NCBI RefSeq assembly: GCF_036227485.1
Contig: NZ_CP109479.1
Coordinates: 6,138,001 to 6,202,000 of the forward strand
Reading direction: 5' to 3'
Length of the DNA stretch: 64,000 nucleotides
Origin: Streptomyces sp. NBC_01451
GTDB taxonomy: Bacteria > Actinomycetota > Actinomycetes > Streptomycetales > Streptomycetaceae
Under the pieces are notes generated by a model, which worked only from the letters and a program-made list of their open reading frames with translations, ran no database searches and was not told the origin of the DNA. This document shows positions 1 to 64,000 of the stretch, in pieces. The position numbers were made by a program, and so were the translations under genes. Position 1 is the first letter of the stretch, and every line of letters begins with the position of its first letter.

Positions 1-47
1 ACCGTTTCCTTCAGCGGGTTGACCTGCGAGGCGCTGACCTGGTTCAT
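1..47 (-). CDS. 5' end of an unidentified protein (partial)
   Basis: The first 15 codons of a minus-strand gene that runs off the left edge of the window. The predicted start is an ATG at 45-47, reading MNQVSASQVNPLKET. A GGAGGG ribosome-binding sequence lies about 11 bases upstream. The fragment is too short to identify. It reads in the same direction as the 147-680 gene, about 100 bp downstream of it. Confidence 0.45.
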   Translation of the reverse strand, partial: MNQVSASQVNPLKET

Positions 48-146
48 CGGTTCTGTTTCCCTCCGAGTCCGGATGCCGTGCTTGGCTCCCGAAAACGGAG
101 GGTCCCTCGGGATAATTCCCGGCGGGCGCCCTTCCGCCTGCCCCCG

Positions 147-680
147 CTACACCTTGAGGAAGATCTCCAGCGCCTCCACGACCATCCGGTGGTCCTGGAG
201 TTGGGGCAGCCCGGACACCGTCACCGCCCCGATCACGCCGACGCCCTCGACCGTGATCGGGAACGAGCCGCCGTGGGCCGCGTAGGTGCCGGGGTCGAGG
301 CGCGAGTCGTCCTCGAACGTCGTGCCCTTGGCGCGGAAGCGGGCGCCCACCAGATAGGAGGAGGCGCCGTAACGCTCCACCACCCGGCGCTTGCGGTCGA
401 TCCAGGCGTCGTTGTCGGGCGTCGAGCCGGGCAGGGCGGCGTGGAAGAGCTGCTGACCGGCCCGGTGGATGTCGACGGCCACCGGCGCCTGCCGCTCCCG
501 CGCCAGCTCCACGAGCAGTGAACCCAGCGTCCACGCGTCGTCGTGCGAGAACTGCGGGAACACCAGGTGCCGTTGTTCCGCTTCGAGTTCCTCGACGCTC
601 GGGGTGAGTTCGGGCGCGATGCGCGGACCGAGCGAGGGCTGTCCGCCCGCCTTGTGGCCGCCGGGCTTCTGACTGGTCAT
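147..680 (-). CDS. Heme-degrading domain (UPF0303/GlcG-like) protein
   Basis: 177 residues. The body matches the small alpha/beta family annotated as heme-degrading domain or UPF0303 proteins, which contains GlcG- and HbpS-like folds. Typical family features are the early RHLVFPQFSHDDAW segment, the GSLLVELARER helix and the glycine-rich GGSFPITVEGVGVIGAVTVSGL segment near the C-terminus. The ATG overlaps the TGA of the upstream oxidoreductase in an ATGA junction, so the two are probably translationally coupled. The exact activity is unknown. Members have been linked to heme binding or to small redox metabolites, and nothing here separates these possibilities. There is no signal peptide, so it should be cytoplasmic. 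Confidence 0.8.
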   Translation of the reverse strand: MTSQKPGGHKAGGQPSLGPRIAPELTPSVEELEAEQRHLVFPQFSHDDAWTLGSLLVELARERQAPVAVDIHRAGQQLFHAALPGSTPDNDAWIDRKRRVVERYGASSYLVGARFRAKGTTFEDDSRLDPGTYAAHGGSFPITVEGVGVIGAVTVSGLPQLQDHRMVVEALEIFLKV

Positions 681-1777
681 CGCAGGGTCACCGTCACCTT
701 CTCGTTCGCGGAACGCCGGGCCGCCTCCAGTACGTCGAGCGCGGCTGCCGCCTCCAGCGCGGTCACCGGGTTGGGGCCGCCGTCGCGCAGGGCCGCGGCG
801 ATCGCAGAGTAGTACTTCTCGTACGAGCCGGGCAGTGTCGGCTCCGGCCGTCCGCCACCCGTGAGCGGGGACTCTCCGGCCCCGACCCGCCCCCACATGC
901 TCTCCGGTTCGAGCCCCCAGCCGGCGTCCCCCGGCCGCCCGCCCGCCTTCAGGGTGTCCTCCTGCGGATCGAGGCCGTACTTCACGTATCCGGCCCGCGA
1001 GCCCAGCACCCGGAAGCGCGGACCGAGCTGGGCGGTGGTCGCGGAGACGTACAGATGGGTGCGGACGCCGCTCGTGTGGGTGAGCGCGATGAACGTGTCG
1101 TCGTCGGTCTCGGCGCCCTGGCGGCGGATGTCCGTCTCGGCGTACACGGAGTCGACGGGCCCGAAGAGGACCAGTGCCTGGTCGACGACGTGACTGCCCA
1201 GGTCGTACAGCAGTCCGCCGAACTCCGCCGGGTCGCCGGACTCGCGCCAGCCGCCCTTGGGCCGGGGCCGCCACCGCTCGAACCGCGACTCGAACCGCCA
1301 TACGTCACCCAGCTCGCCCTCGGCGATCAGCTTGCGGAGGGTGCGGAAGTCGTGGTCCCAGCGGCGGTTCTGGAAGACGGAGAGGAGCAGTCCCTGCTGG
1401 TCGGCGAGGGCGGCGAGGTCACGCGCCTCGGCCGCCGTGCCCGCGACCGGCTTGTCGACCACGACCGGCAGGCCGGCCTTGAGGGCGGCGGTGGCCAGCG
1501 GGACGTGCGTCTTGTTCGGGGACGCGACGACGACCAGGTCCAGCTCGTCGGCGCGGGCGAACAGCTCGTCCGGGGTCGCCGCGATCCGTACGTCCGGGAA
1601 CCCGGCGCGGGCCTGTGCCTGCCGCTCGGGGTTCGCCGTGACGACCGTGTCGAGGACGAGGCCCTCGGTGGCGGCGATCAGCGGGGCGTGGAAGACGGAG
1701 CCCGCGAGGCCGTAGCCGACGAGGCCGAGACGGAGAGGGGCACCGGACGTGCGGGTCATTCCAGTCGTACCAGTCAT
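677..1777 (-). CDS. Gfo/Idh/MocA family NAD(P)-dependent oxidoreductase
   Basis: 366 residues. The N-terminus has a Rossmann dinucleotide site (LRLGLVGYGLAGSVFHAPL), followed by the family EKP-type segment seen here as PVVVDKPVAGTAAEA. The C-terminal half is the substrate-binding alpha/beta domain (GGLLYDLGSHVVDQAL). Such enzymes oxidise or reduce sugars and inositols; the substrate cannot be read from sequence. ATG 1777 is chosen, with ATG 1759 as an alternative. The stop overlaps the start of the heme-degrading-domain gene. A ROK regulator is divergent at 1835, and a 27-bp inverted repeat in the shared promoter suggests local repression. Confidence 0.88.
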   Translation of the reverse strand: MTGTTGMTRTSGAPLRLGLVGYGLAGSVFHAPLIAATEGLVLDTVVTANPERQAQARAGFPDVRIAATPDELFARADELDLVVVASPNKTHVPLATAALKAGLPVVVDKPVAGTAAEARDLAALADQQGLLLSVFQNRRWDHDFRTLRKLIAEGELGDVWRFESRFERWRPRPKGGWRESGDPAEFGGLLYDLGSHVVDQALVLFGPVDSVYAETDIRRQGAETDDDTFIALTHTSGVRTHLYVSATTAQLGPRFRVLGSRAGYVKYGLDPQEDTLKAGGRPGDAGWGLEPESMWGRVGAGESPLTGGGRPEPTLPGSYEKYYSAIAAALRDGGPNPVTALEAAAALDVLEAARRSANEKVTVTLR

Positions 1778-1783
1778 GCCGTC

Positions 1784-1810
1784 CACTTTCGCAACGCTGT
1801 TGCCAAAGTG
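1784..1810. promoter_or_regulatory. Inverted repeat, candidate operator between divergent genes
   Basis: Arms CACTTTCGCAAC and GTTGCCAAAGTG flank a 3-base centre and match at 11 of 12 positions. The site lies between the oxidoreductase start (1777) and the ROK regulator start (1835), where a repressor could control both. ROK repressors commonly bind such symmetric sites in their own promoters, so binding by the adjacent regulator is an inference. Confidence 0.6.
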
Positions 1811-1834
1811 CAAGCAGCGGGGAGAATAGTTCCC

Positions 1835-3052
1835 GTGAACAGGACGAACGCCTCGGCCGGCCCGCCCGTGACCACCGGCGCGACCACGACCGGTACGACC
1901 ACGACCGTCACCGCCACCGTCCCGGGGGTGAACCTGCCGGCCCTGCGCAGTCACAACGCCGCGCTCGTCCTCGACCTCCTGCGCGCGGCCGGCGCCGCGG
2001 GCATCAGCCGTCTCGAACTGGCCGAGCGGACCGGACTGACCCCCCAGGCGGTCAGCAAGATCACCGCCCGTCTGCGCACCGAGGGTCTCGCCGCCCAGGC
2101 GGGCCACCGCGCCTCGACGGGCGGCAAGCCGCGCACGGTACTGCGGCTGGTGCCGGAGGCGGGCCACGCGGTGGGCGTCCACCTGGACCGGGACGAGGTG
2201 AGGCTGGTGCTGGTCGACCTCATGGGAACCGTGACGGGCGGGCGGCGGGCGCCACTGGACCTCGGCGCGGGCGCTGACGTGGTCGTCGAGAGGGTGGCCG
2301 GTGAGGTCGAGGCGCTGCTCGGCGGAGGGCCGGGGGAGGCCGGGAGGCTGTTCGGGGAAGGGCCCGGGCGGAGCACGCCGGGCGCGGGGGCCGGTGCCCT
2401 CCTCGGGGTCGGGGTTGCCCTGCCCGGGCCGCTCGATCACGTCCGGGGCGTGCTGCACCGCGTCACCGGGTTTCCCGAGTGGGACGGGTTTCCGCTGCGG
2501 GACGCGCTGGCTCGGCGGCTCGGGGTGCCGGTGGCCGTCGACAAGGACACCAACGCCGCCGCTCTCGGGCTGTCGGTCGGCGGCGAGGGCGGCTCCTTCG
2601 CCTACCTCCACCTCGGTACGGGTCTCGGGGCCGGCCTGGTGATCGGCGGGGTGCTGCACCGGGGGACCAGGACCGGTGCCGGCGAGTTCGGGCACCAGGT
2701 CGTCCAGCTGGACGGACCGCCGTGCGGCTGCGGCGACCGCGGCTGTATCGAGGCGCTGTGTCTCGGTGCGGTGGCCCGGGGCGACCTGGACGAGGCGGCC
2801 CGGGTGCTCGGCGTCGGCGCCGCGAACCTCGTGGGACTGCTGGACATCGACCGGGTCCTGCTGGGCGGCCGTACCGTCGCCGCGCAGCCGGAACGGTTCG
2901 TACGAGGGGTCGGAGCCGTCCTCGACGGACGCGCCCGGCGCGAGGGCGCCGAGCGGGCGGTGCCCGTGGGGGTCGCCCCGGGGGGTGAGCGCGGAGTCGC
3001 GGTGGGCGCGGCTCAACTGCTCCTCGCGCCGCTGTTCGGACGCACCGAGTAG
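1835..3052 (+). CDS. ROK family transcriptional regulator
   Basis: 405 residues starting at GTG 1835, with a GGGGAGA ribosome site upstream. After a threonine-rich leader, residues about 35-90 form a MarR-like winged helix (LELAERTGLTPQAVSKI). The rest is a ROK kinase-fold domain with GVGVALPGPL, DKDTNAAALG, LHLGTGLGAGLVIGG and the zinc signature GEFGHQ...CGCGDRGCIE. Family members sense sugars or sugar phosphates and repress nearby catabolic genes. The divergent oxidoreductase operon is the likely target. The C-terminal part is shorter than in many ROK proteins. Confidence 0.88.
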   Translation: MNRTNASAGPPVTTGATTTGTTTTVTATVPGVNLPALRSHNAALVLDLLRAAGAAGISRLELAERTGLTPQAVSKITARLRTEGLAAQAGHRASTGGKPRTVLRLVPEAGHAVGVHLDRDEVRLVLVDLMGTVTGGRRAPLDLGAGADVVVERVAGEVEALLGGGPGEAGRLFGEGPGRSTPGAGAGALLGVGVALPGPLDHVRGVLHRVTGFPEWDGFPLRDALARRLGVPVAVDKDTNAAALGLSVGGEGGSFAYLHLGTGLGAGLVIGGVLHRGTRTGAGEFGHQVVQLDGPPCGCGDRGCIEALCLGAVARGDLDEAARVLGVGAANLVGLLDIDRVLLGGRTVAAQPERFVRGVGAVLDGRARREGAERAVPVGVAPGGERGVAVGAAQLLLAPLFGRTE

Positions 3053-3074
3053 AGAGGCGATCGCCGTGATCGTC

Positions 3075-3100
3075 GCCTGCCCGCCTGCCCGCCTGCCCGC
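3075..3100. repeat. 8-bp tandem repeat
   Basis: Three and a quarter copies of GCCTGCCC lie just after the ROK gene. The rest of the 3053-3264 gap shows a partial copy of the dispersed CCCCGCGCCCCTGA element near 3145-3160 and nothing else I recognise. Confidence 0.6.
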
Positions 3101-3264
3101 TTACCTGGCTGTCCGTTCACCTGCCTGCTCATCGCAGACCGATACAGCCCCGCGCCCCTGATCGGCGTCCGCCGTTCGGGCGCATTCGCGGGCCCGTTCG
3201 GGGCGTAGCCCCGCACCTCTCGGAGCGGTGCCGTCCAACAGCCCCACCACCCCGGCATGGTCAT

Positions 3265-4071
3265 GTGTTCATGCGACTGTGTACCTGCCTGACCATGGCC
3301 ACGACCGTCACCGCGACCGTGACCGCTGCCCTCCTCACCGCTCCGGGTGCCCTGGCCGCCCCCGCCCGCGCGGCCGGCTGCGCCACCACCTCCACCGACC
3401 GCGCCTTCCCCCTCACCACCCGCATCCACGGCGGGCCCGCCGCCTACGAAGCCGGTGGCGAGCACCGGACCTGGCGCCTCGACCTCACCAACAACACCGC
3501 CCGCACCTGCACGGACATCCACCCCGTCCTCGTACTCGTCGACGAGCGCCGCGCCCTGACGACGGCTCAGCCGCGCCTGGAGTTCTACGACGAGCACCGC
3601 CCCCGTCCGTACCCCGTGCGGTTCGAGGCCACCGACGCCGACGAGACCATCGGCGTGTTCGACGGCGAGGGGTTTCCCGGGTTCACCGTCGGGCCCGGGC
3701 GGACCGTCTCCGTGCGGGTGCGGCTCGCGATCGGCGCCGGCGCGGTGGCCAACGACGTCGTCGCCAACGCCGCCGTGGTCCAGCGGCACGCCGGCGACGG
3801 CGACTGGGTCGGCCAGTCCAACGACTACCGCTTCCGCGTCGTGGCCCCCGCTTCCACGTCCACTTCCGACTCCGGCTCCGAGTCCGCCGACCCGGTGTCG
3901 ACCGGTCCCGTACCCGACGCGGGAGACGGACTTCCGTCCGACCTCGGCGAGCTCGCCGGCACCGGTGGACACGACACCGCCCTCCGCCTCGCGGGCATCG
4001 CCCTCGCCCTGGTGCTGACCGGCGGCGGATTGATGCTGCTCGCCCGGGTCCGGCCGGTGGGGCGGACATAA
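3265..4071 (+). CDS. Secreted cell-wall-anchored protein with LAxTG sorting signal
   Basis: 268 residues from GTG 3265; ATG 3271 is nearly equivalent. An N-terminal signal peptide ends near GALAAPARA. The middle contains a predicted beta-rich extracellular domain with no family I can name. The C-terminus shows a sortase sorting signal: LAGTG at residues 230-234, a hydrophobic stretch (GIALALVLTGGGLMLLA) and a basic tail. Streptomyces class E sortases recognise LAxTG, so covalent attachment to peptidoglycan is expected. A class F sortase is encoded 1.6 kb downstream, but whether it handles this substrate is unknown. A serine/threonine-rich linker precedes the signal. Confidence 0.78.
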   Translation: MFMRLCTCLTMATTVTATVTAALLTAPGALAAPARAAGCATTSTDRAFPLTTRIHGGPAAYEAGGEHRTWRLDLTNNTARTCTDIHPVLVLVDERRALTTAQPRLEFYDEHRPRPYPVRFEATDADETIGVFDGEGFPGFTVGPGRTVSVRVRLAIGAGAVANDVVANAAVVQRHAGDGDWVGQSNDYRFRVVAPASTSTSDSGSESADPVSTGPVPDAGDGLPSDLGELAGTGGHDTALRLAGIALALVLTGGGLMLLARVRPVGRT

Positions 4072-4176
4072 ACCGGCCATTCCCCCAAGATCCGGGCTGT
4101 GACAGGCTGGGCGCACGCGGCATCTCGTACGCGTGTACGGCAACGCAGAACGCAGTGCAGGAGCAGGAGACCGGAC

Positions 4177-4956
4177 ATGGCAGACCGCAAGCCCATCGAC
4201 TCGTGGCTCACCGACATGGACGGTGTGCTCATCCACGAGGGCGTGCCGATCCCCGGCGCCGATGCCTTCATCAAGAAGCTGCGCGAGTCGGGCAAGCCCT
4301 TCCTGGTGCTCACCAACAACTCGATCTACACCCCACGCGACCTGCACGCCCGCCTGCGCCGCATGGGCCTGGAGGTGCCCGTCGACAACATCTGGACGTC
4401 GGCGCTCGCCACCGCCAAGTTCCTCGACGACCAGCGCCCCGGCGGAACCGCCTACGTCATCGGCGAGGCCGGGCTGACCACCGCCCTGCACGACATCGGG
4501 TACATCCTCACCGACCACGAGCCCGACTACGTGGTCCTCGGCGAGACCCGCACCTACTCCTTCGAGGCCATGACCAAGGCCGTACGCCTGATCGAGGGCG
4601 GTGCCCGCTTCATCGCCACCAACCCGGACGAGACCGGCCCCTCCACCGAGGGCCCGCTGCCCGCGACCGGCGCCGTGGCCGCGCTGATCACCAAGGCGAC
4701 CGGCCGGAAGCCGTACTTCGCGGGCAAGCCCAACCCCCTGATGATGCGGACCGGGCTGAACGCGATCGGCGCCCACTCCGAGACCAGCGCGATGATCGGC
4801 GACCGGATGGACACCGACGTCCTGGCGGGCATCGAGGCCGGGATGCAGACCTTCCTGGTGCTCACCGGCCTGACCGGCCCCGACCAGGTCGAGAACTTCC
4901 CGTACCGCCCGTCCAAGATCGTCAACTCCATCGCGGACCTCGTCGACCGCGTCTGA
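4177..4956 (+). CDS. HAD-IIA (NagD-like) sugar phosphatase
   Basis: 259 residues from ATG 4177, with GGAGCAGGAG-type purines upstream. It contains all HAD motifs: motif I DMDGVLIHEG (nucleophile and acid aspartates), motif II LTNNS, the motif III lysine in FAGKPNPLMM, and motif IV MIGDRMDTDVLAG. The large cap between motifs II and III places it in subfamily IIA, with NagD and 4-nitrophenylphosphatases. It probably dephosphorylates sugar phosphates or nucleotides in the cytoplasm. It stands alone between two secreted-protein genes, and nothing shows co-regulation. Confidence 0.88.
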   Translation: MADRKPIDSWLTDMDGVLIHEGVPIPGADAFIKKLRESGKPFLVLTNNSIYTPRDLHARLRRMGLEVPVDNIWTSALATAKFLDDQRPGGTAYVIGEAGLTTALHDIGYILTDHEPDYVVLGETRTYSFEAMTKAVRLIEGGARFIATNPDETGPSTEGPLPATGAVAALITKATGRKPYFAGKPNPLMMRTGLNAIGAHSETSAMIGDRMDTDVLAGIEAGMQTFLVLTGLTGPDQVENFPYRPSKIVNSIADLVDRV

Positions 4957-5084
4957 GCCCTCCCCGCCCGAGCGATCTCCGTACGCCTCCAAACCCTTCG
5001 CAACCCGTACGGAGCAGCCGCACCCGCTCCGGAGATGCGGACCCGGTCCCGGAGGAGGAGTCTCCAGGTGTCTGGAGGTTCACG

Positions 5085-5693
5085 ATGGGTTCCACACGTC
5101 TCACTCTCTGTGCCGGTGTCGCGGTCGCCGCCGCGCTCTTCCCCGTACCCGTGGTGTTCGCCGCCGGCGGGGGCATCTCGGTGACCCCGGAGTCCCCGGC
5201 CCCCGGCAGTGACGTACGGCTGGTCGTGCGGGGCTGCGAAGGGAGGACGGGGACCGCGAAGTCGGAGGCCTTCGTCGCCGATGTGCTGCTCGCGGCGCAG
5301 GGGGAGGACGGGGCGCTCGTCGGCGGGTCCCGCGTCCGCTCGTCGGTCTCGCCGGGCACGTACGACGTCACGGTCGGCTGCGGCGGGCAGGAGGGCAAGG
5401 TCAGGGGCGTGCTCGCCGTGGCCGCGAAGGAGGCGGAGACGGACGAAAGGGCGGGCGAAGGGGCGGGCGAAGCGGCTGGAAAGCCGTCCGGCGCCGTGCC
5501 CTCCCGTTCGGCCGCCTCGCCCGTGGCCCCCGTGCCCGCCGGTGGTGGCGGCGCGGCGGAGGAACTGGCCGCCGACGAGGCGCGGGGCACCGGCCCCGGC
5601 ACCGGGCAGGCGGTGGTCGGGCTGGTCCTCGCGGGTGTGGCGGCGGTCGTCGTCGCGGTGCGCGGGATCCGCCGGGGCCGTGGGACGGACTGA
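5085..5693 (+). CDS. Secreted membrane-anchored protein upstream of sortase
   Basis: 202 residues from ATG 5085 with TGGAGG upstream. It has a signal peptide (residues 1-27), then an about 90-residue extracellular domain with two cysteines, probably disulfide-linked (VRGCEG and VGCGG). A long alanine/glycine/proline/glutamate-rich linker follows, then a C-terminal membrane helix (VVGLVLAGVAAVVVAV) and an RRGRG basic tail. No LPxTG or LAxTG motif is present, so it is probably retained by the helix. The stop is five bases before the class F sortase start, so the two form an operon. Function unknown. Confidence 0.75.
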   Translation: MGSTRLTLCAGVAVAAALFPVPVVFAAGGGISVTPESPAPGSDVRLVVRGCEGRTGTAKSEAFVADVLLAAQGEDGALVGGSRVRSSVSPGTYDVTVGCGGQEGKVRGVLAVAAKEAETDERAGEGAGEAAGKPSGAVPSRSAASPVAPVPAGGGGAAEELAADEARGTGPGTGQAVVGLVLAGVAAVVVAVRGIRRGRGTD

Positions 5694-5698
5694 GGCGC

Positions 5699-6370
5699 AT
5701 GTCCGACGACGACCGCGAACGATCCCCGGGCGCCGGGCGCCTGACCATGGGTGTCGCCTGGGCGCTGCTGCTTCTCGGGCTGTGGCTGTGGGGCCGCGAG
5801 ATGACCGACGTGCGCCATGGCGTATCCGCGCCGACCACCGGCGACATCGCCGCGGTCGGCCGCCCTCCGGACCCCGGACTCCCGCCCGCGCACGAGCCGT
5901 TGAGCGGCGCCCTGCCGCAGCGCGTCGACATACCCGAACTGGGTGTGCAGGCCCCGGTGGTGGCCCGCGGCCTCGACCGGCGCGGCGCGATCGACCCGCC
6001 GCCCTTCGACCAGGCGGGCGTCGTGGGCTGGTACGGCTCCGGTACCCGGCCCGGCGCCGCCGGTACCGCGCTCCTCGTCGGACACGTCGACACCGAGAGC
6101 CGCCCCGCGGTCTTCTACAAGGTCAGCACCCTGCGGCCGGGCGCGACGATCCGGATCACCCGGGCCGACGGCAAGGTCGCCGAGTTCACCGTCGACGACG
6201 TCCGGGTCCTGTCCCGCGACCGCTTCGACGCCCGACAGGCGTACGGCACAAGGCAGTCGGGCCGCGCGGAACTCCGGCTCATCACCTGCGGCGGTACGTT
6301 CGACCGGGCCTCCCGCACCTACACGGCGAACGTGGTCGTGTCGGCGTACCTGACGGGCGCGGCCGTCTGA
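5699..6370 (+). CDS. Class F sortase
   Basis: 223 residues. An N-terminal membrane anchor at residues 17-32 is followed by the sortase beta-barrel with the catalytic triad His129 (LLVGHVDT), Cys197 (LITCGG) and Arg206 (DRASRTYTANVVV). The short barrel and actinobacterial context fit class F. Sortases cleave a C-terminal sorting motif and attach the protein to the wall; class F substrates are poorly defined. The start lies five bases after the previous gene, whose product may be a partner or substrate. The LAGTG protein at 3265-4071 is another possible client. Confidence 0.88.
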   Translation: MSDDDRERSPGAGRLTMGVAWALLLLGLWLWGREMTDVRHGVSAPTTGDIAAVGRPPDPGLPPAHEPLSGALPQRVDIPELGVQAPVVARGLDRRGAIDPPPFDQAGVVGWYGSGTRPGAAGTALLVGHVDTESRPAVFYKVSTLRPGATIRITRADGKVAEFTVDDVRVLSRDRFDARQAYGTRQSGRAELRLITCGGTFDRASRTYTANVVVSAYLTGAAV

Positions 6371-6865
6371 CCCCTTACCGGCGGTACGTCCCGATGGCCC
6401 CACCCTGCCCGGTCGACGACCCGCTCCCCCCAGAGCCGCCGACCGGGCTGGTCCTCGACCGCGGGCGCACGGGCTGCGGGAGTAACCCGGCGACCTGCGC
6501 GGGAGGTTCGGTGCCCGTCCTTGAGATCACGGACGGTGAACTGTTGGCCGGGGGCCGGGGCCGTCTGAGACGACTGTAGAACGGATGAGCGCCCAGGCCT
6601 AGAGGGAGACTGACGCCAAGTCCCGGTCCGGTGGCTCTGAGTTATCCGTGCAGGTAGTAGATAGTTCTATGAGTCGTTCCCGCACCATGGTCCGGGCCCC
6701 GGCGTTCAGGGTGCCCGGCCCTCGTCCACCCCGCCCGAACGCGCTGTAACAGGTAACCGACAAGGCACTGGCGATCTCGTGGGTGCCCGGCCACCTATGT
6801 CAGGATTGAGGCTTACGACACTGCATCCAGGGGGGACCAGGACAGTGCATCCGAGGGGGAGTTCG
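6371..6865. other. 495-bp intergenic region before the GH6 gene
   Basis: No convincing coding sequence. The only structure seen is a pair of imperfect 24-base direct repeats at 6817-6859 just before the GH6 start. The region presumably carries the cslZ promoter; no -10/-35 pair could be assigned with confidence. Confidence 0.5.
6817..6859 (+). repeat. Imperfect direct repeat before the GH6 start
   Basis: Two units resembling GACACTGCATCCAGGGGG (6817) and GACAGTGCATCCGAGGGGG (6841), 24 bases apart. The second provides the purine-rich ribosome-binding sequence for the ATG at 6866, so the first duplicates a ribosome-site-like stretch. Confidence 0.55.
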
Positions 6866-7897
6866 ATGTTCGGCAGTAAGGGGGCGACCTGGGGGCGGGC
6901 GTCCGCGGCGGTGCTGGGGGCGGCACTGCTGCTCACCGGTTGTTCCGGCTCCTCCGACAAGGGGAGCGACGACGAGTCGGCCAAGGAGGCGGAGGCCAGG
7001 ATCACCCAGCAGCCCAAGGGGACCAACCCGTTCTGGGTGAACCCGGACGGCACCGCGGCGGAACAGGTCGCCGCGTACGTCAAGGACGACAGGACCACGG
7101 ACGCCGAGCAGATCCGGAAGATCGCCGAGCAGCCGACCGGCGAGTGGATCAGCCCGGAGAACCCGGAGGCGGAGGCCCGCGGCTTCACGGAGGCCGCGCA
7201 GAAGGCGGACCGCTCCGCACTCCTCGTCCTCTACAACATCCCGCACCGCGACTGCGGCCAGTACTCCAGCGGAGGCGCCGCCGACGGCGACACCTACCGC
7301 GCCTGGATCGACGGCGTCGCCAGGGGCATCGGCGACCGCGCGGCCACGGTGATCCTGGAACCGGACGCGATCCTCCACCTGGTGGACGGCTGCACCCAGG
7401 ACGAGTTCCACGAGGAGCGGTACGACCTGCTGAACGGCGCGATCGGCAAGTTGTCGGCGCTGAAGAACACGAAGGTGTACCTGGACGCGGGGAACGCGGG
7501 GTGGACACATCCCGACCAGATCTTCGAGCCCCTCAAGTGGGCGGGCATCGAGCAGGCGGACGGGTTCTCCGTCAACGTGTCCAACTTCTACTCGACGGCG
7601 GATTCCATCAAGTACGGCAAGGAACTGTCGGCGAAGGTGGGCGGAAAGCACTTCGTGGTGGACACGTCCCGTAACGGGAACGGGCCCTACACCGGGGGCG
7701 AGGCGGACGAGAACTGGTGCAACCCTCCCGGGAGGGCGCTCGGGGAGGCCCCGACCGTCAAGACGGCTGATCCGCTGGTCGACGCGTATCTGTGGGTGAA
7801 GCGGCCCGGGGAGTCCGACGGGGAGTGCAAGGGGGGGCCCAAGGCCGGGCAGTGGTGGGCTTCTTATGCGCTGAAGCTGGCGAAGGCGAGCAAGTGA
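6866..7897 (+). CDS. cslZ: GH6 endoglucanase lipoprotein (CslZ)
   Basis: 343 residues. A lipoprotein signal with lipobox LLTGC predicts acylation at Cys26. A glycoside hydrolase family 6 domain follows, with YNIPHRDCGQYSSGG (Asp129 at the usual general-acid position), DGDTYRAWIDG and ILEPDAI (Asp167). No cellulose-binding module is present and the protein is short, as expected for a housekeeping enzyme. It converges on glxA and cslA. In S. coelicolor and S. lividans a GH6 enzyme next to cslA-glxA (CslZ) is thought to trim the beta-glucan made at hyphal tips; the same role is inferred here. Membrane attachment would keep it at the synthesis site. Confidence 0.87.
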   Translation: MFGSKGATWGRASAAVLGAALLLTGCSGSSDKGSDDESAKEAEARITQQPKGTNPFWVNPDGTAAEQVAAYVKDDRTTDAEQIRKIAEQPTGEWISPENPEAEARGFTEAAQKADRSALLVLYNIPHRDCGQYSSGGAADGDTYRAWIDGVARGIGDRAATVILEPDAILHLVDGCTQDEFHEERYDLLNGAIGKLSALKNTKVYLDAGNAGWTHPDQIFEPLKWAGIEQADGFSVNVSNFYSTADSIKYGKELSAKVGGKHFVVDTSRNGNGPYTGGEADENWCNPPGRALGEAPTVKTADPLVDAYLWVKRPGESDGECKGGPKAGQWWASYALKLAKASK

Positions 7898-7944
7898 CCA
7901 CGGGGGTGGGGGGTTCTGCGGTGTGTCGGCCGCGGGTCGTCCGT

Positions 7945-7972
7945 GGCTGGTCGCGCAGTTCCCCGCGCCCCT
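7945..7972 (+). repeat. Dispersed Streptomyces GC-rich element, copy 1
   Basis: A GGCTGGTCGCGCAGTTCCCC core followed by GCGCCCCT. Similar copies occur at 37565-37594 (inverted), 43537-43566, 43619-43670 (degenerate, inverted) and 56782-56809. All lie just outside or at the ends of genes. Confidence 0.7.
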
Positions 7973-7973
7973 G

Positions 7974-8019
7974 AAAAGCCGATGGGTGCCCTTCTTCCGA
8001 AGGGCACCCATCGGCTTTT
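7974..8019. terminator. Bidirectional terminator between cslZ and glxA
   Basis: A perfect 20-base stem (7974-7993 with 8000-8019) and 6-base loop, flanked by A-run and T-run on opposite sides. It can stop transcription from both convergent genes. Confidence 0.88.
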
Positions 8020-8030
8020 GTACAGCCTGA

Positions 8031-9968
8031 TCAAGGCACCTTGACCCACTGGGCCTTGCTGGGTGTGCCCTGGTCGTCCGTGACGAAGAGCATGTACCAG
8101 CCCGACTCCACCAGGTTCCGGTTCTTGGGGACCGTCACCGTGATGCTGTCCTTCGTCTTCTTCAGGTCCAGGGCGATGGAGCGCTGGTCGACGTCCGTGA
8201 CGTGGGTCGAGGCGCTCGGCCGGATCAGACGGGCCGTCAGAATCGTCGACGTGTGCTGGGACTTGAAGGTGCCCGACGCACCGCGCGCGATCGTCTGCGG
8301 ACCCCCCGACAGGGAGGGCTGCGCGTCGCGGTACAGGTACGGCGGCGTGTAGATCTCGATGCGCTGTTCGAACTTGCCCGGCTTGGTGTCGGCCTTGTCC
8401 GCGTACAGGGAGTCCGAGCCGAAGAACATGACACGGCCGTCGGGCAGCAGGATCGAGCCCGAGTGGTAGTTCCGGCCCACCAGCGGGTCGGCGACCCGCC
8501 GCAGCTTGCCGGTCTTCGCGTCGTACATACGGGCCTGGAGGATGTTGGAGTCGCCACGCCCCCGGTAGTCCTCCGAGCCGCCCGAGATCATCACCGTGTC
8601 GTCGGGCAGGATCGAGTACTGCGGGTAGCGCGTGCCCTTCTCCAGGGACGGGCCGTCGGTGAACTTCGGGTCGTCCGACAGGAGGTCGATCAGGCGGGTC
8701 TTCTTGCTCGACAGCTTCGACTCGCCGACGCCGCCCCCGCCGATCACCATGTACTTCTCGTCCTGCGCCGGCGGCAGCAGCACCGTGCCGGCGGTCTCCA
8801 GCATGTTGGGGTCGCTCAGACCCTTCAGCTTGGTGAACTTGTCGGTCGCCACGTCCCAGACCCCCGGGTCACGGCCGACGTTGTCGGGACCGTAGCCCGC
8901 GTTCGCGCCCGAGTAGAACATCTTGCCGTTCTGCATCAGGGAGATCGCCGGGTACGTCGGGAACTGCCGCGTGTGAGTCGTGTACGTCCACTTCTTGGTC
9001 TTCGGGTCGTACACCTCGTTCTTGCCCGGCACCAGCTGGCCGATCTCGTCCAGTCCCGAGAGGCTGAGGATCTTGCCGTCCGACATGGTGGTGAGCGTGG
9101 GGTACCAGCGGGCCTCGTTCATCGGGTCGACCTTGATGTACTTCTCGGCGACCGGGTCGAACTCGAAGGCGTCCCGGATGCCCTGGAAGTCCTTCTTGTC
9201 CAGGGCGAGCTTCTCGGCGATGCCGTACGTGTTGCGGGAGTCGACGCCCGACAGGCCCTGCACGCGGTAGTTGTCCTGCGTGCCGGTCTCGTACTTCGAG
9301 CCCTTCTTCTGCGCCTCGACGTAGATCCGGCCGAGCCCCGGGTCGTTGCGCAGGAACGCGCCCGTCGCCTTGTCGAAGACCTTCGTCGCGCGCTCCACGA
9401 CGACCGGGTCCTTCGACACGAACGTCTTGCCGTTCTCCTTGCCGGTGAACTTGGTGCCCGCCGGCAGGGTGATCGGCTTGTCCGGGTTCTCGTTGTGCAC
9501 CACCATCAGGCCACCGGCCTTGGTGACGTCACCCTTCAGCTTCTCGTACCGCTTCGTACCGCCCGCGATCAGCAGATTGCCGTTGGCGAGCTGCGTGTGG
9601 CCGGTGCAGAACAGGTCCTTCGGCGTCGGGATCTTCTTGATCGTGCCGCTGACCGGGTCCCAGAGCCGGGTGTCGAACTTCTTCGCGTCGAAGTTGTCCG
9701 CGTTGTTCCCGGAGCCCGCGACCAGCAGCACCTTGCCGGTGTGCAGCAGGGCGGCGTGGATGGTGTTCTGCCGGTACTCCTTGGGGAAGTTCACCACCTC
9801 CCACTTGCCGTTCTCGGCCTTGTACTCCGGTCTGTTGATCTTGTAGTCGTGGTATTTCTCGGTACTGAAGCGGTACACCCACGGCCCGTTCATCCCCGCC
9901 AACGCGAGGACCACCGCCGTGCCTATCGCGAGTCGACGGGCGCGGCGGCGGCCTGCACGGTCTGTCAT
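8031..9968 (-). CDS. glxA: Copper radical oxidase GlxA
   Basis: 645 residues. An N-terminal membrane anchor (residues 11-31) is followed by a seven-bladed Kelch-like barrel and a C-terminal DUF1929 domain, as in galactose and glyoxal oxidases. Cys121 (LFCTGH) and Tyr289 (ARWYPTLTTMSDG) occupy the Cys-Tyr crosslink positions. Trp288 is adjacent, and further copper ligand candidates occur in RNYHSGSILLPDG and RYPQYSILP. GlxA oxidises the glycan made by CslA at the hyphal tip and is needed for aerial growth in studied streptomycetes. ATGA overlap with cslA indicates coupled translation. It requires copper loading outside the membrane. Confidence 0.95.
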   Translation of the reverse strand: MTDRAGRRRARRLAIGTAVVLALAGMNGPWVYRFSTEKYHDYKINRPEYKAENGKWEVVNFPKEYRQNTIHAALLHTGKVLLVAGSGNNADNFDAKKFDTRLWDPVSGTIKKIPTPKDLFCTGHTQLANGNLLIAGGTKRYEKLKGDVTKAGGLMVVHNENPDKPITLPAGTKFTGKENGKTFVSKDPVVVERATKVFDKATGAFLRNDPGLGRIYVEAQKKGSKYETGTQDNYRVQGLSGVDSRNTYGIAEKLALDKKDFQGIRDAFEFDPVAEKYIKVDPMNEARWYPTLTTMSDGKILSLSGLDEIGQLVPGKNEVYDPKTKKWTYTTHTRQFPTYPAISLMQNGKMFYSGANAGYGPDNVGRDPGVWDVATDKFTKLKGLSDPNMLETAGTVLLPPAQDEKYMVIGGGGVGESKLSSKKTRLIDLLSDDPKFTDGPSLEKGTRYPQYSILPDDTVMISGGSEDYRGRGDSNILQARMYDAKTGKLRRVADPLVGRNYHSGSILLPDGRVMFFGSDSLYADKADTKPGKFEQRIEIYTPPYLYRDAQPSLSGGPQTIARGASGTFKSQHTSTILTARLIRPSASTHVTDVDQRSIALDLKKTKDSITVTVPKNRNLVESGWYMLFVTDDQGTPSKAQWVKVP

Positions 9969-12007
9969 TCCTTACGTCCCCCAAGTCCACCAAGGGCGAT
10001 CTGCATGGTCTGGTCGTTGCCCTCGCCCCCTACGCTGCCCCCGCCCGTCCCGCCCGATGCGGCCCACTGGGGCTTGTGCTGCGGCGCGTGGGTGGAGTGG
10101 GGGGCGTGTGGGGCGTGCGATGTGTGCGGGGCGTGTGGCGCCTGTGGCGTCGGCTGGGCCGGCACGAACGGCTGCGGCGTCGGCGCGGCATCCTGCGGTT
10201 CGGCCGGGCCGGCGGCGAGCTTCTTCTTCTCCTGGCGCAGCATGAGCCGCCAGACGACCATCGGCGTCGCGGTGATCGCCGTGGCGAACGTCGCCCAGAT
10301 GATCATCGCGGGGTGCGAGTGCCCGAAGGTGAAGCCGGCCGCGATCGAGCCGCCGAAGATCAGGATGAAGTACCAGTGGTAGCGGAACGTCCCGAACCAG
10401 CGGTCCGGGCTCGCCGAGTCGCCCTTGGGCGTGACCACGAACTTGCTCTTGCGCCGCAGCGCCGAGTCGATCAGGGCCTTCGCGTAGAGCGGCGCGGACA
10501 GCGCCGACATGACCATGCCCGCCACACCGCCGGAGCCCTCCGGCTCGTGCGGGGAGACGTTGTGCCGCCGGTTCCAGATGTACAGGCCGATCTGCAGCGC
10601 CGAGGCGTTGCCGTAGAGCATCAGCCACACGGTCGGGTCGATGTTCACACCCGAGGCGCCCAGGCCCAGGAACAGCGCGCAACTCAGCGCCGCCAGGATC
10701 CAGTTGAGGGCGGACATCGGGTAGAAGATGATCATCATCGTGTAGTTGAAGAGCTTGCTCGGCGGCAGCGAGTAGAAGCCCTTCCAGTACTGCTTGAGGA
10801 TCGTCTCGTACGTGCCCCGCGACCAGCGCATCTGCTGGGTGAAGAAGTCCGTCCAGGCGCTGGGACCCTCACCGACCGCGAGTACGTCCGGCGTGTAGAC
10901 CGAGCGCCACTTCTTGCCCGTCGCCGGGTTCTTGTGGCGGTGGATCTCGAAGCCGGTCGCCATGTCCTCGGTGATCGAGTCGTACAGCCCGCCGATCTGC
11001 TTCAGCGCGCTGATGCGTACGGCGTTGCTGGTCCCCACGAACATCGGCGAGCCGTAGGCGTTCCCGGCGCGCTGGATCAGCGCGTGGAAGAGGAACTGCT
11101 GCGACTCGGCCGCCTTGGTGACGAAGTTGTCGTAGTTCCCGTACACCTGCGGGCCGATGACGAAGCCGATGTTCGGGTCCCGGAAGAAGCCGAGCATCCG
11201 CTCCAGGTAGTTGGGGAGCGGGATGTGGTCGGTGTCGACGGAGGCGAAGTAGTCGTAGTCGTCGCCGTGCGCGTCGAGCCAGGCGTTGTAGTTGCCGTGC
11301 TTGGTCTTGGCGCGGTGCGGGCCCTTGGGCTGGTTCCACTTCGCGACGCCCTTGCGGGAGAAGTGGTGCACGCCCAGGCGGGCGCAGACCGCCTTCACGT
11401 CCGGGTCGTCGCCCTCGTCCAGCAGCCAGACGTGCATGAGGCCGCGGTGCCGGATCCGCACCGCGGCTTCGAGCGTCTTCGTCACCATCTCCAGCGGTTC
11501 CTTGCCGGGCACGAAGGAGGTGAGGAAGGCCACTCTCGTGCCGGTCTCGGGCACCACCGGGATCGGGTCGCGGGCGACCAGGGTGGCGTGCGCGTTCGAC
11601 AGCACGTTCAGGCAGCGGAACAGCTCGATCAGTCCGATCGAGACAAGCATCACTATGTCGAGTGCCGGCAGGAAGTCGAAGGCCGGGTAGTCGCGTTCCG
11701 TCCAGTGCGCGGGCTGGAGCAGCCAGACGAGCAGGACGACGGAGAGCAGCGGCGCGGCACCCAGCATCAGCGCGGCCCGAAGGCGGTGCGGCTCCTGCGA
11801 GAGGAGCGACCGGTACTTGACCGTGTACGGCTTGGTCGGGTCGGGCTGTGTGAGGGGTCCGGCCAGGCGGCTGTAGTGCTCGTAGTCGTACTTGGGCAGG
11901 CTCTTCTTGATCCGGCGGAACCCGCCGGTGCGGTTGGACGGCAGCCTGAGCTGGGCCGTCTGTGATGAGTCGAAGTTATGCCGGGCGCCCGTCGGCGTCG
12001 ACGTCAT
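9965..12007 (-). CDS. cslA: Cellulose synthase-like glycosyltransferase CslA
   Basis: 680 residues. A GT2 processive beta-glycosyltransferase with two N-terminal membrane helices (about 80-130), a cytoplasmic catalytic domain and several C-terminal helices. Catalytic motifs are visible: LLDEGDD, DTD in ASVDTDH, TED in SITEDMATG and the product-binding QQMRWSRG. It uses a UDP-sugar to make the beta-glucan found at growing hyphal tips. The C-terminal 70 residues are proline/alanine-rich with repeated HAPH-type units, an unusual tail next to a copper enzyme gene. GGGGGA lies upstream of ATG 12007. The stop overlaps the glxA start. Confidence 0.95.
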   Translation of the reverse strand: MTSTPTGARHNFDSSQTAQLRLPSNRTGGFRRIKKSLPKYDYEHYSRLAGPLTQPDPTKPYTVKYRSLLSQEPHRLRAALMLGAAPLLSVVLLVWLLQPAHWTERDYPAFDFLPALDIVMLVSIGLIELFRCLNVLSNAHATLVARDPIPVVPETGTRVAFLTSFVPGKEPLEMVTKTLEAAVRIRHRGLMHVWLLDEGDDPDVKAVCARLGVHHFSRKGVAKWNQPKGPHRAKTKHGNYNAWLDAHGDDYDYFASVDTDHIPLPNYLERMLGFFRDPNIGFVIGPQVYGNYDNFVTKAAESQQFLFHALIQRAGNAYGSPMFVGTSNAVRISALKQIGGLYDSITEDMATGFEIHRHKNPATGKKWRSVYTPDVLAVGEGPSAWTDFFTQQMRWSRGTYETILKQYWKGFYSLPPSKLFNYTMMIIFYPMSALNWILAALSCALFLGLGASGVNIDPTVWLMLYGNASALQIGLYIWNRRHNVSPHEPEGSGGVAGMVMSALSAPLYAKALIDSALRRKSKFVVTPKGDSASPDRWFGTFRYHWYFILIFGGSIAAGFTFGHSHPAMIIWATFATAITATPMVVWRLMLRQEKKKLAAGPAEPQDAAPTPQPFVPAQPTPQAPHAPHTSHAPHAPHSTHAPQHKPQWAASGGTGGGSVGGEGNDQTMQIALGGLGGRKE

Positions 12008-12458
12008 GAGTCATCCCCCCACACGCAGGTCACTGCGTGTTTGTCGGTTCTTTACACGTCCGCTCGGCCCCCCTCGGCCGTCACGGGCGCATCAGTAATG
12101 GACCACTGCTCCCACGTCATCCATAATCCACACTGTATAGACATGGAAGAGTGTCCTTCCGGTTGCAGGATGCCCCCCTCGACATCCGTTCATGAACGGG
12201 GCCCCATCCCCGCGCCGGCGCAACCGGTCCGCCCCCAAGGGCTGCGTGTCCGCAGCATGTTGCAGCCCAGGGTTCTACGCCGTTCAGCATGATCGCAAGA
12301 TGCGAAACACGGTGTTTACCGGTCATACGCGCTCATTGTGACGGCTGTTGAGCCCGATTGGTGCAATTGGGACCGCTTGTGCGCGGATGGTTCCGAAGTG
12401 TTTACAGGGTGTACGCGAACAGGCCCCCCGCCTCAGCGGAGGGCCTGCCGTGTGTCTG
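12008..12458. promoter_or_regulatory. cslA upstream region
   Basis: About 450 bp without a supported gene between cslA and tRNA-Lys. It contains a 13-base inverted repeat AAACACGGTGTTT at 12305-12317, which differs from the BldD consensus core at one position, and the terminator of tRNA-Lys at its right end. It should include the cslA promoter. Confidence 0.5.
12421..12446 (-). terminator. Terminator downstream of tRNA-Lys copy 1
   Basis: Stem-loop with 11-base arms (one mismatch) and a four-base loop, 12 bases after the tRNA 3' end on the minus strand. No T-run follows, as is common in Streptomyces. Confidence 0.65.
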
Positions 12459-12532
12459 TGCGCCGCCAGGGACTCGAACCCCGGACCCGCTGATTAAGAG
12501 TCAGCTGCTCTAACCAACTGAGCTAGCGGCGC
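12459..12532 (-). tRNA. tRNA-Lys (CTT), copy 1
   Basis: A 74-base cloverleaf with a seven-pair GCGCCGC/GCGGCGC acceptor stem, anticodon loop GACTCTTAATC with CTT anticodon, and a TTCGAGT T-loop. The 3' CCA is not encoded. Identical to the copies at 18560 and 30021. Confidence 0.96.
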
Positions 12533-12713
12533 GCGGTGACGCGGACAACTCTACCCGACCCCGACGAGTGGTCCGGACCGCCCTCGGTTCGCGCCCGGCC
12601 GGACGCCGGCTGTACATCATTCGGACCGTCAACATGCGACAGCGGGTGACAGTTGAGAAACTGCGAGGGTGCAGAAGCGTGCAAGTCATCGCCTGGGACG
12701 TGAGGGGAATCGT

Positions 12714-14189
12714 ATGGCGACTCCGGTATTCGAGGAATTCGATCCCGCGAGCGACTGCGAATGCCCCGGATGTGTTCACCGGCGAAGGGCCGCACCGTAT
12801 TCCGGACCGGTGTCGGGAACAGGCCCGGGACCGGCCCGTACGGCGGTCCGGCGGACCCTCGTCGTCGCGGCGGCGGCCTCCACGGTGCTCGGTGCCGGGC
12901 ATGCCCTGCCGGCCGCCGCCGCCCCGCAGGCCCCCCACCGTCCGGGCGTACCCGCAGGTGACGAGCCCGACACCCCGCAGGGCGGCAAGGCTCCGCTGCA
13001 CGGCCCGGCCGGGAAACCGGCGCTGGACAAGCTCCGGACGACCACTCGGGCGGAGATCATCAACCGGGCCAGGACCTGGGTCGCCGCGCGGGTGCCGTAC
13101 AGCATGAGCACCTATTGGGGGGACGGTTACCGGCAGGACTGCTCGGGTTTCGTCTCCATGGCCTGGAACCTCGCCGGGAACGAATGGACGGGCAGCCTCG
13201 ACAAGTACGGCGTACGCATTCCCAAGGAGGATCTGCAACCCGGCGACATTCTTCTGTTCCACAATCCCTCGGACCCGGAGAAGGGCTCGCACGTCGTCAT
13301 TTTCGGCGGCTGGACGGACTACACGCACACCTATTACATCGCCTACGAGGAGACCCGCCCGCACGCCCGCAGACAGGCCACCCCGCTCTCCTACTGGAGC
13401 CACTCGGACCGCTATCAGGCCTACCGCTACAAGGGCCTCACCGCGAGCACGGGCGGAACCTCGGAGCCGGGCGGCGGTACCCCGGACCCGGGCGGTACCG
13501 CCGGTACGGGCGACCCGGACGGTACGGGGGGCGCGGCGCCCGGCGCCTCCCCGGACCCGGCGGCCCGGTTCCCGGGGCGGACGTACTTCGGTCCCGGCGC
13601 CAGCAACAAGTACGTAACCCAGCTCGGCCGGATGCTCGTGGAGCGCGGCGGCGCCCGCTACTACACCTCGGGCCCCGGCCCGCGCTGGTCGGACGCGGAC
13701 CGCAGGGCGACCCGGGCGTTCCAGCTGGCCCAGGGCTGGCAGGGCACGGCGGCGGACGGGCTGCCGGGACCGCGCACCTGGGCGCTGCTGGTCAGCGGGA
13801 CGGGCAGTGACATCGGGGACGGGAACGGGGACGGGCCGGGAGGGCCGCCGACCGGGACCGACCCCGGCACGGCTCCTGGCACGGTCCCGGGAACCGCGCC
13901 CGGCACGGTCCCCGGCGCGGCCGGTCCGCCCTCCGCCGGCAAAGCGGTCCCCGAGTTCCCCGGACGGGGCCTGTTCCGGCCGGGCTCCAGCAGCCCGTAC
14001 ATCACCCAGCTCGGAAAGCAGCTGGTGAAGAAGGGGTTCGGGCGGTACTACACGACCCGGCCCGACCCGCGCTGGAACGAGGCGGACCGCCGAGCGGTGC
14101 AGGCCTTCCAGCGTGCCCAGGGCTGGCGGGGCGGCGCGGCCGACGGCTACCCGGGCCCGGAGACCTGGCGCCGCCTCTTCTCCAGGTGA
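12714..14189 (+). CDS. NlpC/P60-type peptidase with two peptidoglycan-binding repeats
   Basis: 491 residues from ATG 12714. An N-terminal cysteine cluster (CECPGC, residues 15-20) precedes a signal or anchor helix at about 48-70. An NlpC/P60-like cysteine peptidase domain follows, with nucleophile Cys143 in DCSGF and His193 in SHVVIF. Two C-terminal repeats of about 80 residues each start FPGR.FGPG or FPGRGLFRPG and end ADG.PGP.TW, a Streptomyces peptidoglycan-binding module. Glycine/proline linkers join the domains. It probably cuts cell-wall peptides or binds the wall outside the membrane. Lying beside cslA, it may remodel wall at tips; this is inference. Confidence 0.83.
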   Translation: MATPVFEEFDPASDCECPGCVHRRRAAPYSGPVSGTGPGPARTAVRRTLVVAAAASTVLGAGHALPAAAAPQAPHRPGVPAGDEPDTPQGGKAPLHGPAGKPALDKLRTTTRAEIINRARTWVAARVPYSMSTYWGDGYRQDCSGFVSMAWNLAGNEWTGSLDKYGVRIPKEDLQPGDILLFHNPSDPEKGSHVVIFGGWTDYTHTYYIAYEETRPHARRQATPLSYWSHSDRYQAYRYKGLTASTGGTSEPGGGTPDPGGTAGTGDPDGTGGAAPGASPDPAARFPGRTYFGPGASNKYVTQLGRMLVERGGARYYTSGPGPRWSDADRRATRAFQLAQGWQGTAADGLPGPRTWALLVSGTGSDIGDGNGDGPGGPPTGTDPGTAPGTVPGTAPGTVPGAAGPPSAGKAVPEFPGRGLFRPGSSSPYITQLGKQLVKKGFGRYYTTRPDPRWNEADRRAVQAFQRAQGWRGGAADGYPGPETWRRLFSR

Positions 14190-14298
14190 CGCAAGCCCCG
14201 GCGGGTGCCCGGCACGGGCCGGTTGGCCGGTAACCACTGTTGCGACGCGGCAGCACACCCAGACATGAACGCATCTGGCGCGGAGGCTGGAGGCACAA

Positions 14299-15426
14299 AT
14301 GAGTACGACGACCGAACACGCACCCGAGCCCGAGGGGCCCCCGGACGGCGGCCCCCGGCCCGCCCGGCTCATCCAGAACGAGGCGACCACCGAGATCCCC
14401 GTCCACCTGTTGTTCCGCGACGAACCCGATCCGGCGCCGGTGCCGCTGCGGCCCGCCGTCGTGGGCCGCAGGCAGGGTACGGGTGAGCAGCCGCGCATCC
14501 GCAGGCCCGCGCCGGCCGCACCGCGACCGGCGGTTGTGACGGTCGACCCCGACCTGGTGGAGCGCCCGGCCCGGGTGCTGCCCGGCGCGGTGGGCGTGCT
14601 CGCCGGCGCCACCGGGCTGGCCGGAGGCGTGCTGACCTCCTGGTGGGCGGGCGCGCTGCCACCCCTCGCGGTGGAGGCGCTGCGGCTGCCGACGGCGTAC
14701 GCGGGTGCCGGTCTCGGTCCGGCCCAGTGGGCGGCGTACGCCGGTGCCGGCGCCCTCGGGCTGTTCGGGTTCGGCGGGCTGGCCCGGGGGCGGACCGGGC
14801 GGGCCTGGGTGCTCGGCCTGTTCGGCCGCTACCGGGGGACGGTCCGGCGCACCGGGCTGCTGTGGGTCAACCCGCTCCTCCTGCGCGCCCGGGTCGACGT
14901 GCGGCTGCGGCACTGGCGCGGCGAGCCGATGCCGGCGGCCGACGCGAACGGGGTCGCGCTGCGGGTCGTCGTCCTCGTGGTGTGGCGGGTGCGGGACACC
15001 GCGCGGGCCACGCTCGGCGTCGAGGACCACGAGACCTACCTGCGCGAGTGTGTCGAGGCGGCGCTCGTCCGGGTGCCGGTGGAGATGCCGGGCGCGGGAA
15101 AGCGGGCGATGGAGGCGGCCGGGGAGGCGCTGACCCGGGCGGTCGCGGCGGACACGGCCCCGGTCGGCCTGGAGGTGTTCTCGGTGCTGCCGGTCCGGGT
15201 CGAGTACGCCCCCGAGGTGGCCGCCGCGATGACCCGCCGCCGTATCGCCGCTCTGGACGCCCAGCACCGGGCGGCCACGCTCACCTCGGTCGTCGACTCG
15301 GTGGAGGACACGGTGACCCGGCTGACCCTGCGCGGTCTGGTCGAACTGGACGACTACGAACGCAAGGTGCTGGTGAAGGACCTGACGGTCGCGTTCTGCG
15401 CGGGGCGGAGCGAGTCCGGGGCGTGA
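14299..15426 (+). CDS. SPFH/band 7 domain membrane protein
   Basis: 375 residues from ATG 14299 with GGAGG upstream. A proline-rich cytoplasmic leader is followed by two or three hydrophobic segments (about 94-170). A band 7/SPFH domain then follows (GLLWVNPLLLRARVDVRLRHW; GVALRVVVLVVWRV; EDHETYLRECVEAALV). The C-terminal part is helical and charged. SPFH proteins form oligomeric membrane scaffolds that organise lipids and proteins. A glycan-synthesis microdomain role next to cslA and lpmP is speculative. The gene ends 120 bases before the LPMO, which has its own promoter. Confidence 0.8.
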   Translation: MSTTTEHAPEPEGPPDGGPRPARLIQNEATTEIPVHLLFRDEPDPAPVPLRPAVVGRRQGTGEQPRIRRPAPAAPRPAVVTVDPDLVERPARVLPGAVGVLAGATGLAGGVLTSWWAGALPPLAVEALRLPTAYAGAGLGPAQWAAYAGAGALGLFGFGGLARGRTGRAWVLGLFGRYRGTVRRTGLLWVNPLLLRARVDVRLRHWRGEPMPAADANGVALRVVVLVVWRVRDTARATLGVEDHETYLRECVEAALVRVPVEMPGAGKRAMEAAGEALTRAVAADTAPVGLEVFSVLPVRVEYAPEVAAAMTRRRIAALDAQHRAATLTSVVDSVEDTVTRLTLRGLVELDDYERKVLVKDLTVAFCAGRSESGA

Positions 15427-15448
15427 GGGTGGGGGAGCGGGACTGCGA

Positions 15449-15462
15449 TTGGTCTGGACATG
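15449..15462 (+). promoter_or_regulatory. DasR-type site (dre), upstream copy
   Basis: TTGGTCTGGACATG resembles the dre core TGGTCTAGACCA with changes in its right half. It lies exactly 40 bases upstream of a better site at 15489 and is followed by a possible -10 element, TAATAAT, at 15475-15481. Confidence 0.6.
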
Positions 15463-15488
15463 CTCAAGGGTCGGTAATAATCTGGGAC

Positions 15489-15502
15489 TTGGTCTAGACC
15501 TG
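15489..15502 (+). promoter_or_regulatory. DasR-type site (dre), main copy
   Basis: TTGGTCTAGACCTG contains the perfect palindrome GGTCTAGACC that forms the heart of the DasR-responsive element in Streptomyces chitin and GlcNAc genes. It lies 45 bases before the LPMO start, suggesting repression relieved by GlcN-6-P. Confidence 0.78.
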
Positions 15503-15546
15503 CACGTCTCACTTGAACCTCCCCCACGTTCAGCAGGAGCGGCAGC

Positions 15547-16152
15547 ATGCGCAAAAAGACCAGGTGGTACGCGTCCGCAGTGGGCCTGGCCACCACCGGC
15601 GCCCTCGTCCTCACGGCCGGAGGCGCCAGCGGCCACGGCTACACCGACCTCCCCATCAGCAGGCAGAAGCTCTGCCAGAACGGCACCGTGACGGGCTGCG
15701 GCGACATCCAGTGGGAGCCGCAGAGTGTCGAGGGCCCCAAGGGCTTCCCCGCCGCCGGACCGGCCGACGGCCAGATCTGTTCGGCGAACCACGGCAACTT
15801 CGGCGCGCTCGACCAGCCGAAGACCCCGTCCGGCGGCACCTGGCCGGCGACCGCGGTGACGGGCGGTCAGAGCTACACCTTCCGCTGGCAGTTCACCGCC
15901 ATGCACGCCACGACCGACTTCAAGTACTACGTCACGAAGTCCGGCTGGAACCAGAACCACGCCCTCGCCCGTTCGGACCTCAACCTCACCCCGTTCCTCA
16001 CCGTCCCCTACAACGCCCAGCGTCCGCCGGCCACGCTCTCGCACACGGGCACACTGCCGTCCGGGCTCAGCGGCCGGCATGTGATCGTCGCGGTGTGGAC
16101 GATCGCGGACACGGCCAACGCGTTCTACGCCTGCTCGGACGTCAGGTTCTGA
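15547..16152 (+). CDS. lpmP: AA10 lytic polysaccharide monooxygenase (LpmP)
   Basis: 201 residues. The signal peptide is cleaved before His30 (GASG/HGYTDLP), giving the obligatory N-terminal histidine of the copper histidine brace; the second ligand is His120 (FTAMHATTDF). The single-domain AA10 fold has conserved cysteines and no binding module. Such enzymes cut chitin or cellulose chains oxidatively. In S. coelicolor the LPMO at this locus (LpmP) acts in wall remodelling and glycan deposition. Two DasR-type sites upstream link it to GlcNAc metabolism. The AGGAGC ribosome site is well placed. Confidence 0.92.
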   Translation: MRKKTRWYASAVGLATTGALVLTAGGASGHGYTDLPISRQKLCQNGTVTGCGDIQWEPQSVEGPKGFPAAGPADGQICSANHGNFGALDQPKTPSGGTWPATAVTGGQSYTFRWQFTAMHATTDFKYYVTKSGWNQNHALARSDLNLTPFLTVPYNAQRPPATLSHTGTLPSGLSGRHVIVAVWTIADTANAFYACSDVRF

Positions 16153-16265
16153 GCATTCCTTGAGTAAATCCGCGACCCCCCACGGGTACGTTCCCCGTAC
16201 GCCCCCAGGACCAGGTGAGGCGGCGTACGGGGAGCCGTACCGAAAGAGAGACCGGGGGAACGGCC

Positions 16266-16814
16266 ATGGACTTGATGTTCTACGGGGTGCCGACGCTCAT
16301 CATCGTGATGACCGTCCTGATGGCGACGTTCGTGATCCGCCGGGTGCTGCGGATGCGCCGCGCCTGGAACAGCGGCCTGACTGCCGAGGCGCGCTGCCTC
16401 CGGACCTACACGACCACGAGCGGTGGCTCCGGCGACTCCTCCGTGCACACGACGCTGCACCACGTGTACGAGTTCGTCGCGCGCGACGGCCGCACCGTCC
16501 GCTTCGACGAGCCGCACGGCCCGGGCACGGTCATCGAGGGCGACTACGTCACCGTCTTCTACAGTGAGGGCGAGCGGATCAATGCCACGGCGCACCGCCC
16601 GAGCCCGGTCCGGCACGGGCTGGCCCTGGCGGGCATCCTCGGGTTCCTCGGGGTGATGGTGGTGTTCTGCGTCGGCTTCATGGTGACGTACAGCCAGATC
16701 TTCGAACCGTTCGGCGACCTGTTCTTCGGTGACGACAGCGGCTACAGCAGCACCGACTCCGGCACGGGCGACGGGTTCCCCGAGGGCTGGGACGTGAGCA
16801 CCGACTCGCCGTGA
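16266..16814 (+). CDS. DUF3592-like membrane protein
   Basis: 182 residues from ATG 16266 with GAGAGACCGGGGG upstream. An N-terminal membrane helix (PTLIIVMTVLMATFVI) is followed by a soluble beta-rich segment of about 75 residues (AEARCLRT...HHVYEFVARDGRTVRF) typical of DUF3592, a second helix (ALAGILGFLGVMVVFCVGFMV) and an acidic Ser/Gly/Asp tail. Both ends are probably on the same side of the membrane. No function is known for the family. It stands alone between the LPMO and the AMP-ligase. Confidence 0.72.
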   Translation: MDLMFYGVPTLIIVMTVLMATFVIRRVLRMRRAWNSGLTAEARCLRTYTTTSGGSGDSSVHTTLHHVYEFVARDGRTVRFDEPHGPGTVIEGDYVTVFYSEGERINATAHRPSPVRHGLALAGILGFLGVMVVFCVGFMVTYSQIFEPFGDLFFGDDSGYSSTDSGTGDGFPEGWDVSTDSP

Positions 16815-16854
16815 GTCTCCACATCTGACGGTATGTCAATTACCGTGCCCGTCC

Positions 16855-18519
16855 ATGGAGTTCAAGGAGCCCGACGGGCCCGGCAGGAGCACGGTCGCGG
16901 AACTCGTGGCGGCGCGGTGGGGCGACCACCGGCCGGGTCTGTGGTGCGAGGACCGGACGCTCACGCATCACGAGGTGGCCGCGGGCGCGGCGGCCAGAGC
17001 GGCGCTGCTGGCCGACCTGCTGCCGCCGGCCGCCGAGCCGCACGTGGGCGTCCTGCTCGACAACACCCCTGAATACGTCCTGTGGTTGAGCGCGGCGGCC
17101 CTCGCCGGTGCCGCCGTCGCGGGGATCAACCCCACCCGCCGGGGTCCCGAACTGGCCCGCGACATCCTGCACACCGAGTGCCCGGTCCTGATCACCGCGC
17201 GCACCCACCTCCCACTCCTCGCCGACCTCGAACTCCCCGGCTTACGCCTTCTGTTGACCGACACCCCGGAGTACGCGGACCTCCTGGCCCCGTACGCCGA
17301 CGCCGAACCGGACACCGCGCGCGCCGACCCCGCCGACCGTCTCCTCCTCTACTTCACCTCGGGCTCGACCGGCGCCCCCAAGGCCGCGATCTGCACCCAG
17401 GGCAGACTCGCCGCCGCCGGGCGGACACTGGCCGGAACCTTCGCCGTCCGCCCCGACGACGTGCACTACGTCTGCATGCCGATGTTCCACGGCAACGCGG
17501 TGATCGCCGACTGGGCCCCGGCCCTGGCGGCGGGCGCCGGGGTCGCGCTGCGCCGCCGCTTCTCGGCCTCCGGCTTCCTCACGGACGTACGCCGCTACGG
17601 GGCGACCTACTTCACGTACGTCGGCCGGGCCGTCCAGTACCTGCTGGCGACGCCCGCCCGGCCCGACGACCGGGACAACCCCCTGCGGCTGGGCTTCGGC
17701 ACGGAGGCGGGGGCGGTGGACGCGGCGGCCTTCCAGCGCCGGTTCGGGGTACGGCTGGTGGAGGGATACGGGTCCTCGGAGGGCGGGGCGGCGGTGCGGT
17801 GGACGCCCGGGACACCGGCCGGTGCCGTCGGCCGGGCGGCCCCGGCCGACGACCTCGCGGTGGTCGACCCGGAGACACGGACCGAGTGCCCGCCTGCCGT
17901 CCTGGACGCCTCGGGGCGCCTCCTCAACGGGACGGCTGCGATAGGGGAGTTGGTCAACCGGGGCCCCAACCCCTTCGAGGGCTACTGGCGCAACCCGGAG
18001 GCCGAGGCGGCCCGCCGCCACGACGGCTGGTACTGGACGGGCGACCTCTTCTACCGGGACCCGGACGGCTTCCTGTACTTCGCGGGCCGCGCCGACGACC
18101 GGCTGCGCGTCGACAGCGAGAACCTGGCCGCCGCGACGATCGAGAACATCCTCGCCCGGTACGAGGGCGCGGTGGCCGTCGCCGTCTACGCGGTGCCGGA
18201 CCCGGTGGCCGGAGACCAGGTCATGGCGACCCTGGCCGGCACCTTCGACCCCGCCGCCTTCTCCGCCTTCCTGGCCGCGCAGCCCGACCTGGGGACGAAG
18301 ATGCCGCCCCGGTTCGTACGGGTCGTGCGGCGGATGCCGGTCACCGCGACCAACAAGATCCACCGGGCGGGGCTCAGACGCGAGGGCTTCCGCTGCCCGG
18401 ACCCGGTGTGGTGGCGCCCGCCGGGTGAGGAGACGTACCGCAGGCTGACCGGCGACGATGTGGCGGGCCTGCTGGAGTGGTACCGGGAGCGGGGGCGCGA
18501 GGAGCTGCTGAGCAGATAG
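16855..18519 (+). CDS. AMP-binding acyl-CoA synthetase-like ligase with TTA codon
   Basis: 554 residues of the ANL superfamily. ATP/AMP motif YFTSGSTGAPK near 165-175, YGSSEGG, YWTGDLFYRDPDGFLYFAGRADD and the C-terminal lysine region VTATNKIHR are all present, so it should be an active adenylate-forming enzyme that activates a carboxylic acid for CoA transfer. The substrate is unknown. Leu130 is encoded by TTA (17242-17244), the rare codon read by bldA tRNA, so translation may be delayed until development. A perfect 34-base palindromic terminator follows the stop. No operon partner. Confidence 0.85.
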   Translation: MEFKEPDGPGRSTVAELVAARWGDHRPGLWCEDRTLTHHEVAAGAAARAALLADLLPPAAEPHVGVLLDNTPEYVLWLSAAALAGAAVAGINPTRRGPELARDILHTECPVLITARTHLPLLADLELPGLRLLLTDTPEYADLLAPYADAEPDTARADPADRLLLYFTSGSTGAPKAAICTQGRLAAAGRTLAGTFAVRPDDVHYVCMPMFHGNAVIADWAPALAAGAGVALRRRFSASGFLTDVRRYGATYFTYVGRAVQYLLATPARPDDRDNPLRLGFGTEAGAVDAAAFQRRFGVRLVEGYGSSEGGAAVRWTPGTPAGAVGRAAPADDLAVVDPETRTECPPAVLDASGRLLNGTAAIGELVNRGPNPFEGYWRNPEAEAARRHDGWYWTGDLFYRDPDGFLYFAGRADDRLRVDSENLAAATIENILARYEGAVAVAVYAVPDPVAGDQVMATLAGTFDPAAFSAFLAAQPDLGTKMPPRFVRVVRRMPVTATNKIHRAGLRREGFRCPDPVWWRPPGEETYRRLTGDDVAGLLEWYRERGREELLSR

Positions 18520-18520
18520 C

Positions 18521-18554
18521 GAAAGGGCCTCTCGCAGCTGCGAGAGGCCCTTTC
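18521..18554. terminator. Perfect palindromic bidirectional terminator
   Basis: A 34-base perfect palindrome with A-run left and T-run right, two bases after the AMP-ligase stop and 5 bases from tRNA-Lys copy 2. It can serve both convergent transcripts. Confidence 0.9.
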
Positions 18555-18559
18555 CTGTG

Positions 18560-18633
18560 TGCGCCGCCAGGGACTCGAACCCCGGACCCGCTGATTAAGA
18601 GTCAGCTGCTCTAACCAACTGAGCTAGCGGCGC
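18560..18633 (-). tRNA. tRNA-Lys (CTT), copy 2
   Basis: 74 bases, identical to the copies at 12459 and 30021: same GCGCCGC acceptor stem, CTT anticodon and TTCGAGT T-loop, no encoded CCA. Confidence 0.96.
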
Positions 18634-18679
18634 ATGACTCCCGCCGACCGCTCTCGCGGCTGGCGACAGGAAAAATACT

Positions 18680-18710
18680 ACCTGGTCCGGGAGAGTGCTC
18701 CGGACCAGGT
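18680..18710 (-). terminator. Terminator of the IclR regulator gene
   Basis: Eleven-base perfect stem ACCTGGTCCGG with a nine-base loop. On the minus strand it is followed by TAGTATTTTT. It lies about 20 bases after the IclR stop. Confidence 0.88.
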
Positions 18711-18730
18711 GGCAGCAGGCGGCGCGACGG

Positions 18731-19489
18731 CTAGATGGCCAGCGACAGCAGCACCGGTCCCGCACTCCGGTTCAGCCGGTCGGCCGCCTGGCGCAGGCGG
18801 TGGGCGTGGCGGAGCGGGAGGGAGAGGGCGAGGCAGCCGACCGTGGATCCGGCCGTGATCGGGACCGCCGCGCAGACCGTGCCGACCGCGTACTCCTGGA
18901 GGTCCAGGACCGGCACCGTGGGCGGCTGGGTCTCCAGGTGGGAGAGCAGGAGTCGCTCGTTGGTGATCGTGTGCGAGGTGAGGCGGGCCAGCTTGTGGCG
19001 GGCGAGATGGTCGCGGCGGCTGTTGTGGTCGAGCTGGCCCAGCAGGCTCTTGCCGATCGCGCTGGCGTGCGCGGCCGAGCGGAAGTCGACCCACTCGTTG
19101 ACCGCGGGCGTCGCCGCGCTGTCCGCGCACTGGGTGACATGGATCTCGCCGTCGACGTAACGGCTCATGTAGATGGCCGCGCCCACCGAGTCGCGCAGCC
19201 GGTCGAGGGTGTGCTGGAGCTGGGCGCGCAGGGCCTGGTCATGGCCGTGCGCCGCGCCGAGGCGGCTGAGGGCGGTGCCGGTGACGTACGAACCGTCGGC
19301 GGCCTGTTCGACGTACCCCTCGCGGCGCAGCATGCGCAGGAGCGGGGTGAGCAGGTCCGTGCCGAGGTGGGTCTGGCGGGCGATTTCGGCGTCGGTGACA
19401 CCGGCGGAGTGCCGTGCCACCGTCTCCAGGACGCGCAGGGCGTCCTGGGTCGAGTGGTGCGGCGCGGTCGGCTCGTGCTTGAGAGCCAC
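18731..19489 (-). CDS. IclR family transcriptional regulator
   Basis: 252 residues from GTG 19489 with GGGGGAA upstream. An N-terminal winged helix (DALRVLETVARHSAGVTDAEIARQ) is followed by an IclR effector domain (VGAAIYMSRYVDGEIHVTQ; HASAIGKSLLGQL; CAAVPITAGSTVGCLALSLP). It is encoded downstream of ehuBCDA in the same direction after a 192-base gap, so it may control ectoine-type uptake or an unlinked pathway. The effector-binding cysteine usual in some IclR proteins is present in VGCLA. No operator was recognised. Confidence 0.85.
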   Translation of the reverse strand: MALKHEPTAPHHSTQDALRVLETVARHSAGVTDAEIARQTHLGTDLLTPLLRMLRREGYVEQAADGSYVTGTALSRLGAAHGHDQALRAQLQHTLDRLRDSVGAAIYMSRYVDGEIHVTQCADSAATPAVNEWVDFRSAAHASAIGKSLLGQLDHNSRRDHLARHKLARLTSHTITNERLLLSHLETQPPTVPVLDLQEYAVGTVCAAVPITAGSTVGCLALSLPLRHAHRLRQAADRLNRSAGPVLLSLAI

Positions 19490-19681
19490 GGTGTTCCCCC
19501 TGGCTTGCTTTTAGCCGTGATCCGGACAGCCAATCCCCTCCACGATAACCGCCAAGGGGTCTGTGTGGAGGGGGCGTTGACGAGATTGTCGTCCGGGTTC
19601 CGGTCTCTCAGCAGGGGTATTGTTCATCTGGCATATGTCATTGGCATGAAGAAAGTCGCCATGCCGTGCTCTCCGGCACGG

Positions 19682-20446
19682 TCAGAGCACCGTGCCGAGG
19701 AATTCGCGCGTTCTGTCCTGCTCCGGATCGCCGAAGATCTGCTCCGGCGGACCGGACTCGATCACATGGCCAGAATCGAACATCAGCACTTGGTCGGAGA
19801 TGTCCCGGGCGAACCCCATCTCGTGGGTCACGCAGAGCATCGTGATGTCGGTGCTGCGGGCGATGTCCCGCAGCACGTCGAGGACGCCCGCGACCAGCTC
19901 GGGGTCGAGCGCCGAGGTCACCTCGTCGAGCAGCAGGATCTGCGGGCGCATGGCCAGCGCCCGCGCGATCGCCACCCGTTGCTGCTGCCCGCCCGACAGC
20001 CGGCACGGACGCTCGTCGCACTTGTCCGCGAGGCCCACCAGCTCCAGCAGCTCACGGCCGCGCGCCTCCGCCTCTTCCTTCGGCAGGCCGAGGACGGTGA
20101 CGGGCGCCTCGGTGATGTTGCGCAGCACGCTCATGTTCGGGAAGAGGTTGAAGTGCTGGAACACCATCCCGATCTTCTTCCGCACCTCGCGGACCCGCTT
20201 CTCGGGCGCCGGGAACAGTGCCTCCCCGTCGACGGTGATCGTGCCCTCGTCGGGCTTGGCCAGGGTCATCAGCAGTCGCAGGATCGTCGTCTTGCCGGAC
20301 CCGGAGGGGCCGATCAGGGTCACGTGCCGCCCCGCCTCGACGGAGAGACTCAGCCGGTCGAGCACGGTCTGCTCACCGAACCGCTTGGTGACCTGATCGA
20401 GCCGAACCAGCTCGGAAGGGGACTGGGTGAGGGTGTCAACCTGCAA
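19682..20446 (-). CDS. ehuA: Polar amino acid/ectoine ABC transporter ATPase EhuA
   Basis: 254 residues. Walker A GPSGSGKT (residues about 46-53), Q-loop FQHFNLFPN, signature LSGGQQQR, Walker B ILLLDEVTSALD and the H-loop THEMGFA are intact. It belongs to the polar amino acid uptake (PAAT) family. The start is the TTG at 20444-20446, supported by GGAG seven bases upstream and an 11-base overlap with the end of ehuD. It energises the ehuBCD importer at the inner face of the membrane. Confidence 0.86.
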   Translation of the reverse strand: MQVDTLTQSPSELVRLDQVTKRFGEQTVLDRLSLSVEAGRHVTLIGPSGSGKTTILRLLMTLAKPDEGTITVDGEALFPAPEKRVREVRKKIGMVFQHFNLFPNMSVLRNITEAPVTVLGLPKEEAEARGRELLELVGLADKCDERPCRLSGGQQQRVAIARALAMRPQILLLDEVTSALDPELVAGVLDVLRDIARSTDITMLCVTHEMGFARDISDQVLMFDSGHVIESGPPEQIFGDPEQDRTREFLGTVL

Positions 20447-21086
20447 GACGTCGCTCCAGAGCTCGTACGAGGAGGGAGGCGGGAAGGGAGATGAGGACGA
20501 AGGCGACGCCGATCACGGTCAGCGGCTCGGTGAACCGGAAGTGCTCCTGGGAGAAGAGCCGCGCCTCGCCGAGCATCTCCAGCACGGTGATCGTCATCAG
20601 CAACGGCGTGTCCTTGAGCATCGCGATCACGTAGTTGCCGAGCGCCGGTACGACCCGGCGCAGCGCCTGCGGCAGGATCACCGCAGTCCAGGTCCGCCGC
20701 ACGGGCAGGCTGAGCGCGGTGGCCGCCTCCCACTGGCCCGGCGGCACGGCCTCGATACCGGCGCGGTAGACCTGCATCGTGTACGTCGAGTAGTGCAGCC
20801 CGATCGCGACGACACCGGTGGTCAGCGCCGAGGCGGCGATGCCCCACTCGGGGAGCACGTAGAAGAGGAAGAACAGCTGCACGAGCAGCGGGGTGTCCCG
20901 CACGAACTCCGTGACCACCCCCACCGGCCGGCGCACCCAGAGAGTCGGCGTCCGCATCAGCAGCGCCCAGACCAGGCCCAGCGTGAACGAGATCAGCGAC
21001 CCCAGGGCCAGCGCCCGGAGGGCGACGAGCAGCCCGTCCCACAGGTGCGGCAGGAAATCGCGTACGGCGCCCCAGTCCCACGTCAT
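20436..21086 (-). CDS. ehuD: Ectoine-type ABC permease EhuD
   Basis: 216 residues, His/Glu/Gln-type permease with about five membrane helices. The EAA loop appears as GIEAVPPGQWEAATALSLPVRRTWTAVILPQALRRVVPALGN. It pairs with EhuC. The ATG overlaps the ehuC stop (ATGA) and the stop overlaps ehuA. Naming as EhuD relies on the operon's solute-binding protein resembling EhuB. Confidence 0.84.
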   Translation of the reverse strand: MTWDWGAVRDFLPHLWDGLLVALRALALGSLISFTLGLVWALLMRTPTLWVRRPVGVVTEFVRDTPLLVQLFFLFYVLPEWGIAASALTTGVVAIGLHYSTYTMQVYRAGIEAVPPGQWEAATALSLPVRRTWTAVILPQALRRVVPALGNYVIAMLKDTPLLMTITVLEMLGEARLFSQEHFRFTEPLTVIGVAFVLISLPASLLVRALERRLAG

Positions 21087-21751
21087 GCGGCACCTCCCGC
21101 CGGTCGCCCGGCCAACTGCTCCTTCAGCCGCTTCTCCAGCCCGCGCATCAGCCGGGTGAGGAGGAAGGCGATCACGAAGTAGATCACCAGGATGTACGAG
21201 TAGATCTCCGCGCTCTGTTGCAGTGCGAGCCGCACCAGGTTGCCGCTGAAGGCCAGATCACCCATGCCCATGACGGAGACCAGAGCCGTGCCCTTGAGCA
21301 GCTCGATCAGCAGGTTGCTGAAGGAGGGGATCATCTCCGGCACCGCCTGCGGCAGCAGGATCAGCCGCATCCGCTGCCAGGGCGTGAACCCGAGCGCGAT
21401 ACCGCCCTCGCGCTGCGCCGGGTTCACGGCGTTCAGCGCGCCGCGCACGATCTCCGTGCCGTACGCCCCGTAGGTCAGCCCGAGCGCGAGCGTGCCCGCC
21501 CACATCGGCACCAGCTGCCAGCCGAAGGCGGGGGGCAGCACGAAGTACACCCAGAAGATCATCACGAGTGCCGAGGTTCCCCGGAACACCTCGGTGTAGC
21601 AGCCCGCCAGGAAGCGCACCGACCGCAGCCGGTGGGTCCGCGCGATCCCGACCGTGAAGGCGACGACGGCACCCAACAGCGCGCTGAACACGAGGAGTTG
21701 GACGGTGACCCAGACTCCCCTGAGGACGATTTCCCAGAGTCCCGAGGTCAT
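21083..21751 (-). CDS. ehuC: Ectoine-type ABC permease EhuC
   Basis: 222 residues with five or so helices and the EAA loop ALNAVNPAQREGGIALGFTPWQRMRLILLPQAVPEMIPSFSN. ATG 21751 is chosen because it overlaps the ehuB stop (ATGA) and AGGAG lies ten bases upstream; GTG 21760 is too close to that sequence. Both permeases carry strong EAA loops, consistent with a heterodimer docking on EhuA. Confidence 0.84.
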   Translation of the reverse strand: MTSGLWEIVLRGVWVTVQLLVFSALLGAVVAFTVGIARTHRLRSVRFLAGCYTEVFRGTSALVMIFWVYFVLPPAFGWQLVPMWAGTLALGLTYGAYGTEIVRGALNAVNPAQREGGIALGFTPWQRMRLILLPQAVPEMIPSFSNLLIELLKGTALVSVMGMGDLAFSGNLVRLALQQSAEIYSYILVIYFVIAFLLTRLMRGLEKRLKEQLAGRPAGGAA

Positions 21752-22656
21752 CCGCCGCACAGCTCCTTCGCGGTCAGGTCGGTCATCTCGGCCCGGGTGA
21801 AGCCGAACGGCCGCAGGATGCGGAACACCTCGCCGCTCTTCTTCATCCGGTGCAGCTCGACGTTGAAGGCGTCCCGGAGCCTCGTCTCGGTCGGCCGGAA
21901 CGCGAAGGCGCCCCCGTCCACATGCGGCTTGCCGTCGACGAGCGGGGCGAACGCCTTGGTGGCCTCCGCCTTGCCGGACTTCCTCACCACCAGCCGCGTG
22001 GTGACCGCCGTACCGGCGAAGGCGTCGACCCGGCCGGCCTCGACGGCGTTCAGTCCGGCCACCTGGTCGGGCACGATCAGAAGGTCGCTCTCCCGGTAGC
22101 CGGCCTCGACCGCGTACTGGATCTCGGCATATCCGGTTCCGGTCGCGAGTCTTGCCTTCTTCTCGACGACATCCCGGTAAGTGTGAAGATTCTTGGGATT
22201 TCCCTTGCGGACAATGAAGGAATCGAGCATCTGATAGTCGGGATCGGCGAAGATCACCTGTTCGCAGCGTTCCGGATTGACGTACATCCCGGCGGCCACG
22301 ACGTCGAACTGCTGGGAATTCAGCCCGGGAATGAGTGATCCGAACTCGGTGGGCACGGGCTGGACCCGGTCCACCCCCAGCCGTTTGAAGACGACCCTCG
22401 CCAATTCGGGTGCCTCGCCCGTCAGTTCGCCGTCCTTGTCGATGAATCCCTGCGGGATCTCACCGGCGATCCCGAGCCGCACGACGCCCTGCGCCCGGAG
22501 GCGGTCGAGCAGGTCACCGCCCTTGACACCGGAGGCGGCGGACACCCGGCTGCACCCGGTGCCGAGCGAGCCGACCGTACCGAGCGTGCCGAGCGCCGCC
22601 ACCCCCGCGAACAGCGACCGTCGTTTGATATCTGGTGGTGCGTCTGATGGAGCCAT
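21748..22656 (-). CDS. ehuB: Ectoine/hydroxyectoine-type solute-binding lipoprotein EhuB
   Basis: 302 residues. A Tat-like leader (KRRSLFAGVAALG) has a lipobox, LGTGC, giving lipid attachment at Cys35. The body is a type 2 periplasmic-binding fold; the segment IPQGFIDKDGELTGEAPELARVV is close to that of characterised EhuB proteins, which bind ectoine and hydroxyectoine through aromatic residues. It captures solute outside the membrane for EhuCDA. No clear ribosome site precedes the ATG. A 12-base tandem repeat lies about 90-140 bp upstream. Another polar compound as substrate cannot be excluded. Confidence 0.83.
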   Translation of the reverse strand: MAPSDAPPDIKRRSLFAGVAALGTLGTVGSLGTGCSRVSAASGVKGGDLLDRLRAQGVVRLGIAGEIPQGFIDKDGELTGEAPELARVVFKRLGVDRVQPVPTEFGSLIPGLNSQQFDVVAAGMYVNPERCEQVIFADPDYQMLDSFIVRKGNPKNLHTYRDVVEKKARLATGTGYAEIQYAVEAGYRESDLLIVPDQVAGLNAVEAGRVDAFAGTAVTTRLVVRKSGKAEATKAFAPLVDGKPHVDGGAFAFRPTETRLRDAFNVELHRMKKSGEVFRILRPFGFTRAEMTDLTAKELCGG

Positions 22657-22747
22657 GGGCGCGCGGCTACCCGAGAGCGAACGAGTTATGCATCGGGGAA
22701 TGCGGGGCGGCGGTGATATGGCCTGCTCGACCGTGCGGAACGCCTAT

Positions 22748-22795
22748 CGGGCGGTTCTCCGGGTGGTTTTCCGGGCGGTTTTCCGAGTGGTGAGG
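22748..22795. repeat. Four 12-bp tandem repeats upstream of ehuB
   Basis: Units CGGGCGGTTCTC, CGGGTGGTTTTC, CGGGCGGTTTTC and a diverged CGAGTGGTGAGG run head to tail between ehuB and the 2-hydroxyacid dehydrogenase. The position suits tandem regulator binding, or a replication-slippage tract. Confidence 0.7.
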
Positions 22796-22818
22796 GAAGG
22801 CGGGCGGTGTCCCGCGCC

Positions 22819-22839
22819 ATCCCGACGAGAAGTCGGGAT
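22819..22839 (-). terminator. Terminator of the 2-hydroxyacid dehydrogenase gene
   Basis: Eight-base perfect stem (ATCCCGAC/GTCGGGAT) with a five-base loop immediately after the stop at 22844, on the minus strand. Confidence 0.65.
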
Positions 22840-22843
22840 CGGG

Positions 22844-23794
22844 TCAGTGCCCCGGCACGTAACCGCGCTGTTTGTCGACGACGTTCGTCAGCGTCGTCCC
22901 CGCCTCCCAGCGCTCGTACAACTCGATGAACTGCGCGCCGAGTTCATCACGCCAGCCCACCGTGTCGCCGCTCATGTGCGGGGAGACGATCAGCCCGGGC
23001 ACCTCCCACAGGGGACTGTCGGGCGTGAGCGGCTCGTGCTCGAACACGTCGAGGGCGGCGCCCGCGATCCACCGCTTCGACAGCGCCTCGGCGAGCGCCG
23101 CCTCGTCGACGAGCGGTCCCCGGCCGACGTTGACGAACCGCGCCGAGGGCTGCATGACGCCGAAGCGGCGGGTGTCGAACATGCGGTGCGTGTCGGCGGT
23201 GAGGGGAGCGGCGGCGATCACCCAGTCGGCCCGTGCCATCAGCCGGTTGAGGTCGTCCGGCCCGTGGACACCGGTACGCGGAGTACGCCCGACGATCGCC
23301 GTCGTCACGCCAAGTGCCTTGAGATACTTCGCGATTGCCCGCCCGATGGGGCCCGACCCGACGACACACGCCTTCGTGCCGGTGACCCGCTGCGACTCCC
23401 GGTGCCGCCACTCGTGCTGCCCCTGGAGGTGCACGGTTCGCGGAATGTCCTTGGCCATCGCGAGGACCAGGGCGGCGACGTACTCGGCGACGGGCTGGTC
23501 GAAGACGCCCCGCGCGTTGGTCACCACGGTCTCGGACGCGGCGAGTTCGGGACACATCAGATGGTCCACGCCGGCGCTCGCGGTGTGCACCCAGCGCGGG
23601 CGCGCCCCCTCGCCCGGCCAGACGGCCCGCACGGCGGGCGAGGCGAAGTCCCAGACGAGCAGGACGTCGGCGTACGGGAGTTGCCCCGCGAGGGTGGTCT
23701 CGTCGGCGTGCACGATCCGGACCCGCCCGGTGAGCCGGCCGAGACGGGGCGGCGGGTCGGCGTCCAGGACGAGGAGCGTGGGGAGCGCGGGCAT
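22844..23794 (-). CDS. D-2-hydroxyacid dehydrogenase
   Basis: 316 residues. NAD-binding motif VVGSGPIGRAIAKYL, followed by the NVGRGPLVDE arginine region, a glutamate in DVFEHEPL and the catalytic histidine in SPHMSGD, as in D-isomer-specific 2-hydroxyacid dehydrogenases. It reduces a 2-keto acid to a D-hydroxyacid or the reverse; the substrate is unknown. It is upstream of ehuB in the same direction but separated by a hairpin, and divergent from the EutA-like gene. Dehydrogenases of this family appear in some ectoine loci, so a role there is possible. Confidence 0.85.
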   Translation of the reverse strand: MPALPTLLVLDADPPPRLGRLTGRVRIVHADETTLAGQLPYADVLLVWDFASPAVRAVWPGEGARPRWVHTASAGVDHLMCPELAASETVVTNARGVFDQPVAEYVAALVLAMAKDIPRTVHLQGQHEWRHRESQRVTGTKACVVGSGPIGRAIAKYLKALGVTTAIVGRTPRTGVHGPDDLNRLMARADWVIAAAPLTADTHRMFDTRRFGVMQPSARFVNVGRGPLVDEAALAEALSKRWIAGAALDVFEHEPLTPDSPLWEVPGLIVSPHMSGDTVGWRDELGAQFIELYERWEAGTTLTNVVDKQRGYVPGH

Positions 23795-24100
23795 CGGGAG
23801 CCGTTTCCGATCAGGGAGGCGGGATGGCTGGGTTCACGGGCGTCCGGGTGTCTGACATGCGCGGATTGACCACGCTCGCACCCGAACCCACCTTCGTCAA
23901 CACGGGCGTGCGCACGGTCCGTTGCCTCACCGGTACTGAGTGCCGCGGATCCCGGTGATCTCGGCCGACCGGGGGCCGATGTGGGCGGCGGCGCGCGGAC
24001 TGGGTACCCGAGCCGGGGAGCCGCCCGGCCCCAGGTACTGCCGGAAGGACAGCAGGACCAGGACCGGGACCAAGAAGCAACAGCAACAGGAGGGTTGGAC
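23795..24100. promoter_or_regulatory. Divergent promoter region, 306 bp
   Basis: Lies between the dehydrogenase (minus) and the EutA-like gene (plus). No reading frame is supported and no strong palindrome was found. A purine/CA-rich tract precedes the AGGAGG ribosome site at 24089-24094. Confidence 0.4.
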
Positions 24101-24811
24101 ATGACGGCACTCGGATTCCTCTCCCCGGGCCACTCCGCCGAGGACGACTACCAGCGCATCGAGCAGCTCCTCGGCAGTGACATCCGCCTGGATCTGGTCC
24201 ACACGGACGTCGGCGAGGAGCTGGAGACGGGCTCGGCTGACCGGCTCGCGGCGGGCGCCGAGGAACTCCGGCTCAGCGGCGCGGAGGCGGTGGTGTGGGC
24301 GTCCACCAGCGGCAGCTTCGGGTACGGGTGGGAGGGCGCCCATGAGCAGATGCGCGCCCTTGCCCGGGCCTCGGGCATGCCGGCGTCGTCGACGTCGTTC
24401 GCCTTCGTGCACGCGGTCCGGGAGCTCGGGGTGCGGAAGGTGGCGATCGGGGCGACGTACCCGGCGGAGGTGGCGGAACTGTTCGCGGAGTTCCTGAGGT
24501 CGGCGGGGATCGAGGTGACGGCGGTCCACGGTGCCGGGACCGGCGCGGCGGCGGAGGTGGGGGAGTGGGGAGAGGAGGAGCTGGTGTCGCTGGCCCAGGA
24601 GGCCGACGAGGCGGACGCGGAGGCGCTGCTCCTGCCGGGTACGGCACTGCACACGGCGTCCCACATCGAGACCCTGGAGAAAATCCTCACGAAGCCGGTC
24701 CTCACGGCGAACCAGGTCTCCGTGTGGGAGGCCCTGAGGCTGACGGCCCGCAAAGTGAACGCCCCCTCCCTGGGCACGCTCTTCACCAGGGAACCGCTGG
24801 TACAGGCCTGA
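24101..24811 (+). CDS. EutA-like Asp/Glu racemase-fold protein lacking cysteines
   Basis: 236 residues from ATG 24101 with AGGAGGG upstream. The fold and motifs match maleate isomerase, arylmalonate decarboxylase and EutA proteins: GFLSPGHSAEDDY, the glycine/serine loop VVWASTSGSFGYG, and LLLPGTALHTASHIETLE. EutA belongs to ectoine-use loci in other bacteria, and an ectoine-type importer is nearby. The two catalytic cysteines of this superfamily sit in these loops, yet here both are replaced and the whole protein contains no cysteine. It may use a different chemistry or only bind a ligand. Confidence 0.78.
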   Translation: MTALGFLSPGHSAEDDYQRIEQLLGSDIRLDLVHTDVGEELETGSADRLAAGAEELRLSGAEAVVWASTSGSFGYGWEGAHEQMRALARASGMPASSTSFAFVHAVRELGVRKVAIGATYPAEVAELFAEFLRSAGIEVTAVHGAGTGAAAEVGEWGEEELVSLAQEADEADAEALLLPGTALHTASHIETLEKILTKPVLTANQVSVWEALRLTARKVNAPSLGTLFTREPLVQA

Positions 24812-24926
24812 CGTGCCCGCGCACCCCCAGCCCGGCGTCCGTCTCCGGGAATAAAGCGGAGCCACCCTCCTGTTAATCCCCGGAGGACAGCGCACGGCAC
24901 CGAAACAGCAGCAGGAGGCACTCACC

Positions 24927-26063
24927 GTGACCGCAGACGCGACGGCAGACATGACGGCAGACGAGATCCGGGGGACGACACAGGGCACCGCCCCCGTCCC
25001 TCTCTCCGTCCTCGACCTGGTCACCGTAGGCTCCGGCCACACCGCCACCGACGCCCTGCGGACCAGCGTCGCCCTCTCCCGCCTCACCGAATCCCGCGGC
25101 TTCCACCGCTACTGGGTCGCCGAACACCACTCCATGCCCGGCGTCGCCTCGTCCTCGCCCGCCGTGATCCTCGCCCACCTCGCCGCCCACACCCACCGCA
25201 TCCGCCTGGGCTCCGGCGGGGTCATGCTCCCCAACCACGCGCCTCTGGTCATCGCGGAGCAGTTCGGCACCCTCGAAGCCATGGCGCCGGGCCGTATCGA
25301 CCTGGGCCTCGGCCGGGCCCCGGGCACGGACGGCGCCACCGCGGCGGCCCTCCGCCGCACGGAGCGCCTCAACGAAGGCGCCGACGACTTCCCCCAGCAG
25401 CTGGCGGAGCTGACCCGCTTCCTTGACGACGACTTCCCCGACGGCCACCCCTACCGCCGTATCCACGCCATCCCCGGCCCGATCCAGTCGACGTCCCCGG
25501 GCGGAGTCCAGTCCGCCCACCGCCCGCCCGTCTGGCTGCTCGGCTCCTCCGGTTTCAGCGCCCGCCTGGCAGGCGTCCTGGGCCTCCCCTTCGCCTTCGC
25601 GCACCACTTCTCCGCGCAGAACACCGTCCCGGCCCTGGACCTCTACCGCGAGTCGTTCCAGCCCTCCGAGGTCCTCGACGCCCCCTACGCCCTGATCGGG
25701 GTCTCCGCTCTCGCCACCGACGACGAGAACGAGGCCCGCCGCCAGGTCCTGGCGATGGGCCTCAACATGGCCCGCCTGCGCTCCGGCCGCCCCGGCCTGT
25801 TCCCGGCACCGGAGGAGGCGGAGGCCTACGAATTCAGCCCGATGGAACGGGAGTTCGTCAGCTCCTGGATGACGAACATCATCCACGGCACGGCGGACGA
25901 GGTCCGCACCGGCTTGGACGACCTGCAAAAGCGCACCGGAGCCGACGAGTTGATGCTCGTCTCCCACGCCCACCGGGGAGACCTGCGTCTGCGCTCGTAC
26001 GAACTCATCGCGGACGCCTACGGATTGCCCACGAACCAGAACACGAACCCGACAACGGCCTGA
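24927..26063 (+). CDS. Luciferase-like (LLM class) flavin-dependent oxidoreductase
   Basis: 378 residues from GTG 24927 with GGAGG upstream. Bacterial-luciferase-like TIM barrel with VLDLVTVGSGHTATDALRTSVALSRLTESRGFHRYWVAEHHS near the start and GSGGVMLPNHAPLVIAEQFGTLEAMAPGRIDLGLGRAPG, the MsnO8-type subgroup. It probably uses reduced FMN or F420. The leader contains a small repeat (MTADATADMTADEIRG). It is 115 bases downstream of the EutA-like gene in the same direction, so it may be co-transcribed. The substrate is unknown. Confidence 0.86.
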   Translation: MTADATADMTADEIRGTTQGTAPVPLSVLDLVTVGSGHTATDALRTSVALSRLTESRGFHRYWVAEHHSMPGVASSSPAVILAHLAAHTHRIRLGSGGVMLPNHAPLVIAEQFGTLEAMAPGRIDLGLGRAPGTDGATAAALRRTERLNEGADDFPQQLAELTRFLDDDFPDGHPYRRIHAIPGPIQSTSPGGVQSAHRPPVWLLGSSGFSARLAGVLGLPFAFAHHFSAQNTVPALDLYRESFQPSEVLDAPYALIGVSALATDDENEARRQVLAMGLNMARLRSGRPGLFPAPEEAEAYEFSPMEREFVSSWMTNIIHGTADEVRTGLDDLQKRTGADELMLVSHAHRGDLRLRSYELIADAYGLPTNQNTNPTTA

Positions 26064-26153
26064 CGAAGCAACAGGAGACAGCGACGGGCCACGTGCTCGG
26101 GCTACGAGCGGCAGGCGGCAGGTGACGGGCGACAGCGCATGGGCGGCAGCGGA

Positions 26154-28133
26154 TCACCCCTGCCGACAGGCACTGCCTCCCATCAGCAAGGAGATCCGAT
26201 CCGCCCCCACCGGCCGCGAATAGAGCCAGCCCTGCCCCGTATCGCACCCGATACGGCGCAGGCGCTCGGCCTGGGCCGCCGTCTCCACGCATTCGGCGGT
26301 GACCGTCAGCCCCAGCCGGTGCGCGAGTTGGATCATCGCCTCGACGACGATCTCGTCGGCCGGGTTCGGCGCGACGCCCTCGCCCTCGTACTGGAACCCC
26401 CGCACGAAGGAACCGTCCAGTTTCAGTACTGACACCGGCAGCCGGCTGAGGTAGGCGAGGTTCGAGTACCCCGTGCCGAAGTCGTCGATCGCGATGCCCA
26501 CGCCCATGTCGCTGAGTGCCTGGAGTGCCTGGAGGGGTCGGCCCGCGGAACCCATGACCGCCGACTCCGTCAGCTCCAGCTGCAACAGCTCCGGCGACAG
26601 GCCGGTCTCCGCGAGGATTTCCGCCACGTCCGCCACCAGGTCCGAGTCCCAGACCTGACGTACGGCGACGTTCACGCTCACGAAGATCGGTGGCTCGTCC
26701 GGGCGTTCGAGCTGCCAGCGGCGGGCCTGGCGGCAGGCCGTGGCGAGGACCCAGCGCCCCAGTTGCACGATCGAACCGTCCTCCTCGGCCAGCCCGATGA
26801 ACCGGTTCGGCGTCAACGTGCCGAACTGCGGGTGGTGCCAGCGCACCAACGCCTCCACGCCGTGCACCCGGCCGTCCGCCATACCCACCAACGGCTGGTA
26901 CTCCAGGGCGAATTCGCCCCGCTCGATGGCCGGTCGGAGGGTGGAGGACAGGGCCTGGCGGGTCATCCGGTGGGCGTTGCGCTCGGGGTCGAAGAGCGTC
27001 CACCGTGACTTGCCGTCGGCCTTCGCCCAGTACAGCGTCGTGTCCGCGGCCTGCATCAGACCCGTGGGAGTCGTGCCCGCCGCGTGCCGTTCGACCACGC
27101 CGATGGAGGCGGAGACGGACATCCGCTGCCCGGCCAGGTCGAAGGGCAGCTGGAGGGCTTTCAGCACCGACTCGGCCAGGTCGGCCAGTTGGTCGGTGCC
27201 GGTGGAGTCCTCGATCAGCAGCGCGAACTCGTCGCCGCCCAGCCTTGCCACCAGCGGGGCGACGGCGCCCGGGTTCCGCCGGGTCAGGCCCGCCTCCTCC
27301 GCGCACCGCGTGAGGCGTTCGGCCACGGCGGCGAGCAGCCGGTCACCGACGCGGTGGCCGAGGGTGTCGTTGATGGCCTTGAACCCGTCGAGGTCCAGGT
27401 AGCACAGGCCGATCCGGCCCGTCCCGCTCTGCTCGTACGACTCCGCCTCCAGCGCCGCCGAGAGCCGCTCGAAGAACAGCGTGCGGTTGGGCAGCCGGGT
27501 CACCGGATCGTGCATCTGCAAGTGCCGCAGCCGCGCCTGGAGTTCACGCCGCGCGCTGATGTCGGCAACGGACAGGAGAACGCCCCGGCCGCCGTACCTC
27601 TGGACTCCCTTCGAACCCCGAGATCCCTCCGAACCCGCCGCTGCCGCCTCCGCCGCGGTCTCCGCAGGCAGCGGTGTGACCGTGACCTGGGCCCAGAGGG
27701 AGTGCCCGTCCGGGTGCTTGAGGCGGCGTGTGCAGCGGAGCCGTGCCTGCCGGCCACGCAGTACCTCGCGGTACGCGTGCCACGCACGGGTGTCGGACGC
27801 GAGATCCACCAGATCGGCGGCCACCTTCCCGGCCAGCACCTCCGGGTCGATGCCCAGCAGCGCGCCCAGGGACTCGTTCGCCGTGACGACCAGCCCTTCG
27901 TGGTCCACCACGGCCATCGCCAGCGGCGCCGCCGCGAACGCGCCGCGCAGCAGGGCCGTACCGGCGGCCATATGGGAGGACGACATGGGCGACCTGGACG
28001 ACATGGGCGGCGTGGATGAAATGGTCGACGTGGAAGACGTGGATGACGTAGTAGACGTGCCGGAGTTACTCTCTGTGACGGCCGGCAGGATGAGATCTAC
28101 CGAGGGCGCCGGCCCTTCGGACGTTCCGCTCAC
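26154..28133 (-). CDS. cdgA: PAS-GGDEF-EAL cyclic-di-GMP enzyme, probable CdgA
   Basis: 659 residues from GTG 28133 with GGGAG upstream. The Ser/Thr-rich low-complexity leader (20-55) makes a later ATG start (M44, M50 or M55) possible. A PAS domain (about 62-200) is followed by a GGDEF domain with intact GGDEF at 299-303 and an EAL domain with EAL at 427-429 and DDFGTGYSN. Both catalytic signatures are complete, so synthesis and breakdown of c-di-GMP are possible. S. coelicolor CdgA has this architecture, lies in the same region and influences development under BldD. No membrane helices, so cytosolic. Confidence 0.8.
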   Translation of the reverse strand: MSGTSEGPAPSVDLILPAVTESNSGTSTTSSTSSTSTISSTPPMSSRSPMSSSHMAAGTALLRGAFAAAPLAMAVVDHEGLVVTANESLGALLGIDPEVLAGKVAADLVDLASDTRAWHAYREVLRGRQARLRCTRRLKHPDGHSLWAQVTVTPLPAETAAEAAAAGSEGSRGSKGVQRYGGRGVLLSVADISARRELQARLRHLQMHDPVTRLPNRTLFFERLSAALEAESYEQSGTGRIGLCYLDLDGFKAINDTLGHRVGDRLLAAVAERLTRCAEEAGLTRRNPGAVAPLVARLGGDEFALLIEDSTGTDQLADLAESVLKALQLPFDLAGQRMSVSASIGVVERHAAGTTPTGLMQAADTTLYWAKADGKSRWTLFDPERNAHRMTRQALSSTLRPAIERGEFALEYQPLVGMADGRVHGVEALVRWHHPQFGTLTPNRFIGLAEEDGSIVQLGRWVLATACRQARRWQLERPDEPPIFVSVNVAVRQVWDSDLVADVAEILAETGLSPELLQLELTESAVMGSAGRPLQALQALSDMGVGIAIDDFGTGYSNLAYLSRLPVSVLKLDGSFVRGFQYEGEGVAPNPADEIVVEAMIQLAHRLGLTVTAECVETAAQAERLRRIGCDTGQGWLYSRPVGADRISLLMGGSACRQG

Positions 28134-28581
28134 CGCTCGCTCCCGCAGTGCACTCGGTCTTGATGTGGATCCCGTCGGGCGGCCGGCCGGGCGGCAAACC
28201 GCCGCCCTGGCCTTGTCCGTGCAGGAAAGTGTCAGGGAAGTGCCAGGAAAGTGTGCCGATCATAGAGGCTGGTCCCAGGCCCTTCCAGCCACTGTCCAGT
28301 GTCCATGAACGACCGGCGGTTTTGACAGATCGTTTCTGCCCGCGCCTGGACGGGTTCCTTCGCCCTCGATCGGTTGTGACGTTCCGTGAGTGTTTCGGGG
28401 TGTCGCTCCACGAAGGGTGAGCCCTCGCATGCTTGGTCGTTTACCGGGCTGCCCTCGATCGTTGCTGGTCATCCGCCTGATCGCCCCTCAGTCACCCTTC
28501 TGGTGCAGACAAACAGGGCATACAAACACAAGATCACACAGGCTGGGTTGCGGTGTCCCCCAACCGCATCCGGAGGTCTGC
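28134..28581. promoter_or_regulatory. Divergent promoter region between cdgA and the M6 protease
   Basis: About 450 bp without a supported gene. A small inverted repeat CACTGTCCAGTG occurs at 28290-28301. Otherwise only the GGAGG ribosome site of the protease gene at its right end was recognised. Confidence 0.4.
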
Positions 28582-29949
28582 GTGCCGCGTCAGCTCCCCC
28601 TCAAAGGGCTCACCCGTGACGCCCTGACGGGGTTCATGGGGCTCGCGCGCGCCGGAGCGCGCCCCCGCCTGCGGAGCACGGCCGCCGTTCTCACCACCAT
28701 GACGGCCCTGGCCGCCACCTCCCTCATCGCGGGCCCCTCGGTCGCCGAACCCTTCTCGGCGCAGTCCTGTGCCCTCCAGCGCACCGACGCCCACCACTCG
28801 GAGGGCCTGGACACCTGGAACGCCGTCTATCCGCGCCCGGCCCGCGCCCTCGACGCCGTGATGGTGTTCCTCTCCTTCCCGGACGCGCACCCCCGGACCA
28901 CCCCCGCCGAGCTGGCCGCCGACCACTTCCCCGCCACCAGCGACTTCTTCGCCCGTGCCTCGTACGGCAGGTTCACGCTGCGCCCGCACCCGCTCCGGAA
29001 CTGGATCCGGATGCCGCGCCCGTCCACCGCGTACGCCATACAGCGGGACTGGAGCGCCGCCCACCGGGCCGCCTATCTGCGCGACGCGCTCGCCGCCGCC
29101 GACCGGGACGTCGACTTCTCGCGCTACGACATCGTGTACTTCGTGGCCGACCCGGACGCGCCCGGCGTCGACTCCGACGCGACGAAGGTCGTCAACCTGG
29201 ACGTCCCGCTGCGGGCCGACGGCGCGGACATCCGCCGGGTCGTCACCGTCTTCGAGAAACACCCGCCCGACCGGCTCGTCCTCGCCCACGAGACGGGCCA
29301 CGTCTTCGACCTGCCCGACCTCTATCACCGGCCCGTGGACGGAAAGGGCGACTGGGACACGTACGTCGGCGACTGGGACCTGATGGGCAGCCAGTTCGGT
29401 CTGGCGCCGGACCTGTTCGCCTGGCACAAGTGGAAACTCGGGTGGCTGGAACCACGCCAAGTGGTGTGCGTCCGCAGGGGAACTTCGACCCGGCTGACCC
29501 TGGAATCGCTGGGAACCCATCCGGCTACGACCGCAGACGCACGTGCCGATGCCGATGCCGATGCGGTCGGGGTCGGGGGTACGGGGGCCGGTGCGCCGGT
29601 CTTCGGGCAGGGGGACGGGGTGAAGCTGGCCGTCGTGCGGACCGGGGCCGACCGGGCGCTCGCCTTCGAGGCGCGCGGGACGGCGGGCAACGACAGCGCG
29701 ACCTGCACGCAGGGTGTGCTCGTCTACCGGGTGCACGGCGGGGCCGAGTCGGGCGGCGGCCCGGTGGAGGTGGTCGACGCCCACCCGCGTACCGAGGCCT
29801 GCTGGGAGGACTCCGTCTATCCGCCCCTCGCGGACGCGCCCGTCGCCCTCGGCGAGAGCTTCACGGTGCCCGGTGAGAACGTCCGCGTCGAGGTGGAGGG
29901 CCGTACCCCCTCGGGGGCATGGACGGTGCAGATCACGGGTGCCCGCTGA
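28582..29949 (+). CDS. Secreted M6-type zinc metalloprotease
   Basis: 455 residues from GTG 28582, six bases after GGAGG. A signal peptide (about 28-55, ending GPSVA/EP) is followed by an M6-like catalytic domain with HETGH at 236-240 and a following acidic segment, VFDLPDLY, that should complete the zinc site. A met-turn-like GDWDLMGSQFG comes next. The C-terminal part is beta-rich, with three or more cysteines. It should be an extracellular protease similar to immune inhibitor A relatives. Divergent from cdgA. A strong terminator follows. Confidence 0.83.
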   Translation: MPRQLPLKGLTRDALTGFMGLARAGARPRLRSTAAVLTTMTALAATSLIAGPSVAEPFSAQSCALQRTDAHHSEGLDTWNAVYPRPARALDAVMVFLSFPDAHPRTTPAELAADHFPATSDFFARASYGRFTLRPHPLRNWIRMPRPSTAYAIQRDWSAAHRAAYLRDALAAADRDVDFSRYDIVYFVADPDAPGVDSDATKVVNLDVPLRADGADIRRVVTVFEKHPPDRLVLAHETGHVFDLPDLYHRPVDGKGDWDTYVGDWDLMGSQFGLAPDLFAWHKWKLGWLEPRQVVCVRRGTSTRLTLESLGTHPATTADARADADADAVGVGGTGAGAPVFGQGDGVKLAVVRTGADRALAFEARGTAGNDSATCTQGVLVYRVHGGAESGGGPVEVVDAHPRTEACWEDSVYPPLADAPVALGESFTVPGENVRVEVEGRTPSGAWTVQITGAR

Positions 29950-29979
29950 GCGGATCGGTGAGGGGGTCCGGAAACGACG

Positions 29980-30011
29980 TTGGCGAGGCTGTTGGTGAAC
30001 AGCCTCGCCAA
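29980..30011. terminator. Terminator between the M6 protease and tRNA-Lys
   Basis: Fourteen-base perfect stem (TTGGCGAGGCTGTT) with a four-base loop, 30 bases after the protease stop and 10 bases before the 3' end of tRNA-Lys copy 3. Confidence 0.85.
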
Positions 30012-30020
30012 TCGACAACG

Positions 30021-30094
30021 TGCGCCGCCAGGGACTCGAACCCCGGACCCGCTGATTAAGAGTCAGCTGCTCTAACCAACTGAGCTAGCGGCGC
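30021..30094 (-). tRNA. tRNA-Lys (CTT), copy 3
   Basis: 74 bases, identical to the copies at 12459 and 18560. Its 5' ten bases overlap the 3' end of the upstream coding sequence and supply that gene's TAG stop. Confidence 0.96.
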
Positions 30095-30732
30095 CTGCTG
30101 ACGTCGTAGACCTTAGCACCCTGATCGGCGGGAGGAAAAATCGATATCCGCACCTCGCCGGAGACCGCGGAACGGGCCGCTCGCACGGCCGCCCAGAGCA
30201 GGATTTCGGGGCCCGGAAGCCAGGGGTGGCCGGTGTCGGGGGCGACGACCCAGCGGGACTCGGGCCGGAGGACACCTGCCGTCTCCCCGTGCTCGGTGTC
30301 GTCGTTCTCCAGTGCGGGGACGGTCACGGCGTCGCCGCGGCCGTGGCAGAGGAGCGGCGGAATCGCGTACCGGCGCCGGGTGCCACCGTCACCGTCCTCG
30401 CGTCCCTCGCCGGCTGAGCCCCACTCCTCCCACCTCAGCAGTGACGGCAGCCGCTGGGCCGTACCCAGCGCCGCGAACAGGAGGATCCGGCCCCGGTAGG
30501 CCGCCACCGGGCCGGAGCCGGGTCCGTCGTCCCAGAGGCGGTCGAGCATTCTGCGGCCGAAGACGGCGGGCACGTTGACGACGTCGAACGCGGTGCCGCA
30601 GGGCAGGACCAGCGGTGCGGTGGGCCGCTCGGCCCAGAGCGAGAGCGTGCTGCGCGGATACGTTCCTGCGGAGGCGAGCCAGACGGCGCCCTCCGAGGTG
30701 ACTCCCGAGACGTCAGAGTGTGTGCTGCTCAT
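30085..30732 (-). CDS. Small primase/polymerase-like (prim-pol) protein
   Basis: 215 residues. It resembles the small Streptomyces proteins annotated as bifunctional DNA primase/polymerase: VWLASAGTYPRSTLSLWAERPTAPLVLPCGTAFDVVNVP, then GRILLFAALGTAQRLPSLL and WVVAPDTGHPWLPGPEILLWA. The length covers only a reduced N-terminal prim-pol core, and no helicase follows. I see no DxD-type metal site, so activity is doubtful. The gene ends inside tRNA-Lys copy 3 and must be transcribed into it, so the tRNA may be processed from this mRNA. Confidence 0.7.
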   Translation of the reverse strand: MSSTHSDVSGVTSEGAVWLASAGTYPRSTLSLWAERPTAPLVLPCGTAFDVVNVPAVFGRRMLDRLWDDGPGSGPVAAYRGRILLFAALGTAQRLPSLLRWEEWGSAGEGREDGDGGTRRRYAIPPLLCHGRGDAVTVPALENDDTEHGETAGVLRPESRWVVAPDTGHPWLPGPEILLWAAVRAARSAVSGEVRISIFPPADQGAKVYDVSRRR

Positions 30733-30849
30733 GGCACAAAGATCTACCGGCAGTGACCGCGTGATCTCCGAGGGTTGCCGGAAATCGGGACGGGAGGGGG
30801 CGAGATGGGGTACCTTGCCCCCTCTGCATATGCCGCACGGACTTTCGAG

Positions 30850-30899
30850 GCCGGATCGGACCGGATCAGGCCGGATCGGACCGATCAGACCGGATCGAC
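30850..30899. repeat. 10-bp tandem repeat, five units
   Basis: Units CCGGATCGGA, CCGGATCAGG, CCGGATCGGA, CCGATCAGA and CCGGATCGAC, some carrying a GATC or TCAG change. The right end overlaps the last codons and stop of the 30885-31295 gene. Confidence 0.7.
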
Positions 30900-31295
30900 G
30901 TGACCCTGACCGTGGCCGCCGATACCGCTCCCGCCGCCTCCGCCGCTGGCGCGCTCCCCGCCGTCGCGCAGCAGCTCACGGCCGTACTCGACCATCTTCC
31001 GCGCGTAGTCCTCGGTCCACTGCGCCTGCTCCGCGATGTCGGCCTCGGTCAGCCGGTCGAAGCGGCGCGGGTCGGCGAGCTGGGCCGCCGCCATCGCCTG
31101 GAACTCGACGGCGCGGTCGGTCGCGGCGCGGAACGCGAGGGTCAGCTCCGTGGCGCGGGTCAGCAGCGCACGGGGGTCGTCGATCGACTCCAGGTCGAAG
31201 AAGTGCTCGGGGTCGTCGGCCACCTGCGTGGGCTCGAAGAGCAGGGGCGCGGGGCGCAGCCGCGGTTCGTTGCGACGCGGCGTTGGCTCCGCCAT
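30885..31295 (-). CDS. Small helical hypothetical protein
   Basis: 136 residues from ATG 31295 with a strong GAGGAGGAG ribosome site. The central part (30-110) is predicted helical and charged (DPRALLTRATELTLAFRAATDRAVEFQ), and a glycine/histidine-rich tail ends GGHGQGHVDPV. There is no known domain, signal peptide or membrane helix. It lies 167 bases downstream of the helicase in the same direction, so it may belong to the nuclease-helicase operon or have its own promoter. The end is built from a 10-bp DNA repeat. Confidence 0.72.
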   Translation of the reverse strand: MAEPTPRRNEPRLRPAPLLFEPTQVADDPEHFFDLESIDDPRALLTRATELTLAFRAATDRAVEFQAMAAAQLADPRRFDRLTEADIAEQAQWTEDYARKMVEYGRELLRDGGERASGGGGGSGIGGHGQGHVDPV

Positions 31296-31462
31296 GTTTT
31301 CTCCTCCTCGTACGGTCCGCACCGTTCGTACGTACCCTCCATGCACCACGGCATGTACGGCACACGGTCGAAAGGCCCCGCCGTCGAGCCGGGCCACCGT
31401 CCATTGTCCCCTGCCCGCGCAAGTGGGCCCCGGGTTCGCCCGATGAGGCACTTGATCTGCCC

Positions 31463-32815
31463 CTACGGACGCCAGGCGACCCGGTGCTCGGCGAGATGCG
31501 ACAGCACCGCGTGGTTGGCCTCCCAGCCGTCCGGGAACTTCACCGTCACCCCCAGCTGGACCGGTTCCGTCGACGGATGGTCGTCCAGGAGTTCCGGCAC
31601 GCCCGCCCGGCACACCACCACGCACGCGTGCCGGTGTCTGGAGGCGAGGACGCAGAGCCGGCCCGTCTCCAGGTGGAAGGCGGTGGCGTCGGGGCGGCCG
31701 GACAGCGGGTGCAGGACCACCGTGACGTCGAACTCCCGCCCCTGGAGCCGGTTCGCCGTGTCCACGGTGACGTCCGCGACCCCCAGTTCGGAGAGCGCCG
31801 CCCGGACCGCCGCCGCCTGGTCCCGGTGCGCGGTGCCGACCGCGATCCGGTCGGCCGTGAGGGGCGTCGGGTCCGGTCCGCGTTCCGACGTGGCCGCGCC
31901 GCCCCGGTCCAGCATCCGGCGTACTACCAGGGCGACCGCGCGTACCGCCTCGGGGTCCGTGCGCGGGGTGTGCCGGGCGGGGAGTTCCAGCAGGCCCCAG
32001 CCCGATTCGGCGGCCTCGTCGAGGACCCGGTCCGGGCCCGAGCCGTCCGACGGGACCGCGAACGCGAGCCGCCGGTCGCCGTGGCCGGTGCCGCTGCGGA
32101 ACGGGGTGTACGGGTAGAAGGCGGCCGAGACGAGCGGCGCGGCCGAGGCCGGGAGCCGCCAGGACACCGGCAGGCGGTGCTGGGGCAGCTCGGGGTTGTG
32201 GGCCAGCAGGGTCGTGACCGCCGAGGCCGACGGGTCGTACGACAGGCCCGCCCACTGTTCCGCGCCGACGATCGAGAAGGGGTCCAGCTGGCCCGGGTCG
32301 CCCACGAACAGGGCCCGTTCGAACAGCCCGGCGACGGCGAGCAGCGCGTCGGAGCGCATCTGGTAGGCCTCGTCCACGATCGCGTGCCGCCACGGCTCGT
32401 CGACCTTGACGTGGGCCCACTTGGCGGCCGTGGAGATGACCACGTCCAGTCCCGCGAGCTCGGCCGCCTTCGCGGACTTCCGTACGTTCGGCAGGTCGTC
32501 CAGCGACTTGTCGTACGGGTCGGAGTCGCTGCTGTGCAGGCGGCCCACCGGCAGTTCGGGGTTCTTCTCGGCGAGACGGACGACGAGGTCGTCGACCTGG
32601 GCGTTCGTCTGCGCGATGACCATCAACGGGCGCCCGGCTTCGGCCAGTTCGAGCGCGGCCCGCACCACCAGCGTGGACTTCCCGGCCCCGGGCGGCGAGT
32701 CGACGACGACTCCGCGATGGGTGCCGTGCAGCGTGTCACGGAGGATCGCGTCGGTGGCCCGCCCGGCGGCGGCACCGGGATCGAAGGCGGCCTGCGGGGT
32801 ACGGGCGGCGCTCAC
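31463..32815 (-). CDS. SF1 (Upf1-like) helicase/ATPase
   Basis: 450 residues from GTG 32815. Walker A SPPGAGKST (40-48), Walker B AIVDEA (145-150), motif III FVGDPGQLDP (170-179), an arginine-rich segment near 214-220, motif V VDTANRLQGREFDVTVV (351-367) and motif VI ETGRLCVLASRHRHA (383-397) identify a superfamily 1B helicase core of minimal length. It should translocate on DNA or RNA. It is the third gene of a same-strand set with a RecB/Cas4-like nuclease and an unknown 542-residue protein, which suggests joint nucleic-acid processing. Confidence 0.87.
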   Translation of the reverse strand: MSAARTPQAAFDPGAAAGRATDAILRDTLHGTHRGVVVDSPPGAGKSTLVVRAALELAEAGRPLMVIAQTNAQVDDLVVRLAEKNPELPVGRLHSSDSDPYDKSLDDLPNVRKSAKAAELAGLDVVISTAAKWAHVKVDEPWRHAIVDEAYQMRSDALLAVAGLFERALFVGDPGQLDPFSIVGAEQWAGLSYDPSASAVTTLLAHNPELPQHRLPVSWRLPASAAPLVSAAFYPYTPFRSGTGHGDRRLAFAVPSDGSGPDRVLDEAAESGWGLLELPARHTPRTDPEAVRAVALVVRRMLDRGGAATSERGPDPTPLTADRIAVGTAHRDQAAAVRAALSELGVADVTVDTANRLQGREFDVTVVLHPLSGRPDATAFHLETGRLCVLASRHRHACVVVCRAGVPELLDDHPSTEPVQLGVTVKFPDGWEANHAVLSHLAEHRVAWRP

Positions 32816-32906
32816 GGGGTGCCTTCCTCGGGGGTGGGGCGGAGGCGAGGGGTGCGACGGGGCCGGCGGGCGCCGACGGCCCGACAGCCCCTCCGTGGAA
32901 CGGCGT

Positions 32907-34535
32907 TCACAGCACGTCCTCGTCGGTCACCGGGTCGGGCTCCGGCAGTGTCGGCGTCGTCTCCCCGCCGGGTGGCCCGCCGTGCGTCCACGGTGTCTGG
33001 TCCGCGTCCGGGAGCTTCGCCCCGCCCCGCTGCTCGTGCTCGAAGAGGGTGAAGCAGACCAGGTCCCCCTTCTCCGGGACCGACCCGGCCTCGGGCTCCT
33101 TGCCGCGGCCCATCTTGTCGACCACCCGCAGAACGATCACCGACCCCCCGGCTCCCGACCCCTCGGCTCCCGGATCGTCCTCGTGGCCCACGAACTCCGC
33201 CGCCTGCGGCTTGCCGCCCAGCGAGCGGTACACCTTCACTCGTTCGGCGAGCTGCGGACGGTCGTCCGTGCGGACGGTGACCAGCGGGCGCGGGCTCGGG
33301 CGCTTGCCCTCGCTGTACGTCATGACGACGTCCGTGACCTCCCCCGCGAACGCCTCCCCGGACAGCCGCCGGCCGGCCATCACCAGCGGGTCGTCGAGGG
33401 CCTCCTGGGCCTCCAGGCGGGCCTGTTCGCGCTCGCGCGTGGCCAGCTTGTTCGCCGCCGTCACCGCGTCGTCGCGGCGCGGCTGCGGTGGCTCGCCCGC
33501 GGTGACCCGGTCGCGGTGGCCGGTGAACGACCAGCGGTCGCGCGTCCACCGGTCGGCCGCGTGCGCGCCCTCCGGCAGTGTCCGCAGCAGGTCGAGGCCG
33601 CGCCACACCGCGTCCCAGGTGGGCCGCGTACGGCTCTCGACGAGGGCGCGGATCTCCCGCTCGGCGGCGGTGAGTTCACCGAGCCGGTCGTCCGCCGACT
33701 CGCCGTCCTCGGCGGCGGCGAGCGCGGTCCGCGCGCGGTTGTAGTTCTCGATGGCGGGGGCGAGCAGCTTGTTGTCGAACGCGGGGTCGGTCGCCGGACC
33801 GGCCGGGGGCCACAGCAGCTGTCCCTTCCCGTCCCGCGCCAGTTCGGCCCGCAGCGCCGCCTCGGCGCCCGTCATGCCGTCCGGCGGGTCGATCCAGGCG
33901 AGCAGCGCGCCCAGATGCTGGTCCTCCAGCGTGGACTGCCCGGTCGCCCAGTGCCGTGACAGCACGTCCGTCAGCGCCAGGAGGAGAGCGGAGCCGGGGA
34001 CCCGGGCCCGCTCCCCGTAGTGCGTGAACCAGCGGCCGAGCAACGGCACCCGGGGCGGCGCGGGATGCGGCGTCTCCGGGTCCTGTTCCGCCGTACGCCG
34101 GAAGCGCATCGAGCGCCCCAGCAGCCGTACGAAGTCGATGCCGGCGCGGCTCGGGACGATCAACTGGGGTGCGTCCGCGCACAGTTCGACCTCGACCTTG
34201 ACGCGCTTGCCGGTCTCCGGGTCGATCTCGTTGCGCTCCGCGGCCTCCACGGTGTCGGCGTGGGAGTCGATGAACGGCAGGACGATGTCGGCCAGTTCGG
34301 CGAGGAACGCGAACCTGAGGTCGCGGTCGCGCGGCTGCGGTACGACGAGCAGACGCGGCGCGTCCCGGTCGTCGCCGACCAGCGCGCCCAGCGGTGCCCC
34401 GGCCTCACCGGCGGTGGTCAGCGGTACGAGGACGAGGGGCCGCTCGGACAGATGGCGGTGCCGGACGGTGGCGGCGGGCTGGGCGCGCCCGCTGCTGACG
34501 GCTTCGAGACGGGCGAGCGTGGCGATCAACGACAT
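32907..34535 (-). CDS. Unknown 542-residue protein of the nuclease-helicase operon
   Basis: No family recognised. The protein is rich in charged residues and helices, with a possible coiled coil near 320-400 (REREQARLEAQEALDD). No Walker box, nuclease signature, cysteine cluster, signal peptide or membrane helix is visible. The first half contains LLVVPQPRDRDLRFAFLAEL and PQLIVPSRAGIDFVRLL, which resemble alpha/beta folds. The ATG overlaps the end of the nuclease gene by ten bases and the helicase follows after 91 bases, so it is probably a core component of the same machine. Confidence 0.8.
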   Translation of the reverse strand: MSLIATLARLEAVSSGRAQPAATVRHRHLSERPLVLVPLTTAGEAGAPLGALVGDDRDAPRLLVVPQPRDRDLRFAFLAELADIVLPFIDSHADTVEAAERNEIDPETGKRVKVEVELCADAPQLIVPSRAGIDFVRLLGRSMRFRRTAEQDPETPHPAPPRVPLLGRWFTHYGERARVPGSALLLALTDVLSRHWATGQSTLEDQHLGALLAWIDPPDGMTGAEAALRAELARDGKGQLLWPPAGPATDPAFDNKLLAPAIENYNRARTALAAAEDGESADDRLGELTAAEREIRALVESRTRPTWDAVWRGLDLLRTLPEGAHAADRWTRDRWSFTGHRDRVTAGEPPQPRRDDAVTAANKLATREREQARLEAQEALDDPLVMAGRRLSGEAFAGEVTDVVMTYSEGKRPSPRPLVTVRTDDRPQLAERVKVYRSLGGKPQAAEFVGHEDDPGAEGSGAGGSVIVLRVVDKMGRGKEPEAGSVPEKGDLVCFTLFEHEQRGGAKLPDADQTPWTHGGPPGGETTPTLPEPDPVTDEDVL

Positions 34536-35848
34536 CCGGCACCCCCCGGTTCCAGGCCCAAGCTCATACTCAAGTCCAACTCCGGCTCCGGAGCGGCGAG
34601 TTCGGCGCCGCGCAGTGCCTCCGCGCGCAGGGCCGCTGCCCTCCGCAGCGCGGCGACCGTCGGGTCCCGGGGGTCGCCGGACCGGCCGTGGGCCGCCGAC
34701 AGGACGTCGTCGACCGTGGTCAGGGCGCCCAGTTCGGCCCGTACCGAACGGCCCAGGGACGTCACCGCGCCCCGCGCGCGGGAACGGTCACGGCAGTGGA
34801 AGGCGAGCTCGCAGGCGGACAGGCACTCCGGCGCGTACTCCGCGGGGACCGACTCGACCGCCGCGGTCAGTTCGGCGGTGGGCAGGTCCGGGGCGAAGCA
34901 GGTGCCCTCGGGGAGGGCGTCGGCGATGTCCTCGATACGGGTCAGCCGGGACAGCTGTCGGCCGGTCACCGCGCGCTGTTTGCGGACGTCGACCGCGGAC
35001 GCCGCCGCGAGGTTGGAGAAGTCCTTCGGACAGACCAGCAGTACGCGGTGGCGCACGACCGGCTCGGGCTCGCCGTCCCGGACGAGCCGGTCGGCGACCT
35101 CCTCCAGTGCCAGCACGTACACCGCGGCCTGGCGGGCCGCGGCGCCCACCTTCGCGGGGTCCGCCGAACCGTCCAGCATCGGGAAGGACTTGATCTCCAC
35201 GACCGTCCAGCTGCCGTCCGGGTGCACCACCACCGCGTCCGGTTCCAGGAAGGCCGGTGAGCCCGCGACGTCGAGGGCGAGCATGGGGTGGTCGAGGAGC
35301 GTCCAGCCGCTGATGCCACTGCCGCTGCCGGATCTCGCCGCCGCTGTGGCTTCGCGCAGGGCCAGGGTTGTCCGCGCGGTGCGGCCCTCCGGTCCGCTCG
35401 CCGTGAGGTCGGGGACCGCGGCCTCCGCCGGTGGTACCGCGCCCGGGTCCAGCTTCTCGTGCACCAGCCGGAGCAGCTCCGCGCCGCCGTCGGCCTTGAC
35501 GCGGGCCTCGAAGGTGTTGCCGCGCGCCAGGGCGAACTGGGACTGTCCGAAGGCGGACGGTGAACCCAGCGCGCTCGCCAGCGTCGCCTTGTTCACCCCC
35601 GCGCCGTCCAGGATCGCGCGCCGCCTGCACCCGGGGTTGGCGGCGAGGGCCGCGAGGGCACGCGCGTCCAGGGCTTTCGGCGGGACCGCGGGACCGCGCA
35701 GCTCAGCGAGCCGCTGCCGCAGCGCCGTCCCCCGCGTCCGCGGAAGCGGCACCCGGCTCGGCCCCTGGCCCGGGACCTGGCCCGAGGACGGACTCGCGCT
35801 GCCTTGGAATTCGCTCACGCGGGGAAGTCTGGCATTCGCCACTGACAA
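34526..35848 (-). CDS. RecB/Cas4-like PD-(D/E)XK nuclease with four-cysteine cluster
   Basis: 440 residues. PD-(D/E)XK motifs in order: Glu114 in ARGNTFE, Asp204 in EPDAVVV, Glu218-x-Lys220 in VVEIKSF, and Gln240-x3-Tyr244 in RQAAVYVLAL, the RecB-family QxxxY. Four cysteines, Cys74 and Cys342, Cys346, Cys352 (C-x3-C-x5-C), bracket the domain as in AddB and Cas4 iron-sulfur nucleases. It should cut or resect DNA ends. The start is uncertain: TTG 35848 (AGAGG upstream), GTG 35842 or GTG 35818. All starts overlap the end of the PAP2 gene. The stop overlaps the next gene. Confidence 0.83.
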   Translation of the reverse strand: MSVANARLPRVSEFQGSASPSSGQVPGQGPSRVPLPRTRGTALRQRLAELRGPAVPPKALDARALAALAANPGCRRRAILDGAGVNKATLASALGSPSAFGQSQFALARGNTFEARVKADGGAELLRLVHEKLDPGAVPPAEAAVPDLTASGPEGRTARTTLALREATAAARSGSGSGISGWTLLDHPMLALDVAGSPAFLEPDAVVVHPDGSWTVVEIKSFPMLDGSADPAKVGAAARQAAVYVLALEEVADRLVRDGEPEPVVRHRVLLVCPKDFSNLAAASAVDVRKQRAVTGRQLSRLTRIEDIADALPEGTCFAPDLPTAELTAAVESVPAEYAPECLSACELAFHCRDRSRARGAVTSLGRSVRAELGALTTVDDVLSAAHGRSGDPRDPTVAALRRAAALRAEALRGAELAAPEPELDLSMSLGLEPGGAGCR

Positions 35849-36668
35849 TTGGGGCCTCTGTGCCGCGAGAGCGCGTTGCGACGGGCGCGACGCGGGCCGT
35901 GATCCAGGCCCTGGCCCGGTCCGCGTTCCGTAGGACGAGCGGTGCCAGCAGCAGCCCGAGGCCCATTACGGCGGCACCCGCGGCGGCGTCGAGGAAGTAG
36001 TGGTTGGCGGTGCCCATGACCACGATCGTGGTGATCAGCGGGTAGGCGACGCCCAGGACCTTGGTGGTGCGCGTACCGCCGTACCGCCACAGCATCACTC
36101 CGCACCACAGGGCCCAGCCGACGTGCAGGCTCGGCATCGCCGCGTACTGGTTCGTCATACCGCCGAGCCCCCGCGGGGCGCTGGCCTGGCCGCCCCACCA
36201 GCCGTACGAGCTGTACTGGGCCATGGTGTCCACGAAGCCGTGGCCGGCGTCGAGCAGCCGGGGCGGGCAGGTGGGCAGCAGGGTGAAACCGATGAGGCCG
36301 ATGAAGGTCGAGGTCATCAGCCAGGCGCGGGCCGCCCGGTAGTGGACGGCGCGGGACCGGAAGAGCCAGATCAGGATGGCCGGGGTGACGAGGTAGTGCA
36401 GCGACGCGTACCAGAAGTCGGCCGGTATGCCGATCCAGGGTTCGCGGGTGAAGAGGCGGTTGAGCGGGTGCTCGGCGTTCAGCCACAGGGACTTCTCGAA
36501 CCTGAGGATGGCCAGGCCGTGGTCGACGGCGGTCGACTCGTCGCCCCGCGCCAGCAGGCGGCCGGCCGAATAGCACGCGTAGACCAGCAGGAGCAGTGGC
36601 AGCTCGGTCCACCAGCGGAGGCGGGTGGGCGAGGCCGTCCCGGTCGGTGCACTATCGGTCCGCGGCAT
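35703..36668 (-). CDS. PAP2 family phosphatase (inositol phosphorylceramide synthase-like)
   Basis: 321 residues from ATG 36668 with GGGAGAG upstream. Six or so membrane helices. PAP2 motifs PSLHVGWALW and ANHYFLDAAAGA contain the catalytic histidines and the aspartate; an arginine in SRAVHYRAARAW and PTCPPRLLDAG fits the first motif. The AUR1/PAP2_3 subtype suggests action on lipid phosphates or phosphoinositol lipids at the membrane. The final 55 residues are low-complexity proline/glycine/alanine and run 146 bases into the nuclease gene in another frame. Confidence 0.84.
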   Translation of the reverse strand: MPRTDSAPTGTASPTRLRWWTELPLLLLVYACYSAGRLLARGDESTAVDHGLAILRFEKSLWLNAEHPLNRLFTREPWIGIPADFWYASLHYLVTPAILIWLFRSRAVHYRAARAWLMTSTFIGLIGFTLLPTCPPRLLDAGHGFVDTMAQYSSYGWWGGQASAPRGLGGMTNQYAAMPSLHVGWALWCGVMLWRYGGTRTTKVLGVAYPLITTIVVMGTANHYFLDAAAGAAVMGLGLLLAPLVLRNADRARAWITARVAPVATRSRGTEAPIVSGECQTSPRERIPRQRESVLGPGPGPGAEPGAASADAGDGAAAAAR

Positions 36669-36952
36669 CCGATCGTCTCTCCCACTCTGTGTTCCCGTTG
36701 AGCTGCGCCTCCGGTCGTCGGTGGCCTGCGGTTCGTCCGATTTTACGGTGTACGTGAACGTCCCATACGGCGCTCCGTCCCACAAGACGCAAAGATCGAC
36801 CCCCGGGTTGCCCTCGGACAGCGTGCGCGATGATGGAGGGGTTCCGCCTGGCTTTTCCACCATTCGGTACTCCTGGTTCGCTTGACTGTTCCCTTTCGTT
36901 CGTCTCTCACCTGATTTGCCACGCTTACCGTCTCCCCCCGGAAGGGCTCCTC
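36669..36952. promoter_or_regulatory. Divergent promoter region of the PAP2 and histidine phosphatase genes
   Basis: 284 bp without a supported gene. No palindrome or known operator was recognised; a GGAAGGG ribosome site lies at its right end. Confidence 0.4.
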
Positions 36953-37549
36953 ATGGCATCGCGCATCCTGCTGGCCCGGCACGGACAGACGGAGTGGTCA
37001 CTGTCCGGCAAGCACACCGGCAGGACCGACGTCCCCCTCCTTGAGGAGGGGCGGCGCGGCGCCAAGCTGCTCGGCGAACGGCTGCACCGGGCGCCCTTCG
37101 AGGGGCTCTCCGGGGTCGAGGTGCGCACGAGTCCGCTGGCACGCGCGCGTGAGACGTGCGAGATCGCCGGGTTCGGTGAGCGTGCGGCAGTGTGGGACAC
37201 GCTCATGGAGTGGGACTACGGGACGTACGAGGGCATGACCCCGGCGCAGATCCAGGCCGTCCGGCCGGGGTGGCTGATCTGGCGGGACGGGGTGCCCCGG
37301 GGCGAGAGCCTGGAGGCGGTGACCGCGCGCGCGGACGAGGTGGTCGCGTGGGCGCGGTCGGCCGAACGCGACGTGCTGGTGTTCGCGCACGGCCACATAT
37401 TGCGGTCGATCGGGGCGCGCTGGCTGGGGCTGCCGATCGACTTCGCGGCCCGGATCAGACTGAACCCGACATCACTGTCGGTCCTGGGCTGGGCCTACGG
37501 CGAGCCGGCGATCGAGAGCTGGAACGACTTGGGGCACCTGGCCGGGTAG
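36953..37549 (+). CDS. Histidine phosphatase (phosphoglycerate mutase-like)
   Basis: 198 residues from ATG 36953. Catalytic RHG motif at 9-11 ([10 protein letters not shown]), acidic residue in [11 protein letters not shown], and second histidine in VFAHGHILR. The short length and absence of the mutase insert favour a phosphatase rather than a glycolytic mutase, perhaps acting on acid sugar phosphates. The gene is single. A copy of the dispersed GC-rich element follows the stop. Confidence 0.86.
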
Positions 37550-37564
37550 CGGCGCGCCCGTGAA

Positions 37565-37594
37565 AGGGGCGCGGGGAACCGTGCGACCAGCCCC
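37565..37594 (-). repeat. Dispersed GC-rich element, inverted copy
   Basis: AGGGGCGCGGGGAACCGTGC followed by GACCAGCCCC, the reverse complement of the element at 7945-7972 with one change. It lies between the histidine phosphatase stop and the end of the NsdA-like gene. Confidence 0.68.
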
Positions 37595-37635
37595 CACCGG
37601 GCCGCAGCCGGGCAGGGAAGCGCCAGGACCCGCCG

Positions 37636-39090
37636 CTACGCCGTTCTCGGCAGGCCGGCGTGCCGCTCCAGGAACGCCGACACCCCCGAAGCCCGCCGGT
37701 GAGGCAACAGCACCCGCGCCGTGGCCGCCAGCATCGTCTGGATCCGGGAGGACTGGACCTCGTCCAGCAGGTCCAGAACCCGCATGCCCGCCACCGCCGC
37801 CTCGTCCGGGTGGCCACCGCGGGCCAGGTCGTCGGTGAGTTCGGCCGTGTAGAGGGCGATGTTCCTGGTGAAGTGCGGGTTCTGGAGATGGGCCGCGCGA
37901 CGCGCGTGCCGGGCCGCGCGGGGCCAGTCGCCCAACGTCGACCAGCACTGCGCCTCCAGGCCCTCCAACTCGGCCTCGCCGTAGAAGCTCATCCACTCGG
38001 GGTCGGCCTCCGAGGGGCCGCGTTCGTACAGCGACTGTGCCCGCGCCAGCGACTGTTCGCAGCCGGCGCGGTCGGCGAGGCCCGCCCAGCCGCCCGCCTC
38101 GCGCAGCGCGAGCAGCGACATCAGGCGGGGTGAGCCCAGGGGCCGGGCCACGCGTTGTGCGGCCTGCGCCGCTCTGACCGCCTCGCGCGGGCGACCCGAG
38201 TCGCGCGCGAGGAACGCCGTGTTGCAGAAGGCGTGCGCCTCCAGGGCCGCGTCCCCGGACACCCGGGCGGTCGCCAGCGCCTCCGCGTAGTGCGAGCGCG
38301 CGTCGTCGAAGCGGCCCGAGTCGTGCGCCAGCCAGCCGACGGAGATGGCGAGTTCACCGGCGCCCGAGTGCAGCCGGTCCGCGATGGTCTGCCGTACGAC
38401 GCCCGCGTCGAGCAGTTCGTAGGCGGCCCGCAGAGGTGCCGCCGCGCGCCGGTAGAGGCCGTCTGCGCCGTGCCGGTCGTCGAGCAGTCTGATCCGGCGG
38501 ACGGCCTCTTCCAGCGCCCCCGCCTCGCCGGCTCCGACACGGCGCACGGGGCGGTCCGCGGCCGAGGCCGAAGTCTCGTACATGAACCCGAAAGGGCTCA
38601 GGGAGGCGGCTGCCGCGGTGGCACCGCCCGTCATGAATGCGCGACGCAGCACGTCGCTCTCCTCGTAGTTGTCGTGCGTTTCGTACGGGTCCTGCGCGTC
38701 CTGAATGTCATACGTCTCGTACGCCCCCTGCGTCTCACCGGTGCCGTACGTCGGGCTCGCGGCGTGCGCGGGAGGCGTGTCCTCCGTGTCGCGCGCCCCG
38801 CGTCCGCGCACCGACGAGCGGGGTGCGAACCCGAGGTCGGCCAGTGTCCGACCAGGGAACATGTGCAGGAACACCCGTTCGTACGCGTAGTTGGGACAGC
38901 GGATCTCACCCGCCTCGACCCGACCGACGTAACGCGCGTCACAGCTGACCCGCTCCCCGATGTCGCGGGCGGCCCGCCGTACCGCCGCGGCGAACTCGCC
39001 CGGAGAGCGCTGGCCGCGCAACTGCCGAAAGGCGAGGTTCGGCCGTGGCGGCCGGGGGGACTGCGACGAGGTCACTGTTGACGACGTCAT
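37636..39090 (-). CDS. NsdA-like regulator (helix-turn-helix plus TPR-like repeats)
   Basis: 484 residues from ATG 39090. The N-terminus has an unusual helix-turn-helix-like domain with the segment SCDARYVGRVEAGEIRCPNYAYERVF, split by CDARYVG and RCPNYAY, typical of the Streptomyces NsdA group. A variable linker and a Tat-like segment (VLRRAFMTGGATAAAAS) follow. The C-terminal half is made of TPR-like helices (HYAEALATARVSGDAALEAHAFCN). NsdA represses antibiotic production and differentiation in S. coelicolor; this is a relative, not necessarily the orthologue. Upstream 39091-39370 is a 280-bp divergent region with nothing recognised. Confidence 0.76.
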   Translation of the reverse strand: MTSSTVTSSQSPRPPRPNLAFRQLRGQRSPGEFAAAVRRAARDIGERVSCDARYVGRVEAGEIRCPNYAYERVFLHMFPGRTLADLGFAPRSSVRGRGARDTEDTPPAHAASPTYGTGETQGAYETYDIQDAQDPYETHDNYEESDVLRRAFMTGGATAAAASLSPFGFMYETSASAADRPVRRVGAGEAGALEEAVRRIRLLDDRHGADGLYRRAAAPLRAAYELLDAGVVRQTIADRLHSGAGELAISVGWLAHDSGRFDDARSHYAEALATARVSGDAALEAHAFCNTAFLARDSGRPREAVRAAQAAQRVARPLGSPRLMSLLALREAGGWAGLADRAGCEQSLARAQSLYERGPSEADPEWMSFYGEAELEGLEAQCWSTLGDWPRAARHARRAAHLQNPHFTRNIALYTAELTDDLARGGHPDEAAVAGMRVLDLLDEVQSSRIQTMLAATARVLLPHRRASGVSAFLERHAGLPRTA

Positions 39091-39370
39091 GGCCGGGCCC
39101 TCTCTGCGAACCGTCGAACCGTGCCGGAAACCTGACGAGTTGGAACAGTTATCCATCGGACGTCCTGTTTCCGGCGGGCAAGAACGTACCCGCTGTGCAC
39201 GGCCCGCCATGCGGAGTTTGGCTACAAACCGGATATCTCATCCACGTTCTGCCATGAACTGCCATCCTTTGCAGCGGTCTTGTGCCGTAGCCGTTGACGC
39301 TCTGGCGCGTTGAACCCGATGGACCGGGAGCCACCCGAACTCCCGACCCGTTCGTTTCAGGAGGGGTTCC

Positions 39371-39829
39371 GTGGTGGAGGCCGGGATGGAGATCAGTCAG
39401 AGCACCGATCCTTGTACGCAGTTCGGTGCGCGTACATCACCCGCTTTGCCCGCGTCGTCCGCGTCAAACGCAGCGCACATCTGCGATCTGGTGACGGTTC
39501 CGGCGCGGCAGGGTCTGGAGGCGGTCGACATCCTGCGCCGGGGTGCCGGCGACGGGGTCGGCCCCGTACTGCACGACGACGGCTGCGACACCCTGGGCTT
39601 CCTGGTGCCACCCGGCACCGCCGCGGCCTGGGACGTCCCCGGGAGCACCTGCACGGAGACCAATGGGCGTGGCCTGAGCCTCGCGGTCCCCGATTCCGTC
39701 CCCCCTGTCGAGGGTTCGGACTGGCTGCTCCCGCCCGGGGACGCGGACCTGGCCACCGACCCGGCGGTGCTCCGCGCGGCCCTCGGTGAGGCGGCCCGGC
39801 TCATCGAGGCCGCCGACAACCGGCGCTGA
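39371..39829 (+). CDS. Hypothetical protein (small prim-pol-associated type)
   Basis: 152 residues from GTG 39371, five bases after AGGAGGGG. The sequence DGCDTLGFLVPPGTAAAWDVPGS and GSDWLLPPG resembles short Streptomyces proteins of unknown function. There is no signal peptide or membrane helix. A cysteine pair (Cys in HICDLV and DDGCDT) and a third Cys are present. It is 65 bases upstream of the spermidine-synthase-like gene in the same direction. Confidence 0.65.
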   Translation: MVEAGMEISQSTDPCTQFGARTSPALPASSASNAAHICDLVTVPARQGLEAVDILRRGAGDGVGPVLHDDGCDTLGFLVPPGTAAAWDVPGSTCTETNGRGLSLAVPDSVPPVEGSDWLLPPGDADLATDPAVLRAALGEAARLIEAADNRR

Positions 39830-39894
39830 CCTGGCCCGCACGTCGTACGGCCGCCGTTGCGCCGAGGGCTTTCGCCCGCCCCGATAATGGGGGA

Positions 39895-40764
39895 ATGGGA
39901 AAGTCCAGGAACGCGCGGCGCGGACAGTCGGCCGCCGAGGCCGTCGTCGAGACGGTCGACGGCGGGCTCGCCGAGCTGATCCCCGACCGGGACCGGGCGC
40001 GCGCCTGGACACTGCTCATCGACGGCGCCCCGCAGTCCCATGTCGACCTCGACGACCCGGCGTACCTCTCTTTCGAGTACCAGCGCCGCCTCGGTCATGT
40101 GATCGACCTCGTCGCCCCGCCCGGCAGGCCCGTGCGGGTCGTGCACCTCGGCGGCGGCGCCCTCACCCTCGCGCGGTACGTCGCCGCGACCCGCCCCCGG
40201 TCCACCCAGCAGGCCGTCGAACGGGACGCGGCCCTCGTCCAACTGGTGCGCCGCGAGCTGCCGTTGGACCCGAACGCCCGGATCCGGGTGCGTTCCACCG
40301 ACGCCCGCGAAGGACTCGCGAAGATCCCCGACGGCTGGGCCGACCTCGTCATCGCGGACGTGTTCAGCGGGGCGCGCACCCCGGCCCATCTGACCTCGGT
40401 CGAGTTCCTGACGGACGTACGCAGGGTCGTCGACGACGCCGGCTGCTACGCCGCCAACCTCGCAGACGGGCCGCCGCTCGCCCATCTGCGCGGCCAGATC
40501 GCCACCGCTGGGGCCGTCTTCCCCGAGCTGGCCCTGATCGCCGACCCGACCGTGCTCCGGGGAAAACGGTTCGGCAACGCGGTGCTCGTCGGCTCCGCGC
40601 ACCCGCTGCCCATCGCCGAGCTGACCCGCCGCACCGCCTCCGACCCGCACCCCGCCCGCCTCGAACACGGCCGCGCCCTCACGGACTTCACCGGCGGAGC
40701 CGTACCGGTCACGGACGCGGCTGCGGTCGCCTCACCGGCACCACCGCCGTCGGTGTTCCGCTGA
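39895..40764 (+). CDS. Spermidine synthase-like methyltransferase-fold protein
   Basis: 289 residues. Rossmann methyltransferase fold with the nucleotide loop VRVVHLGGGALTLARYVAATRP, an acidic residue in QQAVERDAAL and DGWADLVIADVFSGA, as in spermidine-synthase-like proteins. The polyamine-binding aspartate region is only partly matched, and no AdoMetDC is nearby, so the substrate is unclear. The short N-terminus and alanine/proline-rich C-terminus are family-typical for streptomycetes. No clear Shine-Dalgarno other than GGGGG abutting the ATG. Confidence 0.78.
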   Translation: MGKSRNARRGQSAAEAVVETVDGGLAELIPDRDRARAWTLLIDGAPQSHVDLDDPAYLSFEYQRRLGHVIDLVAPPGRPVRVVHLGGGALTLARYVAATRPRSTQQAVERDAALVQLVRRELPLDPNARIRVRSTDAREGLAKIPDGWADLVIADVFSGARTPAHLTSVEFLTDVRRVVDDAGCYAANLADGPPLAHLRGQIATAGAVFPELALIADPTVLRGKRFGNAVLVGSAHPLPIAELTRRTASDPHPARLEHGRALTDFTGGAVPVTDAAAVASPAPPPSVFR

Positions 40765-40786
40765 CACCGGCGGCCCGTCAGCGGTC

Positions 40787-41314
40787 TCAGTAGGTGAGGA
40801 CCTGCACGTGCGGCGGGCCGTCGTGCCAGGTGCAGAACACCGTGACCCGGTCCGCGCCCGCGGCGAACTCCACCCGGATCCACGTCTCCGTCTTCCACAC
40901 CTGCATCGACCAGCCCGCCCCGGGCGTCGCCGACACGAGCGTCGCGTAGTCCGTACCCAGGTCGAAGACCGCCCGCCCGCCGTCGGTGTCGTACGCCTTC
41001 ACCGTGGACGGGGTCCGGGTCTTCGAGGGGGTCGCGCTCGGGGCGGGTGTCGACGTGGGCGACGGGGACGTCGACGGGGTGGGCGTCGGAGCCGGTGCCG
41101 GGCGGGTGGGCTCCGGGGCCGACGTCGTGGCGAGCGGGTTCGGTTCCGGTGCCGTCGACTTCTGCCCGGCCACGTCGGCCGCCGTGATGGGGAGCGCGCG
41201 GGGCGGGTCGTACGCCGTCCCCGCCATCACCGTGTGGACACCCCACCACGTCATCGTGGCCGCCGCGCCCGTGGCCAGCGTCCACGCCAGCAGGTGTACG
41301 AGTCCTCTGCGCAT
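40787..41314 (-). CDS. Membrane-anchored or secreted protein with proline/threonine linker
   Basis: 175 residues. An N-terminal hydrophobic segment (LVHLLAWTLATGAAATMTWWGVHTVMAG) anchors or exports the protein. A Pro/Thr/Ser-rich linker (55-105) leads to a globular C-terminal domain of about 65 residues (AYDTDGGRAVFDLGTDYATLVSATPG) with a single cysteine (FCTWHDG). No family recognised. It converges with the spermidine-synthase-like gene and is divergent from the two-component system. Confidence 0.68.
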   Translation of the reverse strand: MRRGLVHLLAWTLATGAAATMTWWGVHTVMAGTAYDPPRALPITAADVAGQKSTAPEPNPLATTSAPEPTRPAPAPTPTPSTSPSPTSTPAPSATPSKTRTPSTVKAYDTDGGRAVFDLGTDYATLVSATPGAGWSMQVWKTETWIRVEFAAGADRVTVFCTWHDGPPHVQVLTY

Positions 41315-41434
41315 CGCCGGTCATACTGCCTCACGCGCCCCACCGGTGTCGCCTGTCGCCGGCCGGGTGCGGTCGCCACGGAGTTATCCACAGGCGCCGG
41401 ACCCGGCCGGCCGGATTGGCGTACGGTGCGGCGC

Positions 41435-42139
41435 ATGGCAAGTGTGCTCGTGGTCGAGGACGACCAGTTCGTGCGCTCCGCCCTCATCCGGCATCTGACC
41501 GATGCCGCGCACCTCGTGCGCAGTGTCGGCACCGCCCTTGAGGCGCTGCGCGAGGTCGCCCACTTCCGTTTCGACGTGGTGATCCTGGATCTCGGTCTGC
41601 CCGATCTCGACGGGTCCGAGGCCCTCAAGATGCTGCGCGGAATCACGGACGTGCCCGTGATCGTCGCCACCGCGCGCGACGAGGAGACGGAGATCGTCCG
41701 GCTGCTGAACGCGGGCGCGGACGACTACCTCACCAAACCGTTCTCGGTCGAACACCTGTCGGCGCGCATGGCCGCCGTACTGCGCCGGGCCCGCACCGCA
41801 CCCGCGGACACCCCGCCCTCCACGGTCATCCGCGTCGGCGGCCTGGCCATCGACCCGCTGCGCCGCCAGGCCGAACTGGACGGCGTACGGCTGGACCTGA
41901 CCCGCCGCGAGTTCGACCTGCTCGCCTTCCTCGCCGGCCGGCCGGGTGTCGTCGTCGCGCGCCGGGAACTGCTCGCGGAGGTGTGGCAGCAGTCGTACGG
42001 CGACGACCAGACCATCGACGTCCATCTGTCCTGGCTGCGGCGGAAGTTGGGCGAGACGGCGGCCAGCCCCCGCTATCTGCACACCCTGCGGGGTGTCGGT
42101 GTGAAGCTGGCGCCGCCCGGAGCGGAGGCGCCGCTGTGA
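41435..42139 (+). CDS. OmpR-family response regulator
   Basis: 234 residues from ATG 41435. The receiver domain has acidic pocket EDD (8-10), phospho-acceptor Asp52 in ILDLGLPDLDG, and the TKPF lysine. A winged-helix OmpR/PhoB DNA-binding domain follows (RREFDLLAFLAGRPGVVVARRELLAEVW; DVHLSWLRRKLGE; LHTLRGVGVKL). It acts with the kinase encoded ten bases downstream. Targets unknown. Confidence 0.9.
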   Translation: MASVLVVEDDQFVRSALIRHLTDAAHLVRSVGTALEALREVAHFRFDVVILDLGLPDLDGSEALKMLRGITDVPVIVATARDEETEIVRLLNAGADDYLTKPFSVEHLSARMAAVLRRARTAPADTPPSTVIRVGGLAIDPLRRQAELDGVRLDLTRREFDLLAFLAGRPGVVVARRELLAEVWQQSYGDDQTIDVHLSWLRRKLGETAASPRYLHTLRGVGVKLAPPGAEAPL

Positions 42140-42149
42140 GGTGGACAGC

Positions 42150-43568
42150 ATGAGGTGGGCGCTGGTCAAGGTGTGCGTGGCGGTCACGACGATGGTCGTG
42201 GTGGCCTTCGCCGTGCCGCTCGGCCTGGTCATCGGGGAGATGGCCCGCGACCGCGCCTTCTCCAACGCCGAGCGGGAGGCCGCGGCCGTCGCCCCCGCCC
42301 TCTCCATCACCACCGACCGCGACCAGCTGGAACGGGTCGTCGCCTCCGCCGGATCGGACGCCGGACTGACCGTGCACCTTCCCGCGAGCGGCGGCACCGG
42401 CGCGGTCGACCTCGGACGCCAGCGCGCCGCCGACGCCGACATCGAGGCCGTCCGCCGACTCGGCCGGGCCTCCACCGCCGAGGTGTCCGGCGGGTCCGTC
42501 CTCCTCCAGCCCGTCGCGCTCAGCTCCGGTGAGATAGCCGTCGTCGAGGTGTACGTCCCCGAGGCCGAGGTCAGCAACGGCGTCGGCCTGGCCTGGGCGG
42601 TACTCGCGGGCGTCGGGACGGTCCTCGTCGTCGGTTCGGTCGCCGTCGCCGACCGGCTGGGCGTACGCATGGTGCGGCCCGCCCGGCGCCTCGTCGAGGG
42701 CGCGCGCGAACTGGGGGAGGGGAAGCTGGGCGCCAGAGTGCCCGAGGAAGGACCTGCCGAACTGCGCCTCGCTGCGGTCGCGTTCAACTCGATGGCCGAC
42801 CAGGTCGTACAACTGCTCGCGAACGAAAGGGAGTTGGCCGCCGATCTGTCCCACCGGCTGCGGACGCCGCTGACCGTGCTGCGGCTGAACGCAGCCTCCC
42901 TCGGAGACGGCCCGGCCGCCGAACAGACCCGGGCCGCGGTCGCCCAGCTGGAGCACGAGGTCGACACGATCATCCGTACCGCCCGTGAGGCCAAACCGCA
43001 GACGACGGCTCCCGGACCGGGCGCCGGCTGCGACGCCGCCGAGGTCGTGCGGGAGCGGATGGCCTTCTGGTCGGCGCTCGCCGAGGACGAGGGGAGGAAG
43101 GTGCGGGTGGCCGGTGTGGAACGCCCGGTGCGCATACCCGTGGCCCGCGCCGACCTGGCCGCCGCCCTCGACGCCCTGCTCGGCAACGTCTTCCGGCACA
43201 CCCCGGAGGGCACCGCCTTCGCCGTCGACGTGCACAACGGCGACGACGCGGTGATCGTGCTGGTGTCGGACGCGGGGCCCGGGATCACCGACCCCGAGGC
43301 CGCCATGGCCAGGGGGCGCGGCTCGGGCAGTGCGGGATCGACGGGCCTCGGCCTGGACATCGTGCGCCGGCTCGCGGAGTCGACGGGCGGGGACGTACGC
43401 ATCGGCTCGTCGGTGCTCGGCGGCACGGAGATACGGATCTGGATCCAGCTGGACGGCGGAGCGCCGGTTCGGCGGGGCCACCGGGACCGCAGAGCGGGGG
43501 GTCCCTGGCCGGGTTCGTTGTCGGGTGCCGGCCGGTGGGGCTTCTCGCGCAGTTCCCCGCGCCCCTAA
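42150..43568 (+). CDS. Sensor histidine kinase
   Basis: 472 residues from ATG 42150 with GAGGTGG upstream; GTG 42141 is an alternative. Two membrane helices (about 8-30 and 145-168) flank a 115-residue extracellular sensor domain. HAMP-like segment, HisKA with phospho-acceptor His235 (LAADLSHRLRTPL) and an ATPase domain (N box LLGNVFRHTPEG, G1 DAGPGI, G2 GLGLDIV) complete it. The final 35 residues (from about GHRDRRAGG) are translated from a dispersed repeat and look like a stop-codon extension. It pairs with the response regulator. Confidence 0.88.
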   Translation: MRWALVKVCVAVTTMVVVAFAVPLGLVIGEMARDRAFSNAEREAAAVAPALSITTDRDQLERVVASAGSDAGLTVHLPASGGTGAVDLGRQRAADADIEAVRRLGRASTAEVSGGSVLLQPVALSSGEIAVVEVYVPEAEVSNGVGLAWAVLAGVGTVLVVGSVAVADRLGVRMVRPARRLVEGARELGEGKLGARVPEEGPAELRLAAVAFNSMADQVVQLLANERELAADLSHRLRTPLTVLRLNAASLGDGPAAEQTRAAVAQLEHEVDTIIRTAREAKPQTTAPGPGAGCDAAEVVRERMAFWSALAEDEGRKVRVAGVERPVRIPVARADLAAALDALLGNVFRHTPEGTAFAVDVHNGDDAVIVLVSDAGPGITDPEAAMARGRGSGSAGSTGLGLDIVRRLAESTGGDVRIGSSVLGGTEIRIWIQLDGGAPVRRGHRDRRAGGPWPGSLSGAGRWGFSRSSPRP

Positions 43569-43670
43569 GAGACCCGGCCCTGCGGGCCGAAAGGCAGAGG
43601 GCGCAGCCTCTGCCTTTCAGGGGCGCGGGGCTGTGACATGTGCGGCTCCGCCGCGTGGGCGCGACCAGCG
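43537..43670. repeat. Facing copies of the dispersed GC-rich element
   Basis: A direct copy at 43537-43566 overlaps the end of the kinase gene; a degenerate inverted copy runs 43619-43670. Their cores can pair, and a separate hairpin lies between them. The stretch 43569-43752 otherwise holds nothing recognised. Confidence 0.68.
43589..43618. terminator. Terminator between the kinase and bglC
   Basis: Eleven-base perfect stem (GAAAGGCAGAG/CTCTGCCTTTC) with an eight-base loop, about 20 bases after the kinase stop and about 135 bases after the bglC stop on the other strand. It serves convergent transcripts. Confidence 0.85.
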
Positions 43671-43752
43671 CCCACCCACCCGCATCCGACAACGCACACG
43701 ACCGCCGGGCCGCGGCGCCCCCCTCAGATGCCGCGCCCCGTCAGGGAACCGC

Positions 43753-45179
<1,427 letters not shown>

Positions 45180-45180
<1 letters not shown>

Positions 45181-45193
45181 GGAAGCGCTCCCA
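45180..45193 (-). promoter_or_regulatory. CebR box overlapping the bglC start codon
   Basis: TGGAAGCGCTCCCA differs from the perfect CebR palindrome TGGGAGCGCTCCCA at one position. It includes the last base of the bglC ATG, and on the coding strand its GGGAG doubles as ribosome-binding sequence. Confidence 0.86.
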
Positions 45194-45358
45194 TAGGAAG
45201 TCGTGGAGCCGACGGGTGAGGAGGAAGGGAAGTGGGGGGACGTGCGAGGGGGCCGAGGCGGCGGTGACCCGGCCCCCAGGTGAGTTCCCGTGGAGATGTC
45301 CTTGTGCGCGTCAGCGAGTCGGCGCGTCAGCGGGGCGGCGTGTGGGTGGGGCAGTGGC

Positions 45359-46267
45359 TCAGCCCTTGACGGCGCCCTGCATGATCCCGCCCACGATCTG
45401 CTTGCCGAAGATCGAGAAGACGATCAGCAGCGGCAGCGTGCCGAGCAGCGCGCCCGCCATGATCAGGGACTGGTCGGGTGTGTAGCCGCGGCCCAGGCCC
45501 GCCACGGCGACCTGCACGGTCGGGTTGCCGGTCTGGGTGAGGACGAGGAACGGCCACAGGAAGTCGTTCCAGGTCTGTACGAACGTCAGCATGCCCAGGA
45601 CCGCCATCGCGGGCCGGGCCGCCGGGAACACGATGTGCCACACCACGCGCCAACTGCTCGCGCCGTCCACCCGCGCCGCCTCGATGATCTCGTCCGGCAG
45701 CGCCTGGATCAGGTACTGCCGCATGAAGAACACACCGAACGCGCTCACCAGGGACGGCAGGATCACCGCCTGGAGCTGGTCGGTCCAGTCGAGCTTGGCG
45801 ACCATCATGTACAGCGGGATCACGCTCAGCTGCGGCGGAACCATCATCGTGCCGATGACGAGCAGCATCAGCGCGCCCCGGCCGCGGAACCGCAGCTTGG
45901 CGAAGGCGAACCCGGCGATCGTCGACAGGATGACGACGGTGGCCGCCGAGACCCCGGCCACGAACGTGGTGTTGAAGAACGCCTCGCCGAGGTTGGCGTC
46001 GTTCCAGGCGATCTTGAGATTGCTGAACAGGTTCGAGCCGAACCAGAACGGCGGCGGTGTCTGCGCCAGCCGGTTGTTGTCGCGGGAGGCGGCGATCGCG
46101 GTCCACACCAGTGGGAACAGCGAGCCGACGGTGAACAGCACGAGGATGACGTACGCGATGGGCCCGGCGTGCAGAGTCCCGCCCGCACGCGCCGACTTGG
46201 GCAGCCGCGAGCGCTTGGTGGGCTCGGGTGCGGCGTCGGCGGGGGGTTTCGTCAAGGTCGTCGTCAC
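45359..46267 (-). CDS. cebG: Cello-oligosaccharide ABC permease CebG
   Basis: 302 residues from GTG 46267, with AGGAG upstream. Six membrane helices in the MalG-type fold and an EAA loop ([30 protein letters not shown]). With CebF it forms the channel for cellobiose and cellotriose; the ATPase MsiK is encoded elsewhere. Nine bases separate it from cebF. Confidence 0.92.
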
Positions 46268-46276
46268 GACGGGCTC

Positions 46277-47293
46277 CTAACTGCTGGCGCGCAGCCGGCG
46301 CGAGATGACGTAGTTGACGATCCCGATGATGATGAGGATCAGGAACATGGTCCAGGCGATGGCGGAGGCCCGGCCGAGGTGCTGGTTGACCCAGCCCTGC
46401 TCGTACAGATAGAGCCCCAGCGTCTGGAACTGGTGCTCGGCGCCGCCGGACGCGCCCTTGTTGGCGTCGAACAGCAGCGGCTCACCGAAGACCTGGCTCG
46501 CCCCGATGGTGGAGACGACGACGGTGAACAGGATCGTGGGACGCAGCGACGGCAGCGTCACATGGATGAACTGCCGCCAGCGGCTGGCCCCGTCGAGGGC
46601 CGCCGACTCGTACAGGTCCTGCGGGATGGCCTGCATCGCGGCGAGGTAGATCAGCGCGTTGTAGCCGGTCCACCGCCAGATGATGATCGTCGAAACGGCG
46701 ATCTGGGACGGCCACTTGTCGTTCTGCCAGTCGATCTTGTCGAGACCGACGGCGTCGAGCACCCAGTTGATCATGCCGTAGTCGCGCCCGAAGAGCAGCA
46801 CGAAGACGAGCGAGGCGGCGGCGATCGAGGTGGCGTAGGGCGCGAGCATCGCGACCCGGTAGAAGGTCGAGGCACGCAGCTTGTAGTTGAGGATGTGCGC
46901 GAGACCCATCGCCATCGCCAGCTGCGGAACCGTCGAGATGACGCCGATGGTCAGGGTGTTCTTCGCCGCGTTCCAGAAGAAGTCGTCGTCGAAGATGCGC
47001 GTGTAGTTGCGCATCCCCACCCAGTCCATGTCGGTCGGCGCGGTCAGCTCCACGGTGTGCAGCGAGGCCCAGCCGGTGTAGATCAGCGGGAACAGGCCGA
47101 ACGCGATGAACAGCACGAAGAAGGGCGAGACGAACGCGTACGGGCTCCAGCGCACGTCCCGCTGCCATCGACGGGACAGCCGGAGCCGGCGGCGGGCCTC
47201 CGCCTCCGTGGGCGGAGCCGACCCGCCTCGGGCGGCCGGGGCCGCGCCCCCCTCCTTCTCGGGGGGCGCGGCGGTGTCGTGCCGGGTGGACAT
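46277..47293 (-). CDS. cebF: Cello-oligosaccharide ABC permease CebF
   Basis: 338 residues from ATG 47293; GTG 47302 overlaps the cebE stop but lies too close to the GGAGA sequence. Six helices and an EAA loop (DLYESAALDGASRWRQFIHVTLPSLRPTI) mark a MalF-type permease. It has a long cytoplasmic N-terminus. Transcribed from cebE. Confidence 0.9.
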   Translation of the reverse strand: MSTRHDTAAPPEKEGGAAPAARGGSAPPTEAEARRRLRLSRRWQRDVRWSPYAFVSPFFVLFIAFGLFPLIYTGWASLHTVELTAPTDMDWVGMRNYTRIFDDDFFWNAAKNTLTIGVISTVPQLAMAMGLAHILNYKLRASTFYRVAMLAPYATSIAAASLVFVLLFGRDYGMINWVLDAVGLDKIDWQNDKWPSQIAVSTIIIWRWTGYNALIYLAAMQAIPQDLYESAALDGASRWRQFIHVTLPSLRPTILFTVVVSTIGASQVFGEPLLFDANKGASGGAEHQFQTLGLYLYEQGWVNQHLGRASAIAWTMFLILIIIGIVNYVISRRLRASS

Positions 47294-47298
47294 ACCGG

Positions 47299-48627
47299 TC
47301 ACTTCTCCAGGTTGTTGTCGATGGTCTTGGTCGCCGTCTCCCAGGCTTCCTTGGCCGACTTGCCCTTCGTCACCAGGATGACGCCGTTGTCGGTCAGACC
47401 CTGCTGGATGATCTGGTCCTTCGGGCCGATCACCTGCACGGGGCTGGACTTGGCGGCCTCGGCGAAGATCTCACCGATCGGCGCGCTGCCGGTCATGTCG
47501 TTCTTGGCGCCGGTGACCTCGGGAGAGGTGTACGCGGCCTGCGCGCTCGGGAAGCTGCCCTGGACGGCGAACAGCTTGGCCTGCTGGGCGGGCGCGGTCA
47601 GCCAGGCGGCCAGCGCCTGGGCCTCCTTCACGTGCTTGGCGCTCTTCGGGACCGCGAGGAAGGAGCCGCCCCAGTTGCCGGACTTGGGGGCCACGGCGAC
47701 GTCCCACTTGCCCGCCGACTCCGGCTTCGACTTGCCCTTGATGTAGCCGAGCATCCACGGCGGGCAGGCCATCGCGGCGAACTTGCTGTTGGCGATCGTC
47801 GTGTCCCACGACGCCTGGAACTGTGTCTGGGCGCCGACCAGGCCGTCCTCCGCGGCCTTCGCGGTCAGGTCGAAGCCGGCCTTGACCGCCGGGTTCGTCT
47901 TGTAGATGATCTCGCCCGAGGCGTCGTAGAACTTCTCCTTCTCACTGCTGAGGATCGCGTTGAGGAGGCCGCCGGGGGAGTCCATGAACGTGGTGCCCTT
48001 GGGCGCCTTCGCCTTGTACTGCCGGCCGACGGAGACGAACTTGTTCCAGTCCCCGGCCCACAGCTTGCCGACCGCGTCCCGGTCCGAGGGCAGCCCGGCC
48101 GCCTCGAACATGTCCTTGCGGTAGCAGATGGCCATCGGACCGACGTCCGTACCGAGCCCGATGGTCTTGTTGTCCGCGGTGGTGGCCTGGGCCCACTTCC
48201 AGTCGAGGAAGGCGCTCTTGTCCACACCGGGAGCCTTGGAGAGGTCTTCGAGCTTGTCGGCCTGCGTGGCCACGATCTCGGCGATGTTGCCGACCTCGAC
48301 GGCCTGGATGTCCTGCAGACCGCTGTTGGTGGTGAGGTGGTTGAGCAGAGCGGGGTAGTAGTTCTCGTTCCGCTCGATGACGTTCTCGGCGATCTTGATC
48401 TTCGGGTTCAGCTTCTCGTACTCGGTGTAGAGACCGGCCTCTTTGAAGCCCATCGTGCCGAAGAGCCCGAGGGTGATGGTGGTCTTGCCACCACCGCCGC
48501 CCGAAGACGAACTGCCGCCGCTGTCGCCGTCGCCGTCGTCGGCACAGCCGGCCAGCAGCCCGGCGCCCAGCGATGCTACGGCCGCGAGGACCACCGCCTG
48601 ACGGGCGGTTCGGGTACGTGCTCGCAT
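47299..48627 (-). CDS. cebE: Cello-oligosaccharide-binding lipoprotein CebE
   Basis: 442 residues. Lipobox LLAGC gives acylation at Cys28, then a serine/glycine linker and a family 1 solute-binding fold (TITLGLFGTMGFKEAGLYTEYEKLNPKIKI). It captures cellobiose and cellotriose outside the membrane. AGGAGG lies before the ATG and a perfect CebR box 128 bp upstream. It is first in the cebEFG operon. Confidence 0.94.
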   Translation of the reverse strand: MRARTRTARQAVVLAAVASLGAGLLAGCADDGDGDSGGSSSSGGGGGKTTITLGLFGTMGFKEAGLYTEYEKLNPKIKIAENVIERNENYYPALLNHLTTNSGLQDIQAVEVGNIAEIVATQADKLEDLSKAPGVDKSAFLDWKWAQATTADNKTIGLGTDVGPMAICYRKDMFEAAGLPSDRDAVGKLWAGDWNKFVSVGRQYKAKAPKGTTFMDSPGGLLNAILSSEKEKFYDASGEIIYKTNPAVKAGFDLTAKAAEDGLVGAQTQFQASWDTTIANSKFAAMACPPWMLGYIKGKSKPESAGKWDVAVAPKSGNWGGSFLAVPKSAKHVKEAQALAAWLTAPAQQAKLFAVQGSFPSAQAAYTSPEVTGAKNDMTGSAPIGEIFAEAAKSSPVQVIGPKDQIIQQGLTDNGVILVTKGKSAKEAWETATKTIDNNLEK

Positions 48628-48754
48628 TACGTCCTCCTGTTGCCCTGACGTGCCGACCCCCCGGCCAACTGCATTGTTGGGCCCGTTAGTTCGTCTTGAT
48701 TCAGCGCTGCGGCTCGGGCGGGGAACGTGCGGGATGTGTATGTGTCAGGTACCG

Positions 48755-48768
48755 TGGGAGCGCTCCCA
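48755..48768. promoter_or_regulatory. Perfect CebR box upstream of cebE
   Basis: TGGGAGCGCTCCCA, an exact 14-base palindrome, lies in the cebE-cebR intergenic region, where CebR can repress the operon until cellobiose or cellotriose arrives. Confidence 0.92.
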
Positions 48769-49097
48769 TCGGTGATGTGTTGAAGGTTCGTCGGTCCGGG
48801 CGGGGGTGTCAAGGGCGATGACGGGAGGAGGTGCCTTCAGTTATCGGCCTGTTAACTAATTCGGCGGGACGGTACGAACGGGACGCGGACCGATGGAGAT
48901 CGGCCAGTGCGGAGTCGGGCACGAGCCGGACGTGAGCCGGGCGGCAGCCGGGCCCCGGCCGGCACCGGGTCCTGCCCGGCGGCTCCCCGGGGCGGTCGGC
49001 CTCCGGGGCGACCGGGTGTCCCCGGTGGTGGCGGGTGCCCCCAGGCGGGACTGTTAGATTCCAGGCCAGGGTGATGACAGCGGAAGGGCGGAGCCAG

Positions 49098-50153
49098 ATG
49101 GCAAGCCACGGAGCGCGGGGCCGCAGCGGTGGCCGGCCGACCTTGGAAGAGGTCGCCGCGCGCGCCGGAGTGGGCCGCGGCACGGTCTCCCGGGTGATCA
49201 ACGGCTCTCCGAGGGTCAGTGACGCGACCCGCGCCGCGGTCGAGGCGGCGGTCGCGGAACTCGGCTACGTCCCGAACACCGCGGCCCGCGCCCTCGCCGC
49301 GAACCGCACGGACGCGATCGCATTGGTCGTCCCCGAGCCGGAGACCCGCTTCTTCGCGGAACCGTACTTCTCGGACATGCTGCGCGGCGTGGGGAGCGCG
49401 ATCTCGGACACGGAGATGCAGCTCCTGCTGATCTTCGCGGGCAGCGACCGGGAACGCGAACGCCTCGCCCAGTACCTGGCCGCCCACCGGGTCGACGGTG
49501 TCCTGCTGGTCTCGACCCACGCGGACGACCCGCTCCCCGACCTGCTGGCCCAGCTGGAGATCCCGGCGGTGATCAGCGGCCCGAGGTCCGCGGCGGAAAC
49601 CCTCACCTCGGTCGACTCCGACAACTACGGCGGCGGCCGGCAAGCGGTCGAACACCTGCTCTCCCGGGGGCGTCGGAGGATAGCCCACATCACGGGCCGC
49701 CTGGACGTGTACGGCGCCCAGCGTCGCGTCGACGGCTACCGCGAAGCCCTGGAGGCGGCGGGCCACGAGGTGGACGAGGACCTGATCGAACCGGGCGACT
49801 TCACCGAGGAGGGCGGTCGCCGGGCGATGACCCGTCTCCTGTCCCGCTGCCCCGACCTGGACGCGGTCTTCGCCGCTTCGGACGTGACGGCGGCGGGCGC
49901 CCGCCAGGTCCTGCGCGAGGAGGGCCGCCGCATACCCGAGGACGTGGCCCTCGTCGGCTACGACGACTCGGCCATAGCCCGCCACATGGACCCGCCCCTG
50001 ACGAGCGTCCGCCAGCCGATCGTGGAGATGGGCCGCGCGATGATCGACCTCCTCCTGGAGGAGGTCGCCGACCGCCGTCCGACGGCGTCCCGGATCCTGG
50101 AGCGACGCCGGCTGGTGCTTCCCACGGAACTGATGACCCGTACGTCGTCCTGA
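49098..50153 (+). CDS. cebR: LacI-family repressor CebR
   Basis: 351 residues from ATG 49098, with GGAAGGGCGGAG upstream; an in-frame ATG at 49074 is possible. The helix-turn-helix (PTLEEVAARAGVGRGTVSRVING) and hinge (AARALA) are followed by a sugar-binding periplasmic-type domain. It represses cebEFG and bglC through CebR boxes and is released by cellobiose or cellotriose. It is divergent from cebE. Confidence 0.94.
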   Translation: MASHGARGRSGGRPTLEEVAARAGVGRGTVSRVINGSPRVSDATRAAVEAAVAELGYVPNTAARALAANRTDAIALVVPEPETRFFAEPYFSDMLRGVGSAISDTEMQLLLIFAGSDRERERLAQYLAAHRVDGVLLVSTHADDPLPDLLAQLEIPAVISGPRSAAETLTSVDSDNYGGGRQAVEHLLSRGRRRIAHITGRLDVYGAQRRVDGYREALEAAGHEVDEDLIEPGDFTEEGGRRAMTRLLSRCPDLDAVFAASDVTAAGARQVLREEGRRIPEDVALVGYDDSAIARHMDPPLTSVRQPIVEMGRAMIDLLLEEVADRRPTASRILERRRLVLPTELMTRTSS

Positions 50154-50188
50154 AAACGTGGTCCTGAAGACGTGGTCCTGAAGCCGGG
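50147..50188. repeat. 14-bp tandem repeat, three units
   Basis: Units GTCCTGAAAACGTG, GTCCTGAAGACGTG and GTCCTGAAGCCGGG. The first holds the cebR stop codon, so a TGA occurs in each unit. Confidence 0.75.
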
Positions 50189-50190
50189 GG

Positions 50191-50562
50191 TCACCAGCCG
50201 GGCGGGGGCGAGTCCGGAGGTCGGGGCGGCCGACGCCCGGAGCGGTTGGTGACAAGCCGGATGACGCCGAGGATCACGGCGCCGGCCATCCACAGGAAGA
50301 CGACGAATCCGGCGCCGAGGGCCGTGCCGAGATCGTTCGCGTTCTCACACAGTTCCTCGCCCCGGCAGTCCTTGCCGGCGTCGTCGGCGGCGTTGATGCC
50401 GGCGACGAGCCACAGCAGCATGAGCGCGTTGAAGACCAGGATCACCCAGGTCGGAGGCCGCCACCGGGGAAACCGCCGAGCACGTGGGGCCGGCCGGTGC
50501 GGCGGCGGGGGAGCCGTGCCGTCGGCCCACCCCTGGAACCGCTGATGCCGTTGCTTGTGCAT
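50191..50562 (-). CDS. Small membrane protein
   Basis: 123 residues from ATG 50562 with GGGAGG upstream. Proline/arginine-rich cytoplasmic leader, two membrane helices (WVILVFNALMLLWLVAGI and GAGFVVFLWMAGAVILGVIRL) joined by a short loop with two cysteines (DCRGEELCEN), and a basic proline-rich tail. Function unknown. Convergent with cebR, divergent from the kinase-like gene. Confidence 0.74.
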   Translation of the reverse strand: MHKQRHQRFQGWADGTAPPPPHRPAPRARRFPRWRPPTWVILVFNALMLLWLVAGINAADDAGKDCRGEELCENANDLGTALGAGFVVFLWMAGAVILGVIRLVTNRSGRRPPRPPDSPPPGW

Positions 50563-50652
50563 GCGAGGCCTCCCGGATTCCGTGACCGGCCCACGCCTCG
50601 ACGGTACGCCCGCCCTCTGTCCCGCACCCGCCGGAGCGTTCACCCTGGACCC

Positions 50653-51459
50653 ATGGACTCCCACCCGCTGCTGTCCGCCGTCGAGGTCGCCGAGGTCGAG
50701 CCCTACCTGCGCAGGACCGGGGAGGTGTTCCGCGTGTTCGGGGACCAGGACTCCGGGTGCGTCGGCTACGGGGTCCAACTCCCGGACGGGGAAAGCTGGT
50801 TCGTCAAGGAGGCGGTCACCGGACGTGCCCAGGCCGCCATGGACCGGGCCTGGGCGTTCCACCGCAGGGTGCGCCATCCGGTGATCGTCCCGCAGGTGCA
50901 CCGGTTCGCGGTACGGGACGGCCGTACGGCGGCGGTGCTGCCCTGGCGGCCGGGCGAGACGCTGTACCAGGGGCGTCAGGCGGGGCCGGACGCCCCCATG
51001 ACCCGCTTCCGCGCGCTGCCCGTCCCCACCGTCCTCCGGGTGATCGACCGCATCCTGGACGCCCATCTCGCCGTGGAGGCCGCCGGCCAGGTCGCCGTCG
51101 ACCTCTACGACGGCGCGTTCCTGTACGACTTCGAGGGCGACGCCGTCCACCTGGTCGACCTGGACGAGTACCGTCCGGGGCCGTTCGTGCTCCAGGAGGA
51201 CCGGCTGCCGGGGTCCAGTCGGTTCATGGCCCCGGAGGAGTGGCGACGGGGCGCTGTCATCGATGTCCGTACGACCGTGTACGTCCTCGCCCGCGCCGCC
51301 CGCCTCCTGCTCGACGCCGGTGACGCCGAGCGTCAATGGCGGGGCACGGACGGGCAGTTGGCGGTCGTGGAACGGGCCACCCGGGACGACCCGGGGGACC
51401 GGTTCGCGGGGGTGCGGGAGTTCGTGGCGGCCTGGCGGGCGGTCAGCGGGGCGGTGTAG
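50653..51459 (+). CDS. Protein-kinase-like protein with atypical catalytic loop
   Basis: 268 residues. Kinase-fold features: glycine-containing strand GCVGYGVQLPDG, ATP lysine in WFVKEA, catalytic loop seen as VDLYDGAFLYDF in place of HRDxKxxN, DLDEY in place of DFG, and an APEEW segment matching the APE motif. The missing HRD histidine makes activity uncertain; it may be a phosphotransferase or pseudokinase. No membrane segment. Its 3' end overlaps the GNAT gene by 17 bases on the other strand. Confidence 0.68.
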   Translation: MDSHPLLSAVEVAEVEPYLRRTGEVFRVFGDQDSGCVGYGVQLPDGESWFVKEAVTGRAQAAMDRAWAFHRRVRHPVIVPQVHRFAVRDGRTAAVLPWRPGETLYQGRQAGPDAPMTRFRALPVPTVLRVIDRILDAHLAVEAAGQVAVDLYDGAFLYDFEGDAVHLVDLDEYRPGPFVLQEDRLPGSSRFMAPEEWRRGAVIDVRTTVYVLARAARLLLDAGDAERQWRGTDGQLAVVERATRDDPGDRFAGVREFVAAWRAVSGAV

Positions 51460-51970
51460 CCGGGGGATCGGGCAGGGACAGCCGCCATCTCACCTCCCCT
51501 TCCTGTTCCTCCTCCGTGGGGGACAGGCCCGCAGCCCTTGCCACCGCCGCCGACGCCCGGTGCTCCGGGTGGACGTGCGCGACGATCGAACGGACGGACG
51601 ATCGCCGGCTCAGCCACTCGACCAGTTCCCGTGCCGCCTCCGAGGCGAGCCCACGGCCCTGCCAGGGCGTGCCCACCACCCAGGCGATCTCCGCGAGCCG
51701 CCGGTCCTCGATGACCGTGGCCTGGACGGTGCCCGTGAGGCAGCCGTCGGCGCGCAGCCGCAGGACCCAGTTGAGCCAGGTCACCGAGGGGTCCGGGGAA
51801 CCGGCGACGAGCCGTTGGTAGCGGGCGCGCAGCGCGTCGGGAGTGCTCGGGGCGCCGCCGATGTACGTGTGCAGGGCGGGGTCCGAGAGCGCCGCCGCCA
51901 TCTCCTCGGCGTGCTCGACGGCCAGCGGGAGCAGATCCAGGCGGACGGTGCGCAAAGGCGGTGTTCCCAC
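51443..51970 (-). CDS. GNAT family N-acetyltransferase
   Basis: 175 residues from GTG 51970 with GGGAA upstream. The GNAT acetyl-CoA motif is IAWVVGTPWQGRGLASEAARELVEWL, and the RimJ/RimL-type start (TPPLRTVRLDLLPLAVEHAEEM) fits acetyltransferases of amino groups or small molecules. Substrate unknown. It converges with the kinase-like gene. Confidence 0.82.
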   Translation of the reverse strand: MGTPPLRTVRLDLLPLAVEHAEEMAAALSDPALHTYIGGAPSTPDALRARYQRLVAGSPDPSVTWLNWVLRLRADGCLTGTVQATVIEDRRLAEIAWVVGTPWQGRGLASEAARELVEWLSRRSSVRSIVAHVHPEHRASAAVARAAGLSPTEEEQEGEVRWRLSLPDPPATPPR

Positions 51971-52039
51971 GATGTTCCCAAGGGTTGGGATACGACTGAG
52001 GGCTGACCCGTTTTCACAGGTCAGCCCTTGATCGATCAG

Positions 52040-52112
52040 GGTGAGTGACGGGACTTGAACCCGCGGCATCCTGGACCACAACCAGGTGCTCTACCAGCTG
52101 AGCTACACCCAC
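52040..52112 (-). tRNA. tRNA-His (GTG)
   Basis: 73 bases with GTGGGTG/CACTCAC acceptor (one G-U pair), anticodon loop GGTTGTGGTCC with GTG, and discriminator C. The base before the 5' end is G, as needed for the G-1 of tRNA-His. CCA not encoded. Confidence 0.95.
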
Positions 52113-52219
52113 CATGACCGGCTTGGGAAGTCCGTGGGGTCTTCCTGACCGGCCGAGAAAAAGTGTACAGGGTCCGAAGGGGTGCTCGCGCCCGGCTTTC
52201 CCCGGGGCTGCCGCAGGGG

Positions 52220-52825
52220 CTACTGCGTCGTGGGCAGGACGTGCTTCGCCGCGATCGTGCGGGCCGTGTCCGAGTCCGGGCCGGGCTGCGGTACGAAGAT
52301 CGCCTCGCGGTAGTAGCGGAGCTCGACGATCGACTCGCGGATGTCGGCGAGGGCGCGGTGGTTGCCGTTCTTGGGCGGGCTGTTGAAGTACGCCCTCGGG
52401 AACCAGCGCCGGGCCAGTTCCTTCACCGAACTGACGTCCACGATCCGGTAGTGGAGGTACGCCTCCAGGGTGCCCATGTCGCGGAGCAGGAAGCCGCGGT
52501 CCGTGCCGACCGTGTTGCCGCACAGCGGCGCCTTGCCCGGTTCCTTGACGTGCTCGCGCACATACGCCAGGACCTGTGCCTCGGCGTCGGCCAGTGTCGT
52601 ACCGCCGGCCAGCTCGTCCAGGAGTCCGGACGAGGTGTGCATCTGCCGCACCACCTCCGGCATCGTCTCCAGCGCCGAGTCGGGCGGACGGATGACGATG
52701 TCCACCCCCTCGCCGAGCACGTTCAGTTCGGAGTCGGTGACCAGCGCGGCCACCTCGATGAGCGCGTCGTCCGACAGCGAGAGACCGGTCATCTCGCAGT
52801 CGATCCACACCATGCGATCGTTCAT
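52220..52825 (-). CDS. orn: Oligoribonuclease Orn
   Basis: 201 residues from ATG 52825 with AAGGTGAG upstream. DEDDh exonuclease motifs: Asp9 and Glu11 in WIDCEMTG, Asp109 in GTDRGF, His156 and Asp161 in HRALADI. It degrades short RNA oligomers to mononucleotides and hydrolyses pGpG, the product of EAL cleavage of c-di-GMP, so it completes c-di-GMP turnover started by enzymes such as the one at 26154. Length is standard. It lies downstream of adpA, same direction. Confidence 0.95.
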   Translation of the reverse strand: MNDRMVWIDCEMTGLSLSDDALIEVAALVTDSELNVLGEGVDIVIRPPDSALETMPEVVRQMHTSSGLLDELAGGTTLADAEAQVLAYVREHVKEPGKAPLCGNTVGTDRGFLLRDMGTLEAYLHYRIVDVSSVKELARRWFPRAYFNSPPKNGNHRALADIRESIVELRYYREAIFVPQPGPDSDTARTIAAKHVLPTTQ

Positions 52826-53057
52826 GCGTCTCACCTTACGGGCAGGTGGCGCGGGGCGAACCAGTGGTGCGGTGTGCTCGTTCGGGGGGTTGGGCACCCG
52901 GCGCCGGTGCGGGCCTCGCCGGGGGCTCCGCCCCCAGACCCCCATTCGCGCCGAACACGCTCGTCCTCGGTCGCCGGACGGGCCGGATGGTGTCGCCCGG
53001 GCTGGAGATGCCGGACGGGCCGGGGAACGTACCCCCGGCCCGTCCGGCACTCAGAAG

Positions 53058-54338
53058 CTACGCACCGCTCCGCTGCCCGGGCAGGCTCGCGCGGCTTCCG
53101 ACGTACGGATCCCGCGCGTGCTCCGCCGACAGGCCGACCGAGCTCGCCGTACGCCGGGCCTGGATCGGGACCGGGCTCTCCGGGTGCAGGGCGCGGTCGT
53201 GGCCGCCCTGGCCGTGGTGCCCGTGTCCCTGGCCCGCCGTGGTCGGCGTACCCATGCCTCCGCCGGGGCCGCCCTGCGCCCCGGGCAGCCCTCCGTCCGG
53301 CTCCTGCACCCGCTCACTCTGCGGCCTGCGCGCCCGGTACGCCGCGCGGTACGCGGCCGGGGACGAGCCCAGCTGGCGGCGGAAGTGGCCACGCAGAGCC
53401 ACCGGGGATCGGAAGCCGCAACGGCCCGCGACCTCGTCCACCGAGTAGTCCGACGTCTCCAGGAGACGCTGGGCCTGAAGGACACGCTGCGTGATCAGCC
53501 ACTGCAACGGAGCGCTTCCCGTGAGCGAGCGGAAGCGGCGGTCGAACGTACGACGGGACATGTACGCGCGTGCCGCCAGCGTCTCCACGTCGAACTGCTC
53601 GTGAAGATGCTCCAGCGCCCAGGCGACGACCTCGGCGAGCGGGTCGGCGCCGATCTCCTCGGGTAAAGACCGATCGAGATAGCGCTCCTGGCCGCCCGAC
53701 CGGCGCGGTGGGACCACCAGTCGGCGGGCCAGCGCACCGGCCGCCTCGTTGCCGTGGTCCGTCCGCACGATGTGCAGACACAGGTCGATGCCCGCCGCCG
53801 TGCCCGCGGACGTCAGTACGTCGCCGTCGTCCACGAAGAGTTCCCGTGGGTCGACATGGACGGACGGATAGCGCTTCGCCAGCGTCGGTGCGTACATCCA
53901 GTGTGTTGTCGCCGGGCGGCCGTCCAGCAGGCCCGCCGCCGCGAGGACGAACGCACCTGTGCACAGGCCGACGATCCGCGCACCCTCTTCGTGGGCCCGA
54001 CGCAGTGCGTCGAGCGCCTCCTCCGGTGGCGGCGCTGTGATCGAACGCCAGGCGGGCACGACGACGGTGCCTGCCCGCGCGATCGCCTCCAGGCCGTTCG
54101 GTGCGGTCAGTTCCAGCCCGCCGGTGGTCCGCAACGGACCCTCTTCGCCTCCGCACACCAACAGTCGGTAGCGCGGCACTCCGGCGTCCTGGCGGTCGAT
54201 CCCGAACACCGAAAGTGGTATGGAACTCTCGAAGATGGGGCCGCCGCTGAACAGCAGCACCGCGACGATCTCCTTGCGGCGTCGCCCGGAAAGTTTCCGG
54301 GCCGCGGCTTCCGGCGCGGCAGTGGAGTCGTGGCTCAT
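53058..54338 (-). CDS. adpA: Central developmental regulator AdpA
   Basis: 426 residues. N-terminal DJ-1/PfpI-like dimerisation domain (about 24-195, with GARIVGLCTGAFVLAAAGLLDG) followed by an AraC-type DNA-binding domain (about 240-335, DVETLAARAYMSRRTFDRRFRSLTG). Residue 225, between the domains, is encoded by TTA (53664-53666), the hallmark of bldA control. AdpA controls hundreds of genes for aerial growth and secondary metabolism. The C-terminal glycine/histidine-rich tail is species-variable. A long upstream region of about 400 bp suits complex control. Confidence 0.95.
   Translation of the reverse strand: MSHDSTAAPEAAARKLSGRRRKEIVAVLLFSGGPIFESSIPLSVFGIDRQDAGVPRYRLLVCGGEEGPLRTTGGLELTAPNGLEAIARAGTVVVPAWRSITAPPPEEALDALRRAHEEGARIVGLCTGAFVLAAAGLLDGRPATTHWMYAPTLAKRYPSVHVDPRELFVDDGDVLTSAGTAAGIDLCLHIVRTDHGNEAAGALARRLVVPPRRSGGQERYLDRSLPEEIGADPLAEVVAWALEHLHEQFDVETLAARAYMSRRTFDRRFRSLTGSAPLQWLITQRVLQAQRLLETSDYSVDEVAGRCGFRSPVALRGHFRRQLGSSPAAYRAAYRARRPQSERVQEPDGGLPGAQGGPGGGMGTPTTAGQGHGHHGQGGHDRALHPESPVPIQARRTASSVGLSAEHARDPYVGSRASLPGQRSGA
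53664..53666 (-). promoter_or_regulatory. In-frame TTA codon of adpA (bldA-dependent)
   Basis: TTA for Leu225 in RSLPEE, read only by the bldA tRNA. It sits in the interdomain linker as in other adpA genes. Confidence 0.95.
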
Positions 54339-54724
54339 ACTGCTAAGCCCCCCTCGGTGGTCGCGTCGCCCCTATCTTGTCGGGCTTGTCGCTCCAGCAC
54401 GTTTCCCCTCGGTCCTGCACGAGTCCCCCGCCGTAGACAGTCAAGATCGAATCTACTGTGTCCCATGATGCCGAGGTGACCAGTTGGTCACTCGACGGAT
54501 TGTCGACTTGGCAACTTGGCGTAAAGCATTCGATCACGAAGCGTTGCACTCGTGGGGCGCGCAGGGAAGTGCGCCTCGTCGCAGTGGCCAATCCGCGTAG
54601 GGTGCACGGGCCCGCCGGGACCCTTTCAGTGCAGGTGGAACAGGGGTTTGGGGGTTGTTCGGCCAAGGGGTGCACGGTAGCCGGAAGTTGGCTGAAAAGC
54701 ATCGGGCGCGTGCGCGAAAACAGG
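54339..54724. promoter_or_regulatory. adpA upstream region
   Basis: About 390 bp without a supported gene. It contains several TGGC-starting sequences (for example TGGCAACTTGGCGTAA near 54510) loosely like AdpA half-sites; none matches the consensus fully. It presumably holds the adpA promoter and its repressor sites. Confidence 0.5.
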
Positions 54725-55045
54725 TCAGTCGACCGGTGTAGTTCCGCCAGAGTGCCGGCCGCCGCGGTGGGCGCCGGAAACGGTCCCGGAATGGGCGCCG
54801 GAAGGGGTCCTGCCGTGCCGTCCCCGGGGCGGGGCGCTCTCCTCGGCCGGCATCCGGGCCGCGCCGCGCTCGGACTGCCGCAGCAGCACCCGGCACACCC
54901 CGGTCACGGCTGCCAGCCCAAGTGCCGTACCGGCCGCGCCGCCGAGCGAGGTGCCGTAGAGGACGAGCACCACGGGGACCAGGACGCAACTGAAGGCCGC
55001 CCAGCGGACGAGGTCGCTCGCGGAGTCCTGGCTCGGTGAGGTCAT
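54725..55045 (-). CDS. Small membrane protein upstream of adpA
   Basis: 106 residues. Two hydrophobic segments (AAFSCVLVPVVLVLYGTSLG and AAGTALGLAAVTGVCRVLL) and a basic glycine/serine/histidine-rich tail. Same direction as adpA but far upstream, so not coupled. Function unknown. The 55046-55403 stretch to the stress protein has no recognised feature. Confidence 0.7.
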   Translation of the reverse strand: MTSPSQDSASDLVRWAAFSCVLVPVVLVLYGTSLGGAAGTALGLAAVTGVCRVLLRQSERGAARMPAEESAPPRGRHGRTPSGAHSGTVSGAHRGGRHSGGTTPVD

Positions 55046-55403
55046 GGCTGCTCCCTGTGACGACTGGTCGACGACGGGTCACGGGGTTCAACGCGTGTTC
55101 GAGCGGTCGGTCACTGGCCAGGATGTCCGGAAGATGTGCGCGAGCGTGATCGGAGTAGGCGAGATGTAGGCGAACCCTGTGGAAACAGCCTGTACGTGGC
55201 AGCAACCATTGCGTTACGGGCACCCCCTCGTGCATGCTCCCTGGAACCCGTCCGGAGCACGTGCGGGCTATGGGCTACGGAGGAGTGTCGCCGTACCCTT
55301 GGGGGTATGGGGTTGGGAAGATGATTCCCGGACACAGCTCCGCCGCACTCCGTCGTCCCACATCACGTTGTCCCACCACGAGGATCAAAACGCCGAGAAT
55401 CCC

Positions 55404-55931
55404 ATGGCCGGTCACGAATTCCTGGAACCCGCGGACCGCAAGCGCCCCGTCGCCGATCACACGGCGGCCGAGCCCTTGGCGGCGGAAGAACCACGTCAGT
55501 CCTGCGACCCCGCGTTCAAGCACGGTGTCGTCGTGGGCTTCGACGGCTCGACGTCGAGTGAGCGCGCCCTCGCGTACGCCATCGGCATGGCCCACCGCTC
55601 CGGTTCGGGTCTGATCATCGTGCATGTGGCCAACCGGCTGCCCACCACGGTGTGGGCCGGCTGCGAGCCGCCCGTCTTCGTCGACGTGCCGGACCACAGA
55701 ACCGAGGTCCTCGGGCTCGAACTCGCGTGCGCGGACTACCTGGCCGAGGTGCCCTGGATCCTCGTCGAGCGCGGCGGCGACATCTGCCACGAACTCGAAG
55801 AGGTCGGGCGCGAGTACGAGGCCGACGCCATCGTCGTCGGCTCGACCCACGGCATCGTCGGGCGCATCTTCGGGTCGGTGGCCGGGCGGCTCGCGAAGCG
55901 CGCCCAGCGGCCTGTCGTTGTCATTCCGTAA
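55404..55931 (+). CDS. Universal stress protein (UspA family)
   Basis: 175 residues from ATG 55404. A single Usp domain follows a 35-residue leader: KHGVVVGFDGSTSSERALAYAIGMA at the start and the ATP-binding loop GSTHGIVGRIFGSVAGRLAKRAQRPVVVIP at the end. It binds ATP and helps in stress adaptation. The ribosome site is weak. A Usp-fold start further upstream is unlikely. Confidence 0.86.
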   Translation: MAGHEFLEPADRKRPVADHTAAEPLAAEEPRQSCDPAFKHGVVVGFDGSTSSERALAYAIGMAHRSGSGLIIVHVANRLPTTVWAGCEPPVFVDVPDHRTEVLGLELACADYLAEVPWILVERGGDICHELEEVGREYEADAIVVGSTHGIVGRIFGSVAGRLAKRAQRPVVVIP

Positions 55932-56101
55932 CTCCCCCTTCTCCTGCGTGAGATGAGCGGTGGGTACCGCCGATCTCCCTTGTGGCGTGCCTTTTTGCGT
56001 TGAGCAAACCTACTTGTGCGTAGAGGTGTTTGTGTCCTTGTGAAGGGCATATATCGGTCACCGCACAAGCTGTACGGGCACATGCACGAAGGGAGCCCGC
56101 C

Positions 56102-56671
56102 GTGGACAATGACGTCTCCGCGGGAAGCATCACCACGATCCTCGGCCATCTCGCGCTCGGACTCACCCTGTTGGCCTTCGGCCTCGGGCACACCGAGGTG
56201 ATCGACGGCGTGACGGCCGCGAGCGCGGTCCCACTCGCCACCTACGTCGGCGGCCTCGCCCTCTTCATCGCCGGGCTGCTGGCCTTCCGCGACCGGGACA
56301 CCTTCACCGGTACGGCCTTCGCCGCCCTGGGCGCGTTCTGGTTCACCTGGGGAGTCGGTGCCGACAGCCAGGTCTCGGCCAACGCGGCGGGGCTGTTCCT
56401 GCTGCTGTTCGCCCTCGTCGCGCTGAGTCTGACGCTGGGAGCGTCCGCGGCGGCTCCGCTCACGCGGGGTGCGTACGGCATGTTGTTCGTGGCGATGCTG
56501 CTGCTCGCCATCGCGCAGTTCGGGGACTCCGGGGGACTCGCCAAGGTGGGCGGATGGTTCGCCGCGGTGGGCGGCCTGGCCGCCTGGTACGCCGCGACGG
56601 CGGCACTGGCCCACTGGCCGACGGTTCTTCCACGACGTGCTGCCGGCCGGGGCGTGACGGCCACCGGTTAG
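56102..56671 (+). CDS. GPR1/FUN34/YaaH family acetate-type transporter
   Basis: 189 residues from GTG 56102 with GGGAG upstream. Six membrane helices with the small-residue-rich pattern of YaaH/SatP, including LATYVGGLALFIAGLLAF and GTAFAALGAFWFTWG. Family members move acetate or succinate across the inner membrane. Single gene; a terminator follows. Confidence 0.83.
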   Translation: MDNDVSAGSITTILGHLALGLTLLAFGLGHTEVIDGVTAASAVPLATYVGGLALFIAGLLAFRDRDTFTGTAFAALGAFWFTWGVGADSQVSANAAGLFLLLFALVALSLTLGASAAAPLTRGAYGMLFVAMLLLAIAQFGDSGGLAKVGGWFAAVGGLAAWYAATAALAHWPTVLPRRAAGRGVTATG

Positions 56672-56710
56672 CCGCGCAGGCTGGGGGTTTGGGCGATCCC
56701 CGGCGATATG

Positions 56711-56752
56711 AGCGGACCCCTCGTGTCTGGTGGCAACACGGGGGGTCCGCTT
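56711..56752. terminator. Terminator downstream of the YaaH-type gene
   Basis: Arms AGCGGACCCC (56711-56720) and GGGGTCCGCT with a further inner stem, followed by TTCTGTT. About 40 bases after the stop. Confidence 0.75.
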
Positions 56753-56781
56753 CTGTTCGTCGGCCTCTGCGGGGGCGTGGG

Positions 56782-56809
56782 GGCTGGTCGCGCAGTTCCC
56801 CGCGCCCCT
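56782..56809 (+). repeat. Dispersed GC-rich element
   Basis: GGCTGGTCGCGCAGTTCCCC followed by GCGCCCCT, identical in core to the 7945-7972 copy. It lies between the YaaH-type gene and glmS, both ending toward it. Confidence 0.7.
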
Positions 56810-56811
56810 GG

Positions 56812-56834
56812 CGGGCGCCCCTTCGGGGCGGCCC
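56812..56834 (-). terminator. Probable glmS terminator
   Basis: GC-rich stem GGGCGCCCC/GGGGCGGCC with a three-base loop, 14 bases beyond the glmS stop on the minus strand. No T-run. Confidence 0.5.
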
Positions 56835-56847
56835 TCCAGGAGGCCGG

Positions 56848-58665
56848 CTACTCCACCGTGACCGACTTCGCCAGGTTCCTCGGCTTGTCGATGTCCCGGC
56901 CCAGGGCCAACGCCGTGTGGTAGGCGAGGAGTTGGAGGGGGATGCCCATCAGGATCGGGTCCAGTTCGTCCTCGTTCTTCGGGACGACGATCGTCTCGTC
57001 GGCCTTCTCCTGTTCCTGGTGGGCCACCGCGAGGATGCGACCGCTGCGGGCCTTGATCTCCTCCAGGGCGGCGCGGTTCTTCTCCAGGAGGTCGTCGTTC
57101 GGGACGATCGCGACCGTGGGCAGCGCGGGCTCGATGAGGGCCAGCGGGCCGTGCTTCAACTCCGAGGCGGGGTAGGCCTCGGCGTGGATGTACGAGACCT
57201 CCTTCAGCTTCAGGGAGGCCTCGCGGGCCACCGGGTAGCCCCGGACGCGGCCGATGAAGAGCATCGAGCGGGCCTCGGCGTACTGCTCGGCCAGCTTCTT
57301 GATCTCCTCCTCCTGCTCCAGGATCTCGGCGATCTGCCCGGGCAGCCTGCGCAGGCCCTCGATGATCCGCTTGCCGTCCCGGACGGAGAGGTCGCGGGTG
57401 CGCCCGAGGTGCAGGGCCAACAGGGCGAAGGCGACGGTGGTGTTGGTGAAGCACTTCGTCGAGACGACGCAGACCTCGGGGCCGGCGTGCACGTACATGC
57501 CGCCGTCCGCCTCGCGGGCGATCGCCGAACCGACGACGTTCACGATGCCCAGCACCCGCGCGCCCTTGCGCTTCAGCTCCTGTACGGCGGCCAGCACGTC
57601 GTACGTCTCACCGGACTGGGAGACGGCCACGTACAGGGTGTCGGGGTCCACGACCGCGTTGCGGTAGCGGAACTCGGAGGCGGGCTCGGCGTCGGCGGGG
57701 ATGCGGGCCAGCTCCTCGATCATCTGGGCGCCGATCATGCCCGCGTGGTACGAGGTGCCGCAGCCGAGGATCTTCACGCGCCGCACGGCACGCGCCTCGC
57801 GGGCGTCCAGGTTGAGGCCGCCGAGGTGGACCGTGGAGAAGCGGTCGTCGATCCGGCCGCGCAGGACGCGGTCCACGGCGTCGGGCTGCTCGTGGATCTC
57901 CTTGTGCATGTACGTGTCGTGGCCGCCCATGTCGTACGAGGCGGCCTCCCACTCCACGGTGGTCGGCTCGGCCGTCGTACGCGTGCCCTCGGTGGTGTAC
58001 GTGCGGAAGTCGTCGGCCTTGAGGGTGGCCATCTCGCCGTCGTCCAGCGTCACTATCTGCCGCGTGTGGGCGACCAGCGCGGCGATGTCCGAGGCGACGA
58101 ACATCTCCTTCTCACCGATGCCGAGGACGACCGGCGAGCCGTTGCGGGCCGTCACGATCCGGTCGGGGAAGTCGGCGTGCATGACGGCGATGCCGTACGT
58201 GCCCTCGATCACGCGCAGCGCCTGGCGGACCTTCTCCTCCAGGGTGTCGGCCTGGGAGCGGGCGATGAGGTGGGTGAGGACCTCGGTGTCCGTCTCGGAG
58301 AGGAACTCGACTCCGTCGGCTTCGAGCTTCTTGCGCAGGTCGGAGGCGTTGTCGATGATCCCGTTGTGGACGACGGCGACCTTGTTGTCGGCCGACATGT
58401 GCGGGTGCGCGTTGTGGTCGGAGGGGGCGCCGTGCGTGGCCCAGCGGGTGTGGGCGATGCCCGTGGTGCCGGCGAAGCGCTTGGGGACCTTGGCCTCCAG
58501 GTCCCGGACCCGGCCCTTGGCCTTGACCATCTTCAGGCCCGCAGCCTTCGGCGAGGTCACGACGATGCCCGCCGAGTCGTAGCCGCGGTACTCCAGGCGC
58601 TGAAGGCCTTCGAGGAGCAGCGGCGCCACGTCACGCCTGCCGATGTATCCGACAATCCCGCACAT
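56848..58665 (-). CDS. glmS: Glutamine-fructose-6-phosphate aminotransferase GlmS
   Basis: 605 residues. Cys2 (MCGIVGYIG) is the glutamine amidotransferase nucleophile of the N-terminal domain. Two SIS domains follow (GCGTSYHAGMIGAQ; YVAVSQSGETYDV; FIGRVRGYPVAREASLKLKEVSYI). It makes glucosamine-6-phosphate, the entry point to peptidoglycan, and its product also signals through DasR. It begins 17 bases after the stop of the 85-residue gene, so they are co-transcribed. No glmS ribozyme was seen in the 17-base gap. Confidence 0.96.
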   Translation of the reverse strand: MCGIVGYIGRRDVAPLLLEGLQRLEYRGYDSAGIVVTSPKAAGLKMVKAKGRVRDLEAKVPKRFAGTTGIAHTRWATHGAPSDHNAHPHMSADNKVAVVHNGIIDNASDLRKKLEADGVEFLSETDTEVLTHLIARSQADTLEEKVRQALRVIEGTYGIAVMHADFPDRIVTARNGSPVVLGIGEKEMFVASDIAALVAHTRQIVTLDDGEMATLKADDFRTYTTEGTRTTAEPTTVEWEAASYDMGGHDTYMHKEIHEQPDAVDRVLRGRIDDRFSTVHLGGLNLDAREARAVRRVKILGCGTSYHAGMIGAQMIEELARIPADAEPASEFRYRNAVVDPDTLYVAVSQSGETYDVLAAVQELKRKGARVLGIVNVVGSAIAREADGGMYVHAGPEVCVVSTKCFTNTTVAFALLALHLGRTRDLSVRDGKRIIEGLRRLPGQIAEILEQEEEIKKLAEQYAEARSMLFIGRVRGYPVAREASLKLKEVSYIHAEAYPASELKHGPLALIEPALPTVAIVPNDDLLEKNRAALEEIKARSGRILAVAHQEQEKADETIVVPKNEDELDPILMGIPLQLLAYHTALALGRDIDKPRNLAKSVTVE

Positions 58666-58682
58666 ATATGAGTACCTGGTCC

Positions 58683-58940
58683 CTAGCCGTAGACGATGCG
58701 GCGCAGCTGCCGGAGGGTGAGCTCCGGCGGTGCGACCGCTCTGTATTTCAGGTCCGCCTCGATCCGGTCGAAGATCGTCGCGTTCACCAGGCCCTGGCCC
58801 TGGAGTTCGCGGTGGCGGCGACGGACATAATCCTCGGTTGTCTCGTCGAAGTAGGCGAGAACGTCCTGAATCACCCGCAGCGCCTCGCCCCGGGAGAGGG
58901 GTGTGGTACGCGTCAGGTGATCAACGAGTTCGTCGTGCAC
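58683..58940 (-). CDS. Small conserved hypothetical protein upstream of glmS
   Basis: 85 residues from GTG 58940 with AGGA upstream. Predicted all-helical, charged, and ending in LRQLRRIVYG. No cysteine, signal peptide or membrane segment. Proteins like this appear before glmS in other streptomycetes; role unknown. It is divergent from the phosphatase gene, across the 16-base palindrome. Confidence 0.72.
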   Translation of the reverse strand: MHDELVDHLTRTTPLSRGEALRVIQDVLAYFDETTEDYVRRRHRELQGQGLVNATIFDRIEADLKYRAVAPPELTLRQLRRIVYG

Positions 58941-58981
58941 CCGACGATCCTGAGGTAAAGCGCTGGCAATCGCAAGAATCC

Positions 58982-58997
58982 TGCCCGATATCGGGCA
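58982..58997. promoter_or_regulatory. 16-base perfect palindrome, candidate operator
   Basis: TGCCCGATATCGGGCA, an exact inverted repeat between the divergent 85-residue gene/glmS operon and the phosphatase gene, centred about 49 bases from the former start. Confidence 0.6.
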
Positions 58998-59089
58998 ACG
59001 GTCTGTTGAAACTCTTATGGGACCCTGTTCGGGGCCTGTTCACCCTGTGTCCTGCGTGGCGATGGCTGTCCACAGCACTGTTTTCAGCC

Positions 59090-60679
59090 ATGGACACTCC
59101 TCGCATGGGCGTACCCGAGCAGCTCGCAGAGCGCATGAGCATGGCCGAGCAGCACGAGTACCTTCGCGCCAAGTTCTCGCGGCGCACGATGATCAGAAGC
59201 GGTGCCGTCACCGTCGGCGCCGTCGCGGGCGGTGCGTTCGTGCCGGGCGCCGCCCAGGCCGCGACGCGGACCTCCGCACCGACGCGGCAGACGTACTCGC
59301 AGGCCGCGAAGGTCGACGGCGCGCTCGTCGCCCCCTTCGGCCGCCACCTCGCCTGGGGCAACGACCCCCGCACGGAGATCACCGTCTCCTGGCAGGTCCC
59401 GGTCGCGGTGAAGAAGCCCTTCATCCGGATCGGCGCCCATCCGTGGGACCTCTCGCGCAAGATCGAGGCCGAGGTCCGCACCCTCTACACCCCGGCCGGC
59501 GTCGGCGCCAGCGGCGACCACACCCAGTACTACCTGCACGCCAAGCTCACCCACCTGCGCCCGGGCCGGACGTACTACTACGGCGTCGGCCACGCCGGGT
59601 TCGACCCGGCCGAGGCGCACCTGCTGGGCACGCTCGGCACCTTCACCACCGCCCCCGACCACAAGAAGCCGTTCACCTTCACGGCCTTCGGCGACGAGGG
59701 CGTCAGCTATCACGCGCTGGCCAACAACAGCCTGCTCCTCGGCCAGAACCCGGCCTTCCACCTGCACGCCGGCGACATCGCGTACGGCGACCCGGCCGGA
59801 CAGGGCAAGACCTCCGACACCGGCTTCGACTCCCGCGTGTGGGACCAGTTCCTCGCGCAGACCGAGTCGGTCGCCAAGTCCGTCCCGTGGATGCCGGCCT
59901 ACGGCAACCACGACATGGAGGCCTGGTACTCGCCCAACGGCTACGGCGGTGAGGAAGCCCGCTGGAACCTCCCCGACAACGGCCCGGACAGGAAGAACCT
60001 CCCCGGCGTCTACTCCTTCGTCTACGGCAACACCGCGGTCATCTCGCTCGACGCCAACGACATCTCCTTCGAGATCCCGGCCAACCTGGGGCTCTCCGGC
60101 GGTACCCAGACCAAGTGGCTGGAGGCGCAGCTCAAGAAGTTCCGCGCCGCCAAGGACGTCGACTTCGTCGTGGTCTTCTTCCACCACTGCGCCTACTGCA
60201 CCTCCACCGCGCACGCCTCGGAGGGGGGCGTACGCCAGGAGTGGGTGCCGCTGTTCGAGAAGTACACGGTCGACCTGGTCATCAACGGCCACAACCACCA
60301 GTACGAGCGGACGGATGTCATCAAGGCGGGCGCGGTCGTCAAGAAGCTCCCGATCGGCGGGACTTCGTACCCCGAGACCGAGGGTGTCGTCTATGTGACG
60401 GCGGGCGCGGCCGGCCGCAGCCTGTACGCGTTCACCGCCCCGCTGTCCTACGAGGGCCACGAGAACGAGGTCGACTCCGTCGCCTCCTTCATCAACACCA
60501 AGGACGGCAAGGTCAACGAGACGGTCACCTGGTCGCGCGTGCGCTACCTCGACTACTCGTTCCTCCGCGTCGACGTCACCCCCGCCGCCAAGGGCCGCCT
60601 CGCCACCCTGACCGTGCGCGGCATCGCGGAGACCGGCGAGGAGGTCGACCGCTTCACGGTCGCGCGCCGCGTACGCTGA
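59090..60679 (+). CDS. Tat-exported purple-acid-type metallophosphatase
   Basis: 529 residues from ATG 59090; ATG 59105 is also possible. A twin-arginine leader (SRRTMIRSGAVTVGAVAGG, about 31-57) exports it folded. An N-terminal fibronectin-like purple acid phosphatase domain precedes the metallophosphoesterase domain: AFGDEG, GDIAYGD, GNHD, FFHHCAY and NGHNHQYER, all metal ligands present. It should release phosphate outside the cell. It may respond to phosphate; no PHO box was identified. A palindrome lies upstream. Confidence 0.87.
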   Translation: MDTPRMGVPEQLAERMSMAEQHEYLRAKFSRRTMIRSGAVTVGAVAGGAFVPGAAQAATRTSAPTRQTYSQAAKVDGALVAPFGRHLAWGNDPRTEITVSWQVPVAVKKPFIRIGAHPWDLSRKIEAEVRTLYTPAGVGASGDHTQYYLHAKLTHLRPGRTYYYGVGHAGFDPAEAHLLGTLGTFTTAPDHKKPFTFTAFGDEGVSYHALANNSLLLGQNPAFHLHAGDIAYGDPAGQGKTSDTGFDSRVWDQFLAQTESVAKSVPWMPAYGNHDMEAWYSPNGYGGEEARWNLPDNGPDRKNLPGVYSFVYGNTAVISLDANDISFEIPANLGLSGGTQTKWLEAQLKKFRAAKDVDFVVVFFHHCAYCTSTAHASEGGVRQEWVPLFEKYTVDLVINGHNHQYERTDVIKAGAVVKKLPIGGTSYPETEGVVYVTAGAAGRSLYAFTAPLSYEGHENEVDSVASFINTKDGKVNETVTWSRVRYLDYSFLRVDVTPAAKGRLATLTVRGIAETGEEVDRFTVARRVR

Positions 60680-60683
60680 GCGT

Positions 60684-60715
60684 GCTCGTATGCCCCGAAG
60701 GCAGGGCGTACGAGC
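60684..60715. terminator. Terminator between the phosphatase and DUF4429 genes
   Basis: Twelve-base stem (GCTCGTATGCCC/GGGCGTACGAGC with one G-U type mismatch) and eight-base loop, five bases after the phosphatase stop, between convergent genes. Confidence 0.82.
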
Positions 60716-60747
60716 AACACCGACAGGCGGTTCTCCGGCGCGTGTTC

Positions 60748-61632
60748 CTACATGCGCCTGAGGACCGCCTGTTTGGCGAGCGCGAACTCGTCGTCCGTGA
60801 GTACACCCGTCCGGTGCAGCTCACCGAGTTCGCGCAGGCGGCGGAGGTGGGCGTCGTGGTCGTGCTCGACCGTCCCGCCGTCGGGTGCGGGGAGTTCCTC
60901 CGGCCGCCGCGACGGTACGTCCGCCACGGGTGTCGCCGGATGCGGCAGGCGGGCCTGGACGGCCGCCGCCACCAACGCCATCAGCGGGTCCTTCTTGAAC
61001 CCCCACAGCTCCACGGAGTTGGGGTCGTACTTCGGCGGGGCCTTGGTCGGCGCGTGCCGCACACCGAAGCGCAGGTAGCCGTTCTCCAGGCCCACCGCCG
61101 GATGCCACTCCACGGCCGCGATGTCGCCGACGGCCAGGGAACGGGGGCCGGCGGCGGCCTTCGCGTCCTCCGTCTTCCAGTTCCACTCCAGCCGGACGTG
61201 CTCACCATCGAAGGTCGCGGTGCCGTCCCCGGCCGACACGGACAGCGGTATGGCGGGCCCGGGCAGCAGATACCGGTCCACGGCACCGGACGGCACCTCG
61301 TCGAGCAGCAGCGCGTTCCGGACCTCGTCCACGAGGTACTCGGCGACGCCGTACCGGTCCGACTCGACGTTCAGCTGATACGGGTCGTCGGTCTCCGCCA
61401 GCTTGCCGCCGGTCGCCTGGAGCAGCGGGTCGGCGCCGTCGCGCAGCCGGAGCCTGAGGCGCCCCGACTTTCTGCCCTGTTCGAAGGAGACACCGGCCAA
61501 CGCGTGCAGGGGGAGGGTGAGTTCGCCCAGTTCCCTGCGGAGCAGGCTGACGTTCCTGTCCCGCCCCGGGGTGAGCCGGAGGGCGTCACCGTCGAAGACC
61601 CATGTGCCGTCCTTCTGGATGATTTCCGCCAT
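60748..61632 (-). CDS. DUF4429 protein with C-terminal SHOCT motif
   Basis: 294 residues from ATG 61632. Two DUF4429-type PH-like beta domains (about 5-115 and 125-220; VFDGDALRLTP and ATFDGEHVRLEWNWKT), then a short linker and a SHOCT helix pair (HLRRLRELGELHRTGVLTDDEFALAKQAVLRRM). Function unknown; SHOCT segments often mediate oligomerisation. No clear Shine-Dalgarno precedes the ATG. It follows the lectin-fusion gene in the same direction (23-base gap). Confidence 0.82.
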   Translation of the reverse strand: MAEIIQKDGTWVFDGDALRLTPGRDRNVSLLRRELGELTLPLHALAGVSFEQGRKSGRLRLRLRDGADPLLQATGGKLAETDDPYQLNVESDRYGVAEYLVDEVRNALLLDEVPSGAVDRYLLPGPAIPLSVSAGDGTATFDGEHVRLEWNWKTEDAKAAAGPRSLAVGDIAAVEWHPAVGLENGYLRFGVRHAPTKAPPKYDPNSVELWGFKKDPLMALVAAAVQARLPHPATPVADVPSRRPEELPAPDGGTVEHDHDAHLRRLRELGELHRTGVLTDDEFALAKQAVLRRM

Positions 61633-61655
61633 GGGGAGATTCTGGCACCGGGCCG

Positions 61656-63146
61656 TCACAGCCCCAGCGCGCTCGCGGCCTCCTCGTCGGAGGTGAACCG
61701 AACCGCCTTGTTGGTCAAGGTCGTTGTGCGCATCGAGAGCTTGCCGTCGCGCTCCCCGATGGCGATCTCCGGGTTGTCCTGACAGACGAGGACGAACGAG
61801 TCCCCGGCCGCGGCCCTCGGCAGGAACGCCTGGTCCTCCGGGAAGGGCGCGGAGGCACCCTGCTCGTAGGCGCACGGCCGCTGTTGCATCCCGTCGCCGG
61901 CGACCCGGTAGCCCGCGATGTCCAGGCAGAGCCTCGACCCGACGTTCACCAGGGCGACCGCCCCCTTCGTCAGGCGGACGACCTGCCACTCCTGTGTCCG
62001 TCCGCCGTCGCAGGCCGCCAGGACGGGGTCGGCGGCGGGGGCGGGGCCGGAACCCGGCGAGGCGTCTGTGGCCGGGCCGTTGACGCAGCGTCCGGTGGAC
62101 ACGCTCTTGAGGGTGATCGTGTCCGTGGTCGCGGCGGCCACGGAGGACGGTGCGATGGAGGCGGTCGCCGTGGCCTGGGGACGCTCGGCTCCCTCGGCGG
62201 AGCCGGACCCCGCCAACAGGCGCAGCACCCCGGTGGTCAGCACGGCTGTCACGGCCACGGTGACCGCCACCACGAGCACCGGACGTCTGCGTCCGCGGTC
62301 CTCGGCCCGGTGACCTCCGTTCCCGGTCGGCCTGACCGGTGAGGCCGACGAGGCCGGTGTGGCGGGCTCGCGGCTCGGCACCCGGTCCCCCGAGCGCGCC
62401 TTGCGGTACGCGGCCCCGCCCCACACCAGTATCTGGTCGACCAGCAGCCGGCGTACGTCCTCCGCGTCACCCACCGCGAGCGTGCGCAGCAGTGTCAGGT
62501 CGACGGTGCAGAAGTCGCAGGTGTCCAGGTGCTGTTGGAGGTCCGCGGGCGCCTCACGATGGGTGCCGCGCGCGATGGCGCCGAGCATCGCGCCGTAGCG
62601 GAGGCACTGCGGGTCGGCGGTGCGTCCGGCCCGTACGCGCAGGAAGGTGTCGACGAGGCGGCTGCGGGCCGACTGGGCCAGGGAGTCGGCGAACTCCACG
62701 GTCGTGTTCAGGATCCTCGCCGCCGACACCGTCTCCTCCGGCTCGGCCAGGCACAGCCACAGCGCGGCCCGCTGCTGCTCGGGCAGTTGCTCGAAGGCGG
62801 CCAGCAGAACCGAGCCGCGCTCCACCCGGTGCAGTGTGTCGACGGGCCCGAAGGTGTCGGCGGCCCGTTTCGACCAGTCGCGGAACTCCTGGCGCAGCAG
62901 CCCCTCCCGCCCCTCGTGCAGCCAGCTGTCGGCGGTGCGCCGCACGTCGGCGAGGAGATCGGTGCGCAGGGCGGGTCCGTGCTGCCGCGATCCGCGGGCG
63001 AGCACCTGGACGGCCAGGTCGGTGGCGTCGCGCGGCCTCGCACAGAAGGCGTTCGCGTACGCGTGGACAGCCGGGGCGTGTTCCGGCGGGAGGCCGGGCA
63101 CGGACGGCTGGTGGTGCGGGACTTGCTGTGCAAAGTGCTCGGTCAT
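61656..63146 (-). CDS. Sigma-like/zinc-finger/TM/ricin-lectin fusion protein
   Basis: 496 residues from ATG 63146 with GGGGAG upstream. The N-terminal 170 residues are helical and resemble a degenerate sigma-70 region 2-4 (VLLAAFEQLPEQQRAALWLCLAEPEE, then a possible helix-turn-helix). His206-x3-Cys210-x2-Cys213 matches the zinc motif of anti-sigma ZAS domains. A membrane helix (289-311) and a C-terminal ricin-type beta-trefoil lectin domain (about 345-490) follow. This suggests a single-chain system that senses a sugar outside and acts inside. Whether it binds promoters is unknown. Confidence 0.75.
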   Translation of the reverse strand: MTEHFAQQVPHHQPSVPGLPPEHAPAVHAYANAFCARPRDATDLAVQVLARGSRQHGPALRTDLLADVRRTADSWLHEGREGLLRQEFRDWSKRAADTFGPVDTLHRVERGSVLLAAFEQLPEQQRAALWLCLAEPEETVSAARILNTTVEFADSLAQSARSRLVDTFLRVRAGRTADPQCLRYGAMLGAIARGTHREAPADLQQHLDTCDFCTVDLTLLRTLAVGDAEDVRRLLVDQILVWGGAAYRKARSGDRVPSREPATPASSASPVRPTGNGGHRAEDRGRRRPVLVVAVTVAVTAVLTTGVLRLLAGSGSAEGAERPQATATASIAPSSVAAATTDTITLKSVSTGRCVNGPATDASPGSGPAPAADPVLAACDGGRTQEWQVVRLTKGAVALVNVGSRLCLDIAGYRVAGDGMQQRPCAYEQGASAPFPEDQAFLPRAAAGDSFVLVCQDNPEIAIGERDGKLSMRTTTLTNKAVRFTSDEEAASALGL

Positions 63147-63288
63147 GAATCTTGACTCCCCACGGAGCGGGCACGGCAAGGCCAGGACCGTAGTGCCGCA
63201 TTCTGTGCGGGGGCTGTGCGTTCACGCACCCGTGTTACACACACGGAAGCGGTACGGAGGGCGAAGACGTCGACGCGGACGGTGACGA

Positions 63289-63315
63289 GCTCCCCGGGGA
63301 CCGTACCCGGGGAGC
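63289..63315 (-). terminator. Probable desD terminator
   Basis: Ten-base stem GCTCCCCGGG/CCCGGGGAGC with a seven-base loop, 14 bases beyond the desD stop on the minus strand. Confidence 0.65.
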
Positions 63316-63328
63316 CCGTCTGCCTTGA

Positions 63329-64000
63329 TCAGAACCCTGAGACGGGATTCCTCAGGGTGCCGATCAGCTGGAGGGCGCCCGCCGGATCCGCCAGATCCAC
63401 CATCTGCTTGTTGTTACGCAGTTGCAGCCGGTTGAGGCAGGACAGGGCGAACTCGGGGGCGAACATGTCGTACTGGCGGAATTTGTCGGCCAGTTGGGGG
63501 TTCGCCTCCTGGTAGGCGCGGGTGACCTCGGCGACCGTCCGCCAGAAGTCGTCCTCGGCCAGGACGCCTTCGGTGGCGAGGTTGGCGGCGAGGAAGCGGA
63601 AGAAGCAGTCGAAGACGTCCGTGAAGACGGACAGGAGCTTCTTGTCCTCCGGCACGTCCACGCGCAGCCGCTCGACCGTCGGCGGCAGTACCGCGTCCGG
63701 GTCCAGGACGGCGATCTCCTCGGCGATGTCCTTGTAGATCGCGCGCTGGACCGCGCCGTCCCGCAGGACGAGGATGACGTTCTCGCCGTGCGGCATGTAG
63801 ACCAGGTCGTAGGCGTAGAAGCTGTGCAGGAGCGGGGTGAAGTAGGCGCCCAGGTAGCCGCGCAGCCACTCCTTCGGGGGCAGGCCCGACTGCTCGACGA
63901 GGGCTGCGGCGAAGGAGCGGCCCTCGTGGTCGACGTGGACGAGCGACGCCATGGTGGCCAGCGACTCGCCGTCGTCGAGGGACGACACCGGGCTCTCGCG
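63329..64000 (-). CDS. desD: Desferrioxamine synthetase DesD, C-terminal part (partial)
   Basis: About 224 C-terminal residues; the gene continues past the right edge. The IucA/IucC family C-terminal fold includes YDLVYMPHGENVILVL and QLADKFRQYDMFAPEFALSCLNRLQLRNN. DesD joins N-succinyl-hydroxycadaverine units into cyclic desferrioxamine siderophores in an ATP-dependent manner. Gene identity rests on family match and position; other NIS synthetases are less likely. Iron regulation is expected upstream, outside the window. Confidence 0.88.
   Translation of the reverse strand, partial: RESPVSSLDDGESLATMASLVHVDHEGRSFAAALVEQSGLPPKEWLRGYLGAYFTPLLHSFYAYDLVYMPHGENVILVLRDGAVQRAIYKDIAEEIAVLDPDAVLPPTVERLRVDVPEDKKLLSVFTDVFDCFFRFLAANLATEGVLAEDDFWRTVAEVTRAYQEANPQLADKFRQYDMFAPEFALSCLNRLQLRNNKQMVDLADPAGALQLIGTLRNPVSGF

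Follow-up and report, generated by a model that had tools for sequence, protein, structure and literature searches.

The window, by which we mean the whole stretch of 64,000 nt analysed here (G000:C1:6138001-6202000), lies within a chromosome of 10.27 Mb and carries three consecutive reverse-strand genes. NUC (34526-35848 (-), an ORF of 440 aa) encodes a Cas4/RecB-like PD-(D/E)XK nuclease with four conserved cysteines, P542 (32907-34535 (-), 542 aa) a protein of no known family, and HEL (31463-32815 (-), 450 aa) an SF1 helicase core (1A-2A). The ORF coordinates bear out the layout given in an earlier, sequence-only reading of this DNA, with a NUC/P542 overlap of 10 bases and a gap of 91 bases from P542 to HEL. 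The start codon of NUC is uncertain; the TTG at 35848 falls within the 3' end of a PAP2 gene (stop 35703), and the first ~30 residues of the product have a low-confidence structure prediction. A small gene (ATG near 31295, stop at 30885), once suggested as a possible fourth member of the operon, is not one, as it is found only beside Streptomyces core loci and its position varies (inverted in L109, displaced in L033 and L129). Just downstream of the trio region lies a tRNA-Lys(CTT) gene (30020-30094), one of three with equal Rfam scores less than 18 kb apart (the others at 12458-12532 and 18559-18633). A 215-residue protein at 30085-30732 has a match to the N-terminal Prim-Pol domain just below the threshold (21.1 bits, cut-off 22.8).

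The predicted fold of NUC is Cas4/RecB-like, with structure matches to the DNA exonucleases Cas4, MGME1, ExoV, RecE and AddAB, and its fold, catalytic residues and four cysteines all place it among the Cas4/RecB-like PD-(D/E)XK nucleases. Searches of Pfam, NCBIfam, PADLOC and PHROGs gave no match for NUC; PDDEXK_1 of Pfam was matched in 3 of 18 NUC members (best E 0.0025), the window's NUC not among them. Two engineered proteins matching the NUC profile, 4rv1 and 4hxt, cover residues 37-111 only and were taken as repeat-like chance matches. The locus proteins were aligned as A4 (75/78 usable P542 proteins plus that of the window), A5 (75/77 for NUC) and A6 (30/38 for the c20 gene described below). 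In an alignment of 76 NUC proteins, from which a pPIWI-RE-linked branch was left out, E114, D204, E218 and Q240 are each kept in 74 rows and K220 and Y244 in all 76, as are the cysteines C74, C342, C346 and C352. The catalytic residues and cysteine cluster read from the single sequence are thus conserved in most copies, and the C-x3-C-x5-C spacing, unlike the usual C-x2-C, is real and found in 76/76 rows. We consider it likely from this conservation that NUC holds an Fe-S cluster. The check for loss of such residues in relatives gave a divided answer: the pPIWI-RE-linked branch (3 of the 18 rows of alignment A2) has H at 114, L at 218 and R at 220, while its cysteines are kept. This branch, formed by L025, L026 and L047 with all four cysteines present, may be a structural, inactive form.

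For P542 nothing above the cut-off was found in Pfam, NCBIfam, PADLOC or PHROGs, the Pfam match being sub-threshold only, and the earlier description of a protein of no known family therefore holds by profile searches. Relatives occur in 36 of 36 same-genus genomes, which shows that the ORF is not there by chance; a phylum-wide search with P542 alone matched 11 of 296 genomes. Its structure model is confident and consists of an exonuclease-like (RNase H-like) half (residues 31-371, 33423-34445 (-)), a helical stalk and a barrel (residues 388-499, 33039-33374 (-)) like domain 1B of the Sen1/Senataxin helicases. A fold unrelated to nucleic acids had been named as a point that would tell against the sequence-only reading; the model shows nucleic-acid-type domains. 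The exonuclease-like half is probably inactive, and DEDD exonuclease activity seems unlikely by eye from the alignments. NucC, considered as a relative, was not significant (E 0.37-1.7).

HEL passes the Pfam cut-offs of AAA_11, AAA_12, AAA_30 and Viral_helicase1, and with its AAA_11 and AAA_12 domains and motifs I to VI it belongs to the Upf1-like SF1 helicases. The Walker A motif PPGAGKST, read from the sequence (residues 41-48, 32672-32695 (-)), is invariant in 19 aligned rows. Against solved structures the HEL profile matched Dna2 best (E 8.4e-11), followed by SMUBP-2 and Upf1, and its best PHROG match is phrog_25411 (E 1.3e-15), a family of no known function. In PADLOC-DB 2.0.0 neither NUC nor P542 matches a system protein, and HEL has partial helicase matches only. 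About 40 residues precede the Walker A motif, and the domain 1B barrel is seemingly absent from HEL; a barrel of this kind is modelled in P542, which is fused directly ahead of HEL in six proteins.

The three families form one unit, as the sequence-only reading had supposed from the gene order. Profiles of P542, NUC and HEL (the last with a threshold of E <= 1e-50) each match 48 of 296 genomes of the class, and by comparison of the lists by eye these are the same 48; none of the three families occurs independently in this sample. Among the 48 are 27 of the 28 same-genus genomes, our own included, the remaining one (G554) being without all three, and also Micromonospora genomes with HEL apart from NUC-P542. 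Further, we compared the best 80 of 287 loci, ranked by likeness to the SbcCD-linked locus L027, for which reason the proportions should not be read as population frequencies. NUC and P542 are adjacent in all 80, and HEL is also present in 64. Of the 16 loci of this set without HEL, one (L084) is a contig end and 15 are of Micromonospora type; the genomes of these 15 each have a HEL gene elsewhere, outside the locus stretch, one of them (G616) has a second locus, L059, with its own HEL, and no HEL was found in the MAG carrying L084. In G261 and G516 the distance from P542 to HEL is ~36 and ~49 kb. Between P542 and HEL, L059 of Micromonospora musae encodes a 780-residue protein that matches PADLOC HEC-05 (L059:11577-13919), and the gap in L060 is of similar size. 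In the same 80 loci, overlaps between neighbouring genes were counted in 50 of 78 NUC/P542 pairs and in 45 of 64 P542/HEL pairs, with a median of -4 bases for starts chosen by script.

A joined NUC+P542+HEL query retrieved 10 proteins, none of which includes a NUC part. Six of these (930-936 aa) are P542-HEL fusions, P542-like over ~1-480 (34-37% identity) and HEL-like over ~500-930 (50-54%), and four of the six carry Streptomyces or Streptoverticillium names. P0125 (789 aa) is a seventh, shorter fusion; the remaining three are a long P542 (P0128), a frame-mixed product (P0129) and a piece of HEL with other sequence (P0130). Close relatives of the fusion in G735, G662 and G716 are not fused but form separate reading frames, with NUC, c20 and SbcD/SbcC next to them. 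The long frame of L037, another candidate fusion, stems from an N stretch and a frame shift, and this locus was left out of alignments and tree. The natural fusions support a split helicase, and there is a strong case that the motor is divided between P542 and HEL.

The Streptomyces trio sits on the chromosome as a near-core locus. Of 150 Streptomyces genomes, 143 gave a match of some type. The 23 core rows group in a single clade (SH-aLRT 100), and the core loci have the same kinds of neighbours, namely PAP2, phosphatase, HTH-TPR, small, primase-like, M6 and GGDEF genes. No SbcCD or Wadjet genes lie near any of the 20 core loci examined, and nothing at the window locus itself points to defence. 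The GGDEF-type gene of Streptomyces core loci (26154-28133 in the window) is found ~3 kb past the trio; a gene of this type is also near NUC-P542 in 14 Micromonospora-type loci (L062, L064, L066, L068, L070-L073, L076, L082, L088, L090, L092 and L096), a neighbourhood that may reflect old synteny or a signalling link.

Other copies appear mobile and carry a fourth gene, c20, which lies directly upstream of NUC in 47 of the best 80 of 287 loci; of 42 pairs measured, 41 overlap or are at most 200 bases apart. It was matched in 16 of 296 genomes, with 13 strong matches that each adjoin NUC; the remainder are fragments in G589, a stop-containing copy in G418, which lacks the trio, and a marginal match in G449. 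A profile search of our own genome (G000) did not find c20. The protein has weak Pfam matches only; it has a coiled coil and perhaps a winged helix, the latter read by eye.

SbcD and/or SbcC lie beside the set in 22 of 98 loci scanned, all with c20 and HEL, and Wadjet genes were found in 11 of these 22 and in 0 of the other 76. It should be noted that L031/L056, L022/L104 and L035/L120 were each judged, their contigs being equally long, to be the same record, which leaves 21 SbcCD-linked among 95 distinct loci, and that all these counts come from loci related by descent, with no random-locus control, and are not frequencies. In ten loci the Wadjet genes come after HEL and are co-directional with it, and in L095 they are inverted; in L029, L030 and L050 JetC2 is the sole recognised Wadjet gene, with suitably sized, clustered reading frames between. 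Two arrangements of SbcCD were seen, upstream and divergent or downstream and co-directional, and L030 keeps only part of SbcD. Family tests gave SbcD, SbcC, JetA2, JetB2 and JetC2 for L027, JetA1-D1 for L053 and JetC2 for L050. All 14 genomes searched with a quartet-linked SbcD have at least one further, better-scoring SbcD (score and contig served to tell which copy was the linked one). L057 has type I restriction genes nearby, and L117 a Hachiman helicase; together with Wadjet and pPIWI-RE these neighbours bear out the defence theme of the sequence-only reading as far as the mobile relatives are concerned. In L223, L224, L027, L050-L053 and L055, SbcC-SbcD, c20-NUC-P542-HEL and a type I or II Wadjet operon stand in the same positions relative to one another, as if one Wadjet type could be swapped for another behind the same module.

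Two Streptomyces plasmids (L223 and L224) carry c20-NUC-P542-HEL followed by JetABCD. L223 is a linear plasmid with P542 ~13 kb from an end and with SbcC and SbcD intact, and in L224 the SbcCD genes are in pieces. In all, 3 of 72,556 plasmid records matched, one of which (11.85 Mb) is evidently a chromosome. As to a phage origin, there was no match in 50,697 phage records and no relative in viral contigs. In G735 and G662 the fusion-like branch has copies ~21 kb from each chromosome end (L250, L251 and L253 are among the end-near copies), two copies at both ends being as expected for terminal inverted repeats; a further copy of this branch in G716 is ~0.5 Mb from an end, and an SbcCD-linked copy in G701 is less than 10 kb from the contig start. 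Wadjet and Lamassu are enriched at Streptomyces chromosome ends according to PMC10482375. One branch of the tree, built by a quick method with many open forks, mixes Streptomyces, Catenulispora and Nocardia, which would fit transfer between genera.

Among known systems Dna2 shows the same elements in the same order as proposed for the trio, an Fe-S RecB-like nuclease, barrel plus stalk and an Upf1-like SF1 motor; it is the best PDB profile match of HEL, and NUC aligns to it too. However, Dna2 is one polypeptide whereas here there are three genes, with only P542-HEL fusions found, P542 has an extra exonuclease-like half, and the cysteine spacing is C-x2-C in Dna2 and C-x3-C in NUC. AddAB, AdnAB and RecBCD share the nuclease-helicase theme, and their nuclease domains match the NUC fold; their motors are UvrD-like, whereas HEL is AAA_11/AAA_12, and no counterpart of P542 was seen in them. 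The TM0106 family (TIGR03491; actinobacterial fused proteins of ~1,130-1,440 aa) is a close relative for HEL only: its C-terminal helicase matches HEL (hhalign probability 99), but NUC and P542 have no detectable profile similarity (hhalign probability 0.3 from shallow alignments, no NCBIfam match), and TIGR03491 was not found in the 4 Streptomyces genomes searched. HEL also aligns to the C-terminal part of the PLuB helicase-like protein (NF040671, E 2.5e-14), but scores 51.7 bits against a cut-off of 999 for what is a fused protein of 1,256 positions. Wadjet (JetABCD) and SbcCD, neighbours of mobile copies, are separate gene families and are not beside the window's copy. A keyword search of the open-licence literature found no description of the trio, though an unnamed or subscription-only account could escape it, and the accessible parts of PMC10482375, PMC12839542, PMC10853773, PMC3702460, PMC5839063 and PMC10586767 do not describe it.

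We infer a complex, with its Fe-S cluster, activities, substrates and roles, in which NUC, P542 and HEL are subunits of one ATP-dependent, Dna2-like nuclease-helicase in three pieces, and we favour this reading as reasonably probable, with folds that rest on models. HEL would be the motor that pulls DNA, completed by the stalk and 1B-like barrel of P542, while the exonuclease-like half of P542 would be a probably inactive platform bridging motor and nuclease, and NUC would cut the strand delivered by the motor. The trio would act on DNA ends or invading DNA, as had been proposed from its sequence. The Streptomyces copy would be settled on the chromosome, where it most likely serves to process DNA ends or broken forks. 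The mobile form, with c20 and often also with SbcD-SbcC and Wadjet, would most likely degrade invading DNA; for this defence role there is a fair, unproven case. More tentatively, and with some doubt, we speculate that SbcC-SbcD, c20-NUC-P542-HEL and JetABCD form one two-pronged immune system, because Wadjet is reported to cut circular, not linear, DNA and Rad50 complexes to sense ends (PMC10586767). Wadjet would cut circular invaders, SbcCD and the split nuclease-helicase would sense and degrade linear DNA (free-ended invaders and linear Wadjet products), and Streptomyces would keep a domesticated nuclease-helicase for its own genome.

The neighbours of the other copies (Wadjet, pPIWI-RE, type I restriction and Hachiman genes), the plasmid copies and the tree branch common to several genera could also mean that the trio is a defence system throughout, with the Streptomyces core copy a fixed anti-phage or anti-plasmid system and not a maintenance machine. 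We think this unlikely, as the core copies group in a single clade and share their chromosomal surroundings, SbcCD or Wadjet occur in 0 of 20 core loci, and nearly all Streptomyces genomes (143/150) have a match of some type. A role at linear replicon ends in Streptomyces, in telomere processing or protection, seems improbable: the core copy has an internal position (6.1-6.2 Mb on a chromosome of 10.27 Mb), the one in G716 is ~0.5 Mb away from an end, genera such as Nocardia, Micromonospora and Amycolatopsis also have relatives, and enrichment at ends is reported for Wadjet itself (PMC10482375). These outweigh the extra copies ~20 kb from both ends in G735 and G662 and less than 10 kb from the contig end in G701, the copy near the linear plasmid end, and the action of SbcCD on DNA ends (PMC10586767). 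Slightly less credible still is action on RNA or RNA-DNA hybrids, which might be expected of Upf1/Sen1-like helicases and RNase H-like folds, given the SMUBP-2 and Upf1 matches of HEL and the Sen1/Senataxin match of the P542 barrel; NUC matches DNA exonucleases (Cas4, MGME1, ExoV, RecE, AddAB), Dna2 is the best profile match of HEL, and the neighbours SbcCD and Wadjet act on DNA.

If the Dna2-like reading is true, it adds a nuclease-helicase with its motor split over two genes, of which one belongs to an unannotated family that nearly all Streptomyces sampled possess. End-sensing SbcCD and circle-cutting Wadjet would then be joined through a shared degradation machine, and the removal of linear DNA in bacteria with linear replicons of their own would become directly testable. 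The mobile relatives beside anti-plasmid and DNA-end-sensing genes point to an undescribed processing of broken or invading DNA.
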